This document shows, piece after piece, positions 1-57,536 of a stretch of 57,536 bases of DNA (position 1 is the stretch's first letter; each line of letters opens with the position of its first letter). The translations under genes were made by a program, and so were the position numbers. The notes beneath the pieces are model-generated. The model was not told the DNA's origin, did no database searches, and saw nothing but the letters and a program-made list of their open reading frames with translations. The DNA is taken from positions 1 to 57,536 of the forward strand of contig CAIXCY010000078.1 of NCBI GenBank assembly GCA_903918045.1, given 5' to 3'. Origin of the DNA: an uncultured Bacteroidia bacterium (GTDB lineage: Bacteria > Bacteroidota > Bacteroidia > Bacteroidales > Prolixibacteraceae).

Positions 1-928
1 CGGCTTAGAAAACAACGACCTAAAACTTATAATTTTTGGCGGGAAAGGTGGTGTTGGAAAAACCAGTTGTGCCATAGCAAGTGCCCTTGCACTGTCTGAG
101 CGTTTCAAAACGTTGCTGATTTCAACCGATCCGGCACACTCTGTTTCAGATTGCCTCGAACAACAGATTGGATTTAAGGTGGTTCCGATCAACGGGAACG
201 AAAATCTTTCTGCAATTGAAGTGGTTGCTGAAAAGGCGCTTTCGGCTTTTAAATCGGAACATCAGGATCAGATGAAGAAACTGCTCGAAACCTCAACAAA
301 TCTCGACAGTGAGGATATCGATTCGATGCTCACCCTTACAATTCCGGGAATTGATGAAGTGATGAGCTTTAAAACAATTATCGATTTTATAGAGGAGGGA
401 AACTTTGAAAAATATATTGTTGATACCGCTCCCACTGGTCACGCCTTAAGACTGATTTCATCGCCCAGATTGCTTGATGAATGGATTAAGGTGGCAGCCA
501 AAATGAGGTGGAAATACCGTTATATGGTCACCAGCTTCGCCGGATCATACCATCAGGATGAGGTGGATACTTTCCTTTTCAACCTGAAAAAAACGGTTAA
601 ACGAATCGAGAACCTCCTGCGTGATAAGGCAAAATGCGAATTTATACCGGTCTGTATTCCGGAAGCAATGGCAATTCTGGAAACCGAAAGACTCCTTTCT
701 GACCTACAAAAAACAGATATCATTCCAAAACAGCTCATCGTAAATAATGTGATGATATCGGATGAGGGTGATTTCTGCAAACGAAGGAAAGCAAGCCAAT
801 TACCTTATCTGCAAGAAATTAATAACACTTTTGGCCATTTAAATCAAGTAGAAGTGCCAATGTTTGCAGAACAGATAAAAGGGATGGAATCTTTATTAAA
901 ACTGAAACTGGAATTGATCGGTTCATAA
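1..928 (+). CDS. ArsA/Get3-family ATPase, 5'-partial, gas-vesicle operon
   Basis: The reading frame is open from base 2, so the gene starts upstream of the window; the TTG at 113 is internal. The first visible residues contain the deviant Walker A GGKGGVGKTS. They are followed by STDPAHSVSDC (switch I of ArsA/Get3) and DTAPTGHALRLISSP (switch II). The C-terminal part has the family's VNN motif and an FCKRR segment, with a single Cys instead of a CxxC zinc clasp. Family members are dimeric ATPases that pump arsenite with ArsB or deliver hydrophobic tail-anchored proteins (Get3). There is no ars gene nearby. The stop lies 18 bp before the Cdc48-like ATPase of a gas-vesicle operon, so I infer a chaperone or targeting role for hydrophobic gas-vesicle proteins. 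Family assignment is firm; the role is inference. Confidence 0.9.
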   Translation, partial: GLENNDLKLIIFGGKGGVGKTSCAIASALALSERFKTLLISTDPAHSVSDCLEQQIGFKVVPINGNENLSAIEVVAEKALSAFKSEHQDQMKKLLETSTNLDSEDIDSMLTLTIPGIDEVMSFKTIIDFIEEGNFEKYIVDTAPTGHALRLISSPRLLDEWIKVAAKMRWKYRYMVTSFAGSYHQDEVDTFLFNLKKTVKRIENLLRDKAKCEFIPVCIPEAMAILETERLLSDLQKTDIIPKQLIVNNVMISDEGDFCKRRKASQLPYLQEINNTFGHLNQVEVPMFAEQIKGMESLLKLKLELIGS

Positions 929-946
929 AAAACAAATTATATTGGG

Positions 947-3100
947 ATGAAAGAAGAAATTTCACTAAGGGTAAAAGAGGCCCTTGTAAAGGATGTAGGG
1001 CGGGCAATTGCAAGAATCGATCCCAAAGAGATGAAGGAATTAGCCCTTGAGAGTGGTGACGTTGTAATCATTGAAGGTAAACGGGTCACACCGGTCAAAA
1101 TAATGCCCTGTTTTCCTGAGGACCGGGATAAGGGGATCATTCAGATTGATGGAATTACACGTGAAAATGGGCTTGTTGGAATTGATGAAAAGGTAAAAAT
1201 CAGCCGCTCAGCATGCCGTCAAGCGACCAAAATAAAGCTCAAACCAGATACAAAATCAGGATCACTTTTTAAGGCAGATGATGCAAAATACATTGGATCA
1301 CTTATCAACGGCCTGTCAGTTACCAAAGGGGATAAAGTCCGCGCCAGTTTGTTTGGATCACGCACCGTTGAATATACGGTAACGGGTACCAGTCCGGAGG
1401 GAGTGGTACTGATAAACCCCAATACATCATTTCAGCTTGAATTAGCCAAACAGGACGGGGTGACTAAAAGCAAAGTTTCGTATGAGGATATCGGGGGGCT
1501 GGGAAACCAGGTTCAACGGATCCGCGAAATGATCGAACTTCCGCTTAAATATCCTGAAATTTTTGAACGGCTTGGCGTTCAGCCACCAAAGGGTGTCTTT
1601 CTTTATGGTCCTCCGGGAACTGGCAAGACACTAATCGTAAGAGCTGTAGCCCATGAAACGGATGCTTATTTCATCAATATCTCAGGGCCCGAAATAATGG
1701 GTAAGTTTTATGGTGAGAGTGAAGGGAGGATCCGCAAACTCTTTGAAGAGGCTCAGGCTCATTCCCCATCGATTATTTTCATTGACGAAATCGATGCCAT
1801 TGCCCCGAAAAGGGAAGATATGGGTGGCGAAAAACAGGTTGAGAAACGTGTTGTAGCCCAACTGCTATCGTTAATGGATGGGTTGGAATCGCGCGGAAAG
1901 GTTATTGTAATTGGTGCCACAAACATTCCAAATTCTATTGATCCCGCATTAAGGAGACCTGGTAGGTTTGACCGCGAAATCTCAATCTCTATTCCCGATA
2001 AAAAAGGGAGACTCGAAATTCTGCATATTCATACCCGGGGAATTCCACTCTCGATGGATGTCGATATGGAGAAACTGGCAGAGATCACCCATGGCTTCGT
2101 TGGCGCCGATCTCGAAGCATTAGCCAGAGAGGCGGCGATGACGGCATTGCGCAAGATTCTGCCTCAGATAGATTTTGAAATGGCAGAAATCCCTTATGAG
2201 TTGCTTATGTCGCTCGAAGTCACGATGGATAATTTCCTTGATGCGATGAAGGAGGTAGAACCCTCAGCTATCCGGGAAGTCTTTGTTGAGGTACCTGATG
2301 TAAAATGGAATGATGTTGGCGGATTGGATGACATTAAGGAGGCGTTAAAGGAGACTGTTGAGTGGCCTCTTAAATACGCAGAGTTGTTCAAAAAAGCAGA
2401 CACCAAACCGCCAAAGGGGATTATCCTTCATGGACGACCAGGAACCGGAAAAACATATCTGGCAAAGGCCCTGGCAAGCGAAAGCGGAGTTAATTTCATT
2501 TCTGTAAAAGGGCCGCAGATTTTAAGCCGCTATATTGGGGAATCCGAAAAAGGGGTGAGGGAATTGTTCCGAATGGCAAAGCAGGCCTCACCATGCATCC
2601 TTTTTCTTGATGAAATCGATAGTTTAACCCCCAGGCGTACAAGTGATGGATCAGGTTCAGGAGTAATCGAGCGGGTAATCGGACAGTTTCTCACCGAAAT
2701 GGATGGTATCGAAGACCTTAAGGGGGTGATCGTACTGGCAGCGACTAACCGCATCGATCTTATTGACCCTGCCCTTCTGCGCAGTGGCCGATTCGATCTG
2801 ATCTTTGAATTGCCTTCACCGGATATAAAAACCAGGGAAAAGATATTCGAAATCCATACCCGAAATAAACCACTTGGAAAGAAAATCCAACTCAATAAAC
2901 TGGCATTGAAAACAGAAGGGCTTACCGGTTCGGATATTGAATTTATCTGTCGTAAAGCAGCTATGCTGGCGATCCGAAGCCTTATAGACCAAACCCGCAC
3001 AACATCATCTGAAGTCCCCGGTGAAATAATAATCCTTGAGAAACACTTCGACGAGGCAATAAATCTGGTTTTAACACAAAATCTGACGAAGAGACAATAG
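947..3100 (+). CDS. Cdc48/VAT-like double AAA+ ATPase
   Basis: 717 residues with the full Cdc48/VAT layout. The N-terminal double-psi-barrel is at about 1-90 ([20 protein letters not shown]) and the second N subdomain at about 100-170. D1 has Walker A GPPGTGKT at 221-228, pore loop GKFYGES, Walker B IIFIDEID at 276-283 and arginine fingers near 336-340. D2 has Walker A at 496-503, pore loop LSRYIGES and Walker B ILFLDEID at 551-558. D2 Walker A reads GRPGTGKT: the usual second residue Pro is Arg, but the catalytic Lys and both Walker B acids are intact. Cdc48/VAT are hexameric unfoldases and disaggregases. The gene follows the ArsA-like gene by 18 bp and precedes four gvpF/L genes, so the substrate is probably a gas-vesicle protein (inference). 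It is not GvpN, which is a single-domain MoxR-type AAA+. Confidence 0.95.
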
Positions 3101-3130
3101 ATATAATCGCAACCCTCAAACTACATAACC

Positions 3131-4171
3131 ATGACTACAAAAGGAATTTACATCTACGGAATTATCCCGAACTTCTACAGTGCAGATATGTTCAGGTCGC
3201 TCGAAAATGCAGGGGTTTATGCTATCCCGTTTCAAAATATTTCAGCTATTGTTTCAGACCGTGAGAGTACAATTCTTGACTACACAGACCGGGAAACTCT
3301 GGGGCATCTTTTGATCAATCATCAAAAAACGATTGAAGTGATGGTCACCAGCGGATTCACGATGATTATTCCGATGCGCCTTGGGACAATTGTGAATTCA
3401 AAGGAGGAAGTTTTCACAATTCTGGCCAACGGACACGATCTGATGATGGATGTGCTCAAGAAGATGCAATTTCTTACGGAGCTGGATATTGTCGTTACAT
3501 GGGCAGATTTTCCGGCAACACTCAACGAACTAGCTGATGATCCTGAAATTATTGCAATAAAAGAGGAGATTTTTAAAACCGCCGCGACCCCATCCCAAGT
3601 CGACCAGGTAAAGTTAGGAATGGCGGTCCAGACCAAATTAAAAGAAAAAAACCTCAAGGTTGAATTAAAGATTCTGGAGTCCTTATCTACATTCAGCATC
3701 GATATAAAAACCCATGAAGTGATGAATGACCAGATGATTACAAATTCTGCATTTCTGATTAACCGAAGTAAAAAGGAGAATTTTGAAAGAGTCATTGATC
3801 AGCTTGATGAAGAGTTTAATGGAATGCTGAACTTTAAACTGGTTGGGCCACTACCCTGCTATAGCTTTTATACGATTGAAATGAAAGAACTTAATCCTGA
3901 TCACATCGCTGAGGCAAAACTGGAACTTGGCTTAAGTGAAGAGACTACAGAATCCGAAATCAAAAAAATTTACCTGAATAAGGCGCGCCTTTGTCATCCG
4001 GATAACATAGAGGGTAAGGGAAATGAGGAAAAATTTCAAAAAATAAGCACTGCCTATCACACAATTCTGGATTATAGCGTAGCCGCAAGGCAATCCTCGA
4101 AGGACGATTTAATCTCTCTGAAAGGCGATTCGGTAATTAAAAATCTGTTTTTAGTTAAAATAAAAGAATAA
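3131..4171 (+). CDS. gvpF/L: GvpF/GvpL family protein fused to a C-terminal J domain
   Basis: 346 residues, about 85 longer than its paralogs in this operon. Residues 1-250 are a GvpF/L module: start GIYIYGIIP, central PMRLGTI (family PxRFGT), then NSAFLINRS and GPLPCYSFY. GvpF/L proteins are minor gas-vesicle proteins that bind GvpA and help start vesicle growth. Residues about 260-320 form a J domain: helix II with ESEIKKIYLNKARL, the invariant HPD at 289-291, then EEKFQKISTAYHTILDY as helix III. HPD is what stimulates Hsp70 ATPase, so this protein should be able to recruit DnaK. A basic stretch of about 25 residues follows. It lies 30 bp after the Cdc48-like gene and 22 bp before the next gvpF/L. 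No Shine-Dalgarno precedes the ATG. Confidence 0.9.
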   Translation: MTTKGIYIYGIIPNFYSADMFRSLENAGVYAIPFQNISAIVSDRESTILDYTDRETLGHLLINHQKTIEVMVTSGFTMIIPMRLGTIVNSKEEVFTILANGHDLMMDVLKKMQFLTELDIVVTWADFPATLNELADDPEIIAIKEEIFKTAATPSQVDQVKLGMAVQTKLKEKNLKVELKILESLSTFSIDIKTHEVMNDQMITNSAFLINRSKKENFERVIDQLDEEFNGMLNFKLVGPLPCYSFYTIEMKELNPDHIAEAKLELGLSEETTESEIKKIYLNKARLCHPDNIEGKGNEEKFQKISTAYHTILDYSVAARQSSKDDLISLKGDSVIKNLFLVKIKE

Positions 4172-4193
4172 CCATACAACTAAAAAAATAACC

Positions 4194-4967
4194 ATGCAAC
4201 GAGACGGAAAATACATTTATTGCATTATAGCATCTGATTACGATGTTAACCTGGGCCCTATCGGGGTGGGCGGAAGGGGTGATCTGGTCTCAACGATCGG
4301 GTTCGATGGGTTGTGTATGGTTGTTAGCGACCACCCCCTAAGCAGGTTTGTTGTTAATCCCGACAATATGTTAGCCCACCAGAAGGTAATTGAAGCCGTA
4401 ATGAAGGAATTCAATAGTGTTCTACCCATACGGTTTGGAACAATAGCTGCCACACCCGATGAAATACGCAACCTTCTGAACCGAAGATACAGCGAATTTA
4501 TGGAACTGATCAGGCAATTCGAAAATAAGATTGAAGTTAACGTTCGGGGGACCTGGAAAAATATGGGCAAAATCTATAACGAGATCGATCGCAAACATGC
4601 AGAATTACAAAAAATAAGGGGAGAAATTGAAAATACCGATGACCTGTTGAACCGCAATCTTAAAATCGCTGAAGCAGGGAAACTGGTTGAACAGGCACTG
4701 ATTGAAAAGAAAGAGGAGGAGTCTGCTGAGATTATTGAAGCATTCCGCAAATCAGTCTTTGAGTTTAAACAAAACAAAACAAGCCATGATGCCATGTTTA
4801 TGAATACTGCTTTTTTAATGAACAGCGGAAGGGAGATCGAATTCGACCATATTATGGCTGAACTTGGTTCCCGGTTTGAAAATCGGAGTGATTTCGTTTA
4901 CACAGCGCCACTGCCAATTTTTAATTTTATTGACCTTAAGATTTTCCCTGAAAAATGGGAATTATAA
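4194..4967 (+). CDS. gvpF/L: Gas vesicle protein GvpF/GvpL
   Basis: 257 residues, the normal GvpF/L length. It shows the N-terminal YIYCIIA strand, GPIGVGGRGDLV, VLPIRFGTI in the centre, a charged helical segment at about 110-185, then MNTAFLMN and APLPIFNFIDL at the C-terminus. The GPIG-G-R-DLV segment is shared with the next gene but not with the other two GvpF/L proteins here, so these two look like a tandem duplication. The role known for the family is binding GvpA and nucleating or shaping the gas-vesicle shell. Spacing is 22 bp upstream and 20 bp downstream, which fits one transcript. Confidence 0.92.
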   Translation: MQRDGKYIYCIIASDYDVNLGPIGVGGRGDLVSTIGFDGLCMVVSDHPLSRFVVNPDNMLAHQKVIEAVMKEFNSVLPIRFGTIAATPDEIRNLLNRRYSEFMELIRQFENKIEVNVRGTWKNMGKIYNEIDRKHAELQKIRGEIENTDDLLNRNLKIAEAGKLVEQALIEKKEEESAEIIEAFRKSVFEFKQNKTSHDAMFMNTAFLMNSGREIEFDHIMAELGSRFENRSDFVYTAPLPIFNFIDLKIFPEKWEL

Positions 4968-4987
4968 AATAATTTAAATTATCCGCT

Positions 4988-5770
4988 ATGAGCAATTTGC
5001 AGGAAATAGTAAAAGAGGGAAAATATATTTATGGGATTATCCGGAATTCAGAACCACTAAATTATGGCCCGATTGGAATGGGTAAACGGGCCGATCTGGT
5101 ATATTCGATCTGCTTTAAAGGGATAAGTGCCATCGTGAGCAATTCACCGATCATCATCTATGAAGCCCGCCGGGTAAATATGATCACTCATGAAAAGGTT
5201 CTCGAAGAGGTGATGAAACAATTTACTGTACTTCCGGTCAGGTTTTCAACCATCTCTGAACATGATGACGATGCAGGTATACTTCGGATTCTGGAGAAAG
5301 ATTACAAGAAATTCGACGAAATGCTCAATAAGATGGAAGGTAAAAAGGAACTTGGGCTCAAAATACTTGCCAACGAAGCTGCAATATATGAAAGCATCAT
5401 TGATAAGTATGATGAAATCAGGATAATGAGGGGAAAACTAATAAATCTCCCTGCTGATAAGACCCATTATCAACGGATGAAAATTGGCGAAATGGTTGCC
5501 GAAGCGCTTAAAAAGGAGACGGATAATTTTAAAACGTTGATTCTCGATGTCTTAAATCCCCTCTCGGAGGACCAAAAAATAAACGATAACTATGGCGAGA
5601 TGATGATTCTCAATGCCGCATTCTTAATTAAAAACAGCGTTGAGCCTGCCTTTGATAAAGCGGTCAACGATCTGGACGCCAAATTCGGCCACTTAATGAC
5701 CTTTAGATATGTTGGAACTTTACCTCCATATAACTTTGTGAATCTGACAATTAATACGAAAGGAGTCTGA
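4988..5770 (+). CDS. gvpF/L: Gas vesicle protein GvpF/GvpL
   Basis: 260 residues. Family motifs are KYIYGIIRN, GPIGMGKRADLV, the core VLPVRFSTI (Ser replaces the usual Gly), LNAAFLIKN and GTLPPYNFVNL. It is closest, by eye, to the preceding gvpF/L and is probably its tandem duplicate. The central charged helix at about 110-190 is longer in Lys/Glu and has diverged most. Its stop codon overlaps the Shine-Dalgarno region of gvpG, whose ATG begins one base after the stop, so the two are probably translationally coupled. Expected role: accessory shell or nucleation protein of gas vesicles in the cytoplasm. Confidence 0.92.
   Translation: MSNLQEIVKEGKYIYGIIRNSEPLNYGPIGMGKRADLVYSICFKGISAIVSNSPIIIYEARRVNMITHEKVLEEVMKQFTVLPVRFSTISEHDDDAGILRILEKDYKKFDEMLNKMEGKKELGLKILANEAAIYESIIDKYDEIRIMRGKLINLPADKTHYQRMKIGEMVAEALKKETDNFKTLILDVLNPLSEDQKINDNYGEMMILNAAFLIKNSVEPAFDKAVNDLDAKFGHLMTFRYVGTLPPYNFVNLTINTKGV
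5761..5765 (+). promoter_or_regulatory. Strong Shine-Dalgarno of gvpG
   Basis: AGGAG sits 6 nt before the gvpG ATG and just before the stop of the upstream gvpF/L. Most genes in this operon have no Shine-Dalgarno, as is usual in Bacteroidetes, so this site is unusual. It suggests coupled and raised translation of gvpG. Confidence 0.6.
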
Positions 5771-5771
5771 A

Positions 5772-6008
5772 ATGTTTTTACTGGATGACCTGTTAATGGC
5801 CCCGTTCAAAGGAATCATCTTTCTGGCGGAGAAGATCAACGAGGTAATTGAGAAGGAGACCTCTGATGAGGGATCTATCAAAGAACGGTTGATGGCGCTC
5901 CAGCTTAAATTTGAGTTGGATGAAATAAGCGAAGAGGAGTACGATGAACGGGAAGATGAATTGCTGAAATTACTTGGAAATATCAGGGAAGAGAAACAAA
6001 ATAAATAA
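5772..6008 (+). CDS. gvpG: Gas vesicle protein GvpG
   Basis: 78 residues, the usual GvpG size. The N-terminus MFLLDDLLMAPFKGI is the diagnostic GvpG motif (family form: a leucine-rich start followed by P-x-x-G). The rest is an acidic, all-helical segment with EISEEEYDEREDELLKLL, matching the family's C-terminal helical pair. GvpG is a small accessory protein needed with GvpF/L for vesicle formation and can associate with GvpF/GvpL. The gene starts one base after the preceding stop and has a good AGGAG, suggesting translational coupling. Confidence 0.93.
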   Translation: MFLLDDLLMAPFKGIIFLAEKINEVIEKETSDEGSIKERLMALQLKFELDEISEEEYDEREDELLKLLGNIREEKQNK

Positions 6009-6026
6009 TTAAACCTTTTAAAAATA

Positions 6027-6031
6027 AGGAG
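6027..6031 (+). promoter_or_regulatory. Shine-Dalgarno of gvpO-like gene
   Basis: AGGAG (within AAGGAG) lies 7 nt before the ATG at 6039. Together with the gvpG site it is one of only two clear Shine-Dalgarno sequences in this operon; the gvpF/L and ATPase genes have none. Confidence 0.55.
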
Positions 6032-6038
6032 AAAGACC

Positions 6039-6311
6039 ATGAGCAACATTATAGATGTAAAGAAAACTGTCGTTAATTTTCTCAAAGAGAATATCTCATG
6101 CTATGACGTAACGGTTATTAAAATCGAAAAAGTGAAGGAAACCTGGGGTGCAGTGGCTGAAGTTTATGAGGATGACTCCTTTTTAAAATCGATGAACCTC
6201 CCTCCAAAACAAGTCAGATTATTTTATTCCATTAAAATGAATGATAACCTTGAAATTACCTCTTTCGAACGACTTAATTCCTTTGAGGGAATAGATTTTA
6301 CCTCAGAGTAA
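6039..6311 (+). CDS. gvpO: GvpO-like gas vesicle protein
   Basis: 90 residues. The pattern TVIKIEKVKETWGAVAEVYE, then a Pro-containing linker, then VRLFYSIKMNDNLEITSFER follows the GvpO fold. In that fold a Trp-containing strand leads into V-E-V-x-E, a D-x-x-A-x-Y-E-V-like strand follows, and an x-x-Y-x-R end closes the domain. GvpO is a small accessory protein linked to gas-vesicle formation or gvp expression. This copy is short, lacking the charged N-terminal extension of actinobacterial and haloarchaeal GvpO. It sits between gvpG and another gvpF/L, which supports the call, but the sequence match is weak enough that a related small Gvp protein remains possible. Confidence 0.65.
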   Translation: MSNIIDVKKTVVNFLKENISCYDVTVIKIEKVKETWGAVAEVYEDDSFLKSMNLPPKQVRLFYSIKMNDNLEITSFERLNSFEGIDFTSE

Positions 6312-6332
6312 CCAAACCATCGAATTCAATTC

Positions 6333-7124
6333 ATGCAGAATTCACTAATATATCTGTATTGTGCGGGTAACAGTCCGCCTATGTCTCTATTTCACTTAGA
6401 GGAAACCGGGGTGAAATCGCTCAGAATTGATGACTTTTTTGTGATTTTCAAGGATGTGCTGGCTGTAGATTTTTCTGAAGAGAATTTTAAACGGCACTTA
6501 TCCGACAAGAAGTGGTCAGAGCTCCAGGCAAGGGAGCATGCTATGGTAATCTCCCTGATTATGGAGAGTTCTGAAGTTATCCCTTTTAAATTTGGTACTA
6601 TATTCCATTCAATATCAAGTTTAAAGAAATTCATTATAGATAATTCGGATATTTTAAGGGAAAAAACAGTATCAATCGGTGGCAGGGAAGAATGGACGAT
6701 TCAGGTTTTCTGCAACCGTAAAGTATTATACAAACAAATTGACGAGATGAGTGTCCAGGCTGCTAAATTGGAAAAAGAGATTATGGCCTCATCTCCTGGA
6801 AAAGCCTATCTTTTAAAACAAAAGAAAACAGAGTTGATCAAAAATGAGATGGACCGGATCTGTAAGGATTATGGTCTGCAATACTTAGACCAATTTAGCA
6901 ATCTGAGTGATTCATTCAACCAAAACAACCTTCTCCCAAAGGAGTTTACCGGACGGGAGGATACGATGATTGTCAATGCAACCTTCCTTGTAAACAAAAA
7001 AAGAGTACCCAATTTTAAAGAAATCTTTGAGATACGAGGTAAGAGGGATAAAAATCAAGGATTCTTTTCTAAACTTCAAGGACCCTGCCCCCCATTTAGC
7101 TTTGTCTCTTTTAACAGGGAATAG
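6333..7124 (+). CDS. gvpF/L: Divergent gas vesicle protein GvpF/GvpL
   Basis: 263 residues and the most divergent of the four paralogs. The N-terminal strand is SLIYLYCAGN. The central family motif is VIPFKFGTIF, and the C-terminal motifs are VNATFLVNK and GPCPPFSFVSF. The middle is a long Lys/Glu-rich helix at about 110-190. The start ATG is 21 bp after the gvpO-like stop, so it probably closes the same transcript. The next gene, a histidine kinase, is more than 100 bp further on. Function beyond the family role (GvpA binding and vesicle nucleation) cannot be assigned. Confidence 0.88.
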   Translation: MQNSLIYLYCAGNSPPMSLFHLEETGVKSLRIDDFFVIFKDVLAVDFSEENFKRHLSDKKWSELQAREHAMVISLIMESSEVIPFKFGTIFHSISSLKKFIIDNSDILREKTVSIGGREEWTIQVFCNRKVLYKQIDEMSVQAAKLEKEIMASSPGKAYLLKQKKTELIKNEMDRICKDYGLQYLDQFSNLSDSFNQNNLLPKEFTGREDTMIVNATFLVNKKRVPNFKEIFEIRGKRDKNQGFFSKLQGPCPPFSFVSFNRE

Positions 7125-7179
7125 CCGTTGTAATTTCGATATAAGATTTTAAAAGAGACTGATTTTTGAATTGTTTTGA

Positions 7180-7187
7180 TAACTTTG
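7180..7187 (+). promoter_or_regulatory. Candidate Bacteroidetes promoter -7 element
   Basis: TAACTTTG matches the Bacteroidetes -7 consensus TAnnTTTG and lies 45 bp before the kinase ATG at 7232. No well-spaced TTTG -33 box is visible. If used, it would give the kinase its own transcript and would exclude the in-frame TTG at 7166 as its start. Confidence 0.4.
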
Positions 7188-7231
7188 TCAGTACTCTCCT
7201 GCAATTTCTGTGTACCAACCATTTGAAAAGC

Positions 7232-9787
7232 ATGATAAACAAAATTAGTCCGAATGCCTCTAAAATTCGCCGAATGGCAGAGGAACTTCTGAAAAAGGGG
7301 AATTCTGTCTCCTCTTTACCAGTTGGACCTGAACTGGACCAATCCCCTGCCCTTTTACAATCAGAAATACAGAGACTCCTGTATGAACTCGAAGTTCATC
7401 GGACAGAGTTAAAAATGCAGAATGATGAACTTATTTTAACCAAAAATAATGCTCAGAAGATCGCTGAGAAATATACAAAACTATTCGATTTTGCCCCTTT
7501 TGGCTATTTCACGCTCTCCAGACGGGGAGAGATTATGGAACTAAATCACTGTGGAGCAGCAATGTTGGGGCGGCCCCGTTCACTTTTAAAAAAGAGCCGA
7601 TTTGGTTTTTTTGTGAATGCCAAAACCAGACCGAGTTTTAATCAGTTTCTTGGTAACTTATTTAGTACCAAAGAAAAGGGATTCTGTAAACTAACCCTGG
7701 CTTTGGATGGGAATAACACTATCGATCTTTTCATCACAGGGACACTTGACGATACTGAAGAACTCTGCCTTGTAACTGCAGTAGATATTACATCAAGCAG
7801 AAGAACAGAGGATTCATTAAATAGGAGTGAAGAAAAATACAGAACAATCTTTGAAAATATCCAGGATGTATTTTACCAAACCAACCTGGCCGGTGAAGTC
7901 CTCGAAATCAGCCCTGGCATCAGGGAATTTTCAGAATTCGGCAGAGAAGAGATAATTGGATTCCCGGTTCAGAACCTCTATTACAATCCCGATGAACGTC
8001 AGGACCTGCTAATAGCCATTACAAAGAGAGGCGAACTTCATGATTATGAATTACAGATTAAAACTAAAACCGGAAAGAAAAAGATTGTTTCGATAAATGC
8101 GAAGCTTATTTTTAATGCCAGTGGGGTGGCCGATCATATCGATGGTTCGATGAGGGATATCACGCGCCGTACACAAGCAGAAGAGGAGGTTAAAAAACTA
8201 CAGAAAGCCATCGAAAACTCAAATACTTCAATAATTATAACCGATAAAAAAGGGAATATTGAATATGCAAATCCTTACTTTACTCATTTAACCGGCTATA
8301 CCCGGGAGGAATATACCGGTAAAAATCCGAATGTATTGAAATCGGGGTACCACTCCGTTGCATTTTATACGGATTTGTGGCAAACAATTCAGTCAGGCCA
8401 GACCTGGGAAGGTGAGTTTTACAACCGGAAAAAAGATGGCCATTTTTTTTGGGAGAATGCAGTTATTTCGCCGGTTCAAAATGAAAAAAATGAGATCACC
8501 CATTACGTCGCCATTAAAACCGATATTACCGCAGCTAAGAAGATCAATGAAGAATTAATAAATGCCAAGTTACGCGCCGAAGAGAGCGACAATCTTAAAA
8601 CCGCTTTTCTGAACAATATTTCTCACGAAATCAGAACCCCTTTTAACGGAATACTGGGTTTTCTTTCCATCCTTCAAAACGACGACCTAACCTCAGATGA
8701 AAGGGTGGAATATAATAAAATCATCTCTGAAAGTGCCTACAGGCTAATGAATACAATCAATGATATTGCTGAGGTTTCAGCGATGCAGGCGGGAAAGTTA
8801 AATGTTACAGAATCAGAGGTAACCATCAGTCAGCTTATTGAAGAACTTACAAGCCATTTTACCAATGATCTGAATAAAAAAGAGTTATTGTTTACGATTA
8901 CCAATGAGCTGCCCAAAAATGTGACCTTTATCTATACTGACAGGCTAAAGCTTAATACGATCCTGAACAATCTGCTTAGTAATGCAATAAAGTTTACATT
9001 CTGCGGCACTATTGGATTGGAGATTCGGTTGAAAGGATCCCAAAGCGACGGGGATCAAACGATCTATCAGCGGAGTTACGTTCCGGAGGACGCCGACACT
9101 ATTCCTTCAAACCCTCTCCAATCTTTACCTCTGATAGAATTTGCCGTTAGAGATACCGGAATTGGTATTCCTGAAAATAAGCAGCAAGCCATTTTCGAAC
9201 GGTTTATTCAGGCAGATAGTTCAAATACACGGAAATTTGAAGGATCAGGTTTGGGAACTACAATTGCCAAGGCCTATGTTGAAGCACTTGGAGGGGCTAT
9301 TCGGGTTGAAAGTAAGGAAGGAAATGGTTCGTTATTCAGCTTTACAATTCCCTTCATCACTGAATCGAAAGAGAAGCTAGCCCTCAAACATAAATATCCG
9401 GGGAAAATGGGTAACATGGTTAATCCTTTAAAAATATTGATAGCAGAAGACGATGAAACCTCCTTAATGTTCCTTGAAACGGTGGTTAAGCCCTATGCTA
9501 AAGCGGTTTTAATTGCAAAAACCGGTCAGGAGGCAGTAAGAATCTGCACCATTAATCCTGACATTGATTTGGTCCTAATGGATATCCAAATGCCAGTTTT
9601 GAACGGAAACGATGCGACATGTCAAATCAGGCTTTTTAATTCAACTGTAATAATAATTGCTCAAACTGCCCATGCTCTGGCTGCTGATACAGAAAAAGCA
9701 AAAATATCGGGATGCAATGATTTTATCTCAAAGCCCATTCAAAAAGGACAACTAATTGCATTATTGCATAAATATTTCAGTTCGTAA
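7232..9787 (+). CDS. Cytoplasmic PAS hybrid sensor histidine kinase
   Basis: 851 residues from the ATG at 7232. The frame is open to a TTG at 7166, but the extra 22 residues are Cys/Phe-rich, unlike the family, and overlap a promoter-like element. Order: N-terminal helix; PAS about 80-205 (FDFAPFGYFTL); PAS about 205-325; PAS about 326-450; HisKA with SHEIRTPFNG, phospho-His 465; HATPase_c about 568-705 with DTGIGIPE and GSGLGTTIAKA; receiver about 734-850 with LMDIQMP, phospho-Asp 784, and the conserved SKPI Lys. There are no membrane segments or HPt, so the sensor is cytoplasmic and the final output partner is not encoded here. It lies 107 bp after the last gvp gene, so it could regulate buoyancy, but this is context only. 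Confidence 0.93.
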   Translation: MINKISPNASKIRRMAEELLKKGNSVSSLPVGPELDQSPALLQSEIQRLLYELEVHRTELKMQNDELILTKNNAQKIAEKYTKLFDFAPFGYFTLSRRGEIMELNHCGAAMLGRPRSLLKKSRFGFFVNAKTRPSFNQFLGNLFSTKEKGFCKLTLALDGNNTIDLFITGTLDDTEELCLVTAVDITSSRRTEDSLNRSEEKYRTIFENIQDVFYQTNLAGEVLEISPGIREFSEFGREEIIGFPVQNLYYNPDERQDLLIAITKRGELHDYELQIKTKTGKKKIVSINAKLIFNASGVADHIDGSMRDITRRTQAEEEVKKLQKAIENSNTSIIITDKKGNIEYANPYFTHLTGYTREEYTGKNPNVLKSGYHSVAFYTDLWQTIQSGQTWEGEFYNRKKDGHFFWENAVISPVQNEKNEITHYVAIKTDITAAKKINEELINAKLRAEESDNLKTAFLNNISHEIRTPFNGILGFLSILQNDDLTSDERVEYNKIISESAYRLMNTINDIAEVSAMQAGKLNVTESEVTISQLIEELTSHFTNDLNKKELLFTITNELPKNVTFIYTDRLKLNTILNNLLSNAIKFTFCGTIGLEIRLKGSQSDGDQTIYQRSYVPEDADTIPSNPLQSLPLIEFAVRDTGIGIPENKQQAIFERFIQADSSNTRKFEGSGLGTTIAKAYVEALGGAIRVESKEGNGSLFSFTIPFITESKEKLALKHKYPGKMGNMVNPLKILIAEDDETSLMFLETVVKPYAKAVLIAKTGQEAVRICTINPDIDLVLMDIQMPVLNGNDATCQIRLFNSTVIIIAQTAHALAADTEKAKISGCNDFISKPIQKGQLIALLHKYFSS

Positions 9788-9940
9788 AATGGTTAAACTA
9801 AATCTTCTAAATTTAGCTGTTAACTTCCAATTTTATTGTATTTTGCATTACTTTTCTAATCAACTCGCTGATCCGCAATATTAGTCATAACTAACTGGAT
9901 TTAAAATAATTATAACTGACAATAATCTTTAGCTTACTCC

Positions 9941-12913
9941 TTGAAACCGATTTTAATCAAATATAAAAATTTACTCCCGGCCTCGACATTTAAAAATTCC
10001 TGGAGAGCTTTTTTTATTTTGGTAATTGGCCTCGGTCTAACAGGAATAGCTACGTTTTATGCCCAAAGAAAGGTTGAAAGTGATGCAAAACAGGAATTTG
10101 CATTAAATTGTAATGAGATAAAGATAAAAACAGCGAACCGTCTAAGGGCATGCGCTCAACTTTTGCAAACAGCTTCCGCTTTTTTTGCAGCATCCGATAC
10201 TGTTACCCGTGAACAATGGAAAATATTTAATCAGAATGCCAAATACGAAAAAATATTACCTGGTATTCAGGGACTTGGATATACTTTACTGGTTACCAAA
10301 GATCAGTTAAAACAACATTTAAAGAAAATCCGGTTGGAGGGTTTTCCCAATTATAAGATATGGCCTGAAGGGGAAGGTAAAATATATACCCCGGTCATTT
10401 ATCTGGAACCTTTTGCGGGCCGAAATCTAAATGTTCCAGGATATAATGGATTTTCAGATTCTACACGAAGAAAAGCGATGGAAATATCGCGGGATTCTGA
10501 TTTTGCAACCCTCTCGGGGAAGGTGATACTAGTACAAAATGAAGAAAACGACTTGCAATCCGGAATAGTGATGTTTGTTCCGGTTTACCATAAAGGGATG
10601 GCCCTACATACCGTTGAACAACGGCGTGCTGCGATTAAAGGTTGGATTTACAGCCCCTATCATTTGAACGATTTAATGCTCGGGATCTTAGGCCATTGGG
10701 ATCTTGAAAAGCCGAACAGAATTCGTTTGCAGATTTACGAGGATCAGATTACCAATTCCTCCTTAATCTATGACAGTCAAGGCAAAGAAAATAAGATCCG
10801 CAAATATCCGCAATCCAGAACTTTAACGCTACAGATCAAACCGTACGAAAAGAAGTGGATATTACAGTTTTCACAATCGGATCCCCATTATTTTTATTTT
10901 CAAAAACTCGTGACTATCGTCTTCGTAACCGGGATTTTCATAAGTTTATTATTGTTTTTGTTGTCCTTCTCTTTATTCAATACCAGAGGGAACGCTCAGC
11001 GAATAGCCTCTGTTTTGACCGCCGAGCTCAAAGAGAGTGAACACCGGATAAGGGAGGTACTGGAAAATTCGTTGGATGCATCCTACAAACGGAATCTGAT
11101 AACCCATAGCTATGATTATCTGAGTCCCGCCTATTCCAGGATCTCAGGTTATTCGGCAGATCAGATGGGAACAATGCCAATTGAAACGATAATTGAACTC
11201 ATGCACCCCGATGATGTACCTGAGGTGAACCGGATCATCGCGTTGTCATTGGCTGAGACTTCCATAACCACATACCAGTTGGAATACCGTTTCAGGCATA
11301 AAGAGGGAAGCTATCGGTGGTTTCATGATAAATATACCGTACTGAGAAACCTTCAGGGAGAGCCAGAAGCGTTGATTGGTAGTGTGAGCGATATCTCCGA
11401 CCGTAAAATGATCGAGGAAGCATTAAGTAATGAACGATTTCTGCTACGTACCTTAATCGATAATATTCCTGATTCGATCTATTGCATGGACCTTGAATGC
11501 CGCAAGACGCTGGCGAATATTACAGATTTAAGGTATATGGGGGCAGCAACTGAGGCTGAAGTTTTAGGAAAGAATGATTATGATTTTTACCCTCAGGAAC
11601 TTGCGGAAGAATTCATACGAATAGACAGAATGGTCATGCAAAGCGGCGAACCACTTCTTAACTGTGAAGAATATTTGTTTGATGAGAAGGGTGGAAAAAA
11701 ATGGTTGCTCTCCTCCAAAATTCCGTTGAGAAATGAAGAGGGAAAAGTTACAGGACTTCTAGGGATTGGGCGTGATATCACCGATCGCAAACTGGCGGAG
11801 GAGGCTCAGCGCGAAAGTGAGAGTCTGTATCGTTCCCTGTTTGAAAATATGCTAAACGGATTTGCCTATTGTCGCATGATATTTGAAGATGGAAAACCAA
11901 GCGATTTTATCTATCTGTCTGTAAATAATGCCTTTGAAACCCAAACTGGTCTTAAAGATGTTATTGGAAAACGGGTTTCTGAGGTCATTCCAGGAATACA
12001 GGAAAGTGATCAACAACTTTTAGAGTTGTATGGTCGTGTTTCCTTAACCGGAAAGGCTGAACAATTTGAATTTTTCTTCGAAGCATTGCAAATGTGGCTT
12101 TCGATATCAGTCTATTGTCCCCTTTACGGGCACTTCGTTGTAGTCTTTGATGTTATAACTGACCGTAAGCAAGCTGAAGAGTTGATCAGAGATAAGAATG
12201 TGCAACTTCAGAGTCTCAATGCTTCAAAAGATAAGTTATTCTCGATCATTGCACACGATTTGCGGAGCCCTTTTAACGGTTTTTTGGGACTTACACAAAT
12301 AATGGCGGAGGACCTCTCTGCATTGACAAGGGATGAGATCCGCGAGATGGCGGAGTCGATGCGAAATTCCGCTGCCACACTTTACCGGTTACTCGAAAAC
12401 CTGCTGCAATGGTCAACTCTTCAGCAGGGACGGATGGTGTTTAATCCGGTGATCATACCTTTAAACACTATTTTAACCGAAATTATGGCAATTGCAAAAC
12501 TATCTGCCAACATGAAGGAGATCGAAATAGAATGCCAGATTCCATATATTTTAGAAGTTTATGCAGACGTAAAAATGGTTCAGACTATCCTCCGCAACCT
12601 GATTTCAAATGCAATAAAATTCACCAATAAAGGGGGGAAAATCACAATCGCGGCCCGGCCAATCGATGAGTTAACTACAGAAATATCGATTAATGACAGT
12701 GGGATCGGTATGAGTCAAACAATTATCAACGGACTCTTTCAGATGGATATTAACACAAGCCGCAAGGGTACGGAGGGAGAAACCAGCACAGGACTAGGTC
12801 TTTTGATATGTAGCGACTTTATCGAAAAGAACGGTGGCAAACTTAGGGTTGAGAGTAAGGTTGGTATTGGAAGTACCTTTTATTTTACACTTCCAAACAA
12901 ATTAAGCCTGTAA
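9941..12913 (+). CDS. Membrane-bound CHASE-PAS sensor histidine kinase
   Basis: 990 residues from a TTG start; a stop codon lies 18 bp upstream in frame, the first ATG comes too late to keep TM1, and no Shine-Dalgarno is seen. Order: TM1 about 22-42; periplasmic CHASE domain about 60-290 with the family stretch KYEKILPGIQGLGY; TM2 about 323-346; PAS about 370-495, 500-620 and 630-745; HisKA with IIAHDLRSPFNG, phospho-His 772; HATPase_c to the end with NDSGIGM and STGLGLLICSDF. There is no receiver domain, so it needs a separate response regulator. CHASE domains bind small extracellular ligands such as cytokinin-like compounds or short peptides; the ligand here is unknown. It is convergent with the next kinase (7 bp between stops). 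Confidence 0.92.
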   Translation: MKPILIKYKNLLPASTFKNSWRAFFILVIGLGLTGIATFYAQRKVESDAKQEFALNCNEIKIKTANRLRACAQLLQTASAFFAASDTVTREQWKIFNQNAKYEKILPGIQGLGYTLLVTKDQLKQHLKKIRLEGFPNYKIWPEGEGKIYTPVIYLEPFAGRNLNVPGYNGFSDSTRRKAMEISRDSDFATLSGKVILVQNEENDLQSGIVMFVPVYHKGMALHTVEQRRAAIKGWIYSPYHLNDLMLGILGHWDLEKPNRIRLQIYEDQITNSSLIYDSQGKENKIRKYPQSRTLTLQIKPYEKKWILQFSQSDPHYFYFQKLVTIVFVTGIFISLLLFLLSFSLFNTRGNAQRIASVLTAELKESEHRIREVLENSLDASYKRNLITHSYDYLSPAYSRISGYSADQMGTMPIETIIELMHPDDVPEVNRIIALSLAETSITTYQLEYRFRHKEGSYRWFHDKYTVLRNLQGEPEALIGSVSDISDRKMIEEALSNERFLLRTLIDNIPDSIYCMDLECRKTLANITDLRYMGAATEAEVLGKNDYDFYPQELAEEFIRIDRMVMQSGEPLLNCEEYLFDEKGGKKWLLSSKIPLRNEEGKVTGLLGIGRDITDRKLAEEAQRESESLYRSLFENMLNGFAYCRMIFEDGKPSDFIYLSVNNAFETQTGLKDVIGKRVSEVIPGIQESDQQLLELYGRVSLTGKAEQFEFFFEALQMWLSISVYCPLYGHFVVVFDVITDRKQAEELIRDKNVQLQSLNASKDKLFSIIAHDLRSPFNGFLGLTQIMAEDLSALTRDEIREMAESMRNSAATLYRLLENLLQWSTLQQGRMVFNPVIIPLNTILTEIMAIAKLSANMKEIEIECQIPYILEVYADVKMVQTILRNLISNAIKFTNKGGKITIAARPIDELTTEISINDSGIGMSQTIINGLFQMDINTSRKGTEGETSTGLGLLICSDFIEKNGGKLRVESKVGIGSTFYFTLPNKLSL

Positions 12914-12920
12914 GCCTGAT

Positions 12921-14537
12921 TTATTTTTGATGTAGATTATCGAAAGCCGGGATTGAAATTGTAAAGGTACTCCCCTTCCCGATTTCACTCTCAACCGTTA
13001 TTGTTCCCCCATGAATTTCAGCGAATTCCTTACAAAGAATCAAGCCAAGACCTGTCCCTTTTTCGTTTTCAGTCCCCTTTAAAGTAAAACTGGTTTCGTT
13101 TCTAAATAGTTTTTCGATCTCCTCTTTTCCAATCCCAACACCTGTATCGGAAATTGAAACTTCAAAATGATCGACCTTCATTTTGGCTTCAACATTGATT
13201 TCCCCCCCTTTATTCGTAAACTTTATTGCATTTGAAATCAGGTTCCGAAACATCGAGCACACCATTTTCTCATCGGCAGCAATAATTATTTCTTCGGTTG
13301 TATTGTTTTGTAAGGTAATATTTTTTTTGTCTGCATTATATTGCAATCCCTTTATTTCATTCTCAATCAGCGGATTAATGAAAATTCTCCTGGGCTCAAA
13401 AAGAATACCATTCTGCTGTAATATGGCCCATTCCAGCAGGTTTTCCAACAAATTGAAAGCCTGCTTTGCTGTTGAATTAATGATATCTGCGTATGAAATA
13501 ATCGAATCAATGTCGAGGTTCCGGGCATCCTCCTTTAATATTTCGCTAAATCCTAAGATTCCGTTGAAAGGGGTTTTAAGGTCATGGGCAATAATTGAGA
13601 AGAATTTATCTTTTAGAGCGTTGAGTTCCTTTAAGTTGTTGGTTTGTTCCAAAAGTTTTGCCTCGAAATGCTTACGTTCAGTAATATCGCGGGTTACTCC
13701 CAGTATTGTCACCGAATTACCATCACTGTCGGGCAGGGGGAATACAAAAACTTCGGCGCACCAGGTAGACCCGCCTTTACGATAACACACATTCTCACCG
13801 TGAAACTTTGGCAAGGGTAAACCGGACTCAAAGGCCGAATTCACTTTTTGCAGGTAGTCTGCAACGATAAGCTGAGATTCCGGAGTGAGTAAAATCTCGA
13901 TCGACTGTTCCATAGACTCTTCTACTGTGAAGCCGCTTAATTCCTCAATTGCGGGGCTCATATAGGTCAATGTGCCGTCAAGCTTCATCGTCCAGACCAC
14001 ATCTCTGGCATTTTCAGCCAGCAACCGGTATCGCTCTTCCTTCTGACGTAGCTCTTCTTCCGCCCGTTTTCGCTCGGAGATATCCAGCGAGAGAACCATC
14101 ATCCCTTCAGACACCGGTTCAAGAATGATCAAAAACCATTTAACAGACTTATTTGTAAAGGTATAAGAAGTTTCAAACTTCAACGAAATACGCTCACCCA
14201 TGCATATACGATACATTGCAAAGATTTCTGTATCTTCAATCCCGGGATACATGTCAGCATACCTTCTTCCTATAAGATTTTCAGGTTCCTGAAAGGCCTG
14301 ATGCGCAGCAGATTTATTGACAAAAACATAAGTCCAGTCAAATCCAATAATCATAAATCCTTCAATCAAGGCATCAAGTGCATCCTTGAGCTGCGGTTCG
14401 TTATTATCAAATTCTGCAATGGATCTTGTCTTGAAATCTTTCCCGATACCAGGTGAACGCTTTAGCTCATTATAAGCGGCCTGGAGTTCTGCCAATTCAA
14501 TTTGCAGTTCTTCCTTTGTTTTACCGTTATCGCTCAT
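12921..14537 (-). CDS. PAS sensor histidine kinase
   Basis: 538 residues, no membrane segment. An N-terminal short helix (ELQIELAELQAAYNEL) precedes PAS about 50-160 and PAS about 165-290, with CYRKGGSTW and the connecting VTRDITERK. HisKA follows with SIIAHDLKTPFNG and phospho-His 318. HATPase_c has SDTGVGI and KGTGLGLILCKEF. There is no receiver or HPt. The transmitter resembles that of the preceding CHASE kinase (same IIAHDL-PFNG block), so these two probably arose from a common ancestor. A 417-bp intergenic region containing a dispersed repeat precedes the gene. Ligand and partner are unknown. Confidence 0.92.
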   Translation of the reverse strand: MSDNGKTKEELQIELAELQAAYNELKRSPGIGKDFKTRSIAEFDNNEPQLKDALDALIEGFMIIGFDWTYVFVNKSAAHQAFQEPENLIGRRYADMYPGIEDTEIFAMYRICMGERISLKFETSYTFTNKSVKWFLIILEPVSEGMMVLSLDISERKRAEEELRQKEERYRLLAENARDVVWTMKLDGTLTYMSPAIEELSGFTVEESMEQSIEILLTPESQLIVADYLQKVNSAFESGLPLPKFHGENVCYRKGGSTWCAEVFVFPLPDSDGNSVTILGVTRDITERKHFEAKLLEQTNNLKELNALKDKFFSIIAHDLKTPFNGILGFSEILKEDARNLDIDSIISYADIINSTAKQAFNLLENLLEWAILQQNGILFEPRRIFINPLIENEIKGLQYNADKKNITLQNNTTEEIIIAADEKMVCSMFRNLISNAIKFTNKGGEINVEAKMKVDHFEVSISDTGVGIGKEEIEKLFRNETSFTLKGTENEKGTGLGLILCKEFAEIHGGTITVESEIGKGSTFTISIPAFDNLHQK

Positions 14538-14699
14538 ACATTTGACTTTGTTTTCAGATGAATAACAAGTTGGAGTGATGCTTTCGCCGGAATATTACAA
14601 CAGTTAATTTTTCTGGTACAATAGACTATTCTGAGTATAAAATTAATTCATTTTTAACTCACAAACAATTGTATTATTTTTATTTATAAAACAATGAAA

Positions 14700-14825
14700 C
14701 GAGCATGTTCGATAAACAAAGACACGAATGAATTGGAAGAAGTGTAAATCTGCGAAGCAAATATCTCACATGCGAGTTCCCCTGATGGATCGGGGCCAGC
14801 TATCCGGCAATTAGAAAGCAAATTA
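14700..14825. repeat. Dispersed repeat, copy A
   Basis: Three blocks match copy B at 43163-43238: block 1 14700-14732 (28 of 33 identical), block 2 14761-14778 (18 of 18), block 3 14802-14825 (22 of 24). Copy A has an extra 28 bp between blocks 1 and 2 and 23 bp between blocks 2 and 3; copy B has the blocks nearly abutting. The second insert contains a short CCCCTGAT/GATCGGGG-like near-palindrome. Function unknown. Confidence 0.7.
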
Positions 14826-14897
14826 AATTTTAATGAAAAAGGCTTCTGTATTCAATAGAACATCCGTTGTAAAACTGAATTTCGTTGTTGTTGATGC

Positions 14898-14931
14898 AAA
14901 AAGGGCACCTCATTTCTGAGACACCCTTTTT
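14898..14931 (-). terminator. Rho-independent terminator of cysK
   Basis: On the minus strand an 8-bp A5G3/C3U5 stem is extended through three G-U pairs and a further 4 bp to a GAAA tetraloop, and the stem ends in five U. It starts 24 bp after the cysK stop codon. Confidence 0.8.
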
Positions 14932-14954
14932 GAACTATAATTTGATTAGGAAAT

Positions 14955-15908
14955 TTACTTTGCTACAGCTGCCTCTTCAAACTGATAGAGAACTGTTGAA
15001 AGATAGCGCTCGCCGGTATCACACATGATACAGACAATCTTTTTGCCCTTATTTTCAGGTCTTTTTGCAACCTGAAGTGCGGCATAAGCTATTGCTCCTG
15101 AGGAAATTCCAACCAGTAAACCCTCTGTCCTTGTTAATTCGCGACTAGTTTCGATTGCCTGATCGTTGGATACCTGAATGATTTCGTCAATAACCGAAAC
15201 ATTTAGGATATCGGGGACAAAACCGGCTCCGATTCCCTGAATCTTGTGAGGACCAGGATTTCCACCCGATAAAACAGGTGAATCAGTCGGCTCCACTGCA
15301 ATAATCTGAACTCCAGGTTTTCTGCTCTTTAAAACCTCACCAACACCGGTTACAGTTCCGCCGGTGCCAACACCAGCAACAAAAATATCTACTTCACCAT
15401 CTGTATCTCTCCAAATCTCCTCCGCTGTAGTTGTGCGGTGAATCTCAGGATTGGCAAGATTCTTAAATTGCTGTGGCATAAATGAATTTGGAGTTATTTC
15501 TGCCAGTTCGGTGGCTCTGCGGATGGCGCCTTTCATCCCTTCACTTCCGGGAGTCAGGACCAATTCAGCTCCTAATGCTTTTAACAGATTTCTCCGTTCA
15601 AGACTAAAAGTCTCAGGTAACAATATAATTAATCGGTATCCCTTGGCGGCTGCAACAAATGCAAGAGCAATACCCGTATTCCCACTTGTTGGTTCAATAA
15701 TTACAGAATCTTTATGAAGCAATCCTGCCTTTTCAGCAGCATCGATCATTGCAAATCCAATCCGGTCCTTAACACTTCCGGCAGGATTGAAAAATTCAAG
15801 CTTCCCAATAATGGTGGATTCAAGCTGATGTTTCTTGTTGAAATTAGAGAATTCAAGTAACGGAGTATTCCCAATTAAATCGGTAAGACTGGAGGCAATT
15901 TTTGTCAT
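14955..15908 (-). CDS. cysK: Cysteine synthase (O-acetylserine sulfhydrylase)
   Basis: 317 residues from the ATG at 15908; an upstream in-frame ATG adds nine residues that are not part of the family start. PLP Lys47 lies in NPAGSVKDR, followed by [20 protein letters not shown], the phosphate-binding glycine loop [13 protein letters not shown], and SSGAI near the C-terminus. It makes L-cysteine from O-acetylserine and sulfide in the cytoplasm. Length and motifs are those of a standard CysK. It stands alone with its own terminator. No serine acetyltransferase (cysE) is adjacent. A cystathionine-synthase-like PLP enzyme is encoded 5 kb away. Confidence 0.96.
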
Positions 15909-16137
15909 GGCTTTCTTTATTATTTTATGATACAAATTTGAAGGTATTAATCAACCTGAACAATCCCATAAAATGCGTATTTTCTATACCTTCTTTATGG
16001 TATAAGTAATTAGAATCGTAAAGTGTTAATTTGTTCCTTTAAATTAAGTTTGCATGCCGGATCTTAAATTCCACCACAATTGGGAATTTATGATTCATTC
16101 AATTAATATTGTACCCTGGTCATCTTAAATATCCGAA

Positions 16138-16632
16138 ATGAACGATTTAACCATGCAGATCCGAACCATTCACCCCTCCGACAATGGGCAATTGGCACGA
16201 ATTATCCGGTCGACACTGACCGAATTCGGAGCCAACCATCCCGGAACCGTCTATTATGATACTGCAACAGATTCCCTCTCAGAACTTTTTAACAAAGCAC
16301 ATTCCATCTATTATGTGGCTTTACTAAATAGACAAATCGTAGGTGGCGGTGGGATTTTTCCTACCGAGGGGTTGCCCGAAGACACGTGTGAACTGGTAAA
16401 AATGTACCTGTTACCTGAAGCCCGTGGGAGAGGGCTTGGAAGATTAATTTTAGAACAATGCCTTCAAAAGGCTAAAGAAGCTGGTTTCCGGAATATCTAT
16501 ATTGAGACTATGCCTGAATTAAAACTCGCACTGAAAGTGTATGAAAAATTTGGTTTTGAATACTTACCGGCACCATTGGGAAACAGCGGCCACTTTGGTT
16601 GCGATCTGTGGATGCTTAAAAAATTAGACTAG
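16138..16632 (+). CDS. GNAT family N-acetyltransferase
   Basis: 164 residues, a single GNAT domain. Motif A (acetyl-CoA pyrophosphate binding) is VKMYLLPEARGRGLGRLI at about 83-100, followed by the motif B region LALKVYEKFGFEYLP. The N-terminal MQIRTIHPSDNGQLARII is typical of small amino-acid or polyamine acetyltransferases; the substrate cannot be read. Its stop is 2 bp from the aminotransferase ATG, so the two genes are almost certainly cotranscribed and may act on related amino compounds (inference). Confidence 0.88.
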   Translation: MNDLTMQIRTIHPSDNGQLARIIRSTLTEFGANHPGTVYYDTATDSLSELFNKAHSIYYVALLNRQIVGGGGIFPTEGLPEDTCELVKMYLLPEARGRGLGRLILEQCLQKAKEAGFRNIYIETMPELKLALKVYEKFGFEYLPAPLGNSGHFGCDLWMLKKLD

Positions 16633-16634
16633 AT

Positions 16635-17813
16635 ATGGCCGAATTAAGCAAAAAACTGGCATATTTCACCGATTCGGTTATCCGCAGGATGACACGAATT
16701 GCCAATCAGCATGGTGCCGTAAACCTCTCACAGGGATTTCCTGATTTCGATCCCCCCCAAGAGCTAAAAGAGGCTCTGGTTAAAGTGGCGACCGGGAGTA
16801 TTCACCAGTATGCCGTAACCTGGGGAGCTCCAAATTTCAGAGCTGCGCTTGCCAAAAAACAATCAAAATTTATGGGGTTTGAAATTAACCCGGATACCCA
16901 GATTGCAGTAACCTGTGGAAGTACCGAAGCAATGATCGCTGCGATGCTTACAGTCTGCAACCCCGGTGATAAGGTAATTGTCTTTTCACCATTTTATGAA
17001 AACTATACTGCAGATACAATTCTTTCAGGGGCAAGCCCAATCTACGTACATCTTAAACCACCCTATTATCATTTTGATATTCAAGAGCTTGAAGATGCCT
17101 TCAAACAAAATCCCAAGGCGCTCATTTTATGCAATCCATCCAATCCCAGCGGTAAGGTTTATACGCGTGAAGAACTTTTAATAATTGCTGGATTTGCCAT
17201 TAAATACGATACGTTTGTAATTACAGATGAGGTTTACGAACACATTGTCTATGAACCACATCACCATACCTACATCGCGTCGCTTCCGGGTATGGCGGAG
17301 CGGACGATTTCGTGCAGTTCGCTATCAAAAACCTACTCCATAACAGGATGGCGGCTGGGTTATGTTATTGCTCCACCTAATATTATCGATGGTGTCCGAA
17401 AGGTACACGATTTTCTCACTGTTGGAGCAGCGTCACCTTTGCAGGAAGCTGCAATAACAGCCCTCAATTTTGAGGACGATTATTATAGCCGGCTGAAAGA
17501 AACCTATACCGAAAAAAAGGATTTTTTCCTAAAAGGACTTGATCAGTTGGGGCTGAAATATTCCAATCCCCAGGGCGCCTATTATGTGATGGTTGATATT
17601 TCGGAGTTTGGCGCCCCTAATGATGTTGAATTTTGCGAATGGCTGGCAGCAGAAGTTGGCGTGGCTGCTGTTCCCGGATCGAGTTTTTTTCAGGAGGAGA
17701 TTCACCATTTAATCCGCTTTCATTTTGCAAAAAACAAGGATACACTGGCTCAGGCACTGAAAGCATTGGAACACCTTCGCCCGATGGCTAAGGCTAAAGT
17801 ATGGATCAGCTAA
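16635..17813 (+). CDS. Class I PLP aminotransferase (methionine/kynurenine aminotransferase type)
   Basis: 392 residues. The N-terminal NLSQGFPDFDPP matches the YbdL/KAT subgroup rather than AspC. Other motifs are CGSTEAM, the NPSNPSGKVYTREEL loop, DEVYEHIVY, and PLP Lys232 in SSLSKTYSITGWRLGY. The C-terminal IRFHFAKN carries the substrate-carboxylate Arg. Members transaminate methionine, glutamine or aromatic amino acids, and some act in methionine salvage on 4-methylthio-2-oxobutyrate. It sits 2 bp after the GNAT gene. The next gene is convergent, with 2 bp between the stops. Confidence 0.92.
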   Translation: MAELSKKLAYFTDSVIRRMTRIANQHGAVNLSQGFPDFDPPQELKEALVKVATGSIHQYAVTWGAPNFRAALAKKQSKFMGFEINPDTQIAVTCGSTEAMIAAMLTVCNPGDKVIVFSPFYENYTADTILSGASPIYVHLKPPYYHFDIQELEDAFKQNPKALILCNPSNPSGKVYTREELLIIAGFAIKYDTFVITDEVYEHIVYEPHHHTYIASLPGMAERTISCSSLSKTYSITGWRLGYVIAPPNIIDGVRKVHDFLTVGAASPLQEAAITALNFEDDYYSRLKETYTEKKDFFLKGLDQLGLKYSNPQGAYYVMVDISEFGAPNDVEFCEWLAAEVGVAAVPGSSFFQEEIHHLIRFHFAKNKDTLAQALKALEHLRPMAKAKVWIS

Positions 17814-17815
17814 TC

Positions 17816-18481
17816 TTAAATGTAATATTCAATATTATCAATCCATCCCGCTTTAATGGCGAGCATGATTAATTCTGAGGCGTTGGAGACCTCCACCTTT
17901 CTGAAAATATTTTTTCGGTGGGTATTCACAGTATGATAGCTGATATTGCGTCTCGATGCGATCTCTTTTGTAGTGAGCCCACCGGCAATTAATTTCACAA
18001 TCTCGATTTCAGAGGGGGTCAGCGTTTTAGGGTCTTCCGAAATACCCTTGTTATCACTCAGGTCAAGAAACATATCCAGGATCTCATCAGAATAGAATTT
18101 CCGCGATTTAAGCGTCGATTCAATGGCAGAAAAGATCTCGTCCTTATCGGCTGTCTTGTAAATAATATTTTTGATTCCCACCCTGTTCAGGTCTGAAAAC
18201 TCCTGTTTACTTATTGTATTTGTCAGAATAAGTATCGTGAGCTGGGGGTATTCCAGTTTAAATTTTTTAAAATCTTCAAGCCCGTCATAATCAATATTGG
18301 CAAAGTCTGTAATCAGCAGATCCGCAGAACTCTTTTCAAGCAATTTAAGAAGATCGCCTTGAGTTGCTGAAATTCCGGTAAGCATATAGCTGCGATCCGC
18401 CTCAATTAATGACTTCAACGCTTCAACTACCAGAAACTGGGAATCTGCAATAATCACCTTTTTCATCTTGTCCATACTCAT
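17816..18481 (-). CDS. NarL/FixJ-type response regulator
   Basis: 221 residues: receiver domain 8-130 with phospho-acceptor Asp59 (LLITDF), switch Thr in ILILTNT and conserved Lys in IIYKTADKDE. A LuxR-type helix-turn-helix follows at about 152-215 (LTPSEIEIVKLIAGGLTTKEIA, then YHTVNTHRKNIFRKVEVSNASEL). The acidic pocket is reduced: IIADSQF has one Asp where most regulators have two acids. It is the only DNA-binding response regulator in the window and so a candidate partner for the receiver-less kinases at 9941-12913 and 12921-14537, though not adjacent. Start could be Met1, Met3 or Met6. Confidence 0.92.
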   Translation of the reverse strand: MSMDKMKKVIIADSQFLVVEALKSLIEADRSYMLTGISATQGDLLKLLEKSSADLLITDFANIDYDGLEDFKKFKLEYPQLTILILTNTISKQEFSDLNRVGIKNIIYKTADKDEIFSAIESTLKSRKFYSDEILDMFLDLSDNKGISEDPKTLTPSEIEIVKLIAGGLTTKEIASRRNISYHTVNTHRKNIFRKVEVSNASELIMLAIKAGWIDNIEYYI

Positions 18482-18553
18482 AATTCTCGTGCTTCCAGCG
18501 CCGCAAAAGGCGGTGGTATAACAGAATATTTTAGGGGTGCAAGATAAATAAAA

Positions 18554-19438
18554 TCAGCCAATTTTCACAGAAGTCATGGATAATGATCCCATAACCGCCT
18601 TATCATTGAAGAACGTGACCGGTTCGTTTGCACCCTTTAGGGCCAAAGTGTAGAGTAGCGGAAGATAATGTTCCGGTGTTGGAACAGCCATCTGAACCTC
18701 TCTCCCAAGCAATGAATAGTTAATCAAATCTTTATGATTATTATTAAGGATGTGTTGTTTGATTTTATCATTGGCATGCATTGCCCAGTCAAACCCGTAT
18801 TCCGGTTCGTTCATTTTATCCCAGGCCACCAACCGGAGATTATGCACTATATTTCCGCTTCCAATGATCAATACCCCTTTATCCCGAAGCGATGAGAGTT
18901 CCTTTGCCAGGTCATAATGGGCCTGGGGAGAGTTGTTGTAGTTCAGGCTCATCTCAATAACCGGGATATCAGCTTTGGGATAGATATTCCGGATAACACT
19001 CCAGGCGCCATGGTCAAGGCCCCATTTCTCATCGAGCCCTATTGTAACACTTGTTACACTTTGTTTTGTTTCAATCGCTAATTCAGGACTACCCGGAGCC
19101 GGATATTGCACGGCAAATAATTCCTTTGGAAAACCTCCGAAATCATGGATGGTCTGAGGTTTATCCATGGCAGTCACAAACGTTCCATTGGTCTCCCAAT
19201 GAGCCGAAATGCACAGAATTGCTCTGGGACGAGGGAGCGTAGTGCCAAGTTTTCTCCAGGCATTCACAAATTCATTCTCTTCAATGGCATACATTGGACT
19301 TCCGTGGCCCACAAAAAGCACAGGCATTCGTACCGATTTTTCACCGGAGTTTAAAAGTGTATTCATTGCGTTTGTATCCATGATATTTGAAGCTAAAGGG
19401 AACAGCATCGCCGACCACATAAAAGATCGTCTGTTCAT
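18554..19438 (-). CDS. ygiD: YgiD/LigB-like extradiol dioxygenase with Tat-like leader
   Basis: 294 residues. The catalytic domain starts near residue 38 with MPVLFVGHGSPMYAIE (His45 a metal ligand) and has ISAHWETNG (His80), IHDFGGFPKELFAVQYPAPG and IIGSGNIVHNLR, all YgiD/4,5-DOPA dioxygenase motifs. Homologs of about 260 residues begin at that MP. This one has 37 extra residues starting MNRRSFMWSAMLFPLASN, a twin-arginine-like RRxFM followed by a hydrophobic stretch. I infer export by Tat, or an uncleaved anchor, which would be unusual because the family is cytoplasmic. Substrate unknown; family members open the ring of catechols. Confidence 0.88.
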   Translation of the reverse strand: MNRRSFMWSAMLFPLASNIMDTNAMNTLLNSGEKSVRMPVLFVGHGSPMYAIEENEFVNAWRKLGTTLPRPRAILCISAHWETNGTFVTAMDKPQTIHDFGGFPKELFAVQYPAPGSPELAIETKQSVTSVTIGLDEKWGLDHGAWSVIRNIYPKADIPVIEMSLNYNNSPQAHYDLAKELSSLRDKGVLIIGSGNIVHNLRLVAWDKMNEPEYGFDWAMHANDKIKQHILNNNHKDLINYSLLGREVQMAVPTPEHYLPLLYTLALKGANEPVTFFNDKAVMGSLSMTSVKIG

Positions 19439-19602
19439 TTTGTTTTTGTATTATTGATGAATAAAAATAATTAAAATATCACACAAAGGGGTTAAAGCGC
19501 AGGAAATAAACTTTGCAACTTTGCGCCATTTGCGTGATTTTTTATTGTAATCTGTCTTCAGATTGGCGATTCACAACTCCCGGGTACTTTGTGAGATAAC
19601 GG

Positions 19603-19632
19603 GTTCTGAGTAGACACTAACCTGCTCAGAAC
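19603..19632. repeat. Inverted repeat downstream of the yceI-like gene
   Basis: Arms of 11 nt (19603-19613, 19622-19632) pair with one G-T wobble around an 8-nt loop. There is no clear U-run on either strand, so this is at best a weak terminator for the yceI-like gene. Confidence 0.4.
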
Positions 19633-19678
19633 TAAAACGTTGTAAATTCATGACTTCGATGAGCAAGAAAGCTGTTAA

Positions 19679-20218
19679 TTACGCTTTTTTCACTAATTCA
19701 ATATCGCAATTGATTTTAACTTCTTCACCGACAAGGACACCACCGGTCTCTAATGCTGCATTCCAGGATAATCCCCAGTCTTTGCGTTTGATTTTTCCGG
19801 TGATCGCGAATCCTGCCTTAACATTGCCCCATGGATCAGCATTGATTCCGCCAAACTCTACCGATAAAGTAGTTGGAAGTGTAACACCTTTTATCGTGAG
19901 GTTGCCTGTTAACTCAAACATGTCATCGCCAAGGTCTGTTAATCCGGAGCCATCAAACGTGATTTTTGGAAAGTTCTCAACGTCGAAGAAATCACCACTT
20001 TTTAAATGTCCATCGCGATCTGCAATTTCGGTATCCACCGATGCGGTATTCAACGAGAAAGAGATTGCCGATTTGGAAAAATCATTTCCTACTGTTGTAA
20101 CTTCTCCTTCAAATTCCCTGAAACTACCCAGTACATTTGAAATCATAAGGTGTTTTACTTTAAATCCGATCTTGCTGTGCGCTGGGTCTACTGCCCATTT
20201 TGTTTCCTGTGTGCTCAT
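19679..20218 (-). CDS. yceI: YceI family lipid-binding protein, cytosolic type
   Basis: 179 residues covering the whole YceI domain: WAVDPAHSKIGFKVKHLMISNVLGSF at the start, then SFSLNTASVDTEIADRDGHLKSGDFF and the C-terminal VLVGEEVKINCDIEL. YceI proteins are ten-stranded lipocalin-like barrels that bind isoprenoid or long-chain lipids. Many have a signal peptide; this one does not, so it should be cytoplasmic. It reads in the same direction as the AraC regulator 125 bp upstream. Confidence 0.93.
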   Translation of the reverse strand: MSTQETKWAVDPAHSKIGFKVKHLMISNVLGSFREFEGEVTTVGNDFSKSAISFSLNTASVDTEIADRDGHLKSGDFFDVENFPKITFDGSGLTDLGDDMFELTGNLTIKGVTLPTTLSVEFGGINADPWGNVKAGFAITGKIKRKDWGLSWNAALETGGVLVGEEVKINCDIELVKKA

Positions 20219-20343
20219 AATACTTGTTTTTCTTTATTTGTATAAAATTTATTTATCGTGTTTATTTGTCTTGTTTTGACAATGCAAAGGTGCACTATTC
20301 CCAGGGGGCAGTGGTAACAGTAAATGGAAAGGTTGTGGTACTT

Positions 20344-21174
20344 TTAAGAAATTATTGCCCGGGTCATTTCGCGAAAGCGGCTTGGAGTTACCTCTATTTT
20401 AGCATGAAACACCCGTGTGAAATACGATTTTTCGTTGTACCCAAGGTCGTATCCGATTTCGGAAACTGTTTTATCAGAGTATAATAGCATCCGTTTTGCT
20501 TCAGTAAGCTTGCGTGTTTCAATAATTTCAGAAACGCTTTTGCGAAAGTTATTTTGACAAACAATATTCAGATTACGCTCCGACATATTCATTTTGTTGG
20601 CATAGAATGAGACTCCTTCATTACGGTGGTAATTTTCTTCGAGAATTCTGAGGAAATTATTAAAGGTAATAACCTGTGACGCGGTTGTCGCCTTGTCATC
20701 CGGGAAATTTCTCTTCCGCTCTCCATCAATCATCGCAACCAGTCCACTCAGCAGGTGACGGATTGAAGTATGATCAATAAATTCCTGATTGTACTCTCCG
20801 TTTATTATTTGGCATAAGGAGACAAAACGGTTAATACACATGCCGGAAGAGAGTGGAATATTGGTTGAAGTAAAGAAATTGGAATAGAAACTTAGTTTTG
20901 AATCGGGAATAAAGGCTGTTTTATAATTCAGAACCCAGCCGCGCAAATCAGGATCGGGTATCAGTTTATGCATCTTTCCCATCGAAACATAACAGGCTAC
21001 GGGTGCCTCCAGGATCTCCTTCTTAAAATCGATAAAATGTTCCAGACTACCTTGTGTGACAATAATTAGCTCCTCAAAATCATGAAAATGAGCTTCATAA
21101 TCCCTTGTTCGAATATCCTCAATGAGCTCTTTTGTCAGTTCGAACAAGTGAAAGGGTTTATCCATGCTATCCAT
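20344..21174 (-). CDS. AraC family transcriptional regulator
   Basis: 276 residues: N-terminal cupin-like sensing domain (DYEAHFHDFEELIIVTQG) and C-terminal double helix-turn-helix at about 175-272. The latter includes VSFYANKMNMSERNLNIVCQ in the first motif and TVSEIGYDLGYNEKSYFTRVFHAK in the second, a strong AraC signature. The start is 19 bp after the stop of the PLP enzyme, so the two are probably cotranscribed. The yceI-like gene downstream is a plausible target along with its own operon (inference). Confidence 0.93.
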   Translation of the reverse strand: MDSMDKPFHLFELTKELIEDIRTRDYEAHFHDFEELIIVTQGSLEHFIDFKKEILEAPVACYVSMGKMHKLIPDPDLRGWVLNYKTAFIPDSKLSFYSNFFTSTNIPLSSGMCINRFVSLCQIINGEYNQEFIDHTSIRHLLSGLVAMIDGERKRNFPDDKATTASQVITFNNFLRILEENYHRNEGVSFYANKMNMSERNLNIVCQNNFRKSVSEIIETRKLTEAKRMLLYSDKTVSEIGYDLGYNEKSYFTRVFHAKIEVTPSRFREMTRAIIS

Positions 21175-21193
21175 GCCAGGGTAAAATAAGTGT

Positions 21194-22363
21194 TTAAATT
21201 TTCTCGAAGGCCAGGTCCAGGTCTTTTAACAGATCCGTAATATCCTCAACTCCAACAGAAACCCTGATCAACGAATCCTTAATGCCGGCCAATTCCCGCT
21301 CTTTTTTAGTTATCGATGCGTGTGTCATCAGAGCAGGATGCTCAATCAGCGATTCAACACCTCCCAGACTCTCGGCCAGGGTAAATAATTCGAGACTTTC
21401 AAGAAATTGCACAGCCTCCTTTTCTCCCCCTTTTATTTCGAATGAGACCATTCCGCCAAAGCCACTGGCCTGGGTTCGATTCAATGTATATTGCGGGTGG
21501 GAAGGAAGTCCCGGGTAATAAACACGCGCTACCTTGGAATGGTTTTCAAGATAGGTTGCTATTGCCATGGCATTTGACTGATGTCGTTCCATACGCAGGG
21601 AAAGTGTTTTTAATCCGCGTAGCACGAGGTAACAATCGAAAGGTGATGGAACCATTCCAAGCGCATTTTGGTTGAATTTGAGTTTTTCATAGAGCTTTTC
21701 ATCATTGAGCATCACCGCTCCGCCAATCACATCGCTGTGCCCCCCAATATACTTGGTCACGCTATGGCAGACAATGTCGGCCCCCAGCAGAATCGGATTC
21801 TGAAAATAGGGAGAAAGAAAGGTGTTATCGACGATAACCAGGAGGTTATGCCGGTGTGCGATTTCTGATATTGCGGCAATATCACATACTTTCAGGAGCG
21901 GATTAGTTGGCGATTCGAGCCATATTAGCTTCGTTCGTTGCTGGATCGCCTTTTCGATAAGTTCAGGTCGGGTTGCATCCACCAGACTTACCTGCAGATC
22001 ATATTGCGCAGTCCATTGATTTAAAAGCCGTTTGGTACCTCCGTACAAATCGTCAAATCCGATGATATGATCGCCGGGTTTGAGTAGTGTGAAAAGCAAA
22101 AGTGTTTCTGCAGCAAGCCCTGATGCCAGCCCAAGTCCAAACCTGGTTTGTTCAAGCGAGGCATAGCGCTTCTCGAGTGCCAGCCGCGTAGGATTGCTGG
22201 TTCGGGAATATTCAAAACGGCCATGATTGTTAACCTGCTTACGGGCAAAGGTTGAAGAGAGGTAAATAGGGACCACCACTTCATTATTACTTCCCTCCAA
22301 ATACTCAGGTTCCTCGCCGATATGAATCGACCTCGTGTCAAAGGAATGGTTTTGGTTTGTCAT
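21194..22363 (-). CDS. Cys/Met-metabolism PLP enzyme (cystathionine gamma-synthase/-lyase family)
   Basis: 389 residues. It has the family's FDTRSIHIGEEP start, SRTSNPTRLALEKRYASLE, GFDDLYGGTKRL, ESPTNPLLKV and PLP Lys204 in SVTKYIGGHSDVIGG. The C-terminal SLGGVESLIEHPALMTHAS and IRVSVGVED are typical of MetB/MetC/CGL enzymes. Sequence reading alone does not separate cystathionine gamma-synthase, gamma-lyase and O-acetylhomoserine sulfhydrylase; the length favours the first two. It lies 52 bp after the TlpA-like gene and 19 bp before the AraC regulator, all on the minus strand. Confidence 0.93.
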   Translation of the reverse strand: MTNQNHSFDTRSIHIGEEPEYLEGSNNEVVVPIYLSSTFARKQVNNHGRFEYSRTSNPTRLALEKRYASLEQTRFGLGLASGLAAETLLLFTLLKPGDHIIGFDDLYGGTKRLLNQWTAQYDLQVSLVDATRPELIEKAIQQRTKLIWLESPTNPLLKVCDIAAISEIAHRHNLLVIVDNTFLSPYFQNPILLGADIVCHSVTKYIGGHSDVIGGAVMLNDEKLYEKLKFNQNALGMVPSPFDCYLVLRGLKTLSLRMERHQSNAMAIATYLENHSKVARVYYPGLPSHPQYTLNRTQASGFGGMVSFEIKGGEKEAVQFLESLELFTLAESLGGVESLIEHPALMTHASITKKERELAGIKDSLIRVSVGVEDITDLLKDLDLAFEKI

Positions 22364-22415
22364 AAAAAACGATTATATTATAAAATGCAACGCCCTATGT
22401 TATTGTTCGATCCCC

Positions 22416-23657
22416 TTATTCTGCGAGCAACGAATCTATTAATCCATTAAACTCCACTTTAAATTCAGTGAAGAATTTTCCGGTTGCAGGACCGCTGAAA
22501 CCGGTGTGCACTTTTCTTACCTTCCCTTTCTTATCGATAAAAATCGTGGTTGGAAAAACAAAAATACCTTTTAAAGCAGGCAGTGCTTTTGATGCGGATT
22601 CGGTACCCGATTTTCCTGCAAAAAGAATTTCGTAAGGGATACCTAACCGATTTTTCAAATTTGTCAACGCTATTTTTGCCGATTCAAAGTCGTCTTTCCG
22701 CTCGAATCCCAATCCGATAATCTCAACACCACGCTGCTGATTTATCTTGTACCAGGAGGATAAATAAGCATTCTCATCGAGACAGTTGGGGCACCAACTC
22801 CCAAGAATGGTAACAATTACAACCTTCCCCTTGTATTTGGAATCGGATAGTGAAACCTGTTTCCCCTCAAGATCAGGAAACGAAAACTCAACAGTAGAAT
22901 ACCCCTCTTTTAGGGGAGATGCAGAATAAGGATCGGGCAATGCAGCCCCGGGATTACGCTTTCCTTCCAATTTTGAGATTTTGCGAAGGGTGATAAATTC
23001 CCCGGTAAAAGTACTGTCATTCAGGAATTCACCCTTTACAAGGTAAGGAGTCGACCCCCCAAAGGCGGAGAGGGAAAAAATCTTTCCATCTGCAACCCCT
23101 TCCAGGAAACGGTAATCACCCGTGGATTCGAGTATGGACCCGGTAAGCCGAGTCCCTTTTTGTGAAAAATTGCCTACCGTTTTTTCGCTATTCCCATCAG
23201 CGTAAATTGTTACATCCCAGGTCCCATCAAGCGAAACAGTGGGAATTGTATTCGTCGAAGGAAATCTTGGCAGAGCCCCAAAGGTTGCTATAAGGGGAAT
23301 TGAGGTAATTTTATTATTAGCCGCACGCTTGTTGTACGAACCGTCAAAGGTGTTTTCAGTTAATTTACCCCTTAAAACGACATCATACAAGTCAATCGGA
23401 ATAGTCACTGAATCATTGCTGTAGAACACCTTCTTCAACTCAAAGCGATCGTCTCCGTTTATCAGGAATATGGAGGTACTATCAGCAAGCTTCCCCTTTA
23501 CCTCAAACGTAAACGGGATTTCATTCTCAGGCAGCACAAAAACACCGCGCCATAAACCCTCCTTCATTGGTTTGACAGGCGATTTGCAGGAGGTTATCAA
23601 TCCGGAAAGCGAGAGGAAAGCAATAAAACAAAATGTACGTATATTTCTCATAATCAA
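22416..23657 (-). CDS. TlpA-like thiol-disulfide oxidoreductase lipoprotein
   Basis: 413 residues. A type II signal peptide ends in LITSC, giving lipid-modified Cys24. Residues about 30-230 are beta-rich, in the manner of N-terminal domains attached to TlpA proteins in Bacteroidetes. The C-terminal thioredoxin fold at about 255-410 has VTILGSWCPNCLDE (Cys289/Cys292) and a cis-Pro strand FPTTIFIDKKGKV. It should sit in the periplasm or outer membrane and reduce disulfides in partner proteins. The CPNC active site differs from thioredoxin's CGPC. It is 50 bp downstream of the desaturase gene and 52 bp upstream of the PLP enzyme. Confidence 0.9.
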   Translation of the reverse strand: MIMRNIRTFCFIAFLSLSGLITSCKSPVKPMKEGLWRGVFVLPENEIPFTFEVKGKLADSTSIFLINGDDRFELKKVFYSNDSVTIPIDLYDVVLRGKLTENTFDGSYNKRAANNKITSIPLIATFGALPRFPSTNTIPTVSLDGTWDVTIYADGNSEKTVGNFSQKGTRLTGSILESTGDYRFLEGVADGKIFSLSAFGGSTPYLVKGEFLNDSTFTGEFITLRKISKLEGKRNPGAALPDPYSASPLKEGYSTVEFSFPDLEGKQVSLSDSKYKGKVVIVTILGSWCPNCLDENAYLSSWYKINQQRGVEIIGLGFERKDDFESAKIALTNLKNRLGIPYEILFAGKSGTESASKALPALKGIFVFPTTIFIDKKGKVRKVHTGFSGPATGKFFTEFKVEFNGLIDSLLAE

Positions 23658-23707
23658 TTATTTTCATTCCATTAGCGGAATACAAAAAGATCACGGAAAT
23701 TACACAT

Positions 23708-24748
23708 TTATCTTGGATAATAGCGTAAGGCTTTAAATCCAACCAGTTTTTTTCTTTTCTCATCCCATAATCTTAGTTTCAGGGAACGGAGGCTGGAGAA
23801 GAATGTAACAGGCTTAACCTCTTGGAATACAGTATTTTCTTTATAACACGATGGGAGTTTGTAATTTGGAATTTTGGGACTAAGGTGATGAATATGGTGA
23901 AATCCAATATTCCCGGTAAACCACTGTAATATTTTAGGCAATTTAAAATAGGAACTTCCTCCGAGGGCGATCTCTTTATAATTCCATTCCCGGGCACGGG
24001 TCCAGACTACATTTTCGTACTGATGCTGGACATAAAAGAGCCAAACCCCGTGTACCGAAGCGATATAAAGTACAGGTAACTGAATCATCAGATATTCTTT
24101 CCAGCCTATCATCCACATCCCCAACAGAATGGCGACTACCAGTGCCAAATTGGTCAAATGGAGGTACAAATGATCCTTGGGGTTCATATTCTTTTTGGGT
24201 AACCGGTTTTGAATGACAAATACCAGGAATGGGGCAATACCAAACAGGAAAAGGGGATGACGGTAAAAACGGTAGCTAAATTTCCCCCATGGCGAAAGTT
24301 TCAGAAACTCCTCAATCGTAAGTGTTTTAACATCTCCCACACCACGTTTATCGAGATTTCCAACAGTTGCATGATGCTCCTTGTGTTCATGGGTCCACTT
24401 ATGATAAGGGGTAAACGTCATGATTCCGGTTAGAATTCCCACAATCCGGCTCAATCGTTTTGATTTAAAGAACGATCCATGTCCGCAATCATGGAAAATA
24501 ATAAATATTCGAACCAGAAATCCGGCTGCAAAGACAGATAAAAACAATGTGAGAAAGTACGAGATCTTTAGGCTCCAAATCATTACACCCCAAAGTAACA
24601 AATAAGGGATAACCGAATTAATTATTTGCCACCAGCTCATCAGAGGATCGGAAAAATTATATTTTGAGACAATCCCGATCCAGGAAGGGGTGGTGTTGAT
24701 GACTGTTTTATTGTTTAATTCCATTTTGAATTTTACTAAATTTGGCAT
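23708..24748 (-). CDS. Membrane fatty acid desaturase
   Basis: 346 residues with four or so membrane spans and the three histidine boxes of the di-iron desaturases: HDCGHGSFF, HEHKEHHATVG and, near the C-terminus, GFHHIHHLSPKIPNY. This pattern is that of acyl-lipid desaturases of the DesA/omega type, which insert double bonds in membrane fatty acids using O2. The start at 24748 is kept; a second ATG eight codons in (24724) is equally possible. A TATCTTTG element lies 64 bp upstream. It may head a transcript that continues into the TlpA-like, PLP enzyme and AraC genes (gaps 50, 52 and 19 bp). Confidence 0.93.
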   Translation of the reverse strand: MPNLVKFKMELNNKTVINTTPSWIGIVSKYNFSDPLMSWWQIINSVIPYLLLWGVMIWSLKISYFLTLFLSVFAAGFLVRIFIIFHDCGHGSFFKSKRLSRIVGILTGIMTFTPYHKWTHEHKEHHATVGNLDKRGVGDVKTLTIEEFLKLSPWGKFSYRFYRHPLFLFGIAPFLVFVIQNRLPKKNMNPKDHLYLHLTNLALVVAILLGMWMIGWKEYLMIQLPVLYIASVHGVWLFYVQHQYENVVWTRAREWNYKEIALGGSSYFKLPKILQWFTGNIGFHHIHHLSPKIPNYKLPSCYKENTVFQEVKPVTFFSSLRSLKLRLWDEKRKKLVGFKALRYYPR

Positions 24749-24811
24749 ACATCATAAAAGGTACTCAGAAAGAGTTGACCAGTGGAGTCAGGCAGCGGTA
24801 GAAGATTCATA

Positions 24812-24819
24812 CAAAGATA
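24812..24819 (-). promoter_or_regulatory. Candidate -7 element of the desaturase gene
   Basis: The minus strand reads TATCTTTG, a full match to the Bacteroidetes TAnnTTTG consensus, 64 bp before the desaturase ATG. No clear TTTG -33 box is seen. Confidence 0.45.
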
Positions 24820-24876
24820 AGGCGGAAGGGGGTAAATTGTTCATTTAAGCCGCTCTAAATTGTCTTCTGATTTCGC

Positions 24877-24884
24877 TATATTTG
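24877..24884 (+). promoter_or_regulatory. Candidate -7 element of the DUF2235 gene
   Basis: TATATTTG fits TAnnTTTG and lies 41 bp before the ATG at 24926, divergent from the desaturase promoter candidate. The -33 box is not clear. Confidence 0.4.
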
Positions 24885-24925
24885 TTGAAAATTGCATTAA
24901 CAGAACTATATAATACGATTTCAAG

Positions 24926-25960
24926 ATGAAAAGAATTGCAATCTTCTGTGATGGAACCTGGGAAACGCCAGACGAAAATGTTGATGGGAAACTTTGCCAG
25001 ACCAACGTGGTTAAAATGGCTAATGCCCTTTCGGATATTTCCGAAGACGGAAAAACACAACTGCTCTATTATGAAACAGGAATAGGGAGTGAAGGGAGTT
25101 TGATTGAGCGGGTTTATGATGGTGCCACTGGCTTTGGTATCTCGGAAAATATTCTCAAAGCCTATCGCTTTATTATTAAGAACTTTGAGCAGGGCGATGA
25201 ACTGTTCTTCTTTGGATTCAGCCGTGGTGCCTTTACTGTACGCAGCCTGGCTGGACTGATCAGGAACTCAGGGATTTTAAAACGGGAAAACATCGAGCTG
25301 ATTTCCAGAGCATATTGCATATATCAGTCGCGCAAACCAGAGCATCAGCCAAGGGAAGTTGAGGCGACACTTTTCAGGAGGACATTTGCAGTTTCAGAGA
25401 TGACCAAAATCAAATTTATCGGGGTCTGGGACACCGTTGGGGCTTTGGGAAATCCCTTATTCCTAAATGGGGTGGTTAGCAGAAAGAATGGATTCCACGA
25501 TACCGACTTATCGACAAGGATTGAAAATGCTTTTCATGCCCTTGCTATTGAGGAAAAGCGCAAAAACTTTCAGGCTGCCTTATGGCATCAGCAAAAAGGG
25601 TCCGGGAATCAGGTTTTGGAACAGATGTGGTTTCAAGGCACTCATGGTGATGTTGGCGGAGGTTATATAGATAGTGGATTATCCGATATTACGCTGGGCT
25701 GGATGCTCGAAAAGGCTCAAAGTTGCCTGCTAAAGTTTGATCCCATTCCAGTAAATCCCGATCCTATGGCAGCGAAACATGAATCATATACCAGTTTCTA
25801 TAAATTGCAGCCACCTTTCTATCGGCCAATTGGGGTAAAGGATCCGAAAAAAGGACCAACAAATGAGTCTGTTCACCCTTCGGTAATCGAACGTTATAAA
25901 ACTGACCCCTCCTTCCGGCCTGATAACCTCGTAAAATACTTAAAGGAATATCCGCTTTGA
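24926..25960 (+). CDS. DUF2235 alpha/beta-hydrolase (Tle1-type phospholipase fold)
   Basis: 344 residues. The DUF2235 signature is complete: N-terminal RIAIFCDGTWETPD, the nucleophile elbow FFGFSRGAFTVR (Ser99), FIGVWDTVGALGNP carrying the catalytic Asp, and FQGTHGDVGGGY with the catalytic His. The family includes type VI secretion phospholipase effectors (Tle1), but many bacteria carry stand-alone cytoplasmic copies. No signal peptide, VgrG, Hcp or immunity-like gene is adjacent, so an effector role is not supported here. Substrate unknown. Confidence 0.9.
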   Translation: MKRIAIFCDGTWETPDENVDGKLCQTNVVKMANALSDISEDGKTQLLYYETGIGSEGSLIERVYDGATGFGISENILKAYRFIIKNFEQGDELFFFGFSRGAFTVRSLAGLIRNSGILKRENIELISRAYCIYQSRKPEHQPREVEATLFRRTFAVSEMTKIKFIGVWDTVGALGNPLFLNGVVSRKNGFHDTDLSTRIENAFHALAIEEKRKNFQAALWHQQKGSGNQVLEQMWFQGTHGDVGGGYIDSGLSDITLGWMLEKAQSCLLKFDPIPVNPDPMAAKHESYTSFYKLQPPFYRPIGVKDPKKGPTNESVHPSVIERYKTDPSFRPDNLVKYLKEYPL

Positions 25961-26039
25961 TTCTGATCCGGCAAAAGTTTTATCCTGGACAATTTAGCCA
26001 GGTAATAAGAATTTAAAATGTTGTATTTGAATATTTAAC

Positions 26040-26363
26040 ATGAAAGCAATCTTTTTAATTTTCATTTTCAGTCATGGTCTGATCCACCTTCTGGGTTTTG
26101 TCAAAGCCTTCAATTTATCAAAAGTTGAACAGCTATCCCAACCCATCTCAAAGCCATTTGGGATAGCCTGGCTGTTTGCCTCCATTTTTTTTATAATCAT
26201 GGCTGTAATGATTACTTTAGAGATCAGGCATTGGTGGTTGATGGGATTTTTAGCCGTGATCCATTCGCAGATATTGATCTTTTATTCCTGGAAGGATGCC
26301 AAATATGGGACTGTTGCTAATATAATTATACTTGTTGTTGCAATAATTGAATTAATGTCATAG
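26040..26363 (+). CDS. Small integral membrane protein, function unknown
   Basis: 107 residues with four hydrophobic segments at about 3-20, 42-60, 64-82 and 88-106. His12 and His16 lie in the first segment (FSHGLIHLLGF), and an RHWW lies between the second and third. I do not recognise the family beyond a small multi-pass protein. The stop is 20 bp before the next gene, so the two are probably cotranscribed. Confidence 0.7.
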   Translation: MKAIFLIFIFSHGLIHLLGFVKAFNLSKVEQLSQPISKPFGIAWLFASIFFIIMAVMITLEIRHWWLMGFLAVIHSQILIFYSWKDAKYGTVANIIILVVAIIELMS

Positions 26364-26383
26364 AAATCTGAGCACAAAACCCT

Positions 26384-26836
26384 ATGGAATTAAGAAGAAA
26401 CTTGTTGAAAATCAGTGAGCCATCACGTTTCCGGATTATTCTCGGAATTGGATCTGTAATATTTAGCGGCTTATGGATCATTATCAGAGCTTACGAAGAT
26501 AGCCATATTAGTCTGTCAGACTGGATTTATTCGGCTCTTTTTCTTCTATATGGAATAATCTATACCATTGAAGGATTTGGGGTTGCATTTTTAAGTCTCT
26601 TTGGAAAATCATATATCGCAATTGATCAGGAGGCTATCCGCATCAAAAAAGGGGTGTTTGAAAAAGAGCAAAATATTCCCTGGAGCGATATTCAATCAAT
26701 CGAATATAATACCATGAGTTTTCGCATTAAAAGATTAAATGAAAAAGAGCAGATTTTAAACCTCCCTCGTATGGATTATGCATTGATTCAGGAGATTAAA
26801 AAGGTTATCGGGAGTATAGCAGAGGATAAATTCTAA
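26384..26836 (+). CDS. Membrane protein with PH-like C-terminal domain, function unknown
   Basis: 150 residues. Two membrane segments lie at about 18-36 and 48-72. They are followed by a soluble stretch (GKSYIAIDQEAIRIKKGVFE, then IPWSDIQSIEY and LPRMDYALIQEIKKVI) with the strand pattern of bacterial PH-like (bPH/YcxB-like) domains. The domain call is by pattern only. It is the second gene of a likely two-gene unit with the 107-residue membrane protein. Confidence 0.7.
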   Translation: MELRRNLLKISEPSRFRIILGIGSVIFSGLWIIIRAYEDSHISLSDWIYSALFLLYGIIYTIEGFGVAFLSLFGKSYIAIDQEAIRIKKGVFEKEQNIPWSDIQSIEYNTMSFRIKRLNEKEQILNLPRMDYALIQEIKKVIGSIAEDKF

Positions 26837-27039
26837 TTTGAAAAGAATAGCAATAAGTTCCTTTGCTGTCAACAGCGGCAATTTAGACATCGTTACAGGG
26901 ATAACTGATGGAGGCTTAACAGATTTACCATCTTAAATACCGTTTACGGATAGCATAACCTTGTTTTTTACAAAAAGAACCAATTTCAAATTTAGTTCAA
27001 ATACAACTGTGCAGGTTTTTATGCTACAATATTAATTGA

Positions 27040-28230
27040 TTAGTGCATCGCCTTAATCCTGGCGACTAAAAAGGTGATGCAAAAACCGAAGATTCCGATT
27101 ACTGCAAACGAATAGCGCAGACCAGCGGCGGCAGAGATATATCCGATCAGGGGTGGTCCCATCAGAAAGCCGAGATAGCTCACACTCGAAACCGTTGCGA
27201 GGGCAATTCCGGGGGCAATGGTAGCATGTCGTCCCGCAGCGCTGTAAACCGATGGTACAATGCTTGAGACTCCCAAACCGACCATCATAAAAGCAAGAGT
27301 CGAAGGAACCAGATAAGGAAAGATTACCGAAATCAGCAGACCCGAAGAGATCAGGATTCCACTCACCTGGAGCAGATGTTTTCTTCCAAACTTCACAACC
27401 AGTCGGTCTGCCATAAATCTTCCGGCGGCCATGGTGATCATAAATGAAGTATAACCCAGAATAATCAGGGCATGGGGGGCCTGGACCACATCCTTAAAGT
27501 AGATTCCACTCCAGTCGAACATCGCCCCTTCACTGGCCATGCTGCAGAACCCGATGATTCCCAACTGAACTAATCCGGCATCCGGTTTCGAAAAGAATTT
27601 CTTTGTAGTCCCTGTTGGTTTGGCCTGTACCGCTTTTCCCGGAACCAGTTTTCCCCAATTCAGTATAACGATTAATGAAATAATCGCGACAACAATCAGA
27701 AAATGAACATAGGGTTGAATTTTAAGGTTCATCATTGCCAGGCCGACGAGTGCGCCTGTAAATCCAGCCATACTCCATCCACCATGGAAAGCTGCCATGA
27801 TCGGTCTTTTATAAATCTTCTCTGCTGCAACACCCTGTGTATTAATTGATATATTACACATATTGCCGAAAATACCAAATAAAAATAGGCCCATGGCCAG
27901 CTGCCATCCGTGATTGGCCAGTCCCAGATTCACCAGACAGAGGGTATATCCCGGAACAGCAAACAGGATTACCTTTCGGCTGCCAAAATAAGTCACCAGT
28001 TTGCCTGAGAAAGTCATCATTAAAAACTGAGCGACAGGCAAAGCAAACAGGATTGTTCCAAAGGCCGCATCACTTAGTCCGAGGGAAGACTTAATCTCCG
28101 GAATCCGGCTCGCCCACGAGGCAAAACAAAATCCCATGCTGAAATAAAAGAGGGATATCGCAATACGGATTCGTCTTTTATCGGGATATTTTCCGGAAGG
28201 GGGTTGTATTGATGATGTATTTGAATTCAT
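27040..28230 (-). CDS. MFS transporter
   Basis: 396 residues and about twelve membrane spans. The motif SGKLVTYFGSRKVIL after the second span is the MFS motif A between TM2 and TM3, and ADRLVVKFGRKHLL is the matching half-repeat in the C-terminal bundle. The start FYFSMGFCFASWASRIPEIKSSLGLSDAAFG resembles the YbjJ/fucose-permease-like subgroup. Substrate unknown. The gene is monocistronic; the long intergenic region on its 5' side contains a palindromic element. Confidence 0.9.
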   Translation of the reverse strand: MNSNTSSIQPPSGKYPDKRRIRIAISLFYFSMGFCFASWASRIPEIKSSLGLSDAAFGTILFALPVAQFLMMTFSGKLVTYFGSRKVILFAVPGYTLCLVNLGLANHGWQLAMGLFLFGIFGNMCNISINTQGVAAEKIYKRPIMAAFHGGWSMAGFTGALVGLAMMNLKIQPYVHFLIVVAIISLIVILNWGKLVPGKAVQAKPTGTTKKFFSKPDAGLVQLGIIGFCSMASEGAMFDWSGIYFKDVVQAPHALIILGYTSFMITMAAGRFMADRLVVKFGRKHLLQVSGILISSGLLISVIFPYLVPSTLAFMMVGLGVSSIVPSVYSAAGRHATIAPGIALATVSSVSYLGFLMGPPLIGYISAAAGLRYSFAVIGIFGFCITFLVARIKAMH

Positions 28231-28440
28231 TGATTCGAGCTGATTAATAAGGCAATAGGTATTATGAGGGATTGCACTTCGAAAGACTTAACGTATCACT
28301 TCGTCACATGAAATCGATCATATTCCTGCCGTAACTTCAATAAAGTCATTTTTCTACAAATGACAGTATTTTTTTTGGTTATGTAAATAAGGAGATTCCT
28401 CACTGCGTTACCAATGACATTATTGTGAATTCTGCCAATA

Positions 28441-28517
28441 AGAGGAGATTGCTTCGTCACTCCAATAAACAAAATAATCGTAAAACTCTTAATGAGAGGA
28501 GATTGCTTCGTCACTCC
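28441..28517. repeat. Two identical 23-bp direct repeats (REP-like)
   Basis: 28441-28463 and 28495-28517 are identical over 23 bp (containing GGAGATTGCTTCGTCACTCC), spaced 54 bp start to start. A degenerate third copy with GGAGATT lies near 28391. The motif belongs to the 'cattgcgagg...gaagcaatct' type of dispersed repeat seen in many Bacteroidetes and other genomes. Confidence 0.8.
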
Positions 28518-28694
28518 TTCGTCGCTCCTCGCAAAGACAGCTATCAAGGGTTGTAGTAAAGGATAGTTGGGAGCAGGCGTCTGCGCCGCCTGCTCCCAAC
28601 TATCCTTTACGCTTAAAATGACCTAAATGTCATTGCGAGGCACTTCAAAATACGCTTGTAATTTAAATAATTAATCCTTGGAGTGCCAAAGCAA
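28503..28694. repeat. Nested palindromic element 1 with perfect 24-bp central hairpin
   Basis: Three nested inverted repeats: outer arms 28503-28517 and 28680-28694 (13 of 15), middle arms 28527-28539 and 28628-28640 (12 of 13), central arms 28556-28579 and 28587-28610 (24 of 24, 7-nt loop). The middle arm is the CCTCGCAATGACA-type motif. The same architecture recurs at 36211-36395 with a different central hairpin. Confidence 0.85.
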
Positions 28695-28793
28695 ACTTTC
28701 TAAATCCATGGTTTACAGCTAATTGCAAATCAATACTTTTACCCATTCTTTTAGGTACTCACTCAGAATTACACTCTTCAATTTATAATGAAA

Positions 28794-28822
28794 AAGCCGG
28801 AAGCTTTTACGCGTTCCGGCTT
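28794..28822 (-). terminator. Rho-independent terminator of the DEAD-box helicase gene
   Basis: Stem AAGCCGGAA/TTCCGGCTT (9 bp) with an 11-nt loop, followed on the minus strand by a T-rich run (five T including the stem end). It lies 17 bp after the helicase stop. Confidence 0.8.
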
Positions 28823-28838
28823 CTTATATCTTAAGAAA

Positions 28839-30605
28839 TTAAAATCTCTTCTTTCGGTCGCGACTCTTAAACCCGTCACGGCCACCTTCAGGTTTGCGGA
28901 AACCGCGTTCAAAACGGCCACCCCGGTCACCACCTCTGTCTCCCCCACGATCACCGCCTCTTTCACCGCTTTCGCGACCGCCGCTGTTTACTTCGGCATC
29001 AAAGAATGATCCGCGGAAGTTCATCCCACGACTGTTCTTTAAAAGTGTTGTTCCGTATGCGGATTCGATCTCAACGGTTGCATGGTTTTTATAAAGATCG
29101 ATTTTGCCAATCTCTACATTCCTGCGGCCTGTCGCATCAATCACGAAGGTGATAATGTCCTTTGGAATAAGTCCCTGAGATAATCCAACGTTCAGACGAA
29201 TCTGTGTCATCCCCTCCGAAGAAGTTCTGCGCATTTCACGTCCTTCGCGGACTTCTCTTCTGCCTGAATCGTGGGTATCCGGAGCGTTAAGGTCAGCTGT
29301 ATTGCCATAGTAATCGAGGAAGCGGTTAAACTCCAGCGAAACAACATGCTTAATCAGATCTTCCTTTGAAAGGGATTCCAGTTTTTCGTGTACTGCAGGG
29401 AGGAACGGTTCAATCTGATCTTCATTAATCGTAACTGTCTGAAGCTTGTCAATCAGGTACATTAACTGTTTTTCGCAGATCACCTTTCCGGTGGGAACAG
29501 GCATACGGAGGAATTTTTTTCCGATCCCTTTTTCAATCATACGGATTCTCCCCTGCTCCTTCATGTGGATAATAGAGATGGAAATACCCGATTTTCCTGC
29601 ACGACCGGTACGGCCACTACGGTGGGTATAATTCTCAATATCGTCAGGAAGGTTATAATTCACGATATGGGTGAGGTCATTCACATCCAAACCGCGGGCT
29701 GCAACGTCGGTAGCGATCAGCATCTGAACGCCGCGTGTGCGGAATTTCTCCATCACAAAATCGCGTTGCTGCTGGCTCAGGTCACCGTGCAGCGCTTCCG
29801 CACTATAGCCATCGGTAATTAACTGGGCTGCAATCTCTTTGGTCTCAATTCGTGTACGGCAAAAAACAATACCGTAAACCTCAGGTACAAAGTCCATTAC
29901 ACGCTTCAGCGCGGAATAACGGTCTTTGGCATGAACCATATGGTAGATATGTTCCACATTTTCAGCGCCACTACCCTTTTTCCCTACCGAAATTTCGACG
30001 GGGTTGTTCATGTAGTTTTTTGCAATCGCTGCTACTTCTTTTGGCATCGTTGCCGAGAAGAGCAGGGTATTCTTCGTTTTTGGAGTCTGCTCCAAAATGG
30101 CATCCACATCTTCCTGGAAGCCCATGTTTAACATTTCGTCGGCTTCATCGAGGACCATAATGGTAACCTGCGACAAGTCAACTTTGTTCTTACGGATCAT
30201 GTCGTGCATACGACCGGGTGTAGCGGCAATGATATGCACCCCTTTACGCAATGCAGAGATCTGACCACTGATATCGGCGCCTCCATAAATCGGAGTGATC
30301 ACAACATCGGGCAGATACTTGGCATAATCGGAGATCTCTCTGGCGATCTGAACGCAAAGCTCACGTGTCGGACTAAGAATAAGTGCCTGTGGAACTCTGT
30401 TTTTCGGATCGATTTTCTGTAGGATTGGAAGACCAAAAGCTGCGGTTTTACCGGTTCCGGTTTGCGCAAGTCCTACAATGTCTGTGGGTTCTTTCAGGAA
30501 TAAGGGGATAAACTGTTCCTGGATTGGCGAAGGTTGTTCGAAGCCCATTTCTTGAATCCCCTTTAGGATTCTGGGGTCGAGTCCCATTTCATTAAATTGC
30601 ATCAT
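28839..30605 (-). CDS. deaD: DEAD-box RNA helicase with DbpA-like RNA-binding domain and RGG tail
   Basis: 588 residues. Q motif FEQPSPIQEQ, motif I AQTGTGKTAAFGLP, Ia PTRELCVQ, II VLDEADEML, III FSATMP, V ATDVAARGLDV and VI HRSGRTGRAG are all present. A DbpA/CsdA-type RNA-binding domain lies at about 475-555 (MTQIRLNVGLSQGLIPKDIITFV). The tail from about 555 is Arg/Gly-rich with a GGDR motif repeated three times. Such helicases remodel structured RNA, commonly in ribosome assembly and cold adaptation. Start is Met1 or Met2. It has a TATCTTTG promoter element upstream and a hairpin terminator downstream, so it is probably monocistronic. Confidence 0.95.
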   Translation of the reverse strand: MMQFNEMGLDPRILKGIQEMGFEQPSPIQEQFIPLFLKEPTDIVGLAQTGTGKTAAFGLPILQKIDPKNRVPQALILSPTRELCVQIAREISDYAKYLPDVVITPIYGGADISGQISALRKGVHIIAATPGRMHDMIRKNKVDLSQVTIMVLDEADEMLNMGFQEDVDAILEQTPKTKNTLLFSATMPKEVAAIAKNYMNNPVEISVGKKGSGAENVEHIYHMVHAKDRYSALKRVMDFVPEVYGIVFCRTRIETKEIAAQLITDGYSAEALHGDLSQQQRDFVMEKFRTRGVQMLIATDVAARGLDVNDLTHIVNYNLPDDIENYTHRSGRTGRAGKSGISISIIHMKEQGRIRMIEKGIGKKFLRMPVPTGKVICEKQLMYLIDKLQTVTINEDQIEPFLPAVHEKLESLSKEDLIKHVVSLEFNRFLDYYGNTADLNAPDTHDSGRREVREGREMRRTSSEGMTQIRLNVGLSQGLIPKDIITFVIDATGRRNVEIGKIDLYKNHATVEIESAYGTTLLKNSRGMNFRGSFFDAEVNSGGRESGERGGDRGGDRGGDRGGRFERGFRKPEGGRDGFKSRDRKKRF

Positions 30606-30702
30606 CTGTCTTTTGTGACGGGTGTTATAGCTACCTAATGAACCAATTACCCGTCGTATTTATTATCTGTAAATTCCGATTCCCTGAGCGGGAAAAGTTT
30701 CG

Positions 30703-30710
30703 CAAAGATA
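30703..30710 (-). promoter_or_regulatory. Candidate -7 element of the DEAD-box helicase gene
   Basis: The minus strand reads TATCTTTG, a full match to TAnnTTTG, 98 bp before the helicase start. That leaves a leader of about 90 nt, a length often seen for cold-shock-type helicase genes. No good TTTG -33 box. Confidence 0.5.
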
Positions 30711-30762
30711 CGATTTTTTTCGTGATTATTGCGGATTATTCTAAAATTTATATTATATGGGG

Positions 30763-30843
30763 CCCTAGAGGCGGGTTTAAAACCCGCCTCTAGGGTGTAT
30801 TAGAATCAAACAGGCGGGTTTAAAACCCGCCTGTTTGATTCTA
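30763..30843. repeat. Two adjacent perfect palindromes sharing a 21-bp core, overlapping the der stop codon
   Basis: Palindrome 1 has 16-bp perfect arms (30763-30778, 30780-30795); palindrome 2 has 21-bp perfect arms (30801-30821, 30823-30843), each around one central base. Both contain the same core of AGGCGGGTTT, one A, and its complement, but different outer arms. The last three bases of palindrome 2 are the der stop codon. There is no U-run, so this is not a standard intrinsic terminator. Confidence 0.85.
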
Positions 30844-32148
30844 TTTCTGCCTGAAATACAATTGAATAGGGATTCCTTTGAAATTAAAATTATCCCGGAT
30901 CTTATTCTCAAGATATCGTTTGTAAGGATCCCTGATATATTGCGGAAGATTGCAGAAGAAGGCGAAACTCGGAATTTTCGTAGGCAACTGCGTAATATAC
31001 TTAATCTTAATATATTTCCCCTTGTAAGCTGGTGGCGGATATGCCTCAATAACTTCAAGGAGCAATTCGTTCAATTTTGAAGTCGCGATATGCCTGTTCC
31101 TGTTTTCAAAGACCATCATCGCCTCTTCAAGGATCTTCAGGATGCGCTGTTTGGTCAGTGCAGAGGTGAATACAATCGGGATATCAACAACCGGAGCGAA
31201 TTTCTCAAGAATATCTTCTTCGAACTTCTTCATCGTATGGTTATCCTTCTCGATGAGATCCCATTTGTTAACGACCACAACAATACCCTTCTTATTGCGA
31301 TGGATGAGGTGGAAAATGCTCACATCCTGCCCCTCAACCCCACGTGTGGCATCAAGTACCAGCACACAAACATCCGAATCTTCAATGGTCCGGACTGAAC
31401 GCATAACCGAATAGAACTCAATATCTTCGGCCACCTTCGTTTTCTTACGTAAACCGGCCGTATCAACAAGTATAAAGTTGTGGCCAAATTTATTGTATTT
31501 CTGAGCTACTGCATCACGCGTTGTTCCGGCAACATCGGTTACGATATGCCGCTCCTCTCCTACTAACGTATTAATAATTGAAGATTTACCAACATTCGGT
31601 CTTCCAACTACCGCAATGCGGGGAATCTTTTCATCGATCTCCTCTTCCACCTTTTTGGGAAGAAGGTCCACGATTTCATCAAGCAGGTCACCGGTTCCCG
31701 AACCGTTGACCGATGAAACGCAGAAAAGTTTCTCTATTCCAAGTTCATAAAATTCGTTCGCATCGAGGCTCCGCTGATGGTTATCCACCTTATTGACAGC
31801 GGTAATCACCGGTTTGTCATTACGGCGAAGCAAATCAAAAACGGCAGTATCGAGTTCTGTCAGACCGCTTTCGACATCCACCAGAAAAACGATTACATCC
31901 GCTTCCTGAATCGCAAGATTGGCCTGACGGCGAATCTCCTCCTCAAAAATATCATCCGATCCTGAAACATAACCACCTGTGTCGATGATCGAAAATTCCA
32001 CCCCGTTCCAGAGTGATTTTCCGTAATTACGGTCACGTGTTACACCCGGCATATCATCAACGATTGCGGCACGCGACTCGGTTAAACGGTTAAAAAAAGT
32101 GGACTTCCCAACGTTTGGACGTCCTACTATTGCTACTATATTACTCAT
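30841..32148 (-). CDS. der: Ribosome-assembly GTPase Der (EngA)
   Basis: 435 residues, normal for Der. There are two tandem G domains: G1 [10 protein letters not shown] near residue 8 and again [10 protein letters not shown] near 180. Both have DTGG/DTAG G3 motifs and NKVD/NKWD G4 motifs. A C-terminal KH-like domain follows ([33 protein letters not shown]). Der is essential for 50S subunit maturation. It starts 15 bp after the era stop, so era-der is an operon. Its stop codon lies in the arm of a perfect palindrome. Confidence 0.97.
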
Positions 32149-32163
32149 TATTTACTTTTCCTT

Positions 32164-33048
32164 TTATTGAATCTCGTAGCCAAAATTACGGAGCTGACTC
32201 TCTTTGTCGCGCCAGTCCTTAGCTACTTTAACATACATTTCTAAAAATACTTTTTTCTCAAAAAACTCCTCCATATCGAGACGGGCTTCTGTCCCAACCT
32301 TCTTCAGCGCTTTCCCCTGGTGACCGATTATGATCCCTTTCTGGGTATCGCGGGCCACATTAATTACTGCCCTGATCCGGAGAAGCTTCGGCTCATCCTT
32401 AAACTCTTCAACCTCTATTTCAACCGAATAGGGGATCTCTTTATCATAGAAAAGGAGGATTTTCTCACGAATAATCTCCTGTACGAAGAATCGTTCATTG
32501 CGGTCTGTCAATTCATCCTTGGGAAAGAAAGGCATCCCTTCGGGAAGGTTCGCAAGGATACGTTTAAATACATAGTCAAGATTAAACTTTTCTTTTGCAG
32601 AGATTGGCATCACCTCTGCCTTGGGAATCAGTTCACGCCATTTTTCAACCAACGCAATGAGTTTATCCTGATCGGTAAGATCTATTTTATTGATTAAAAC
32701 TAAAACAGGAACTTCTGCTGATTTGATCTTTTCGAGGTAGTCAGCATTCTTCGAAAAATCCTCCACAACATCGGTCACATACAACAGGATATCGGCATCA
32801 ACCAATGCCGTGTCGACGAATCCGAGCATCGACTCCTGTAATTTATAGGAAGGTTTTAAGATCCCCGGGGTGTCGGAATATACGATTTGAAAATCTTCTC
32901 CATTCACAATACCCTTGATGCGGTGACGGGTAGTTTGCATTTTGGATGTGATGATTGAGAGCTTTTCACCGACCATCGCATTCATTAAAGTCGATTTGCC
33001 GACATTTGGATTGCCTATAATATTGACAAATCCTGATTTATGTGCCAT
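32164..33048 (-). CDS. era: Ribosome-assembly GTPase Era
   Basis: 294 residues from the ATG at 33048. G1 GNPNVGKSTLM, switch and G3 DTPG, and G4 NKID are followed by the C-terminal type II KH domain with GIIIGHQGKALKKVG. Era binds 16S rRNA near its 3' end during 30S maturation. An in-frame ATG at 33117 would add 23 residues absent from the family. The TATCTTTG promoter element at 33078-33085 lies downstream of that ATG, so the shorter start is chosen. First gene of the era-der operon. Confidence 0.97.
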   Translation of the reverse strand: MAHKSGFVNIIGNPNVGKSTLMNAMVGEKLSIITSKMQTTRHRIKGIVNGEDFQIVYSDTPGILKPSYKLQESMLGFVDTALVDADILLYVTDVVEDFSKNADYLEKIKSAEVPVLVLINKIDLTDQDKLIALVEKWRELIPKAEVMPISAKEKFNLDYVFKRILANLPEGMPFFPKDELTDRNERFFVQEIIREKILLFYDKEIPYSVEIEVEEFKDEPKLLRIRAVINVARDTQKGIIIGHQGKALKKVGTEARLDMEEFFEKKVFLEMYVKVAKDWRDKESQLRNFGYEIQ

Positions 33049-33077
33049 TGTGTTACTGATTTTTCCTGATTTTTTTG

Positions 33078-33085
33078 CAAAGATA
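33078..33085 (-). promoter_or_regulatory. Candidate -7 element of the era-der operon
   Basis: TATCTTTG on the minus strand, 29 bp before the era ATG. It fits TAnnTTTG exactly and lies inside the longer in-frame ORF, which decides the era start. Confidence 0.5.
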
Positions 33086-33247
33086 GCAACAAATCCCAAA
33101 CTATCGGTGGTACACATGTTTACCTTTTAAAACTCCACACACTGGTAGGGTATTTAGAGAACTAAATTCAAAAAATAAAAGCTGCCACCAAGAGGTCAGG
33201 TCACCAAATTTCACTAAAAGGACTAATTTAGCAACTAATTGATTTAT

Positions 33248-35992
33248 ATGAAAAAAACCAACTCCCTTATAAACCTGCATTTCCAAGGAGTTTTTCAGGT
33301 TTCATCGCTAATTGTATTTTGTCTTTTATTTTGTCTCCCGACATTCGCCATATCTAAAGGTTTCAATACGACCGCCGACTCTGCAAGAATCATTAAATCA
33401 GCATTTAACCCGAAATCAGCAACCTGGAATATCGACTGGCCCGGACGGGTTTCACAATACGACCTCGTATACAAAAGCCCGCCCATTGATCCGATGCAGG
33501 GAATTGCTCTTGGGAATGGAGACGTGGCTGCTTTGGTTTGGTGTGAAGACACTAAAATTGTAATTGTACTCAATAAGTGTGATTTGTGGGATGATTCACA
33601 GACTGGAAAACCGAAAACCTGGGATGAAAAATACGATTATTACACCACCCAACGACAGGCTTGTCGAATAGAGATCGATTTTAAGTTACCGGTTTTTAAT
33701 ACCCTCTATCTTACTGATTTCAAGGCACGGCTTAACCTGGCAGATGCTTCGCTGAGTTTAACGGGATCAAGTCCGTTTGGTGACCTGAATCTGAAAGCTT
33801 TTATCGATCATCAATCAGGAATCCTTTTTTGCGATTTAGGGAACTCATTTAAAGAAGAGGTGCCGTTAAAAATATCTGTGGATCATATTGGATCGAGAAC
33901 ATTTTCAATGTGGTACACTCGGATGAGAAGAGATGCAAGTATTGGATTACAAGGAACCGAAGCCTCAACCGACGGGAATAGCGTTTTCCTGACTCAGAAA
34001 TTAACGGGCGGGACATTTGCCGTTGGAGGAACTGTACTCTACAGCAATGGTTTAAAGGTAAACTATTCGCGCGAACACTCCAGGCGTGCTTCGATTCAGC
34101 TAACAGGAAACCTGAAAAAGAGTATTCAGTTTGCATTTGCAGTCACTTCTCCGGGGAATGATCCATTAGCCGAAGTAAAAACGAAGCTCACCACTGCGCT
34201 TGAAAAGGGGATGGAGCCTTTCAGTCAACTCAATGTACAATACTGGAAATCGGTCTGGAACCGTTCCTTTATGGATTACGGCGATGATTACCTGAACAAC
34301 CTCTGGTATCTGACGATGTATTATGCCAATGCCTCACAGGGGGGGAAATACCCGGGAAGGTTTAATAACGGCTTGTGGAACTGGAACCATGATATACAGC
34401 AATGGAACTTCTATTTTCACTGGAACCAGCAGGAGCTCTACTGGCCATTGAATGCGGCAGGTTTCCATGATCTTGTGACCCCATACCTCGATTACCGGTT
34501 TAATTCCCTGCGGTTTGCCAAAAGAGATGCAAAAGAGTTTTATAATGCCGATGGGGCATTTATTTCAGATGTCTCTAACCGGAACGGCTATAACCGGATG
34601 GATGCGAATGTAAAAGATAATCATACTCCGGTCGCCGAGATCGCGCTCGATTTCTGGCGGCAATATCAGTTTACTTCGGATAAAACATATTTAAAAGAGA
34701 AGGCGTTGCCATTCATTCTTGAAGCGGCACGGTTTTTTGAATCCTTGCTTGAAAAAGAAAAGGATGGTTTATATCATGCGAAGGAGGGTAACGGATATGA
34801 AGGTTCAGTCGTTTTGCATGACGGACTCACCGAATTGGTCTACGCACGAACCTTATTCACAACTGCTTTGGAAGCATTGAAAGCGTCAGGTTCTGAAATT
34901 CCGGAAGATAAAAGGTGGAAAGAAATTCTTGACCATTTAGCTCCCCTTCCAATTGTTAAAGCGAGTAAATGGCTAATTGTTAAAGATGAAACCGGAGATA
35001 AAATCAATCAGGGAATTTACAGCGGAACCACGGTTCAAGGCGATGAAATTATTGCCGCCGGCTGGGGTATAAAAGAAAAAAAGTGGCTCACAACCTGGTA
35101 TAAAACAGATGACCCCCAATATGCTTTTCTCTTATCAGGGGACACCCTCCGAAATAAAAAAGGTGAGTTTCGGGTTTATGACGGCATATTTCCAGCCGTT
35201 CCCCGCTCCCCTGTTTATCCATCCGGATTAGTTGGTCTGGCACAAAAGGGGGAACCGTTGTTTAATGCGATGACTACCACAACCCTGTTATACGGTTCAG
35301 AGGGCATGGGCTGGGATCCGGTTCCGGTTGTAATGGCCCGCCTGGGACTTACCAAAGAGCTCGCCGGAAACCTCGAACAGTTCCCCGTTAGATGGCAGTT
35401 TTTTGTGAACGGGTGGGGACATATCAGCTCTGAAGTGAAGGAAGACGGGGATGGCACTTCTTACTTTAAAACCAATGCAGTCAATGTGGTTGGGTCACCA
35501 AACGGGGAGAAAGTCCCCTTTCCGGCATGGCCATTCCGACACATGTCGATGGAGGCGATGTCGGTACTGGCAACAGGAATGAACGAATCGCTACTCCAGA
35601 GTTACGACGGGACGATCAGGATATTTCCGGCATTTGGTGGTCAGAAAACTGCGCGGTTCACCCTTCATGCGCAGGGTGGATTTGTAATCTCTTCCGAAAT
35701 TAAAGCCGGAGCAGTGAAGTGGATTTCGATCAAAAGCCTGCACGGTAACACCTGCAAACTTGAATTGCCGTGGGGAAAGGCTAATATGCAATCTAATCTG
35801 ACCAGGAAAAATCGTGTCATGAGTGAAAAAATAGCTTCGATTAAAACAAAACCGGAAGAGTTAATCATGATTTTTCCTGAAATGCAAGATCTGAAGTCGT
35901 GGTCAGTGGTTAGAGAGCAGCCGACGCCCAATGAAAACGTCAAATATCATTCAACAGGAAAAGCACAACTGGGCATTCCAAGAATGTTTTAA
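33248..35992 (+). CDS. DUF5703/GH95-like secreted glycoside hydrolase
   Basis: 914 residues from the ATG at 33248; the frame opens at a TTG three codons earlier. The signal peptide spans about 1-37 (VSSLIVFCLLFCLPTFA). Residues about 60-300 resemble DUF5703, the N-terminal beta-sandwich of many Bacteroidetes glycosidases (PMQGIALGNGDVAALVW, then LNKCDLWDD). Residues about 330-800 form an (alpha/alpha)6 barrel with NNGLWNWNHDIQQWNFYFHWN and LYWPLNAAGFHDL, as in GH95/GH65-clan enzymes. The C-terminal beta domain has IRIFPAF and HAQGGF, as in GH95. GH95 enzymes act on alpha-fucose or galactose in plant or host glycans; substrate here not determinable. No SusC/SusD pair is present. Confidence 0.82.
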   Translation: MKKTNSLINLHFQGVFQVSSLIVFCLLFCLPTFAISKGFNTTADSARIIKSAFNPKSATWNIDWPGRVSQYDLVYKSPPIDPMQGIALGNGDVAALVWCEDTKIVIVLNKCDLWDDSQTGKPKTWDEKYDYYTTQRQACRIEIDFKLPVFNTLYLTDFKARLNLADASLSLTGSSPFGDLNLKAFIDHQSGILFCDLGNSFKEEVPLKISVDHIGSRTFSMWYTRMRRDASIGLQGTEASTDGNSVFLTQKLTGGTFAVGGTVLYSNGLKVNYSREHSRRASIQLTGNLKKSIQFAFAVTSPGNDPLAEVKTKLTTALEKGMEPFSQLNVQYWKSVWNRSFMDYGDDYLNNLWYLTMYYANASQGGKYPGRFNNGLWNWNHDIQQWNFYFHWNQQELYWPLNAAGFHDLVTPYLDYRFNSLRFAKRDAKEFYNADGAFISDVSNRNGYNRMDANVKDNHTPVAEIALDFWRQYQFTSDKTYLKEKALPFILEAARFFESLLEKEKDGLYHAKEGNGYEGSVVLHDGLTELVYARTLFTTALEALKASGSEIPEDKRWKEILDHLAPLPIVKASKWLIVKDETGDKINQGIYSGTTVQGDEIIAAGWGIKEKKWLTTWYKTDDPQYAFLLSGDTLRNKKGEFRVYDGIFPAVPRSPVYPSGLVGLAQKGEPLFNAMTTTTLLYGSEGMGWDPVPVVMARLGLTKELAGNLEQFPVRWQFFVNGWGHISSEVKEDGDGTSYFKTNAVNVVGSPNGEKVPFPAWPFRHMSMEAMSVLATGMNESLLQSYDGTIRIFPAFGGQKTARFTLHAQGGFVISSEIKAGAVKWISIKSLHGNTCKLELPWGKANMQSNLTRKNRVMSEKIASIKTKPEELIMIFPEMQDLKSWSVVREQPTPNENVKYHSTGKAQLGIPRMF

Positions 35993-36050
35993 TCTTTGGA
36001 AGGCGCCTTTTATGCTTTTGATTTTTTTGAAGCAAATTTTCAAATATTGG

Positions 36051-36158
36051 AATGCGACATTTTAAACAGACATCTATTTAAGTAGTTAGAAGGAAATAAT
36101 GACGCATTTCCCTATTTAACTGATTTCTAAAAGGTTCAAAATAAAAAGATGTCGCATT
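36051..36158. repeat. 108-bp segment bounded by 10-bp inverted repeats
   Basis: AATGCGACAT at 36051-36060 and its exact complement ATGTCGCATT at 36149-36158, with partial similarity beyond the arms. It could be a remnant of a small non-autonomous element; no ORF or target duplication is evident. Confidence 0.45.
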
Positions 36159-36210
36159 TAAGGTGTAATGTTGCTTAATTGCAGTAAACAACGAAATCAA
36201 ACCCGTGTTA

Positions 36211-36395
36211 AAGATTGCTTCGCCCGTCAGGATGTAAATCATTTTATTTAAAATTATCATAGAGCTCCTCGAAATGACAGATGCCTTGATTAACAGAGAG
36301 ATGGGAATGAATGGCGGTGCTGCCGCCATTCATTCCCATCTCTCTTCTTGCCACGTGCCACCTCTCATTGCGAGGAGGTACGACGAAGCAATCTT
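36211..36395. repeat. Nested palindromic element 2 with perfect 23-bp central hairpin
   Basis: Outer arms 36211-36222 and 36384-36395 (AAGATTGCTTCG, 12 of 12); middle arms 36265-36276 and 36366-36377 (11 of 12); central arms 36295-36317 and 36323-36345 (23 of 23, 5-nt loop). Same outer and middle motifs as element 1 at 28503-28694, but an unrelated central hairpin sequence. Confidence 0.85.
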
Positions 36396-36461
36396 TACGA
36401 CATGAAATTATTCTCAATACTTATATTTTGTTTCTTCATAAAAACTTCATTTTTGAATTGC

Positions 36462-36469
36462 TATATTTG
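36462..36469 (+). promoter_or_regulatory. Candidate -7 element of the small repeat-bearing secreted protein gene
   Basis: TATATTTG matches TAnnTTTG and lies 79 bp before the ATG at 36549. No well-placed TTTG -33. Confidence 0.35.
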
Positions 36470-36548
36470 TTTATCTAATTAGGTTAACAGTCAAGAAGTG
36501 TAAATTTAAAAGTGCGGAATCAGCACTATAAACACTGATGAAGTTTTT

Positions 36549-36896
36549 ATGAAGAAGATTTTATTCGCTCTAATTCTATTTATTGGTTTCAGTGCAATGG
36601 CAATGGCTCAGGCAAAGCCAAAACAGGACAAAAAACCAGTTGAAAAAGCAAAGGTAGTCCAGACAGCGAAACCGGCTACTGCTGCTACTCCAGCAACAGC
36701 TGCCAAACCTGCAAAGCCAGCCGCAAAAGCCGTTACTGCAGACAAAAAATCAGCTGCAGCGCCGGCAGCAGGTCCATTGAAAAAAGATGGAACTCCGGAC
36801 AAGAGGTTTAAGGAGAATAAACCAGCAGCAGGACCGCTAAAAAAAGACGGCACACAGGATAAGCGCTTTAAAGCCAACAAGAAAGCGACAAAGTAA
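36549..36896 (+). CDS. Small secreted Ala/Lys/Pro-rich protein with GPLKKDGTxDKRFK repeats
   Basis: 115 residues. The signal peptide spans 1-20 (MKKILFALILFIGFSAMAMA) with an Ala-Gln cleavage site. Residues 21-73 are a low-complexity Lys/Pro/Ala/Thr linker, with no predicted fold. The C-terminus holds two nearly identical repeats (AAGPLKKDGTPDKRFKEN and AAGPLKKDGTQDKRFKAN), the only patterned part and so the likely functional one. I have seen similar KKDGTPDxRxKxN tails in Bacteroidetes hypothetical proteins, but I know of no described function. Strongly basic, so it may bind polyanions (inference). A bidirectional terminator follows. Confidence 0.85.
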   Translation: MKKILFALILFIGFSAMAMAQAKPKQDKKPVEKAKVVQTAKPATAATPATAAKPAKPAAKAVTADKKSAAAPAAGPLKKDGTPDKRFKENKPAAGPLKKDGTQDKRFKANKKATK

Positions 36897-36958
36897 TTAT
36901 CCTCTGTTAAGCCCTCAGGGTTTACGCATACGGTCTAAAACCGGTCCGCAAACCTATT

Positions 36959-37000
36959 AGAAAACCGGGTTCTGCTCCTGAGGAGTGAATCCGGTTTTCT
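36959..37000. terminator. Bidirectional hairpin terminator
   Basis: AGAAAACCGG (36959-36968) pairs with CCGGTTTTCT (36991-37000) over 10 bp, with an inner CTCCT/AGGAG mini-stem. It is T-rich on the 3' side on both strands. It lies between the + strand gene ending at 36896 and the minus-strand esterase ending at 37057, and can serve both. Confidence 0.75.
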
Positions 37001-37056
37001 TTTAAAGGTTCTTTGCTACATTCAAAGTTCGTACCAGGTAGTTCGGAAAAATTACG

Positions 37057-38475
37057 CTATTTTTTTACCGGCGTGGTATCAACCTCCCAGTTATCGGTGC
37101 GGAATAGATTAACAGGCAACCCCTCTTTGCTGAAAAGGTTTGTAATTGCTGAGTTACTGAAACCGCACCGCACGGCAGCCGGAGCCTTGATGGTTTTATT
37201 CCAGACGACCAGCGTGTTGCCATCTATTTTTGCCAGTGCAGGCTGGAACTGACGATCTTCACCGGCGATGTATACATCTGTAATCACCTTGTCTTTTGCA
37301 ATTAAACCGTTATCTGCATTTTCAAAGGTGATTCTGATTTTATCCTTTTCAGTTTTCATCCCCTTATACATTGGATATTTATAAGTCAATCCACTTTTCC
37401 CGTAGGTTTCGGACAATGCAATATTAGCAAGGCGAGCGGCAACATCAATTTTATTTATCGGGTGGATATTTTTAAGATCATCGACAAGATCAGAAATTAC
37501 GGCCATTCCTGTCCTTGGAATTGTGAGGCAGCTGGTCTGCGATTCACGCAACAGGGCGCATACATTGTTATTGCCATATCCTGAGAAAGGGGCAATCTGA
37601 ACAAAGTAAAAAGGAAACTCCTTCTGCCATGCTTTACGCCATGCACCTATCATTTTACTCATAAGCGGTTTATAGGTTGAAGCGGTGCCTGAATTGCTCT
37701 CCCCCTGATACCAGATAACCCCTGCTATCCCGAAATTGGTAATCGGGTTGATCATCGCATTGAAGGCATAACCTGGGAGATTAGGCCACCAATCGAGTGC
37801 TCCGATTTTTTTTGCAGCCATACTCAATTCCGTATCACTTTCCACCACATCTTTCGGAGTCCAAACCTCTGCTGCTGTGCCTCCCCAGTTACTGTTGATC
37901 AGTCCGACCGGGATATTCAATTCCTGCTGAATCTTCTTTCCAAAGAAATATCCCACAGCACTGAAATGCTTCATCTCATCCGGGGAACAGACTTTCCAGC
38001 TTCCCTGACAGTTCTCCTGTGGATTTTCGGAGGTGGATTTTGGAACATAGAAAAACCTTATTTTCTGGTTGGTTGCATTCGGCATCTCATCCAGGCACTG
38101 TTTAAGTCCCTGGTCACCACTCCACTCCATGTTGCTCTGACCACTGCAGACCCACGTCTCGCCTATCAGTACATCCTCAAGAACGGTTGATTCGTTGATT
38201 GATATCGTATATGGACCACCAGCTGCCGGTGTTTTTATTTTTTGAATCCATTTGGCACCCGATCCCCCCGAGGTTTTATAGGTGATTGTGTCCCAGCTGG
38301 TTTTTATAACAACCTTCTCGGCAGGCCCACACCAGCCCCATAAATTAACTTCGCTTTGCTGTTGCAAAACCATATGGCTTCCTAGGATGGCCGGCAGACG
38401 AACCGCTGCAAAATTATGCAAAGAGGCGGCCGCCATGGCCAGACAGAAAATAAAAGCAAAAATTGTTCTTTTCAT
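37057..38475 (-). CDS. Secreted sialate O-acetylesterase (SASA family)
   Basis: 472 residues with a signal peptide about 1-24 (ending in HNFAA). The nucleophile Ser114 is in CSGQSNMEWSG, the hallmark of this SGNH-like family. A second block GVIWYQGESNSG and the Asp/His near SDLVDDLKNIHPINK complete the catalytic set. It removes O-acetyl groups from sialic acid or other sugars outside the cell, letting glycosidases reach the glycan. The start is 24 bp after the stop of the six-hairpin glycosidase gene, so the two are cotranscribed and probably act on the same acetylated glycan. Confidence 0.93.
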   Translation of the reverse strand: MKRTIFAFIFCLAMAAASLHNFAAVRLPAILGSHMVLQQQSEVNLWGWCGPAEKVVIKTSWDTITYKTSGGSGAKWIQKIKTPAAGGPYTISINESTVLEDVLIGETWVCSGQSNMEWSGDQGLKQCLDEMPNATNQKIRFFYVPKSTSENPQENCQGSWKVCSPDEMKHFSAVGYFFGKKIQQELNIPVGLINSNWGGTAAEVWTPKDVVESDTELSMAAKKIGALDWWPNLPGYAFNAMINPITNFGIAGVIWYQGESNSGTASTYKPLMSKMIGAWRKAWQKEFPFYFVQIAPFSGYGNNNVCALLRESQTSCLTIPRTGMAVISDLVDDLKNIHPINKIDVAARLANIALSETYGKSGLTYKYPMYKGMKTEKDKIRITFENADNGLIAKDKVITDVYIAGEDRQFQPALAKIDGNTLVVWNKTIKAPAAVRCGFSNSAITNLFSKEGLPVNLFRTDNWEVDTTPVKK

Positions 38476-38499
38476 CGTGTTAATAAATTTGTTTAGTTT

Positions 38500-41013
38500 T
38501 TAGATTGTCTTAATTCTTTTCAGCTGAAACGTTGACCTTTCCCTGCATTGATAGCTGAATGAAACTTTCCCCGATTTATCTGCAATGTACAATTTTTCTG
38601 ATTTCCCATTCACTTTTAACTGATATTTGCAATTTGGAACCAGTCCGACAATTTTCAATTTATAGCCATCAGCTGAAGAAATTGTCCATTCGGGTTCAAA
38701 GGGATTCCATTTACTGAACTCCAGATTAATACTTTTTAAGGTTTCTCCTGAAATTATCAAAGCAGCGATCTCTCCGTTACCGGGATAAAACAGCAAGTTA
38801 TTTACGGTAAAATTCACACCAAAAGGGGCATTGCTCTTTACCGCAAAATGGTCGGATTTCAACATGTAATCATTTTCACTCAAAACTATTTTATATTTTA
38901 TTCCACGCAGCGTGTATTCGAATTCAGTTCCATCGAGTGACGGCGAAAGATTTGGCTCCAATCCCATACGGTTCCATTTGGGACGAACACCATAAATATC
39001 CTTATTAAGAGCGGTTATTGTAGTACATATTCCGGCAAGGATATCAGATCCAACTCCTGCCTGCGTTTTCCGGCTGAAACGCTGTGAAGAGAGACCATCC
39101 TTATTATACTGCGCCAATATATTATTCACATATTTCAGGGCAATTGCATGATCATATTTAAGATACGATTTCACGCCGAGATAGCCCCACGATGGGAAAA
39201 TATCGCCGTTCTCGTAATTTGGAAAAGGCCAGTTCCCCTTTTCGACCTCCTCTTTTTTAAAGGAATCGAAACACAATGGCCAGTGAAAAAGATTTTCGGA
39301 AACCATCCGGGACTCTATGCTTTCGAGGATTTCCCTGATCCTCAGGGGATCGTCACACAATCCAAAGGCAATAGCTTCGAATGAAACCGGGGTTACCAAA
39401 TTATCCCCATGAGTGGTTCCATCCTTATCTCTCCAGTAGATGTAACATTTTTTTTCGGGAGACCAGAAACCGCCATCAGCCACATTTTTATTGAATGTAA
39501 TCTTAAGTTTGGAGGCTATTTCTGCGTAATACGCTCCTTTAGGTGAATCTCCCAAAACCAGTTCGCATGCAGCCCAGTGATTAAGCGCCTCATACATTTG
39601 GGCATTCACAAAGGCGTTTTCAAAACTGGCGTAAACCACATCAAGCCAGTCGCTGCATTTTTTTTCACTGTAACTATCGCACATCATTTCGAAGAGGCCG
39701 TTTTTATTGCTGTCTCTCCGGATCAGCCAGTCAAGCGCTTTTTCGCAGCTCAACTTATGTCTCCTAAGCCACTTCAGGTCACCATTCAGGTCAAACTGCT
39801 CTGAAGTATTAATGACATAACCGGTCTGCGAATCGATTGTATATCCCCATTGCGTTTCATAGTATCCTGATTTGGAATTATAGGTTCCGGGCATCTCATC
39901 ACCCGGTTCGCTATGCCACCTCGATAGGACACGACCCTCCCTGGTCATGGCCAGATCACGCTCCTGATCCAGCGTAGCAGATAAATTTCGGGTATAGTTT
40001 TCATCATCGACAAAGAGTCCGATTTGTGCAAAGAATGGTTCGTGAAGGCATTTCCAGTTGGTTGTCCACCCATTCCCACCGATGATATTCTGATCCACGA
40101 CACCATACCTTGCCGTTGTATTGCGGATTTCCCGAACTGCGGCGGCATCAATTCCAGGAAGGTTGCCCGTTGGATATTGCTCATTATAATTGATATACTT
40201 CAGATGAATATTCATTCTTACAGCTCCCTTTTTTACCTCAAAGGGGGCAAATACATCCTCCTTACCGTTGACAAAGCGGTTCAGTTGATAGCGTGGCTGA
40301 AGTTCCTCGCTGGTCAGGTATTGCACAAAAGAAAATTCATCAGCCGAACCATGAAAAAACTTTGAAGCGAGATATTGTGCAGCACTGGTCGATGACGTAA
40401 GCCGCAAACCATCCCCGGTCTCAGGGTTCCAGAATGTAGCCCCGTTTGTATGCATCCCCAAAACATCACCATTATTAGTGAGGTACTTACACCACACCAT
40501 CCCTCCGTTATTCAGGATACCACCCTTCCAGACTGACAGGTTGGCGAAGTTCCAGACAGGCATTGCAATATCCTCAACGATTTTATTCCGGTCATATTGG
40601 CGTGTTATTTCCAATTTAATTCCTTTTTGCCCGGGTATAATCTGCCATATCTCGGTTACTTGCAGGAGGCTGTCACAATAAACTATATTATTAACACTTA
40701 CCACACTGTCTGTGACTTTTATGACAGGGATAACATCCGGTGAATTGGAAGTGAGCAATTTCCCATTTAATTTAACTGAACTAAAGGCCCCTGAAGGGGC
40801 AAGGGTGTTCTTTCCGTTCACTCGAAGTTCATCGATCAGGCAACCTGCGGAGTAGTTTATCCGAAGCGCCAGCTTTCCCGAGCCATCCGACACTGTTATT
40901 GTTTTGGCTGCGGGATTCCTCCTGATTAAAGTTGACTCCTTAGCCGTAATTTTAGGCACATTTATTGTAAGTGCAATCAGGCAAAACAGGATTGGAAGAT
41001 TGAAATTTTTCAC
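38500..41013 (-). CDS. Secreted six-hairpin (alpha/alpha)6 glycoside hydrolase
   Basis: 837 residues; signal peptide about 1-24. Residues 25-330 are a beta-sandwich. Residues about 340-680 form an (alpha/alpha)6 toroid of the trehalase/amylo-glucosidase/MGH1-like kind: WGYTIDSQTGYVINTSEQFDLNGD, SDWLDVVYASFENAFVNAQMYEAL, then GDIFPSWGYLGVKSY. The C-terminal region is beta-rich (GVRPKWNRMGLEPNLSPSLDGTEF). Paired acidic residues for an inverting mechanism are present, but I cannot name the GH family or substrate with confidence. First gene of a two-gene unit with the sialate O-acetylesterase. A TATATTTG element lies 86 bp upstream on the minus strand (41099-41106). Confidence 0.8.
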   Translation of the reverse strand: MKNFNLPILFCLIALTINVPKITAKESTLIRRNPAAKTITVSDGSGKLALRINYSAGCLIDELRVNGKNTLAPSGAFSSVKLNGKLLTSNSPDVIPVIKVTDSVVSVNNIVYCDSLLQVTEIWQIIPGQKGIKLEITRQYDRNKIVEDIAMPVWNFANLSVWKGGILNNGGMVWCKYLTNNGDVLGMHTNGATFWNPETGDGLRLTSSTSAAQYLASKFFHGSADEFSFVQYLTSEELQPRYQLNRFVNGKEDVFAPFEVKKGAVRMNIHLKYINYNEQYPTGNLPGIDAAAVREIRNTTARYGVVDQNIIGGNGWTTNWKCLHEPFFAQIGLFVDDENYTRNLSATLDQERDLAMTREGRVLSRWHSEPGDEMPGTYNSKSGYYETQWGYTIDSQTGYVINTSEQFDLNGDLKWLRRHKLSCEKALDWLIRRDSNKNGLFEMMCDSYSEKKCSDWLDVVYASFENAFVNAQMYEALNHWAACELVLGDSPKGAYYAEIASKLKITFNKNVADGGFWSPEKKCYIYWRDKDGTTHGDNLVTPVSFEAIAFGLCDDPLRIREILESIESRMVSENLFHWPLCFDSFKKEEVEKGNWPFPNYENGDIFPSWGYLGVKSYLKYDHAIALKYVNNILAQYNKDGLSSQRFSRKTQAGVGSDILAGICTTITALNKDIYGVRPKWNRMGLEPNLSPSLDGTEFEYTLRGIKYKIVLSENDYMLKSDHFAVKSNAPFGVNFTVNNLLFYPGNGEIAALIISGETLKSINLEFSKWNPFEPEWTISSADGYKLKIVGLVPNCKYQLKVNGKSEKLYIADKSGKVSFSYQCRERSTFQLKRIKTI

Positions 41014-41098
41014 TCCACATTAGTTTATTAACTCGGTTTTAAAATGGTTGTCCTGGTTTAGTTTCACAACCGGAAGGTTTCATTTTTGAGAAACATTC

Positions 41099-41106
41099 CA
41101 AATATA
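41099..41106 (-). promoter_or_regulatory. Candidate -7 element of the glycosidase-esterase operon
   Basis: TATATTTG on the minus strand, 86 bp before the glycosidase start. No clear -33 box. A divergent candidate (41120-41127) for the DUF3078 gene is only 14 bp away. Confidence 0.35.
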
Positions 41107-41119
41107 AATCTCTTTTAGC

Positions 41120-41127
41120 TATTTTTG
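41120..41127 (+). promoter_or_regulatory. Candidate -7 element of the DUF3078 gene
   Basis: TATTTTTG fits TAnnTTTG. It overlaps the in-frame TTG at 41125, which makes that codon unlikely as a start and favours the ATG at 41146, with a very short leader. Confidence 0.35.
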
Positions 41128-41145
41128 GCTCTTAAAATTACAAAG

Positions 41146-43116
41146 ATGTTGATCATGTTCAGAAAAGTATTCCTACTATCCTTTTTCTTAATAATAGCGG
41201 CTGCATTTACCCTTCGGGCAGAAAATTCCAATAAAGGATCCGTCAGGGAAGAGTTTTTTCCTGTTAAACAGAATAACGATTCATTAAAATGGAGTGTAAA
41301 TTTCCTAAATAAGTTACTCTATTCGTGCAATGAGTGGTACCTGACTGACAATCAACTTAAAAAACCGATACAGGGGGTGTTAAACTATGCAGAAAATGAT
41401 CCGTTGGATACTGTGATACTTAATCTGAAGAGTTTGCTAAAAGATGGGAAGGTGGTCTATCTGATGGACAGGCATCCCCAGGATATTCGAAACCTCAGGG
41501 AGGTTCCGGGTTACATCCCTGATTCTGAGGTTGACCGAAGTATTGAGACAATCAGAAAAGATCTGTTCGACAGTTTAAATAATACCAATATTGCCGTTCC
41601 CATGATGATTATGGAATCAGAGCTGTCGAAAGCCCCTTATGTCCCCGATGGAGAAATGAATATCCTGCTGGCCAAACAGAAAGAGCTTCCAAGGGATTTT
41701 ATCACCAACCTGAATAATCGGATCGCCGCGATCCGGTTCCCCGCGAATATGACAGGTTCAGCCATGGATTCTACCTTAAACCAGGTTTTCATTGCTTACC
41801 GCAAAAATTTTAACGATTCGGTAATGAACCGATGGCGCGACAAGATAACCTTCAGCTACAAGACTAAATCCATAGCTCAGAAAACGGATTCAAGAATTAA
41901 AGAGTATAAAAAATCGGTTGCAAATCAGAACCTCGTCCGGTTAAATGCATTCAATCAAAAAACAGTTACGATCGTTAACGATTCACTGCGACTTGCACTG
42001 CAATATCTGATCACGCATGCCGAAGCAGATTCTACGTTGATACGACTGACCAATCTCACGGACTCAAAAGCCGAACTGTGGACCGCTAACCGTGAGGTAA
42101 AACCCATGCGGATCTACCTCAAGAATGCTCAGAACGATTCGCTGAGTGTGATTCTTATCAATAACAAAAAGGGAGAATTAAAGCTGGTCATTGATGACGG
42201 AGTAAAGCTGACCCGGTACGCCGAGACACAGAACAGATCGATCACCTTTGAAACCAAGGCTCCCGATAAAAAATTACTGCATGTAAATCTCAAACAGGTG
42301 ATCTATCCGCCTTGGACCCTAAAAGGGAACGGATCTGTGGGATTTACTCAAACATCCTTATCCAACTGGGCAAAGGGGGGGGAAAGCGCATTGGCAGCAT
42401 TGATTATCAGCAAATACACGGCAAATTACTCAAAGCCAAAGGTTAAATGGGAAAACAGCGCTGAGTTTCGGTATGGCGTAAGCAAAAGTAAATCAAGAGG
42501 GTTAGAGAAAAATGATGATAAGATTGAGCTTCAAAGCCGGTTTGGATTGTCTGCTTTCAAAAAGTGGTATTATTCTGCCGAATCCAACTTCAGGACACAA
42601 ATTGCAAATGGATATGTCTTCCCCGACAAGGTTAATCCAATTTCAGCCTTTATGGCCCCGGGATTCCTCACATTCTCACTGGGTCTTGACTATAAACCGA
42701 ATAAGGATTTTTCATTATTCCTCTCTCCCTTAACTTCAAAAACAACCTATATCCGGGATACCGTACTGATAAAACCATCTAAATTTGGTCTGTTACCCGG
42801 AACAAAGAAGTTGTGGGAACCCGGTCTAATTATTAAGGCAAACTGGCACCGAAAACTTGCCGAGAATATCAACTACGACACCAAGGGGGAGTTCTTTAAT
42901 AACTATATGTATCCCTTCCACAAAATGGCATTTGAATGGGAACAGGTCCTTTTGATGGAAGTTAACCGCTTTATCAATGTCCGGATTATGACACAGATGA
43001 TCTATGATTACAATACAAAATTCCCAATCTATGATGGCGCCGGAAATGTCACCGGTCAAAAACCCAAACTGCAGTTTGAAGAGTTATTTACCATTGGTTT
43101 TGCCTATAAATTCTAA
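41146..43116 (+). CDS. DUF3078 outer-membrane protein
   Basis: 656 residues from the ATG at 41146 (653 if the ATG at 41155 is used). The signal peptide is FLLSFFLIIAAAFTLRA. Residues about 40-370 are a soluble, helical periplasmic part rich in Asn/Asp/Lys. From about residue 385 comes the DUF3078 beta-barrel: PPWTLKGNGSVGFTQTSLSN, WAKGGESALAALIISKYTANY, and alternating aromatic strands ending FAYKF, with the C-terminal Phe typical of outer-membrane barrels. DUF3078 is a Bacteroidetes outer-membrane family of unknown function. The long N-terminal extension is not part of the standard DUF3078 domain. Confidence 0.88.
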   Translation: MLIMFRKVFLLSFFLIIAAAFTLRAENSNKGSVREEFFPVKQNNDSLKWSVNFLNKLLYSCNEWYLTDNQLKKPIQGVLNYAENDPLDTVILNLKSLLKDGKVVYLMDRHPQDIRNLREVPGYIPDSEVDRSIETIRKDLFDSLNNTNIAVPMMIMESELSKAPYVPDGEMNILLAKQKELPRDFITNLNNRIAAIRFPANMTGSAMDSTLNQVFIAYRKNFNDSVMNRWRDKITFSYKTKSIAQKTDSRIKEYKKSVANQNLVRLNAFNQKTVTIVNDSLRLALQYLITHAEADSTLIRLTNLTDSKAELWTANREVKPMRIYLKNAQNDSLSVILINNKKGELKLVIDDGVKLTRYAETQNRSITFETKAPDKKLLHVNLKQVIYPPWTLKGNGSVGFTQTSLSNWAKGGESALAALIISKYTANYSKPKVKWENSAEFRYGVSKSKSRGLEKNDDKIELQSRFGLSAFKKWYYSAESNFRTQIANGYVFPDKVNPISAFMAPGFLTFSLGLDYKPNKDFSLFLSPLTSKTTYIRDTVLIKPSKFGLLPGTKKLWEPGLIIKANWHRKLAENINYDTKGEFFNNYMYPFHKMAFEWEQVLLMEVNRFINVRIMTQMIYDYNTKFPIYDGAGNVTGQKPKLQFEELFTIGFAYKF

Positions 43117-43126
43117 TCTAAATGTC

Positions 43127-43134
43127 TATCTTTG
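43127..43134 (+). promoter_or_regulatory. Candidate -7 element upstream of the AHSA1-like gene
   Basis: TATCTTTG, a full TAnnTTTG match, 11 bp after the DUF3078 stop and 111 bp before the AHSA1-like ATG. A TTTG lies 24 bp upstream, slightly too far for the usual spacing. Copy B of the dispersed repeat lies in the resulting leader. Confidence 0.4.
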
Positions 43135-43162
43135 AATAAAAACAGCCCCAGTAACTATGAAT

Positions 43163-43238
43163 CGAGCATGTTCGGCAAACACAAACACGGATGAATATCT
43201 CACATGCGAGTTACATCCGGCAATTAAAAAACAAATTA
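43163..43238. repeat. Dispersed repeat, copy B
   Basis: Compact form of the three-block repeat also found at 14700-14825: blocks 43163-43195, 43195-43212 and 43215-43238. It ends 7 bp before the ATG of the AHSA1-like gene and so would lie in its 5' leader. Confidence 0.7.
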
Positions 43239-43245
43239 TATTCGG

Positions 43246-43620
43246 ATGAAAGATTTTAAAAGATACTTTAAATTGAATGCCTCCCCTGCCGATATCTATA
43301 ATGCCCTTACCAATCCCACGATGATTGAGATCTGGACTGGCGAAGCTGCAGTGATGAGTACCGAACCCGGAAGCGATTTCTCCTTGTGGGATGGAGAGAT
43401 TGTTGGTCGGAATATTGAGTTTGTTCCCGATTTCAAAATCGTACAAAGCTGGTATTTCGGCGAAGAATCTGATTCTGTCGTAACCATTAAGCTGCATCAC
43501 GACAAGCAGGGGACCAACGTAGAGGTGCACCAGACCAATATCCCCGACGATGCGTATGACAATATCTCGGAGGGTTGGGAATCGGATTACTTTGGAAGCC
43601 TGCAGGAGCTGTTTGACTAA
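43246..43620 (+). CDS. AHSA1/SRPBCC-like domain protein
   Basis: 124 residues, a complete START-like (Bet v 1) fold: NASPADIYNALTNPTMIEIWTG, SDFSLWDGEIVGRNIEFVPDFKIVQSW, and the C-terminal helix WESDYFGSLQELF. The W-x-G-E and FSLWDG motifs fit the AHSA1 (Aha1 C-terminal-like) branch of the SRPBCC superfamily. These bind hydrophobic ligands or proteins; the ligand here is unknown. Cytoplasmic, monocistronic, with repeat copy B in its leader. Confidence 0.88.
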   Translation: MKDFKRYFKLNASPADIYNALTNPTMIEIWTGEAAVMSTEPGSDFSLWDGEIVGRNIEFVPDFKIVQSWYFGEESDSVVTIKLHHDKQGTNVEVHQTNIPDDAYDNISEGWESDYFGSLQELFD

Positions 43621-43700
43621 TAGATCATCACTATAGGTTTATTAAATAAGATTCATCCTTTTATAGATTTTTTTTGTATCTTCGTTTAAAATAGTTATCA

Positions 43701-44060
43701 ATGAAACGATTTCTGTCTTTACTCGCGATTCTATTTTTCTGCATTTGTGTAAAAGCTCAGGACGCTTCTATCGCATATACACAAGTTGATAGGGATCGAA
43801 TGGTACGTGTAGAAACACGTCTTGAAACAATGCAATCTCAAATAAACCGTCTTGAAGATAAATTTGACAGCTACTTTATGTGGGGGTTTGGATTAGTTTT
43901 AATGTCAATATTCACACTTATCGGATTCATTATTTATGATCGCCGCACGACCCTGGCACCGGTTGAGCATAAAACAGAGAGAATTATTAAAGTATTGAAG
44001 GAAGCAGCAGAAAAGGATCCCGCACTTCGGGAAGCCTTAAAAAAGGCAGCATTCTGGTGA
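43701..44060 (+). CDS. Small membrane protein with signal peptide and coiled coil, function unknown
   Basis: 119 residues. Signal peptide about 1-19 (FLSLLAILFFCICVKA before Gln). A coiled coil lies at about 30-57 with regular hydrophobic spacing (RMVRVETRLETMQSQINRLE). One membrane span at about 59-79 (MWGFGLVLMSIFTLIGFIIY) is followed by a basic, then Ala/Lys-rich cytoplasmic tail. The expected topology is a periplasmic coiled coil anchored in the inner membrane. I recognise no family. Just upstream (43677-43684) is TATCTTCG, one base from the TAnnTTTG consensus. Confidence 0.75.
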   Translation: MKRFLSLLAILFFCICVKAQDASIAYTQVDRDRMVRVETRLETMQSQINRLEDKFDSYFMWGFGLVLMSIFTLIGFIIYDRRTTLAPVEHKTERIIKVLKEAAEKDPALREALKKAAFW

Positions 44061-44105
44061 GACAGGAAGAAGCATCATCTTGCGGCTTTCAGATTCTTCC
44101 TGTAA

Positions 44106-45113
44106 TTAAAGCGCCGGTAAGCTCATTTTATAATCGTCCATAACATATCCGGCTCCGATATCGGTGACTACAGGACCATCATTTGTAAATCCCAGTCTTT
44201 GGTAGGCTTTAATACTGTTGATATTGTTGACATTGACTGTTAAGGTAATTCGTTTGGCGCCAGCATCCCTTGCCTGAAGAGTGATAAATTTGATCCCCTC
44301 CTTTCCCAGCCCGGTTCCCCTTTTCTTTTTGATCACATAAAACTTACTCAGAAATAAATCTTCGCCCATTTGTTTTATCGAAATGTATCCGGAGGGTTCA
44401 GATTGGTGATAAAGGAGGTAATATTTGTAATTTTCATGCTGTATCTGATTCCGTATCGCATCAGGCGACTGGAAATTGGTCACCATGTAATCGACCTGTG
44501 CTTGTCCTATGATCGGGACATAATGTTCGTTCCAGATGACGGAAGCCAGGTCGGATGTTAATGTGATATCCTGTTCGGTCAAAACCTTCTCAAACAAAAC
44601 GAGTTCAGAAAAAGCACTTTTGTAAAGCGACAGGTTTTCCTCATCAAAACAACAAAAGATAACCAGCTCTATTTCAGATGAATTTGCAAGATAGTCCCGA
44701 ACGGTTTCCAGGGCAATCAAGGCAGCTACGGGTTTTGGAAAGCCATAAACTCCGGTGCTGATATTTGGAAAGGCGATAGTTCGTAATCCTTTTGCGGATG
44801 CCAGTTCCAGGCTTTTCAGATAACATGAAGCGAGTAGCTTATTTTCGTCACAGGTTCCACCTTCCCATACCGGACCAACGGTGTGGATTACAAAGGGGGA
44901 AGGGAGTCTGAATCCTGGGGTTATTTTTGCTTCACCTGCAACACAACCATTGAGTAATTTGCAGGCAGTCAATAATTCAGGTCCTGCAGCACGATGAATT
45001 GCACCGTCAACACCCCCACCCCCTAAAAGGGATGCATTTGCAGCATTGACAATTGCATCGACATGCAATTTGGTAATGTCTCCGCTGATGATTTCAATCC
45101 TGGCCATTTTCAT
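44106..45113 (-). CDS. Macrodomain (O-acetyl-ADP-ribose deacetylase-like) fused to a GNAT acetyltransferase
   Basis: 335 residues. Residues 4-172 are a MacroD-type macrodomain: IEIISGDITKLHVDAIVNAAN, then LLGGGGVDGAIHRAAG, PSPFVIHTVGPVW and AFPNISTGVYGFP, with all ADP-ribose loops present. Residues about 185-335 are a GNAT domain with motif A KFYVIKKKRGTGLGKEGIKF and the motif B region NSIKAYQRLGF. MacroD enzymes remove ADP-ribose from proteins or deacetylate O-acetyl-ADP-ribose; the GNAT half should use acetyl-CoA. The fusion joins an enzyme of acetylated ADP-ribose metabolism with an acetyltransferase. Start may be Met1 or Met3. TAACTTTG at 45129-45136 (minus strand) is a promoter candidate. 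Confidence 0.92.
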   Translation of the reverse strand: MKMARIEIISGDITKLHVDAIVNAANASLLGGGGVDGAIHRAAGPELLTACKLLNGCVAGEAKITPGFRLPSPFVIHTVGPVWEGGTCDENKLLASCYLKSLELASAKGLRTIAFPNISTGVYGFPKPVAALIALETVRDYLANSSEIELVIFCCFDEENLSLYKSAFSELVLFEKVLTEQDITLTSDLASVIWNEHYVPIIGQAQVDYMVTNFQSPDAIRNQIQHENYKYYLLYHQSEPSGYISIKQMGEDLFLSKFYVIKKKRGTGLGKEGIKFITLQARDAGAKRITLTVNVNNINSIKAYQRLGFTNDGPVVTDIGAGYVMDDYKMSLPAL

Positions 45114-45128
45114 TGTTTTTCAGATGCC

Positions 45129-45136
45129 CAAAGTTA
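45129..45136 (-). promoter_or_regulatory. Candidate -7 element of the macrodomain-GNAT gene
   Basis: TAACTTTG on the minus strand, 16 bp before the ATG; matches TAnnTTTG. The leader would be very short. No TTTG -33. Confidence 0.35.
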
Positions 45137-45202
45137 GTAAATAAAGGTGCTACAGAATTTATTTACCTAATTTTACATCCATTCCAAATACCAGAACAAA
45201 TT

Positions 45203-48049
45203 ATGCTTGCAGGAAAATATAAAACTCTTTTTGAGAAACTTACAACGGTTATTGATTCAAAACGAATATTTCATGATCCGATGTACACCCTTGCATTCGG
45301 AACCGATGCGAGTTTCTACAGGCTAATCCCGAAAATGGTCATCAAGGCAAAAGATGAAACGGAGGTCTCCCTCATACTCAAAGAAAGTTCAAAGCTTTCA
45401 ATTCCAGTTACCTTTCGCGCAGCAGGAACCAGCCTTTCAGGCCAGGCCATCTCTGATTCGGTACTTATTATTGCTGGAAATCACTGGAGAAAATATACGA
45501 TCATCGACAAAGGTTTAAAAATCAGGCTTCAACCCGGACTTACCGGAGGGAGGGTTAATGCACTGCTAGCCCCCTTTGGACGGAAAATTGGTCCTGACCC
45601 AGCCTCTGTAAATGCGGCGATGATCGGTGGTATTGCCGCCAATAATGCCAGTGGAATGTGCTGTGGAACGGCTCAGAATTCCTACAATACAGTGGATAGT
45701 ATGCGTGTAATCCTGGCTGATGGATCACTTCTCGATACTGCAGACCCTGAAAGCAAGGTGCAATTTCAAAATAACCATCCTCAACTCCTGCACGAGATCT
45801 CTGCTATCGCCAGTGAGATCAAGGGAAATCCAATTTTAACAGCCCGGATTTCAGCAAAATACAGGATGAAAAACACCACCGGGTACAGCCTCAATGCGTT
45901 TGTCGACTACGCCGATCCGTTTGATATCCTTGAACATCTGATGATCGGTTCGGAAGGGACGCTTGGCTTTATTGCCGAAATCACCTACAAAACTGTTGTA
46001 GAGCACCCTTTTAAGGCAAGTTCACTAATGGTATTTCCTGATATTGACAAAGCCTGTCAGGCAGTTTTAAGGTTGAAGAGGGCCCCTGTTTCTGCAGTAG
46101 AGCTTATCGACCGTGCAGGTTTGCGGGCCGTTGAAAATCAGGATGGTATTCCGCAATATCTGAAATCAATAAATCCCAATGGGACCGCAATACTTGTTGA
46201 AACCAGGGCATTAAACCAGGAGGAACTCGAAACCCAGATCCAAATTATTCTTACGGCGATTGAACCAATTACCACCGAAATACCTGTTCATTTTACCGCT
46301 AAACCGGCCGAGTATGAGCTGCTCTGGAAGATCCGTAAAGGGATGTTCCCCTCTGTTGGGGCGATACGCAAAACCGGAACGACAGTTATTATTGAGGATG
46401 TAGCCTTTCCTGTGTCAAGACTGGCAGAGGCAACAACGGATCTTCACCTACTTTTTGCTAAATGGGGATACTCCGAGGCGGTTATCTTCGGTCATGCACT
46501 CGAAGGAAACCTCCATTTTGTTTTTACACAGGATTTTGGATCACCTGCCGAGATTGAGCGTTATCGTGAATTTATGACAGATGTTACACTGTTGGTGGTT
46601 AAAAAATATGATGGCTCACTCAAAGCTGAACATGGAACCGGAAGGAATATGGCCCCATTTGTGGAGTTGGAGTGGGGAGAAGAGGCGTATTGGCTGATGA
46701 AGCGGATCAAAACCCTTTTTGATCCGCAGAACCTCCTTAACCCGGGTGTGATAATTAACGGTGACCCACTGGCCCACCTTAAAAACCTAAAGCCGATACC
46801 CGCAGCACATGAAAAAATCGATAAATGTATTGAATGTGGATTCTGTGAACCCACCTGTGTCTCGGCTGAGCTCACCATTTCGCCACGTCAGCGCATTGCG
46901 GTTTATCGCCAAATGGCCACCCTTACTGAATCGGGGGTTGAACCTCATATCCTTGCCTCGTTATCCAGGACATTTGAGTATGCCGGAGATCAAACATGCG
47001 CTACCGATGGGTTGTGTGCGACAAGTTGTCCGGTAAAGATTGACACGGGTCTGCTCATAAAGGCATTAAGGCACACAGCAGTAATCCCGAATCAAAAAGT
47101 CGCTGCAGCGATAGCCAAACGGATGAGCGGTGTGATCTATTTCGCCAGGAAAATGCTTTCGCTTATCGGATTTTTCCATTCCGTTTTGGGAAATTCAATG
47201 ATGAAAAGAATATCCAACGGGTTACGAACCTTATCAGGAAATCGATTACCACTTTGGAATAGGTATATGCCGTTGGGAGCCAAAGCAATTGATCTGAAAT
47301 TAACTGCCCCGGATCCGTTAACAGGAAGAAAGGTGGTCTATTTTCCTTCGTGTATCAACCGTGCAATGGGTGTATCAGCAGAGTGCAGGAAGGAAAAACA
47401 GCTTTCCGAAATGGTTGTACAACTGCTTCATAAAGGGGGATATGAGGTAATATATCCCAAAAATCTGAATCACCACTGTTGTGGAATGGCCTTTTCAAGT
47501 AAAGGGTATGTTGAAATTGGACAAAAAAAATCAAATGACCTGGAGAAGGCCCTATTAGCTGCTAGTGAGAACGGCAAATATCCTGTGTTGTGCGATATGA
47601 GTCCTTGTCTTTTCACGATGAAAGAAAATATGGGGGGGCCTTTACGCCTCTATGAACCGGTGGAGTTTATCCTTGACAACCTCCTCTCCCATCTTGAGCT
47701 CAGCCCGTTGCAGGAAACTATCGCGGTATTTGAGGTATGCAGTTTGAAGAAAATGGGATTGGAACACAAGCTCGTTGAACTTGCTTCGCGGTGTGTAACC
47801 AACGTTGTGGTTCCGGAATGCAATTGCTGCGGTTTTGCCGGCGACCGGGGATTTACTCATCCTGAACTAAATGAACACGGATTAGCTGATCTCAAAAAAG
47901 AGATAACGCAAGATTTAACCAAAGGATACTCAACAAGCAGAACCTGTGAAACCGGTCTGAGTCTCCATTCGGGGATCACATTTAAATCAATTATTTACCT
48001 TGTTGACCGGGTAAGTAAGTCAAAACAGCAAGAACAGATTATTCAATAA
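45203..48049 (+). CDS. FAD/Fe-S oxidoreductase, D-lactate dehydrogenase (cytochrome) type
   Basis: 948 residues from the ATG at 45203; the frame opens at a TTG at 45113, but the extra 30 residues are not family-like and overlap the neighbouring gene's promoter region. Residues about 30-210 form the FAD-binding PCMH domain (FRAAGTSLSGQA, GPDPASVNAAMIGGIAANNASG). About 250-530 is the FAD-oxidase C domain. From 540, ferredoxin-type clusters CIECGFCEPTC and CATDGLCATSCPVKID follow, then two CCG domains with HHCCGMAF and CNCCGFAGDRGF. It is expected to oxidise D-lactate or a similar 2-hydroxyacid and pass electrons to the quinone pool. Its 3' end overlaps the convergent hybrid kinase gene by 11 bp. 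Confidence 0.94.
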   Translation: MLAGKYKTLFEKLTTVIDSKRIFHDPMYTLAFGTDASFYRLIPKMVIKAKDETEVSLILKESSKLSIPVTFRAAGTSLSGQAISDSVLIIAGNHWRKYTIIDKGLKIRLQPGLTGGRVNALLAPFGRKIGPDPASVNAAMIGGIAANNASGMCCGTAQNSYNTVDSMRVILADGSLLDTADPESKVQFQNNHPQLLHEISAIASEIKGNPILTARISAKYRMKNTTGYSLNAFVDYADPFDILEHLMIGSEGTLGFIAEITYKTVVEHPFKASSLMVFPDIDKACQAVLRLKRAPVSAVELIDRAGLRAVENQDGIPQYLKSINPNGTAILVETRALNQEELETQIQIILTAIEPITTEIPVHFTAKPAEYELLWKIRKGMFPSVGAIRKTGTTVIIEDVAFPVSRLAEATTDLHLLFAKWGYSEAVIFGHALEGNLHFVFTQDFGSPAEIERYREFMTDVTLLVVKKYDGSLKAEHGTGRNMAPFVELEWGEEAYWLMKRIKTLFDPQNLLNPGVIINGDPLAHLKNLKPIPAAHEKIDKCIECGFCEPTCVSAELTISPRQRIAVYRQMATLTESGVEPHILASLSRTFEYAGDQTCATDGLCATSCPVKIDTGLLIKALRHTAVIPNQKVAAAIAKRMSGVIYFARKMLSLIGFFHSVLGNSMMKRISNGLRTLSGNRLPLWNRYMPLGAKAIDLKLTAPDPLTGRKVVYFPSCINRAMGVSAECRKEKQLSEMVVQLLHKGGYEVIYPKNLNHHCCGMAFSSKGYVEIGQKKSNDLEKALLAASENGKYPVLCDMSPCLFTMKENMGGPLRLYEPVEFILDNLLSHLELSPLQETIAVFEVCSLKKMGLEHKLVELASRCVTNVVVPECNCCGFAGDRGFTHPELNEHGLADLKKEITQDLTKGYSTSRTCETGLSLHSGITFKSIIYLVDRVSKSKQQEQIIQ

Positions 48050-51000
48050 TCAGCTTAACCTGAGCCCACTCGACCATTAATGCTTCGAAAAGCTCTTCAA
48101 GTTCAATAAAATGGTCTTTATCAAGATATAATTCAAATTCGATAGCCAATTCAGCCATTTTGTGAAACCACATGTTGAGACATGCCCCCTTAATTGAATG
48201 AGCAACCGATTTAATCAACGGCAAATTGCGGTCAGCTATCGCTTTTTTCAGTAATTCTGAATCCTTGGTAATTTGCACAATAACAGCCTGGAGTAATTCT
48301 TCACAAAGTTCCGAATTTTCACCAATACTCGACATCAGCATTTCCCGATCAAAATGGATATCGACGCTTTGGGTAATACTTTTTTTCTTAATAACAGCCG
48401 ATTGCTTGTAGAACTGGGCCAGGTGAGTCCCTAAAACTGCATGCAATTTCTTTTGCTCCAGCGGCTTTGTGAGGAAATCATCCATGCCGGATTCGATACA
48501 CCGCTCCGCTTCACCCTTGATGGCTCCTGCTGTCAGGGCAATAATAGGGATCCTGCCACCCATGCCGGCCTCATATTTCCGGATAGCCAGAGTGGCCTCA
48601 ACACCTGACATGATCGGCATCTGGATATCCATAATGATCAGGTTGGGTTTCTTTAAAATAGTCATCTCGTACGCTTCCTTCCCGTTTTTAGCCTGATAAA
48701 TAATAACATTGGGAATCATCTGTTTGATGAGCGTGGTTACCAGGATCATATTTATTACGACATCTTCGGCAACAAGGATTCCGGGCCTGGCATCCTTGGC
48801 CAGGCTTACCGATTCGCTTATCAAATCGGGTTCCTTTTCCAACAACAATGTATTGGGCTGACTGCGGATATTCTTTAAATAATGCAATAATTCGGATGAT
48901 TTCACCGGCTTTGTGAGATTAAATATCACACCAAGCTTCTTACATTCTTCATAAATTTCAATATCATCAGACGAACTGTGAAGCAAAATTACCGGTTGAA
49001 TATCGGGAGTCAGATTTAATCGGTTTCTGATCAACTTTATAGTGTCAATCCCATTAATTTCAGGCATTTGATAATCAACGATGATCACATCAAACGGTTC
49101 TGAATCCTCTAAAACAGCAATCGCCTGCAATCCATTTTCGATGCCGACAAAATTAATACCCCAGTTCCTGCAAGTGTGCTCAAGGATCATCCTGTTGTTA
49201 AAATTATCATCAATAACAAGGATCCGTTCCATGGATTTGAGGCTGGAAAAATCGAGTTTTTCGCCTGCTTCATAAGTTGTCTGTAGTGTAAAATGGAAGG
49301 TTGAACCCATATTAGGCTCACTGATTACTTCTATTCTGGTTCCCATTTTTTCGGCAAGCATACTTGAAATAGTCAGACCCAACCCTGTTCCGCCAAATTT
49401 CCGGGTCGTGGAACTATCGGCCTGAGAAAATGCCTTGAAAAGATGCTTCTGTTGCTCTGCATTTATTCCAATGCCGGTATCCCGGACAGAAAAAATAAAT
49501 TCTCCTCTTGTTTCTGTAATTTTAATAAAGGAGAGCTTCAACTCTACTTCACCCGCTTCTGTGAATTTGACCGCATTACCCAAAAGGTTTACTAAAATTT
49601 GTTTCAACCTGGTTGGATCCATTATTGCAAAACGGGGAATATCCTGCTGAATATTCAGCAAAAGTTCAATATTTTTTTGAGAAGCGTGGTATTTGACAAT
49701 ATCAGATGTCAATTCCACAAGTTCTATGATATCAGCCTTGATCCAGTCAATCTCCATCTTACCCGCCTCAATTTTTGAAAAATCGAGTATATCATTGATG
49801 ATTCCCAATAAGGTATGCCCGGATGTATTGGCATTTTTGGCATATTGCTGCTGGACTTTATTCAGTGGTGTTCTTAACAGGAGATCAGTAAATCCAATAA
49901 CCCCGTTTAACGGAGTTCGGATTTCGTGACTCATATTGGCCAAAAATTCAGATTTGGCCCTGTTGGCGCTATCCGACTCCTGTTTGGCAATTAAAAGGGT
50001 GGCTTCTGTTTGTTTCTGTTCTGTAATATCCCAGTTTGTTCCAATGATGTGCAGCGGATTGCCATCTTTATCACGCTGAACAGTTGCCAGCGCCCTGATA
50101 TTATGGATTGAGCCATCGGGCCAAACCACGCGAAACTCGGTATCAAATTCCTTTTCACCACTGATTGCAAGCTGTATCTGTGCCTCGACTGCTTGTGCAT
50201 CATCGGGATGAATCCCTCTGAGCCTTGTGTCGTTTGCCTGGCCAACATAATTCCTGTTTACCCCATAAAGTGAAAACATCTGATCGTCCCACAGGAGAAA
50301 GTCACTAATCAGGTCAAGGTCCCAAACCCCCACCCCTCCAGCACGTGTGGCTAGGGATAAACGGGTAGAAATTTGTTTAAGATCATCTTCTGCCTTTTTG
50401 CGCAAACTAATATCATGAGTCACGCCAATAAGACCCGTAATCTTTCCGTGAACATCCCTCAGAGGAACTTTGGAGACCAATAACGAGCGCAATTTACCCT
50501 CAGGATCAAGTAAGGTTCCTTCAGAATCCAAAATTGATTTTCCACTCATCAGAACATACTGATCTTCAGCAAAGCCGCGCTTAGCCATGGCTTCGGGATA
50601 CAAATTGTCATCCGTTTTGCCAATAATTTCATCTTCCGACTGCTTTCCCGCAAATTGAACCTCCTTAGGATTGGCTAAGATCTTCTTCCCCTCGGTATCC
50701 TTTACATAAACAGCATCCGGAATTAAATCGATGATTGTACGAAACAGCGCCCGCTCATTCTGAAGCAGTTCTTCTGCCTGCTTGCTCTCTGTTATGTCCC
50801 GAAAGGTCCAGATTCTGCCGTAATTTTTTCCATCCTTTCCCAAAACAGGGGCCGAATACCTGTCAAGAACCTTGCCTGTTGTAAGTTCAAGTACATCCTG
50901 GCTGATCTCATTCTCATGCACATTAAGGTAAAGAACTTTTTCCAGAAATTTTTCGGGATCCTTGGTTAAACCCATCACATGGGAAAGGAGATATGAATCA

Positions 51001-52658
51001 TTGTCATCGTCAACGATATTCTGAGGAACATTAAACAGGTCAATAACACGCTGATTGATCAGCAATCTTTTCTGATCATTCCCAATGATTAATATTCCAT
51101 CAATTGTGGCATTGGTTTGTGCTTCAAGCAGTGATGTTTTTGTTTGCAACGCGGCCTCTGCAAGTTTTCGTTCAGTGATGTCCCGTTCTACAAAGAGTAT
51201 GCTTTCAGGAATCCCCTTTGCATCGTATAATATGGTGGAATTAACATCGATAAAGAACCTGCTATTATCCTGTCTCACAGCAAGGTATTCGGTAATCTTG
51301 CTGCCCTTTTGACCCGATAGCAATTTACCAATGTTTTCGATCAATAATTCATGGTTAGAAGAATCGATAAAATCAAAGATGGTTCTATTCAGATAATCTT
51401 CCCTTTGCTCAACAGAAAAGCCATGTAATAATGCAAGTTTTTCCGACATCAGTTGCAACCTGCCGTCTATCGAAGTCATACCAATCCCGTCAGGTGAAGC
51501 AGAGATGATCGCTTCCCATTTCTGACTGCTGAGTTGTAATGCCTCCTCTGCCTCTTTTCGTTTGGTAATATCCCTGCTGATTCCAAGGATTCCGATCAGA
51601 CTTCCATCGCTTGCCCAATAGGGTGTTTTCAACGTATCGATCAATATCCTTCGGCCATCGGGATAGGTAATCCATTCCTCATTGTGACGCGGAAGGTTTT
51701 CCTGAAGCATCTGATTATCGAAGTATCGAAATTCTTTGGCAACCTCCCGATCAAAAAGATCAAAATCATTTTTGCCAATAATCTCATTTTTTGATTTACC
51801 AACCAATTCGCAAAATGGAGGGTTACAACCCAGGTAGACTCCATTGGTATCTTTAAAAAAGATGATATCAGGAATAGAATCGAGCAACGAGGTTATTAAT
51901 CCGGTTTGCCTGATTCGCTCCTCCTCCGCCTTTTTACGCGCTGTAATATCCTCTTTAATAGCTATAAAATGGGTGATCTGCTGATGCTCATTAATGATTG
52001 GCGAAATTAAAGCCGATTCCCAATAAAGGTCACCGTTTTTCTTCGTGTTTTGTAACTCTCCCTGCCATTCATTTCCGGAAAGAATCGTATCCCATAGTTC
52101 GATAAATACCTGGAATGGGGTTGTTGCAGATTTAAGTATCCTCGGATTTTTCCCAATAACCTCCTCCTTACTGTAACCGGTCAGGTCACAGAACTTAGGA
52201 TTTACATATTCAATATCTCCATCGGTATTGGTAATCACGATTGAAGCAGGGTTTTGTTCCACTGCTTTTGAAAGCTTAAGAATCTCTTCCTCTGCCTGTT
52301 TGCGTTCCTCTATTAATTGAATCAGCGATTTGAACAAATAACTACTATCGGAGCCAGACACTTCACTTTCTCCAAAATCAGAATGTTTTGAGGGATTAAG
52401 TGCATAAATTGCCTCCTTTATTTTATTAATGGTTCCCTTTTGAGTTTCAGCATCCTGCTTGTGTTTTTGATAGGAATCACGAAGTTCCTGGGAGCTGATT
52501 TCAATTGAATTTTGAAGCAGTTTGGTATCAACTTCAAAATTTTCATACGTATTATCAATATCTTCGATCAACCCTATAAACTCAGCAGGAAGCTGATCAA
52601 TCGAACCAAAGTGCCGTTTGATCTGACGAAGCAAAAGTTTGTTCAGACTCTTTTTCAT
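48039..52658 (-). CDS. 1539-residue PAS-rich hybrid histidine kinase with HPt domain
   Basis: N-terminal helices 1-125, then six PAS domains at about 128-245, 250-370, 375-497, 500-625, 630-755 and 760-885. HisKA has MSHEIRTPLNG, phospho-His 911; HATPase_c about 1010-1130 has DTGIGI and GTGLGLTISS. Receiver 1 has phospho-Asp 1195 (VDYQMP) and receiver 2 phospho-Asp 1344 (MDIQMP). The C-terminal HPt has VAHSIKGACLNMW, phospho-His 1487. This is a BarA-type relay (H-D-H) plus an extra receiver, all without membrane spans. It starts 12 bp after the FIST gene stop, so the two form one operon and FIST may feed ligand information to it. No output regulator is adjacent. Confidence 0.94.
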   Translation of the reverse strand: MKKSLNKLLLRQIKRHFGSIDQLPAEFIGLIEDIDNTYENFEVDTKLLQNSIEISSQELRDSYQKHKQDAETQKGTINKIKEAIYALNPSKHSDFGESEVSGSDSSYLFKSLIQLIEERKQAEEEILKLSKAVEQNPASIVITNTDGDIEYVNPKFCDLTGYSKEEVIGKNPRILKSATTPFQVFIELWDTILSGNEWQGELQNTKKNGDLYWESALISPIINEHQQITHFIAIKEDITARKKAEEERIRQTGLITSLLDSIPDIIFFKDTNGVYLGCNPPFCELVGKSKNEIIGKNDFDLFDREVAKEFRYFDNQMLQENLPRHNEEWITYPDGRRILIDTLKTPYWASDGSLIGILGISRDITKRKEAEEALQLSSQKWEAIISASPDGIGMTSIDGRLQLMSEKLALLHGFSVEQREDYLNRTIFDFIDSSNHELLIENIGKLLSGQKGSKITEYLAVRQDNSRFFIDVNSTILYDAKGIPESILFVERDITERKLAEAALQTKTSLLEAQTNATIDGILIIGNDQKRLLINQRVIDLFNVPQNIVDDDNDSYLLSHVMGLTKDPEKFLEKVLYLNVHENEISQDVLELTTGKVLDRYSAPVLGKDGKNYGRIWTFRDITESKQAEELLQNERALFRTIIDLIPDAVYVKDTEGKKILANPKEVQFAGKQSEDEIIGKTDDNLYPEAMAKRGFAEDQYVLMSGKSILDSEGTLLDPEGKLRSLLVSKVPLRDVHGKITGLIGVTHDISLRKKAEDDLKQISTRLSLATRAGGVGVWDLDLISDFLLWDDQMFSLYGVNRNYVGQANDTRLRGIHPDDAQAVEAQIQLAISGEKEFDTEFRVVWPDGSIHNIRALATVQRDKDGNPLHIIGTNWDITEQKQTEATLLIAKQESDSANRAKSEFLANMSHEIRTPLNGVIGFTDLLLRTPLNKVQQQYAKNANTSGHTLLGIINDILDFSKIEAGKMEIDWIKADIIELVELTSDIVKYHASQKNIELLLNIQQDIPRFAIMDPTRLKQILVNLLGNAVKFTEAGEVELKLSFIKITETRGEFIFSVRDTGIGINAEQQKHLFKAFSQADSSTTRKFGGTGLGLTISSMLAEKMGTRIEVISEPNMGSTFHFTLQTTYEAGEKLDFSSLKSMERILVIDDNFNNRMILEHTCRNWGINFVGIENGLQAIAVLEDSEPFDVIIVDYQMPEINGIDTIKLIRNRLNLTPDIQPVILLHSSSDDIEIYEECKKLGVIFNLTKPVKSSELLHYLKNIRSQPNTLLLEKEPDLISESVSLAKDARPGILVAEDVVINMILVTTLIKQMIPNVIIYQAKNGKEAYEMTILKKPNLIIMDIQMPIMSGVEATLAIRKYEAGMGGRIPIIALTAGAIKGEAERCIESGMDDFLTKPLEQKKLHAVLGTHLAQFYKQSAVIKKKSITQSVDIHFDREMLMSSIGENSELCEELLQAVIVQITKDSELLKKAIADRNLPLIKSVAHSIKGACLNMWFHKMAELAIEFELYLDKDHFIELEELFEALMVEWAQVKLIIE

Positions 52659-52670
52659 AATTCGGATGAA

Positions 52671-53813
52671 TTATACCTCTTTAAACAGTGTTATGGTCAT
52701 CGTTTGGTTATGAAGTTCACAATGTTGATCAAACGGTTTGATAGGGCTTATTTCGCCATAGGAATAGAAGCCTGCAATTGCAGCAGTGTCTCCGATTGAT
52801 TCGCGAATAATTTCAAGTTCCTCCTCCACCCGTTGTTTGAGGACCAATTTCCGTCCTACACAACTGATCAGGATTGCAAGGTCTGCCTCGCTGTTTTGAA
52901 GGCTCGTCTTCGACATCTCTGCGGCACCGTTGGCACCATCAATAAGCCGATCCGTATTGGCTTTCATCAACCTTACATATTCTCCCTGCGGAACATCTCC
53001 AGCAAATACCATGCTTCCATCAACCTCATTAACTGCAAGTACTGTGCGTACAATGGAAGTTTCAGAATCTTTTAACCGCAAACTTAACGGAAATAACAAC
53101 GCAGAAGCCGGAAGATTGGCAGCATGGTCTCCAAGGTACCGTTTGTAGAGCTCAAGGGCAGGCTGTCCATCCAATTCATAGAGGATATTTCCAGTCGATT
53201 TGGTCACTTCGCGGTCCACACCAAACGAATCCCAGCCTCCCATCGATCCGTACCCTACCTGGAGATGCTCCCCGTAAAAGCCGATGGCCAGAACAATATT
53301 CTTTTCACCAACCTGGTTATGCACGATCACCGTTTCGCTAAAATCAGCCTGATCACCCGCTAAACCCCCGGTAACAGGAATCCTGTCTTTAAGTTTACTG
53401 TTCAACCCTTTGGTAAGCTCACTTCCATTGATATTTAAACCCTCCGACAATATCATGAGGTGAACAAGCGATTCCTTATCGAGCTTTTCCGCCAGGTTTT
53501 CCCCTACAGCAAAACTATCCTCCATCGCATGGATATATTCTTTTGCGATTTCAACCTGCGTATTCTCAAACCACACTGCTGTAGAAATAATATTATCGTT
53601 CAGAACTAACTCCTGATAAATCTCTCCTGAAGTGGAACATCCGACAATTTGTGCATTCGGATAAGCTTCTATTATCCAATCTATTGGCTGTTGTTTTTTA
53701 AGTAATTCCTTATTCCCAAATAAAAAAACCAGCTGGGCTGATTTGCCCAAATTATAGTTGCTCTTTTGCACCCAACCCGAGGCTTCAGAATAGATCGATT
53801 GTTCTGTTTTCAT
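52671..53813 (-). CDS. FIST-domain sensory protein
   Basis: 380 residues with FIST_N (about 25-220: QLVFLFGNKELL, AQIVGCSTSGEIY, VTGGLAGDQADFSETVI) and FIST_C (about 225-365: LYKRYLGDHAANLPASALLFPL, then SCVGRKLVLKQRVEEEL and GFYSYGEISP). FIST domains are cytoplasmic ligand-binding modules, proposed to sense small molecules such as amino acids, and often pair with kinases or cyclic-di-GMP enzymes. There is no catalytic domain here. The gene is first in an operon with the 1539-residue hybrid kinase (12-bp gap) and has a well-formed Bacteroidetes promoter upstream. Confidence 0.94.
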   Translation of the reverse strand: MKTEQSIYSEASGWVQKSNYNLGKSAQLVFLFGNKELLKKQQPIDWIIEAYPNAQIVGCSTSGEIYQELVLNDNIISTAVWFENTQVEIAKEYIHAMEDSFAVGENLAEKLDKESLVHLMILSEGLNINGSELTKGLNSKLKDRIPVTGGLAGDQADFSETVIVHNQVGEKNIVLAIGFYGEHLQVGYGSMGGWDSFGVDREVTKSTGNILYELDGQPALELYKRYLGDHAANLPASALLFPLSLRLKDSETSIVRTVLAVNEVDGSMVFAGDVPQGEYVRLMKANTDRLIDGANGAAEMSKTSLQNSEADLAILISCVGRKLVLKQRVEEELEIIRESIGDTAAIAGFYSYGEISPIKPFDQHCELHNQTMTITLFKEV

Positions 53814-53893
53814 TATTATTTAAGTTGTATGTTTAAATTAGTATTGGTTTGACAATCCGAATATTTATCTTCCGGTTTATAAAGGCGGTAAGA

Positions 53894-53923
53894 CAAAGTT
53901 AGAAGTTTATTTTAAACTCCAAA
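53894..53923 (-). promoter_or_regulatory. Bacteroidetes promoter of the FIST-hybrid kinase operon
   Basis: On the minus strand TTTG (53920-53923), an 18-nt spacer, then TAACTTTG (53894-53901). Both boxes and the spacing fit the Bacteroidetes sigma-70 consensus TTTG-N19-TAnnTTTG. The -7 ends 80 bp before the FIST ATG. This is the best promoter match in the window. Confidence 0.7.
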
Positions 53924-54051
53924 CTTTTCATAAATATTTGTTTATTTTCTTGCTTTTTGCCAAATTATTTTACTAATTGAATAACACCAACTGCAGGCAA
54001 ATGTTCAGCAGAAAACCACTGAAAGGAAGTTAAATACAACAATCTGCGCGA

Positions 54052-55200
54052 TCAGATCTCACGGCTGGTCCCGGTTATCCTGAGTGGCTTTCCTTTGTTG
54101 TCACGCTGAACAACCCCTAAAGCCTGTATAAGGCGGCATGAATCATCGGGACATATAACCCGAAATATTGTTTCAAAATCCATCTGACCCATCAGCGCCT
54201 TCTCAAATTCGGTATTTACACGTACACAATCCTCGGGATGAATAAGCGCTAACCAGCTATTGTACCCCCCACTAAATCGTTGCTTTTCCAAATAGTAGAT
54301 TTTGAACATCTGATCGTCCCACTGAAAAGTATGCAAGAGGGTATCGTAATCCCAGCTACCAACACCTCCTGAACGGGTGGCCAATTTCAAACGAATTGAT
54401 ACCTCTTTGAGCTTCTCTTGCGCACTCTTGCGTTCAGTTATATCCGTCAGGAAATTTAAAGTGGCAGCTTTACCTTCCCAATCAATATCCACCACATTGA
54501 GCGAAACCCAGCAAATAGATTGATCCTTCTTCAAAATACGTAATTCGAAGCTGGTTTCAGGTAGTTCATCACCAAGCCGTTTTGCAATATTGGTTGTAAT
54601 AATTTCCTTGTCGTCGTTATGAACAAGCTCTAATGGTTGAATATCAAGTAATTCCTGCTCTGTGTAGCCTGAAAACTCTGCCGATTTTGAATTCACAAAC
54701 TTAAAGCTGTTCTCCTGAAAAACAACGATACCGACACTTGCAGATTCAACAAGCGTGCGATAGCGCTTTTCGAGTTGATGCAATTTTTCTTCCACAAGTC
54801 TCCGTTGCGAAATATCGGTCACAAATCCATGCCAAAGAACTGATCCATTTGCTTCACGCCGCGGGACAGCATCACTGTAAAAGATATGAGCTGTACCATC
54901 CTCAAAGATCATCCGAAACTCATTTTGCCAGGGTGTCAGGTTCTTTGCCGAGTTTTGCATTCTTTTGAACATTTCCAGATAATCATCGGGATGAATATTC
55001 CTGAAAACAGGGGCTGAATCTTCGCGAACCTCATCCGGCGTAACCCTTAGTATCTGCACGATTGCTTCACTGGCATAAGGAAAACAGGAGCTCCCGTCCG
55101 GATTTAACCGGAACCTGAAAACCACCCCGGGGACCTGCCCGGTTATGACACGCAATTGATCCAGCGACTCCTTGTTCAAAGTCGCCTGCTTCTCTCTCAC
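54052..55200 (-). pseudogene. 3' part of a broken PAS sensor gene (three PAS domains, no transmitter)
   Basis: 382 codons from a GTG at 55200; the first ATG comes only about 75 codons in, inside a PAS domain, so no proper start is visible. It holds three PAS domains (about 15-140, 145-265, 270-382): HPDDYLEMFKRMQ, VTDISQRRLVEE, then WDYDTLLHTFQWDDQMFKIY. The last PAS closely parallels the sixth PAS of the 1539-residue kinase. The frame ends at GTSREI, exactly where homologs continue into the DIT-ERK linker and HisKA, so the transmitter is missing. It is in the same frame as the upstream ORF, separated from it by a TAG at 55237-55239 and no other stop, so both are probably one gene broken by a nonsense change. 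Confidence 0.75.
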
Positions 55201-55236
55201 TTCTCCGGCCAGGATTAAATTTGCCTGAATTGCTAG

Positions 55237-56316
55237 CTAGTGATTCAGAATCACCAACTCCGCTGCCCGCTTTTCTTTTTCCTGATTTTGAAAAAAGAGT
55301 TCATTATTGGCAATGATCAACTCTTTTACGCGCTTCTCTTTCTCTTCATTTTGAAGGAACAGTTGGTTGTTTGCCAGGAATAATTCATTGGCGCGCTTTG
55401 ATTTCTCTTTGGTTTGGAAAACAAGCTCTTTATTAGCAATGATTAATTCGGCAGCCCGCTTGGATTTCTCTTCGTTTTGAAAGAGTAATTCCTTATTGGC
55501 AATGGCTAGTTCCATTGCCCGCTTTGCTTTTTCTTCGGTTTCGAAAACAAGTTCAAAATTGGCAATAGTCAACTCTGCTACCCGCTTCTCTTTCTCTTCA
55601 TTTAGGAACAAAAGCTCCTTATTGGCAATAATGAGTTCGGTTGCCCGGCGTGCCTTATCTCCGGTTTGTAAAACAAGCTCTTCATTTGCAATAAATAGTT
55701 CGGCCGCCCGCTTTGTCTTCTCTTCGTTTTGAAAAAAAAGGGCCTTGTTGGCATCAATTAAATCGCGCTCTGCACGTTTGCGATCGGTAATGTTAACCAC
55801 TGTTATAATACATTGTTCCCTGTTCCCGATCGAAATGCCTGTAACACTCACATAACATTGAAAGTCAGAGACTGAATTAAGGGTCAGAACACAACTCTCC
55901 TTGGCCTTACGTATAAAGATATTTCCAATAAATACATTGAAAATCTGCTTTGACTCGGGGGAAACAAAAAATCCAAACAAGTGGTTTTTCAACATGGATC
56001 GCTCTCTGCCTAAAATTTGAGCTCCTGCAATATTTAATTCAAGAATTTTTCCCGATGAGGTGAGTGTAAAGTAACCGGATGGGGAAAAATCGTATAAATC
56101 TGAATATTTCTTATTGGCAAGAACTGACTCCTTCTGCTGACAAAGAACCTGCTCTTCAATGATCATTTCCAATTTGATCTGTTCAACCTCAAGCTCCTGC
56201 AGCCGGCTCAGGGCATCTGCTTCAGAAAAATGAGATTCCTTTACGGAACAGCTCTTATTGTATTGCTCGGTAGCCTTTTGGAAAAGAATTTCACTATTTT
56301 CTTTCTTGCCTTTCAT
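55237..56316 (-). pseudogene. 5' part of the broken sensor gene: PAS domain plus eight 21-residue coiled-coil repeats
   Basis: 359 residues. The N-terminal helix 1-60 leads to a PAS domain at about 60-185 (YDFSPSGYFTL, like the first PAS of the kinase at 7232). Residues 190-357 are eight tandem 21-residue repeats of the form N-K-E-L-hydrophobic-Q-N-E-E-K-x-K-R-A-x-E-L-I-I-A, three heptads each and so one long signalling coiled coil. The ORF ends NH-TAG. Reading through gives NH-x-LAIQAN in the ninth repeat, where x is Glu in most earlier repeats; GAG to TAG is a single-base change. It starts 22 bp after the stop of the upstream hybrid kinase and is probably cotranscribed with it. It might still make a truncated PAS protein. 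Confidence 0.8.
55246..55749 (-). repeat. Eight 63-bp tandem repeats coding a coiled coil
   Basis: In-frame tandem units of 63 bp (21 codons), diverged at the DNA level but constant in length and heptad pattern. A ninth, degenerate unit follows and contains the TAG. Confidence 0.85.
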
Positions 56317-56338
56317 ATTCTAATTAATCCCTTTTAGA

Positions 56339-57536
56339 TCATTGGTTTGAAGGTAAAAATACCTCCAGGTACTTGGTCAGCAAATCATTCAGCATATTCG
56401 CATTCAGCGGTTTAGTCATAAATTCATCCATTCCCGCATTCAAACATTTTTCCTTGTCAAATCCGGCAGTTAAGGCTGCAATCGGGACATGGCCCCCATT
56501 AAACTTTTCAAAATTACGGATCTCGATGGTTGCTTCAATTCCCGACATCACCGGCATTTGAATATCCATCAGGATTAAATGGATGTTTTTTGAAATCGCT
56601 TTTTCATAAGCCTCTCTCCCATTTTTAGCCTTATAAATCTTAACGTTAGGAATCATTCGTTTTACCATTGCGGTAACCAAAGTCATATTCATCATCTCAT
56701 CCTCAACAATAAGTACAACGGGGATTTTTCCATCCTGCAAAAGGAGAGGTTCAACCACCAAACTCATTTTATCGCGATTTTCAATTGCCAAAGGATCATA
56801 TAAATTCGTCAGGCATTGGAATAATTCGGCCCTCTTTACCGGTTTGTTAAGTTTCGCTGTTACTCGTAACCTTTCGCACTCCTCGCAAATTTCAAAGTCA
56901 TCGAATGCACTTTGAAGCATTATAAATATCTGATTTTCAGGCAATAGAGGCACGTTCTCACGGATCAACCGGATGGTTTCCAAACCGTTCTGGACAGGCA
57001 AATGATAATCGACCAGAATAATATCAAAAGGTTTTGATCCTTTTAGAAGTTCAATGGCTGCGTGGCCGTTGTCTATCCCGACAAATTCAATTCCCCAATG
57101 CGTGAAATTGTTTTCAAAAATCGACCTGCAGCCTGAATTGTCATCAATCACCAAAACCCGCTTTATCTTTTTCAGCTTAGCGATATCATCCTGTTCACCG
57201 GTTAGGTAAGTTGTTTTAAGTTTGAACGAAAAAACAGAACCCTTGCCTACTTCGCTTTGGAGCTCAATCTCACTACCCATTTCTCTGGCCAGCAAATTCG
57301 ATATCGTTAAGCCAAGACCTAACCCTCCAACCCTTCGGGTGGTGGAATTATCGGCCTGAGCAAACAACTGGAACAGGCTTTGCTGTTGATCGCTGCTGAT
57401 ACCCACACCCGTATCCCGAACAGATAAACTCAGCTCCCCTAAAGATTCCGTTGATCTGACAAATGAGATTTTCAATTCAATCTCACCGGATACGGTGAAT
57501 TTCAAAGCATTCCCTATCAAATTGATTAAAATGCGC
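56339..57536 (-). CDS. Hybrid histidine kinase, C-terminal part (partial)
   Basis: The frame is open to the window edge; the N-terminus (sensor and HisKA) lies beyond it, and the TTG at 57520 is internal (LINLIGNALKF, the HATPase N box). Visible: HATPase_c with DTGVGISS and GLGLGLTISNLL, receiver 1 with VDYHLPVQNG, receiver 2 with MDIQMPVMSG and MTKPL. There is no HPt domain after receiver 2. The receiver 2 region resembles that of the 1539-residue kinase nearly block for block (MIPNVKIYKAKNGREAYEKA), so the two are paralogs. Its stop is 22 bp before the broken PAS gene. Confidence 0.93.
   Translation of the reverse strand, partial: RILINLIGNALKFTVSGEIELKISFVRSTESLGELSLSVRDTGVGISSDQQQSLFQLFAQADNSTTRRVGGLGLGLTISNLLAREMGSEIELQSEVGKGSVFSFKLKTTYLTGEQDDIAKLKKIKRVLVIDDNSGCRSIFENNFTHWGIEFVGIDNGHAAIELLKGSKPFDIILVDYHLPVQNGLETIRLIRENVPLLPENQIFIMLQSAFDDFEICEECERLRVTAKLNKPVKRAELFQCLTNLYDPLAIENRDKMSLVVEPLLLQDGKIPVVLIVEDEMMNMTLVTAMVKRMIPNVKIYKAKNGREAYEKAISKNIHLILMDIQMPVMSGIEATIEIRNFEKFNGGHVPIAALTAGFDKEKCLNAGMDEFMTKPLNANMLNDLLTKYLEVFLPSNQ

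Follow-up and report, generated by a model that had tools for sequence, protein, structure and literature searches.

The gene at positions 3131..4171 (+ strand, ATG start) of the analysed DNA, a window of 57,536 nucleotides from an uncultured Bacteroidia bacterium of the Prolixibacteraceae, encodes a protein of 346 amino acids which combines a GvpL/GvpF domain with a C-terminal J domain. The J domain is confirmed as genuine. We will name the protein J-GvpF from now on. On the basis of comparative sequence analysis it is quite likely that J-GvpF is a dedicated class C Hsp40 which brings Hsp70 to GvpA-family shell proteins.

The GvpL/GvpF domain comprises residues 5-247 (3143..3871, + strand). 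J-GvpF matched profile PF06386 with 158.8 bits (E 3.1e-46, cut-off 23.6) over profile positions 1-244 of 245. The J domain extends approximately over residues 257-322 (3899..4096, + strand), as delimited by PF00226, the secondary structure of an AF2 model and a structural match to 5nro_B among the re-ranked Foldseek matches. PF00226 itself covered residues 266-314 with 43.9 bits (E 2.6e-11, curated cut-off 27.8). The HPD motif is located at residues 289-291 (3995..4003, + strand), where an earlier note on this DNA had placed it. A phmmer search of PDB sequences with J-GvpF retrieved two GvpF structures, followed by J domains (44 sequences, E <= 1). The AF2 model exhibited helix I at residues 256-266, helix II at 274-288, the HPD loop and helix III at 298-322, so that the well-formed helices II and III described before are present in the model. 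The earlier note had proposed structure prediction as a check, and the predicted fold of the C-terminus is indeed that of a J domain, in agreement with the sequence match.

The N-terminal 250 residues of J-GvpF belong to the same family and fold as the solved GvpF/GvpL proteins (PF06386; 6l5d, 4qsg). In comparison to these GvpFs of 250 and 253 residues, J-GvpF is longer by about 95 residues, which comprise the J domain, then a variable spacer and finally a conserved strand. Its three paralogs in the window lack this extension as well. No G/F-rich stretch was observed at residues 317-346 and no PF00684 match in the chain. Lacking both a G/F linker and a cysteine-rich domain, J-GvpF therefore belongs to class C and is not a class A DnaJ. 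The helix IV stretch of canonical DnaJ was not recognisable by eye after residue 322. HscB, auxilin and Tim14/Pam18 are class C (type III) J proteins with a client- or site-specific domain; the clients of HscB and auxilin are IscU and clathrin, respectively. J-GvpF likewise consists of one J domain and a presumed client-binding domain, without G/F linker or zinc finger. Unlike in HscB, auxilin and Tim14, the J domain of J-GvpF is joined to an assembly factor of gas vesicles, occupies the C-terminal part of the chain and is followed by a conserved strand at the terminus. The net charge of helix II in J-GvpF proteins was +1.56 on average (range 0 to +5, n=41), while the DnaJ of the window's own genome showed +3. 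On average helix II is thus less positive than in this DnaJ, so the docking to Hsp70 could be weak or specialised.

The C-terminal tail NLFLVKIKE (residues 338-346; 4142..4168, + strand) was recognised by its low entropy and by the strand which residues 340-345 form in the full-length AF2 model. When the GvpF domain was left out, the tail was modelled as a low-confidence helix. These two AF2 runs suggest that the conserved strand probably turns back to join the sheet of the GvpF domain, which would place the J domain in a loop of fixed geometry.

The J-GvpF gene is flanked by the following genes, all on the + strand. The window begins with a gene for an ArsA/Get3-like ATPase (1..928; PF02374, 208.6 bits, 308-aa open frame) which is cut by the contig start; its first start codon is at 113, and the reading frame extends without a stop back to the contig start. 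A Cdc48-family AAA+ ATPase (947..3100; TIGR01243, 922 bits, cut-off 802.65) is encoded directly upstream of J-GvpF. Three GvpL/GvpF paralogs follow at 4194..4967, 4988..5770 and 6333..7124 (PF06386 with 180, 203 and 134 bits, respectively). They contain neither a DnaJ match at E <= 1 nor an HPD, which bears out the statement that the three sister proteins lack the J domain. A GvpO-like 90-aa protein is encoded at 6039..6311; it matched PF05800 with 16.1 bits, which is below the cut-off of 25, and its place in the operon is conserved. The J-GvpF gene lies 30 bases after the Cdc48-family gene and 22 bases before the next gvpF/L. These short gaps on both sides make an operon likely.

The contig end cuts this operon. 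The last 141 bases of contig C137 from the same genome are identical to the first 141 bases of the window and, based on this overlap, the 5' half of the operon is located on C137. Genes of this half were identified by a Pfam run on the own copies or on those of relatives. It contains two gvpA, gvpN, one gvpF/L without J domain, gvpK fused to a GvpA-family domain, another gvpA-family gene, hsp20, a zinc-finger protein gene and genes for small or coiled-coil-like proteins without clear family. The GvpF/L on C137, the fourth J-less one of the window's genome, possesses neither a J domain nor an HPD. J-GvpF had been described as the first GvpF/L of this operon; the J domain holds, and the operon extent had to be corrected, as the 5' half with its gvpF/L lies on C137. 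Taking the own genome and the relatives together, the J-GvpF gene is part of a gas-vesicle cluster with gvpA, gvpN, gvpG, gvpK and further gvpF/L genes. The 177-aa fusion of a GvpA-family domain and GvpK was observed in the own genome (L032:16619-17152; 83.6 and 38.6 bits) and also at L010:5461-5994 (82.7 and 39.4 bits). Inspection by eye revealed genes for three large proteins, predicted to be sensor histidine kinases, immediately behind the gvp operon (window 7166-14537). Large genes of the same cluster also stand behind the operon in several loci.

In total 43 distinct J-GvpF genes were collected from Bacteroidota, Ignavibacteriota, probable Chlorobiaceae (family code f19) and an Octadecabacter plasmid. 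A search of genome contigs contributed 22 relatives, all from metagenome-assembled genomes (MAGs) of Bacteroidota or Ignavibacteriota; two of them (L003 and L005) belong to the same bin and one (L016) is cut after the HPD. When 395 genomes of the phylum were searched with the J-GvpF alignment, 29 matched at E <= 1e-15. The match extended into the J part in 20 of these, including the window's own genome, the remnant in G060 and the copy of G028 which is split over two contigs. It stopped at position 253 or before in the other nine, all of family code f30 (G079, G125, G133, G137, G237, G272, G288, G338, G390). In the surroundings of the G079 copy gvpG alone was recognised, which indicates a reduced or different gas-vesicle-like locus. 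The complete plasmid NC_020910.1 of the isolate Octadecabacter arcticus 238 carries a J-GvpF gene annotated only as GvpL/GvpF. Its J domain scored 28.0 bits, barely over the cut-off of 27.8. Ten plasmid records matched J-GvpF, and at least 80% of the protein was covered in one of them, that of Octadecabacter. A plasmid search with the Octadecabacter protein gave 28 records, again with one covered to at least 80%, Octadecabacter itself. Since nine of the ten plasmid records and the nine f30 genomes contain J-less GvpF/L, the J step is not universal. A scan of viral contigs for J-GvpF yielded five pattern matches, none of which was a relative.

The HPD motif was retained in 42 of the 43 genes. 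In the alignment (43 rows minus a duplicate of the window's own gene) residue 289 was H in 41 of 42 rows and Y in one, and P and D were found in 42 of 42, the rows not being independent as 19 come from phylum-set genomes besides the window's own and 16 of these 19 from genus code g60. The half gene L062 also carries the HPD. Thus, the orthologs keep the motif, which the earlier note had named as a further check. The sole loss, with YPD instead, concerns L051, a truncated remnant which ends at 305 aa. This truncated J-GvpF (L051/L073, G060:C33:111399-112274) belongs to the remnant of a gas-vesicle locus. A model search of the surrounding 18.5-kb stretch (L073) found only a Cdc48 fragment besides, and no other gvp gene.

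In 29/29 loci of the Bacteroidota/Ignavibacteriota type with coverage of that side, the first gene recognised upstream of J-GvpF was Cdc48, not counting the window and the remnant L073, both of which also possess it. This unfoldase, together with the Hsp20 gene in the J-GvpF operon, would fit an alternative in which J-GvpF recruits Hsp70 for disassembly or quality control, possibly together with the adjoining Cdc48. GvpF/L, GvpN and misassembled GvpA would then be removed from nascent vesicles, or collapsed shells would be recycled, on the model of auxilin, which recruits Hsc70 to uncoat clathrin. In Octadecabacter, by contrast, J-GvpF lies in a stretch of 17 kb which contains neither Cdc48 nor ArsA, and the J domain is apparently independent of Cdc48. 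A dependence of J-GvpF on the adjoining Cdc48 as a general rule is ruled out by this stretch. Furthermore, the GvpF data in the sections consulted of PMC11445434 argue for an early, possibly co-translational step. We therefore regard a role in disassembly as rather unlikely.

The assignment of J-GvpF to an Hsp70-dependent step gains independent support from relatives whose gas-vesicle operon includes a gene for Hsp70; the earlier note had suggested DnaK as the partner. Genes for Hsp70 proteins of about 600 aa were detected behind the gas-vesicle genes, on the same strand, at L010:14973-16778 (PF00012, 810.4 bits), L017:7007-8806 (809.3 bits) and L020:14952-16784 (by phmmer). The two proteins tested, those of L010 and L017, matched the full PF00012 profile (cut-off 20.6). 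With the DnaK of the own genome as query, phmmer assigned 895-918 bits to these three proteins when the operon loci were searched in all six frames (5,938 reading frames). No Hsp70 was found in the other operon loci of this set, including the operon of the window. Among these Hsp70-less loci, a minimum of 2.8 kb past the last gas-vesicle gene recognised is covered in L002, L006, L008, L009, L012-L015, L021, L064, L065 and L067-L072. The L017 Hsp70 gene begins about 55 bases past the gvpK frame. In L010 and L020 the gene of one further protein, cluster 18 (L010:14235-14954), lies between the gas-vesicle genes and the Hsp70 gene; the L010 copy showed no Pfam match.

A search of the genomes of 12 relatives with PF00012 revealed more than one DnaK-like Hsp70 in those of L010, L017, L020 and L007, and a single one in those of L002, L006, L008, L012, L013, L014 and L022. 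The L021 genome contained one and a divergent 233-bit match, and the window's genome one and a 37-bit match. In L007 the operon is interrupted by the contig end. In the corresponding genome the second Hsp70, a tail-less DnaK paralog (L101:2498-4378, frame limits), follows gvpF/L and gvpK, and a further tail-less paralog from the genome of L020 (L102:7052-8875, frame limits, - strand) is likewise located behind gvpF/L and gvpK. The other Hsp70 matches of the L017 genome are contig-edge pieces, one of them with a housekeeping-DnaK-like end.

The five operon-linked Hsp70s grouped as one clade (100/100), separate from 13 housekeeping copies. Their chains stop at about 600 aa and lack the disordered tail and the acidic end of the EEVK type which complete housekeeping copies possess. 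Three were compared in detail and were 68-69% identical to the DnaK of their own genome and 75-84% identical among themselves. Judged from these sequences, the tail-less DnaK paralog is likely a private Hsp70 of gas vesicles in the relatives. HscB has a dedicated operon-linked Hsp70, HscA, and four relatives resemble it in this respect.

A strict filter identified nine columns with fixed differences between the five linked Hsp70s and the housekeeping DnaKs. One of them, V209I (own numbering), lies in the hairpin GNGIFEV, which we take to be the J-docking site of Hsp70. The same hairpin carries N in 5/5 linked Hsp70s where 13/13 housekeeping copies have D or E; this exchange at 207 fails the strict filter because the housekeeping copies mix D and E. 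Exactly in the genomes of L007, L010, L017 and L020, helix II of J-GvpF contains R279, Q282 and E287. Q282 and E287 occurred in none of the other 37 J-GvpF rows; Hsp70 genes were looked for in the genomes of nine of these rows. The Hsp70 link is present in four of 13 genomes examined. Two changes of state are required for the J-GvpFs with Q282/E287 in the GvpF tree: those of L007, L010 and L020 group together (100/96), and that of L017 stands apart with weak support. A single clade is not rejected (AU p 0.084). The covariation of Hsp70 and helix II consequently represents one or two events, and independent origins of these J-GvpFs are not claimed. It is suggestive of co-adaptation that the Hsp70 hairpin would have lost an acid while the J helix II gained E287.

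Alternatively, the J domain might no longer work with Hsp70 and serve as a structural or dimerisation module, like Tim16. Tim16 has lost its HPD. In J-GvpF the motif persists except in one truncated remnant, and the gas-vesicle operons of four genomes contain an Hsp70 gene. Both observations render a purely structural module very improbable.

The sequence constraint on the J part was evaluated by entropy and by dN/dS. Over 40 rows the mean entropy was 1.59 bits for the GvpF domain, 1.52 for helix II, 0 for the HPD, 1.55 for helix III and 1.30 for the tail (338-346). The loop 292-300 and the spacer 317-337 showed 2.69 and 2.50 bits, respectively. Simple counting in 28 row pairs, about 74% identical or more, gave dN/dS values of 0.058-0.291 for the J domain in 24 of 25 calculable pairs (0.591 in one), 0.206-1.178 for the spacer (21 pairs), 0-0.200 for the tail (26) and 0.077-0.250 for the GvpF domain (28); the pairs share rows and dS is often near saturation, so these values represent a trend and not a formal test. 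The trend indicates that the J domain and the C-terminal strand are under purifying selection and the spacer much less so. In a tree of 75 GvpF/L domains (252 residues) 14 J-bearing proteins stood on one side of a branch with an SH-aLRT of 96, and the J state required one change compared with 13 in shuffles. This quick search without bootstrap included 14 of the 43 J-bearing genes, among them the long-branched Octadecabacter row. A single fusion event would suffice for the J-bearing GvpFs but is not proved. The assembly of the window consists of 281 contigs with 3.99% contamination and all 22 genome-contig relatives stem from MAGs, but a chance resemblance, gene-calling artefact or chimera is practically ruled out by the E-value, the HPD in nearly all 43 genes, one of which resides on the complete isolate plasmid NC_020910.1 and one on a single contig of 2,364,842 bases, and the constraint on the J part.

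The operons also encode a DnaJ-type cysteine-rich protein of about 103 aa, in the own genome at L032:13921-14226 (G000:C137:73917-74225) and at 11 further loci. It contains CXXCXGXG repeats (PF00684) and no J domain. Four of five tested copies scored 33.1-37.6 bits against PF00684 and one 32.5 (cut-off 32.7). In those loci where the models find both a GvpC-like gene and gvpN, the protein lay between the two in 11 of 14 loci of Bacteroidia/Ignavibacteria (own genome included). It was missing there in L006, L012 and L020, and absent in 8/8 such loci of families f17-f19. DnaJ cysteine-rich domains contain four CXXC motifs, and stand-alone DnaJ-type zinc-finger chaperones such as BSD2 are known. 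The operon protein differs from DnaJ in that six CXXC motifs were found in 11 of 13 frames, which represent complete copies, and in its occurrence in a gas-vesicle operon whose J domain belongs to a different protein. Of the two exceptions, one is a copy truncated at the end of the locus and the other a second L007 frame with four CXXC. Among PDB sequences its profile matched only DnaJ zinc fingers, weakly (three sequences, best E 0.0092). The protein showed weaker anti-TRAP matches as well, so it could have a regulatory role. The zinc-finger protein was detected in 1/395 phylum genomes, the window's own, versus 20/395 for J-GvpF, and is thus not an obligate partner of J-GvpF. It may represent the second part of a split Hsp40 or a regulator similar to anti-TRAP. 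Further conserved operon proteins are encoded at L014:1851-2459, 2502-3677, 4088-4273 and 5383-5697, with counterparts in L032. The second of them (about 390 aa, coiled-coil-like) occupies the place of GvpC. These proteins and cluster 18 gave no Pfam match over the cut-off.

Gas-vesicle operons with arsA and hsp20 have been described for Polaribacter, Pelodictyon luteolum and Geobacter (PMC2963123). As far as this text was covered, these operons are of the same kind as that of the window, with several L/F paralogs; the words dnaj and cdc48 did not occur in it and no fused J domain was described. According to published work GvpF is the main binding partner of the shell protein, and interaction data have led to the proposal that it acts as the chaperone of this protein (PMC11445434; PMC9501494). 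In the parts consulted, dnak did not occur in PMC11445434, and dnaj neither in PMC9501494 from the gas-vesicle chaperone literature nor in PMC4982088 from the GvpW/Serratia literature. In the sections seen of PMC2631018, dnaJ refers to a separate Streptomyces stress gene. For Psychromonas ingrahamii the portion used of PMC2405808 lists two DnaK-like genes (1232, 1233) at a short distance from a gas-vesicle cluster (1248-1262). Neither of these two texts, to the extent covered, contained a GvpF-J fusion, and what was seen of PMC3610870 was unrelated to it. The earlier remark that no GvpF/L-DnaJ fusion was known agrees with the full-text literature, in which none was found at incomplete coverage; domain databases may list the architecture uncommented.

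For the dedicated class C Hsp40 the following course is proposed. The GvpF domain would hold a client from the gas vesicle, for which GvpA or a minor shell protein of the GvpA family is the most likely candidate in view of the published GvpF-GvpA binding in other organisms. The J domain would dock ATP-bound Hsp70 and trigger hydrolysis through its HPD. We infer the binding of J-GvpF to Hsp70 and to a GvpA-family client; the former follows from the invariant HPD, established J-domain biochemistry and the operons that encode an Hsp70. Hsp70 would then clamp an exposed hydrophobic segment of the client, which would stay soluble or be pulled out of off-pathway oligomers. Afterwards the J-less GvpF/L paralogs and the nucleation complex would take over. 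In the organism of the window the partner Hsp70 is presumably the housekeeping DnaK, and in the four relatives it would be the operon-encoded, tail-less DnaK paralog.

A wider reading, which we put forward tentatively and with somewhat more doubt than belief, is that gas vesicles own an Hsp70/Hsp40 machine in which, in some Bacteroidia, the private, tail-less Hsp70 encoded by the operon and J-GvpF form a co-adapted, insulated pair. The J domain would reside on GvpF and the cysteine-rich part of the Hsp40 often on a separate operon protein. Hsp20, Cdc48 and the Get3-like ATPase would join in an organelle-specific chaperone relay. The C-terminal strand would act as a latch which may free the J domain only with a shell protein aboard.

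Gas-vesicle gene clusters are in use as acoustic reporters, and J-GvpF could help in their engineering. Gas-vesicle assembly poses the open question of how the very hydrophobic GvpA escapes aggregation and reaches the growing shell. The occurrence of J-GvpF in several bacterial groups, together with the operon-encoded Hsp70, lends independent evolutionary support to the proposal that GvpF is a chaperone. The fusion of GvpF to a J domain names an ATP-driven partner and would tie the building of floats to the ATP-driven folding machinery of the cell.
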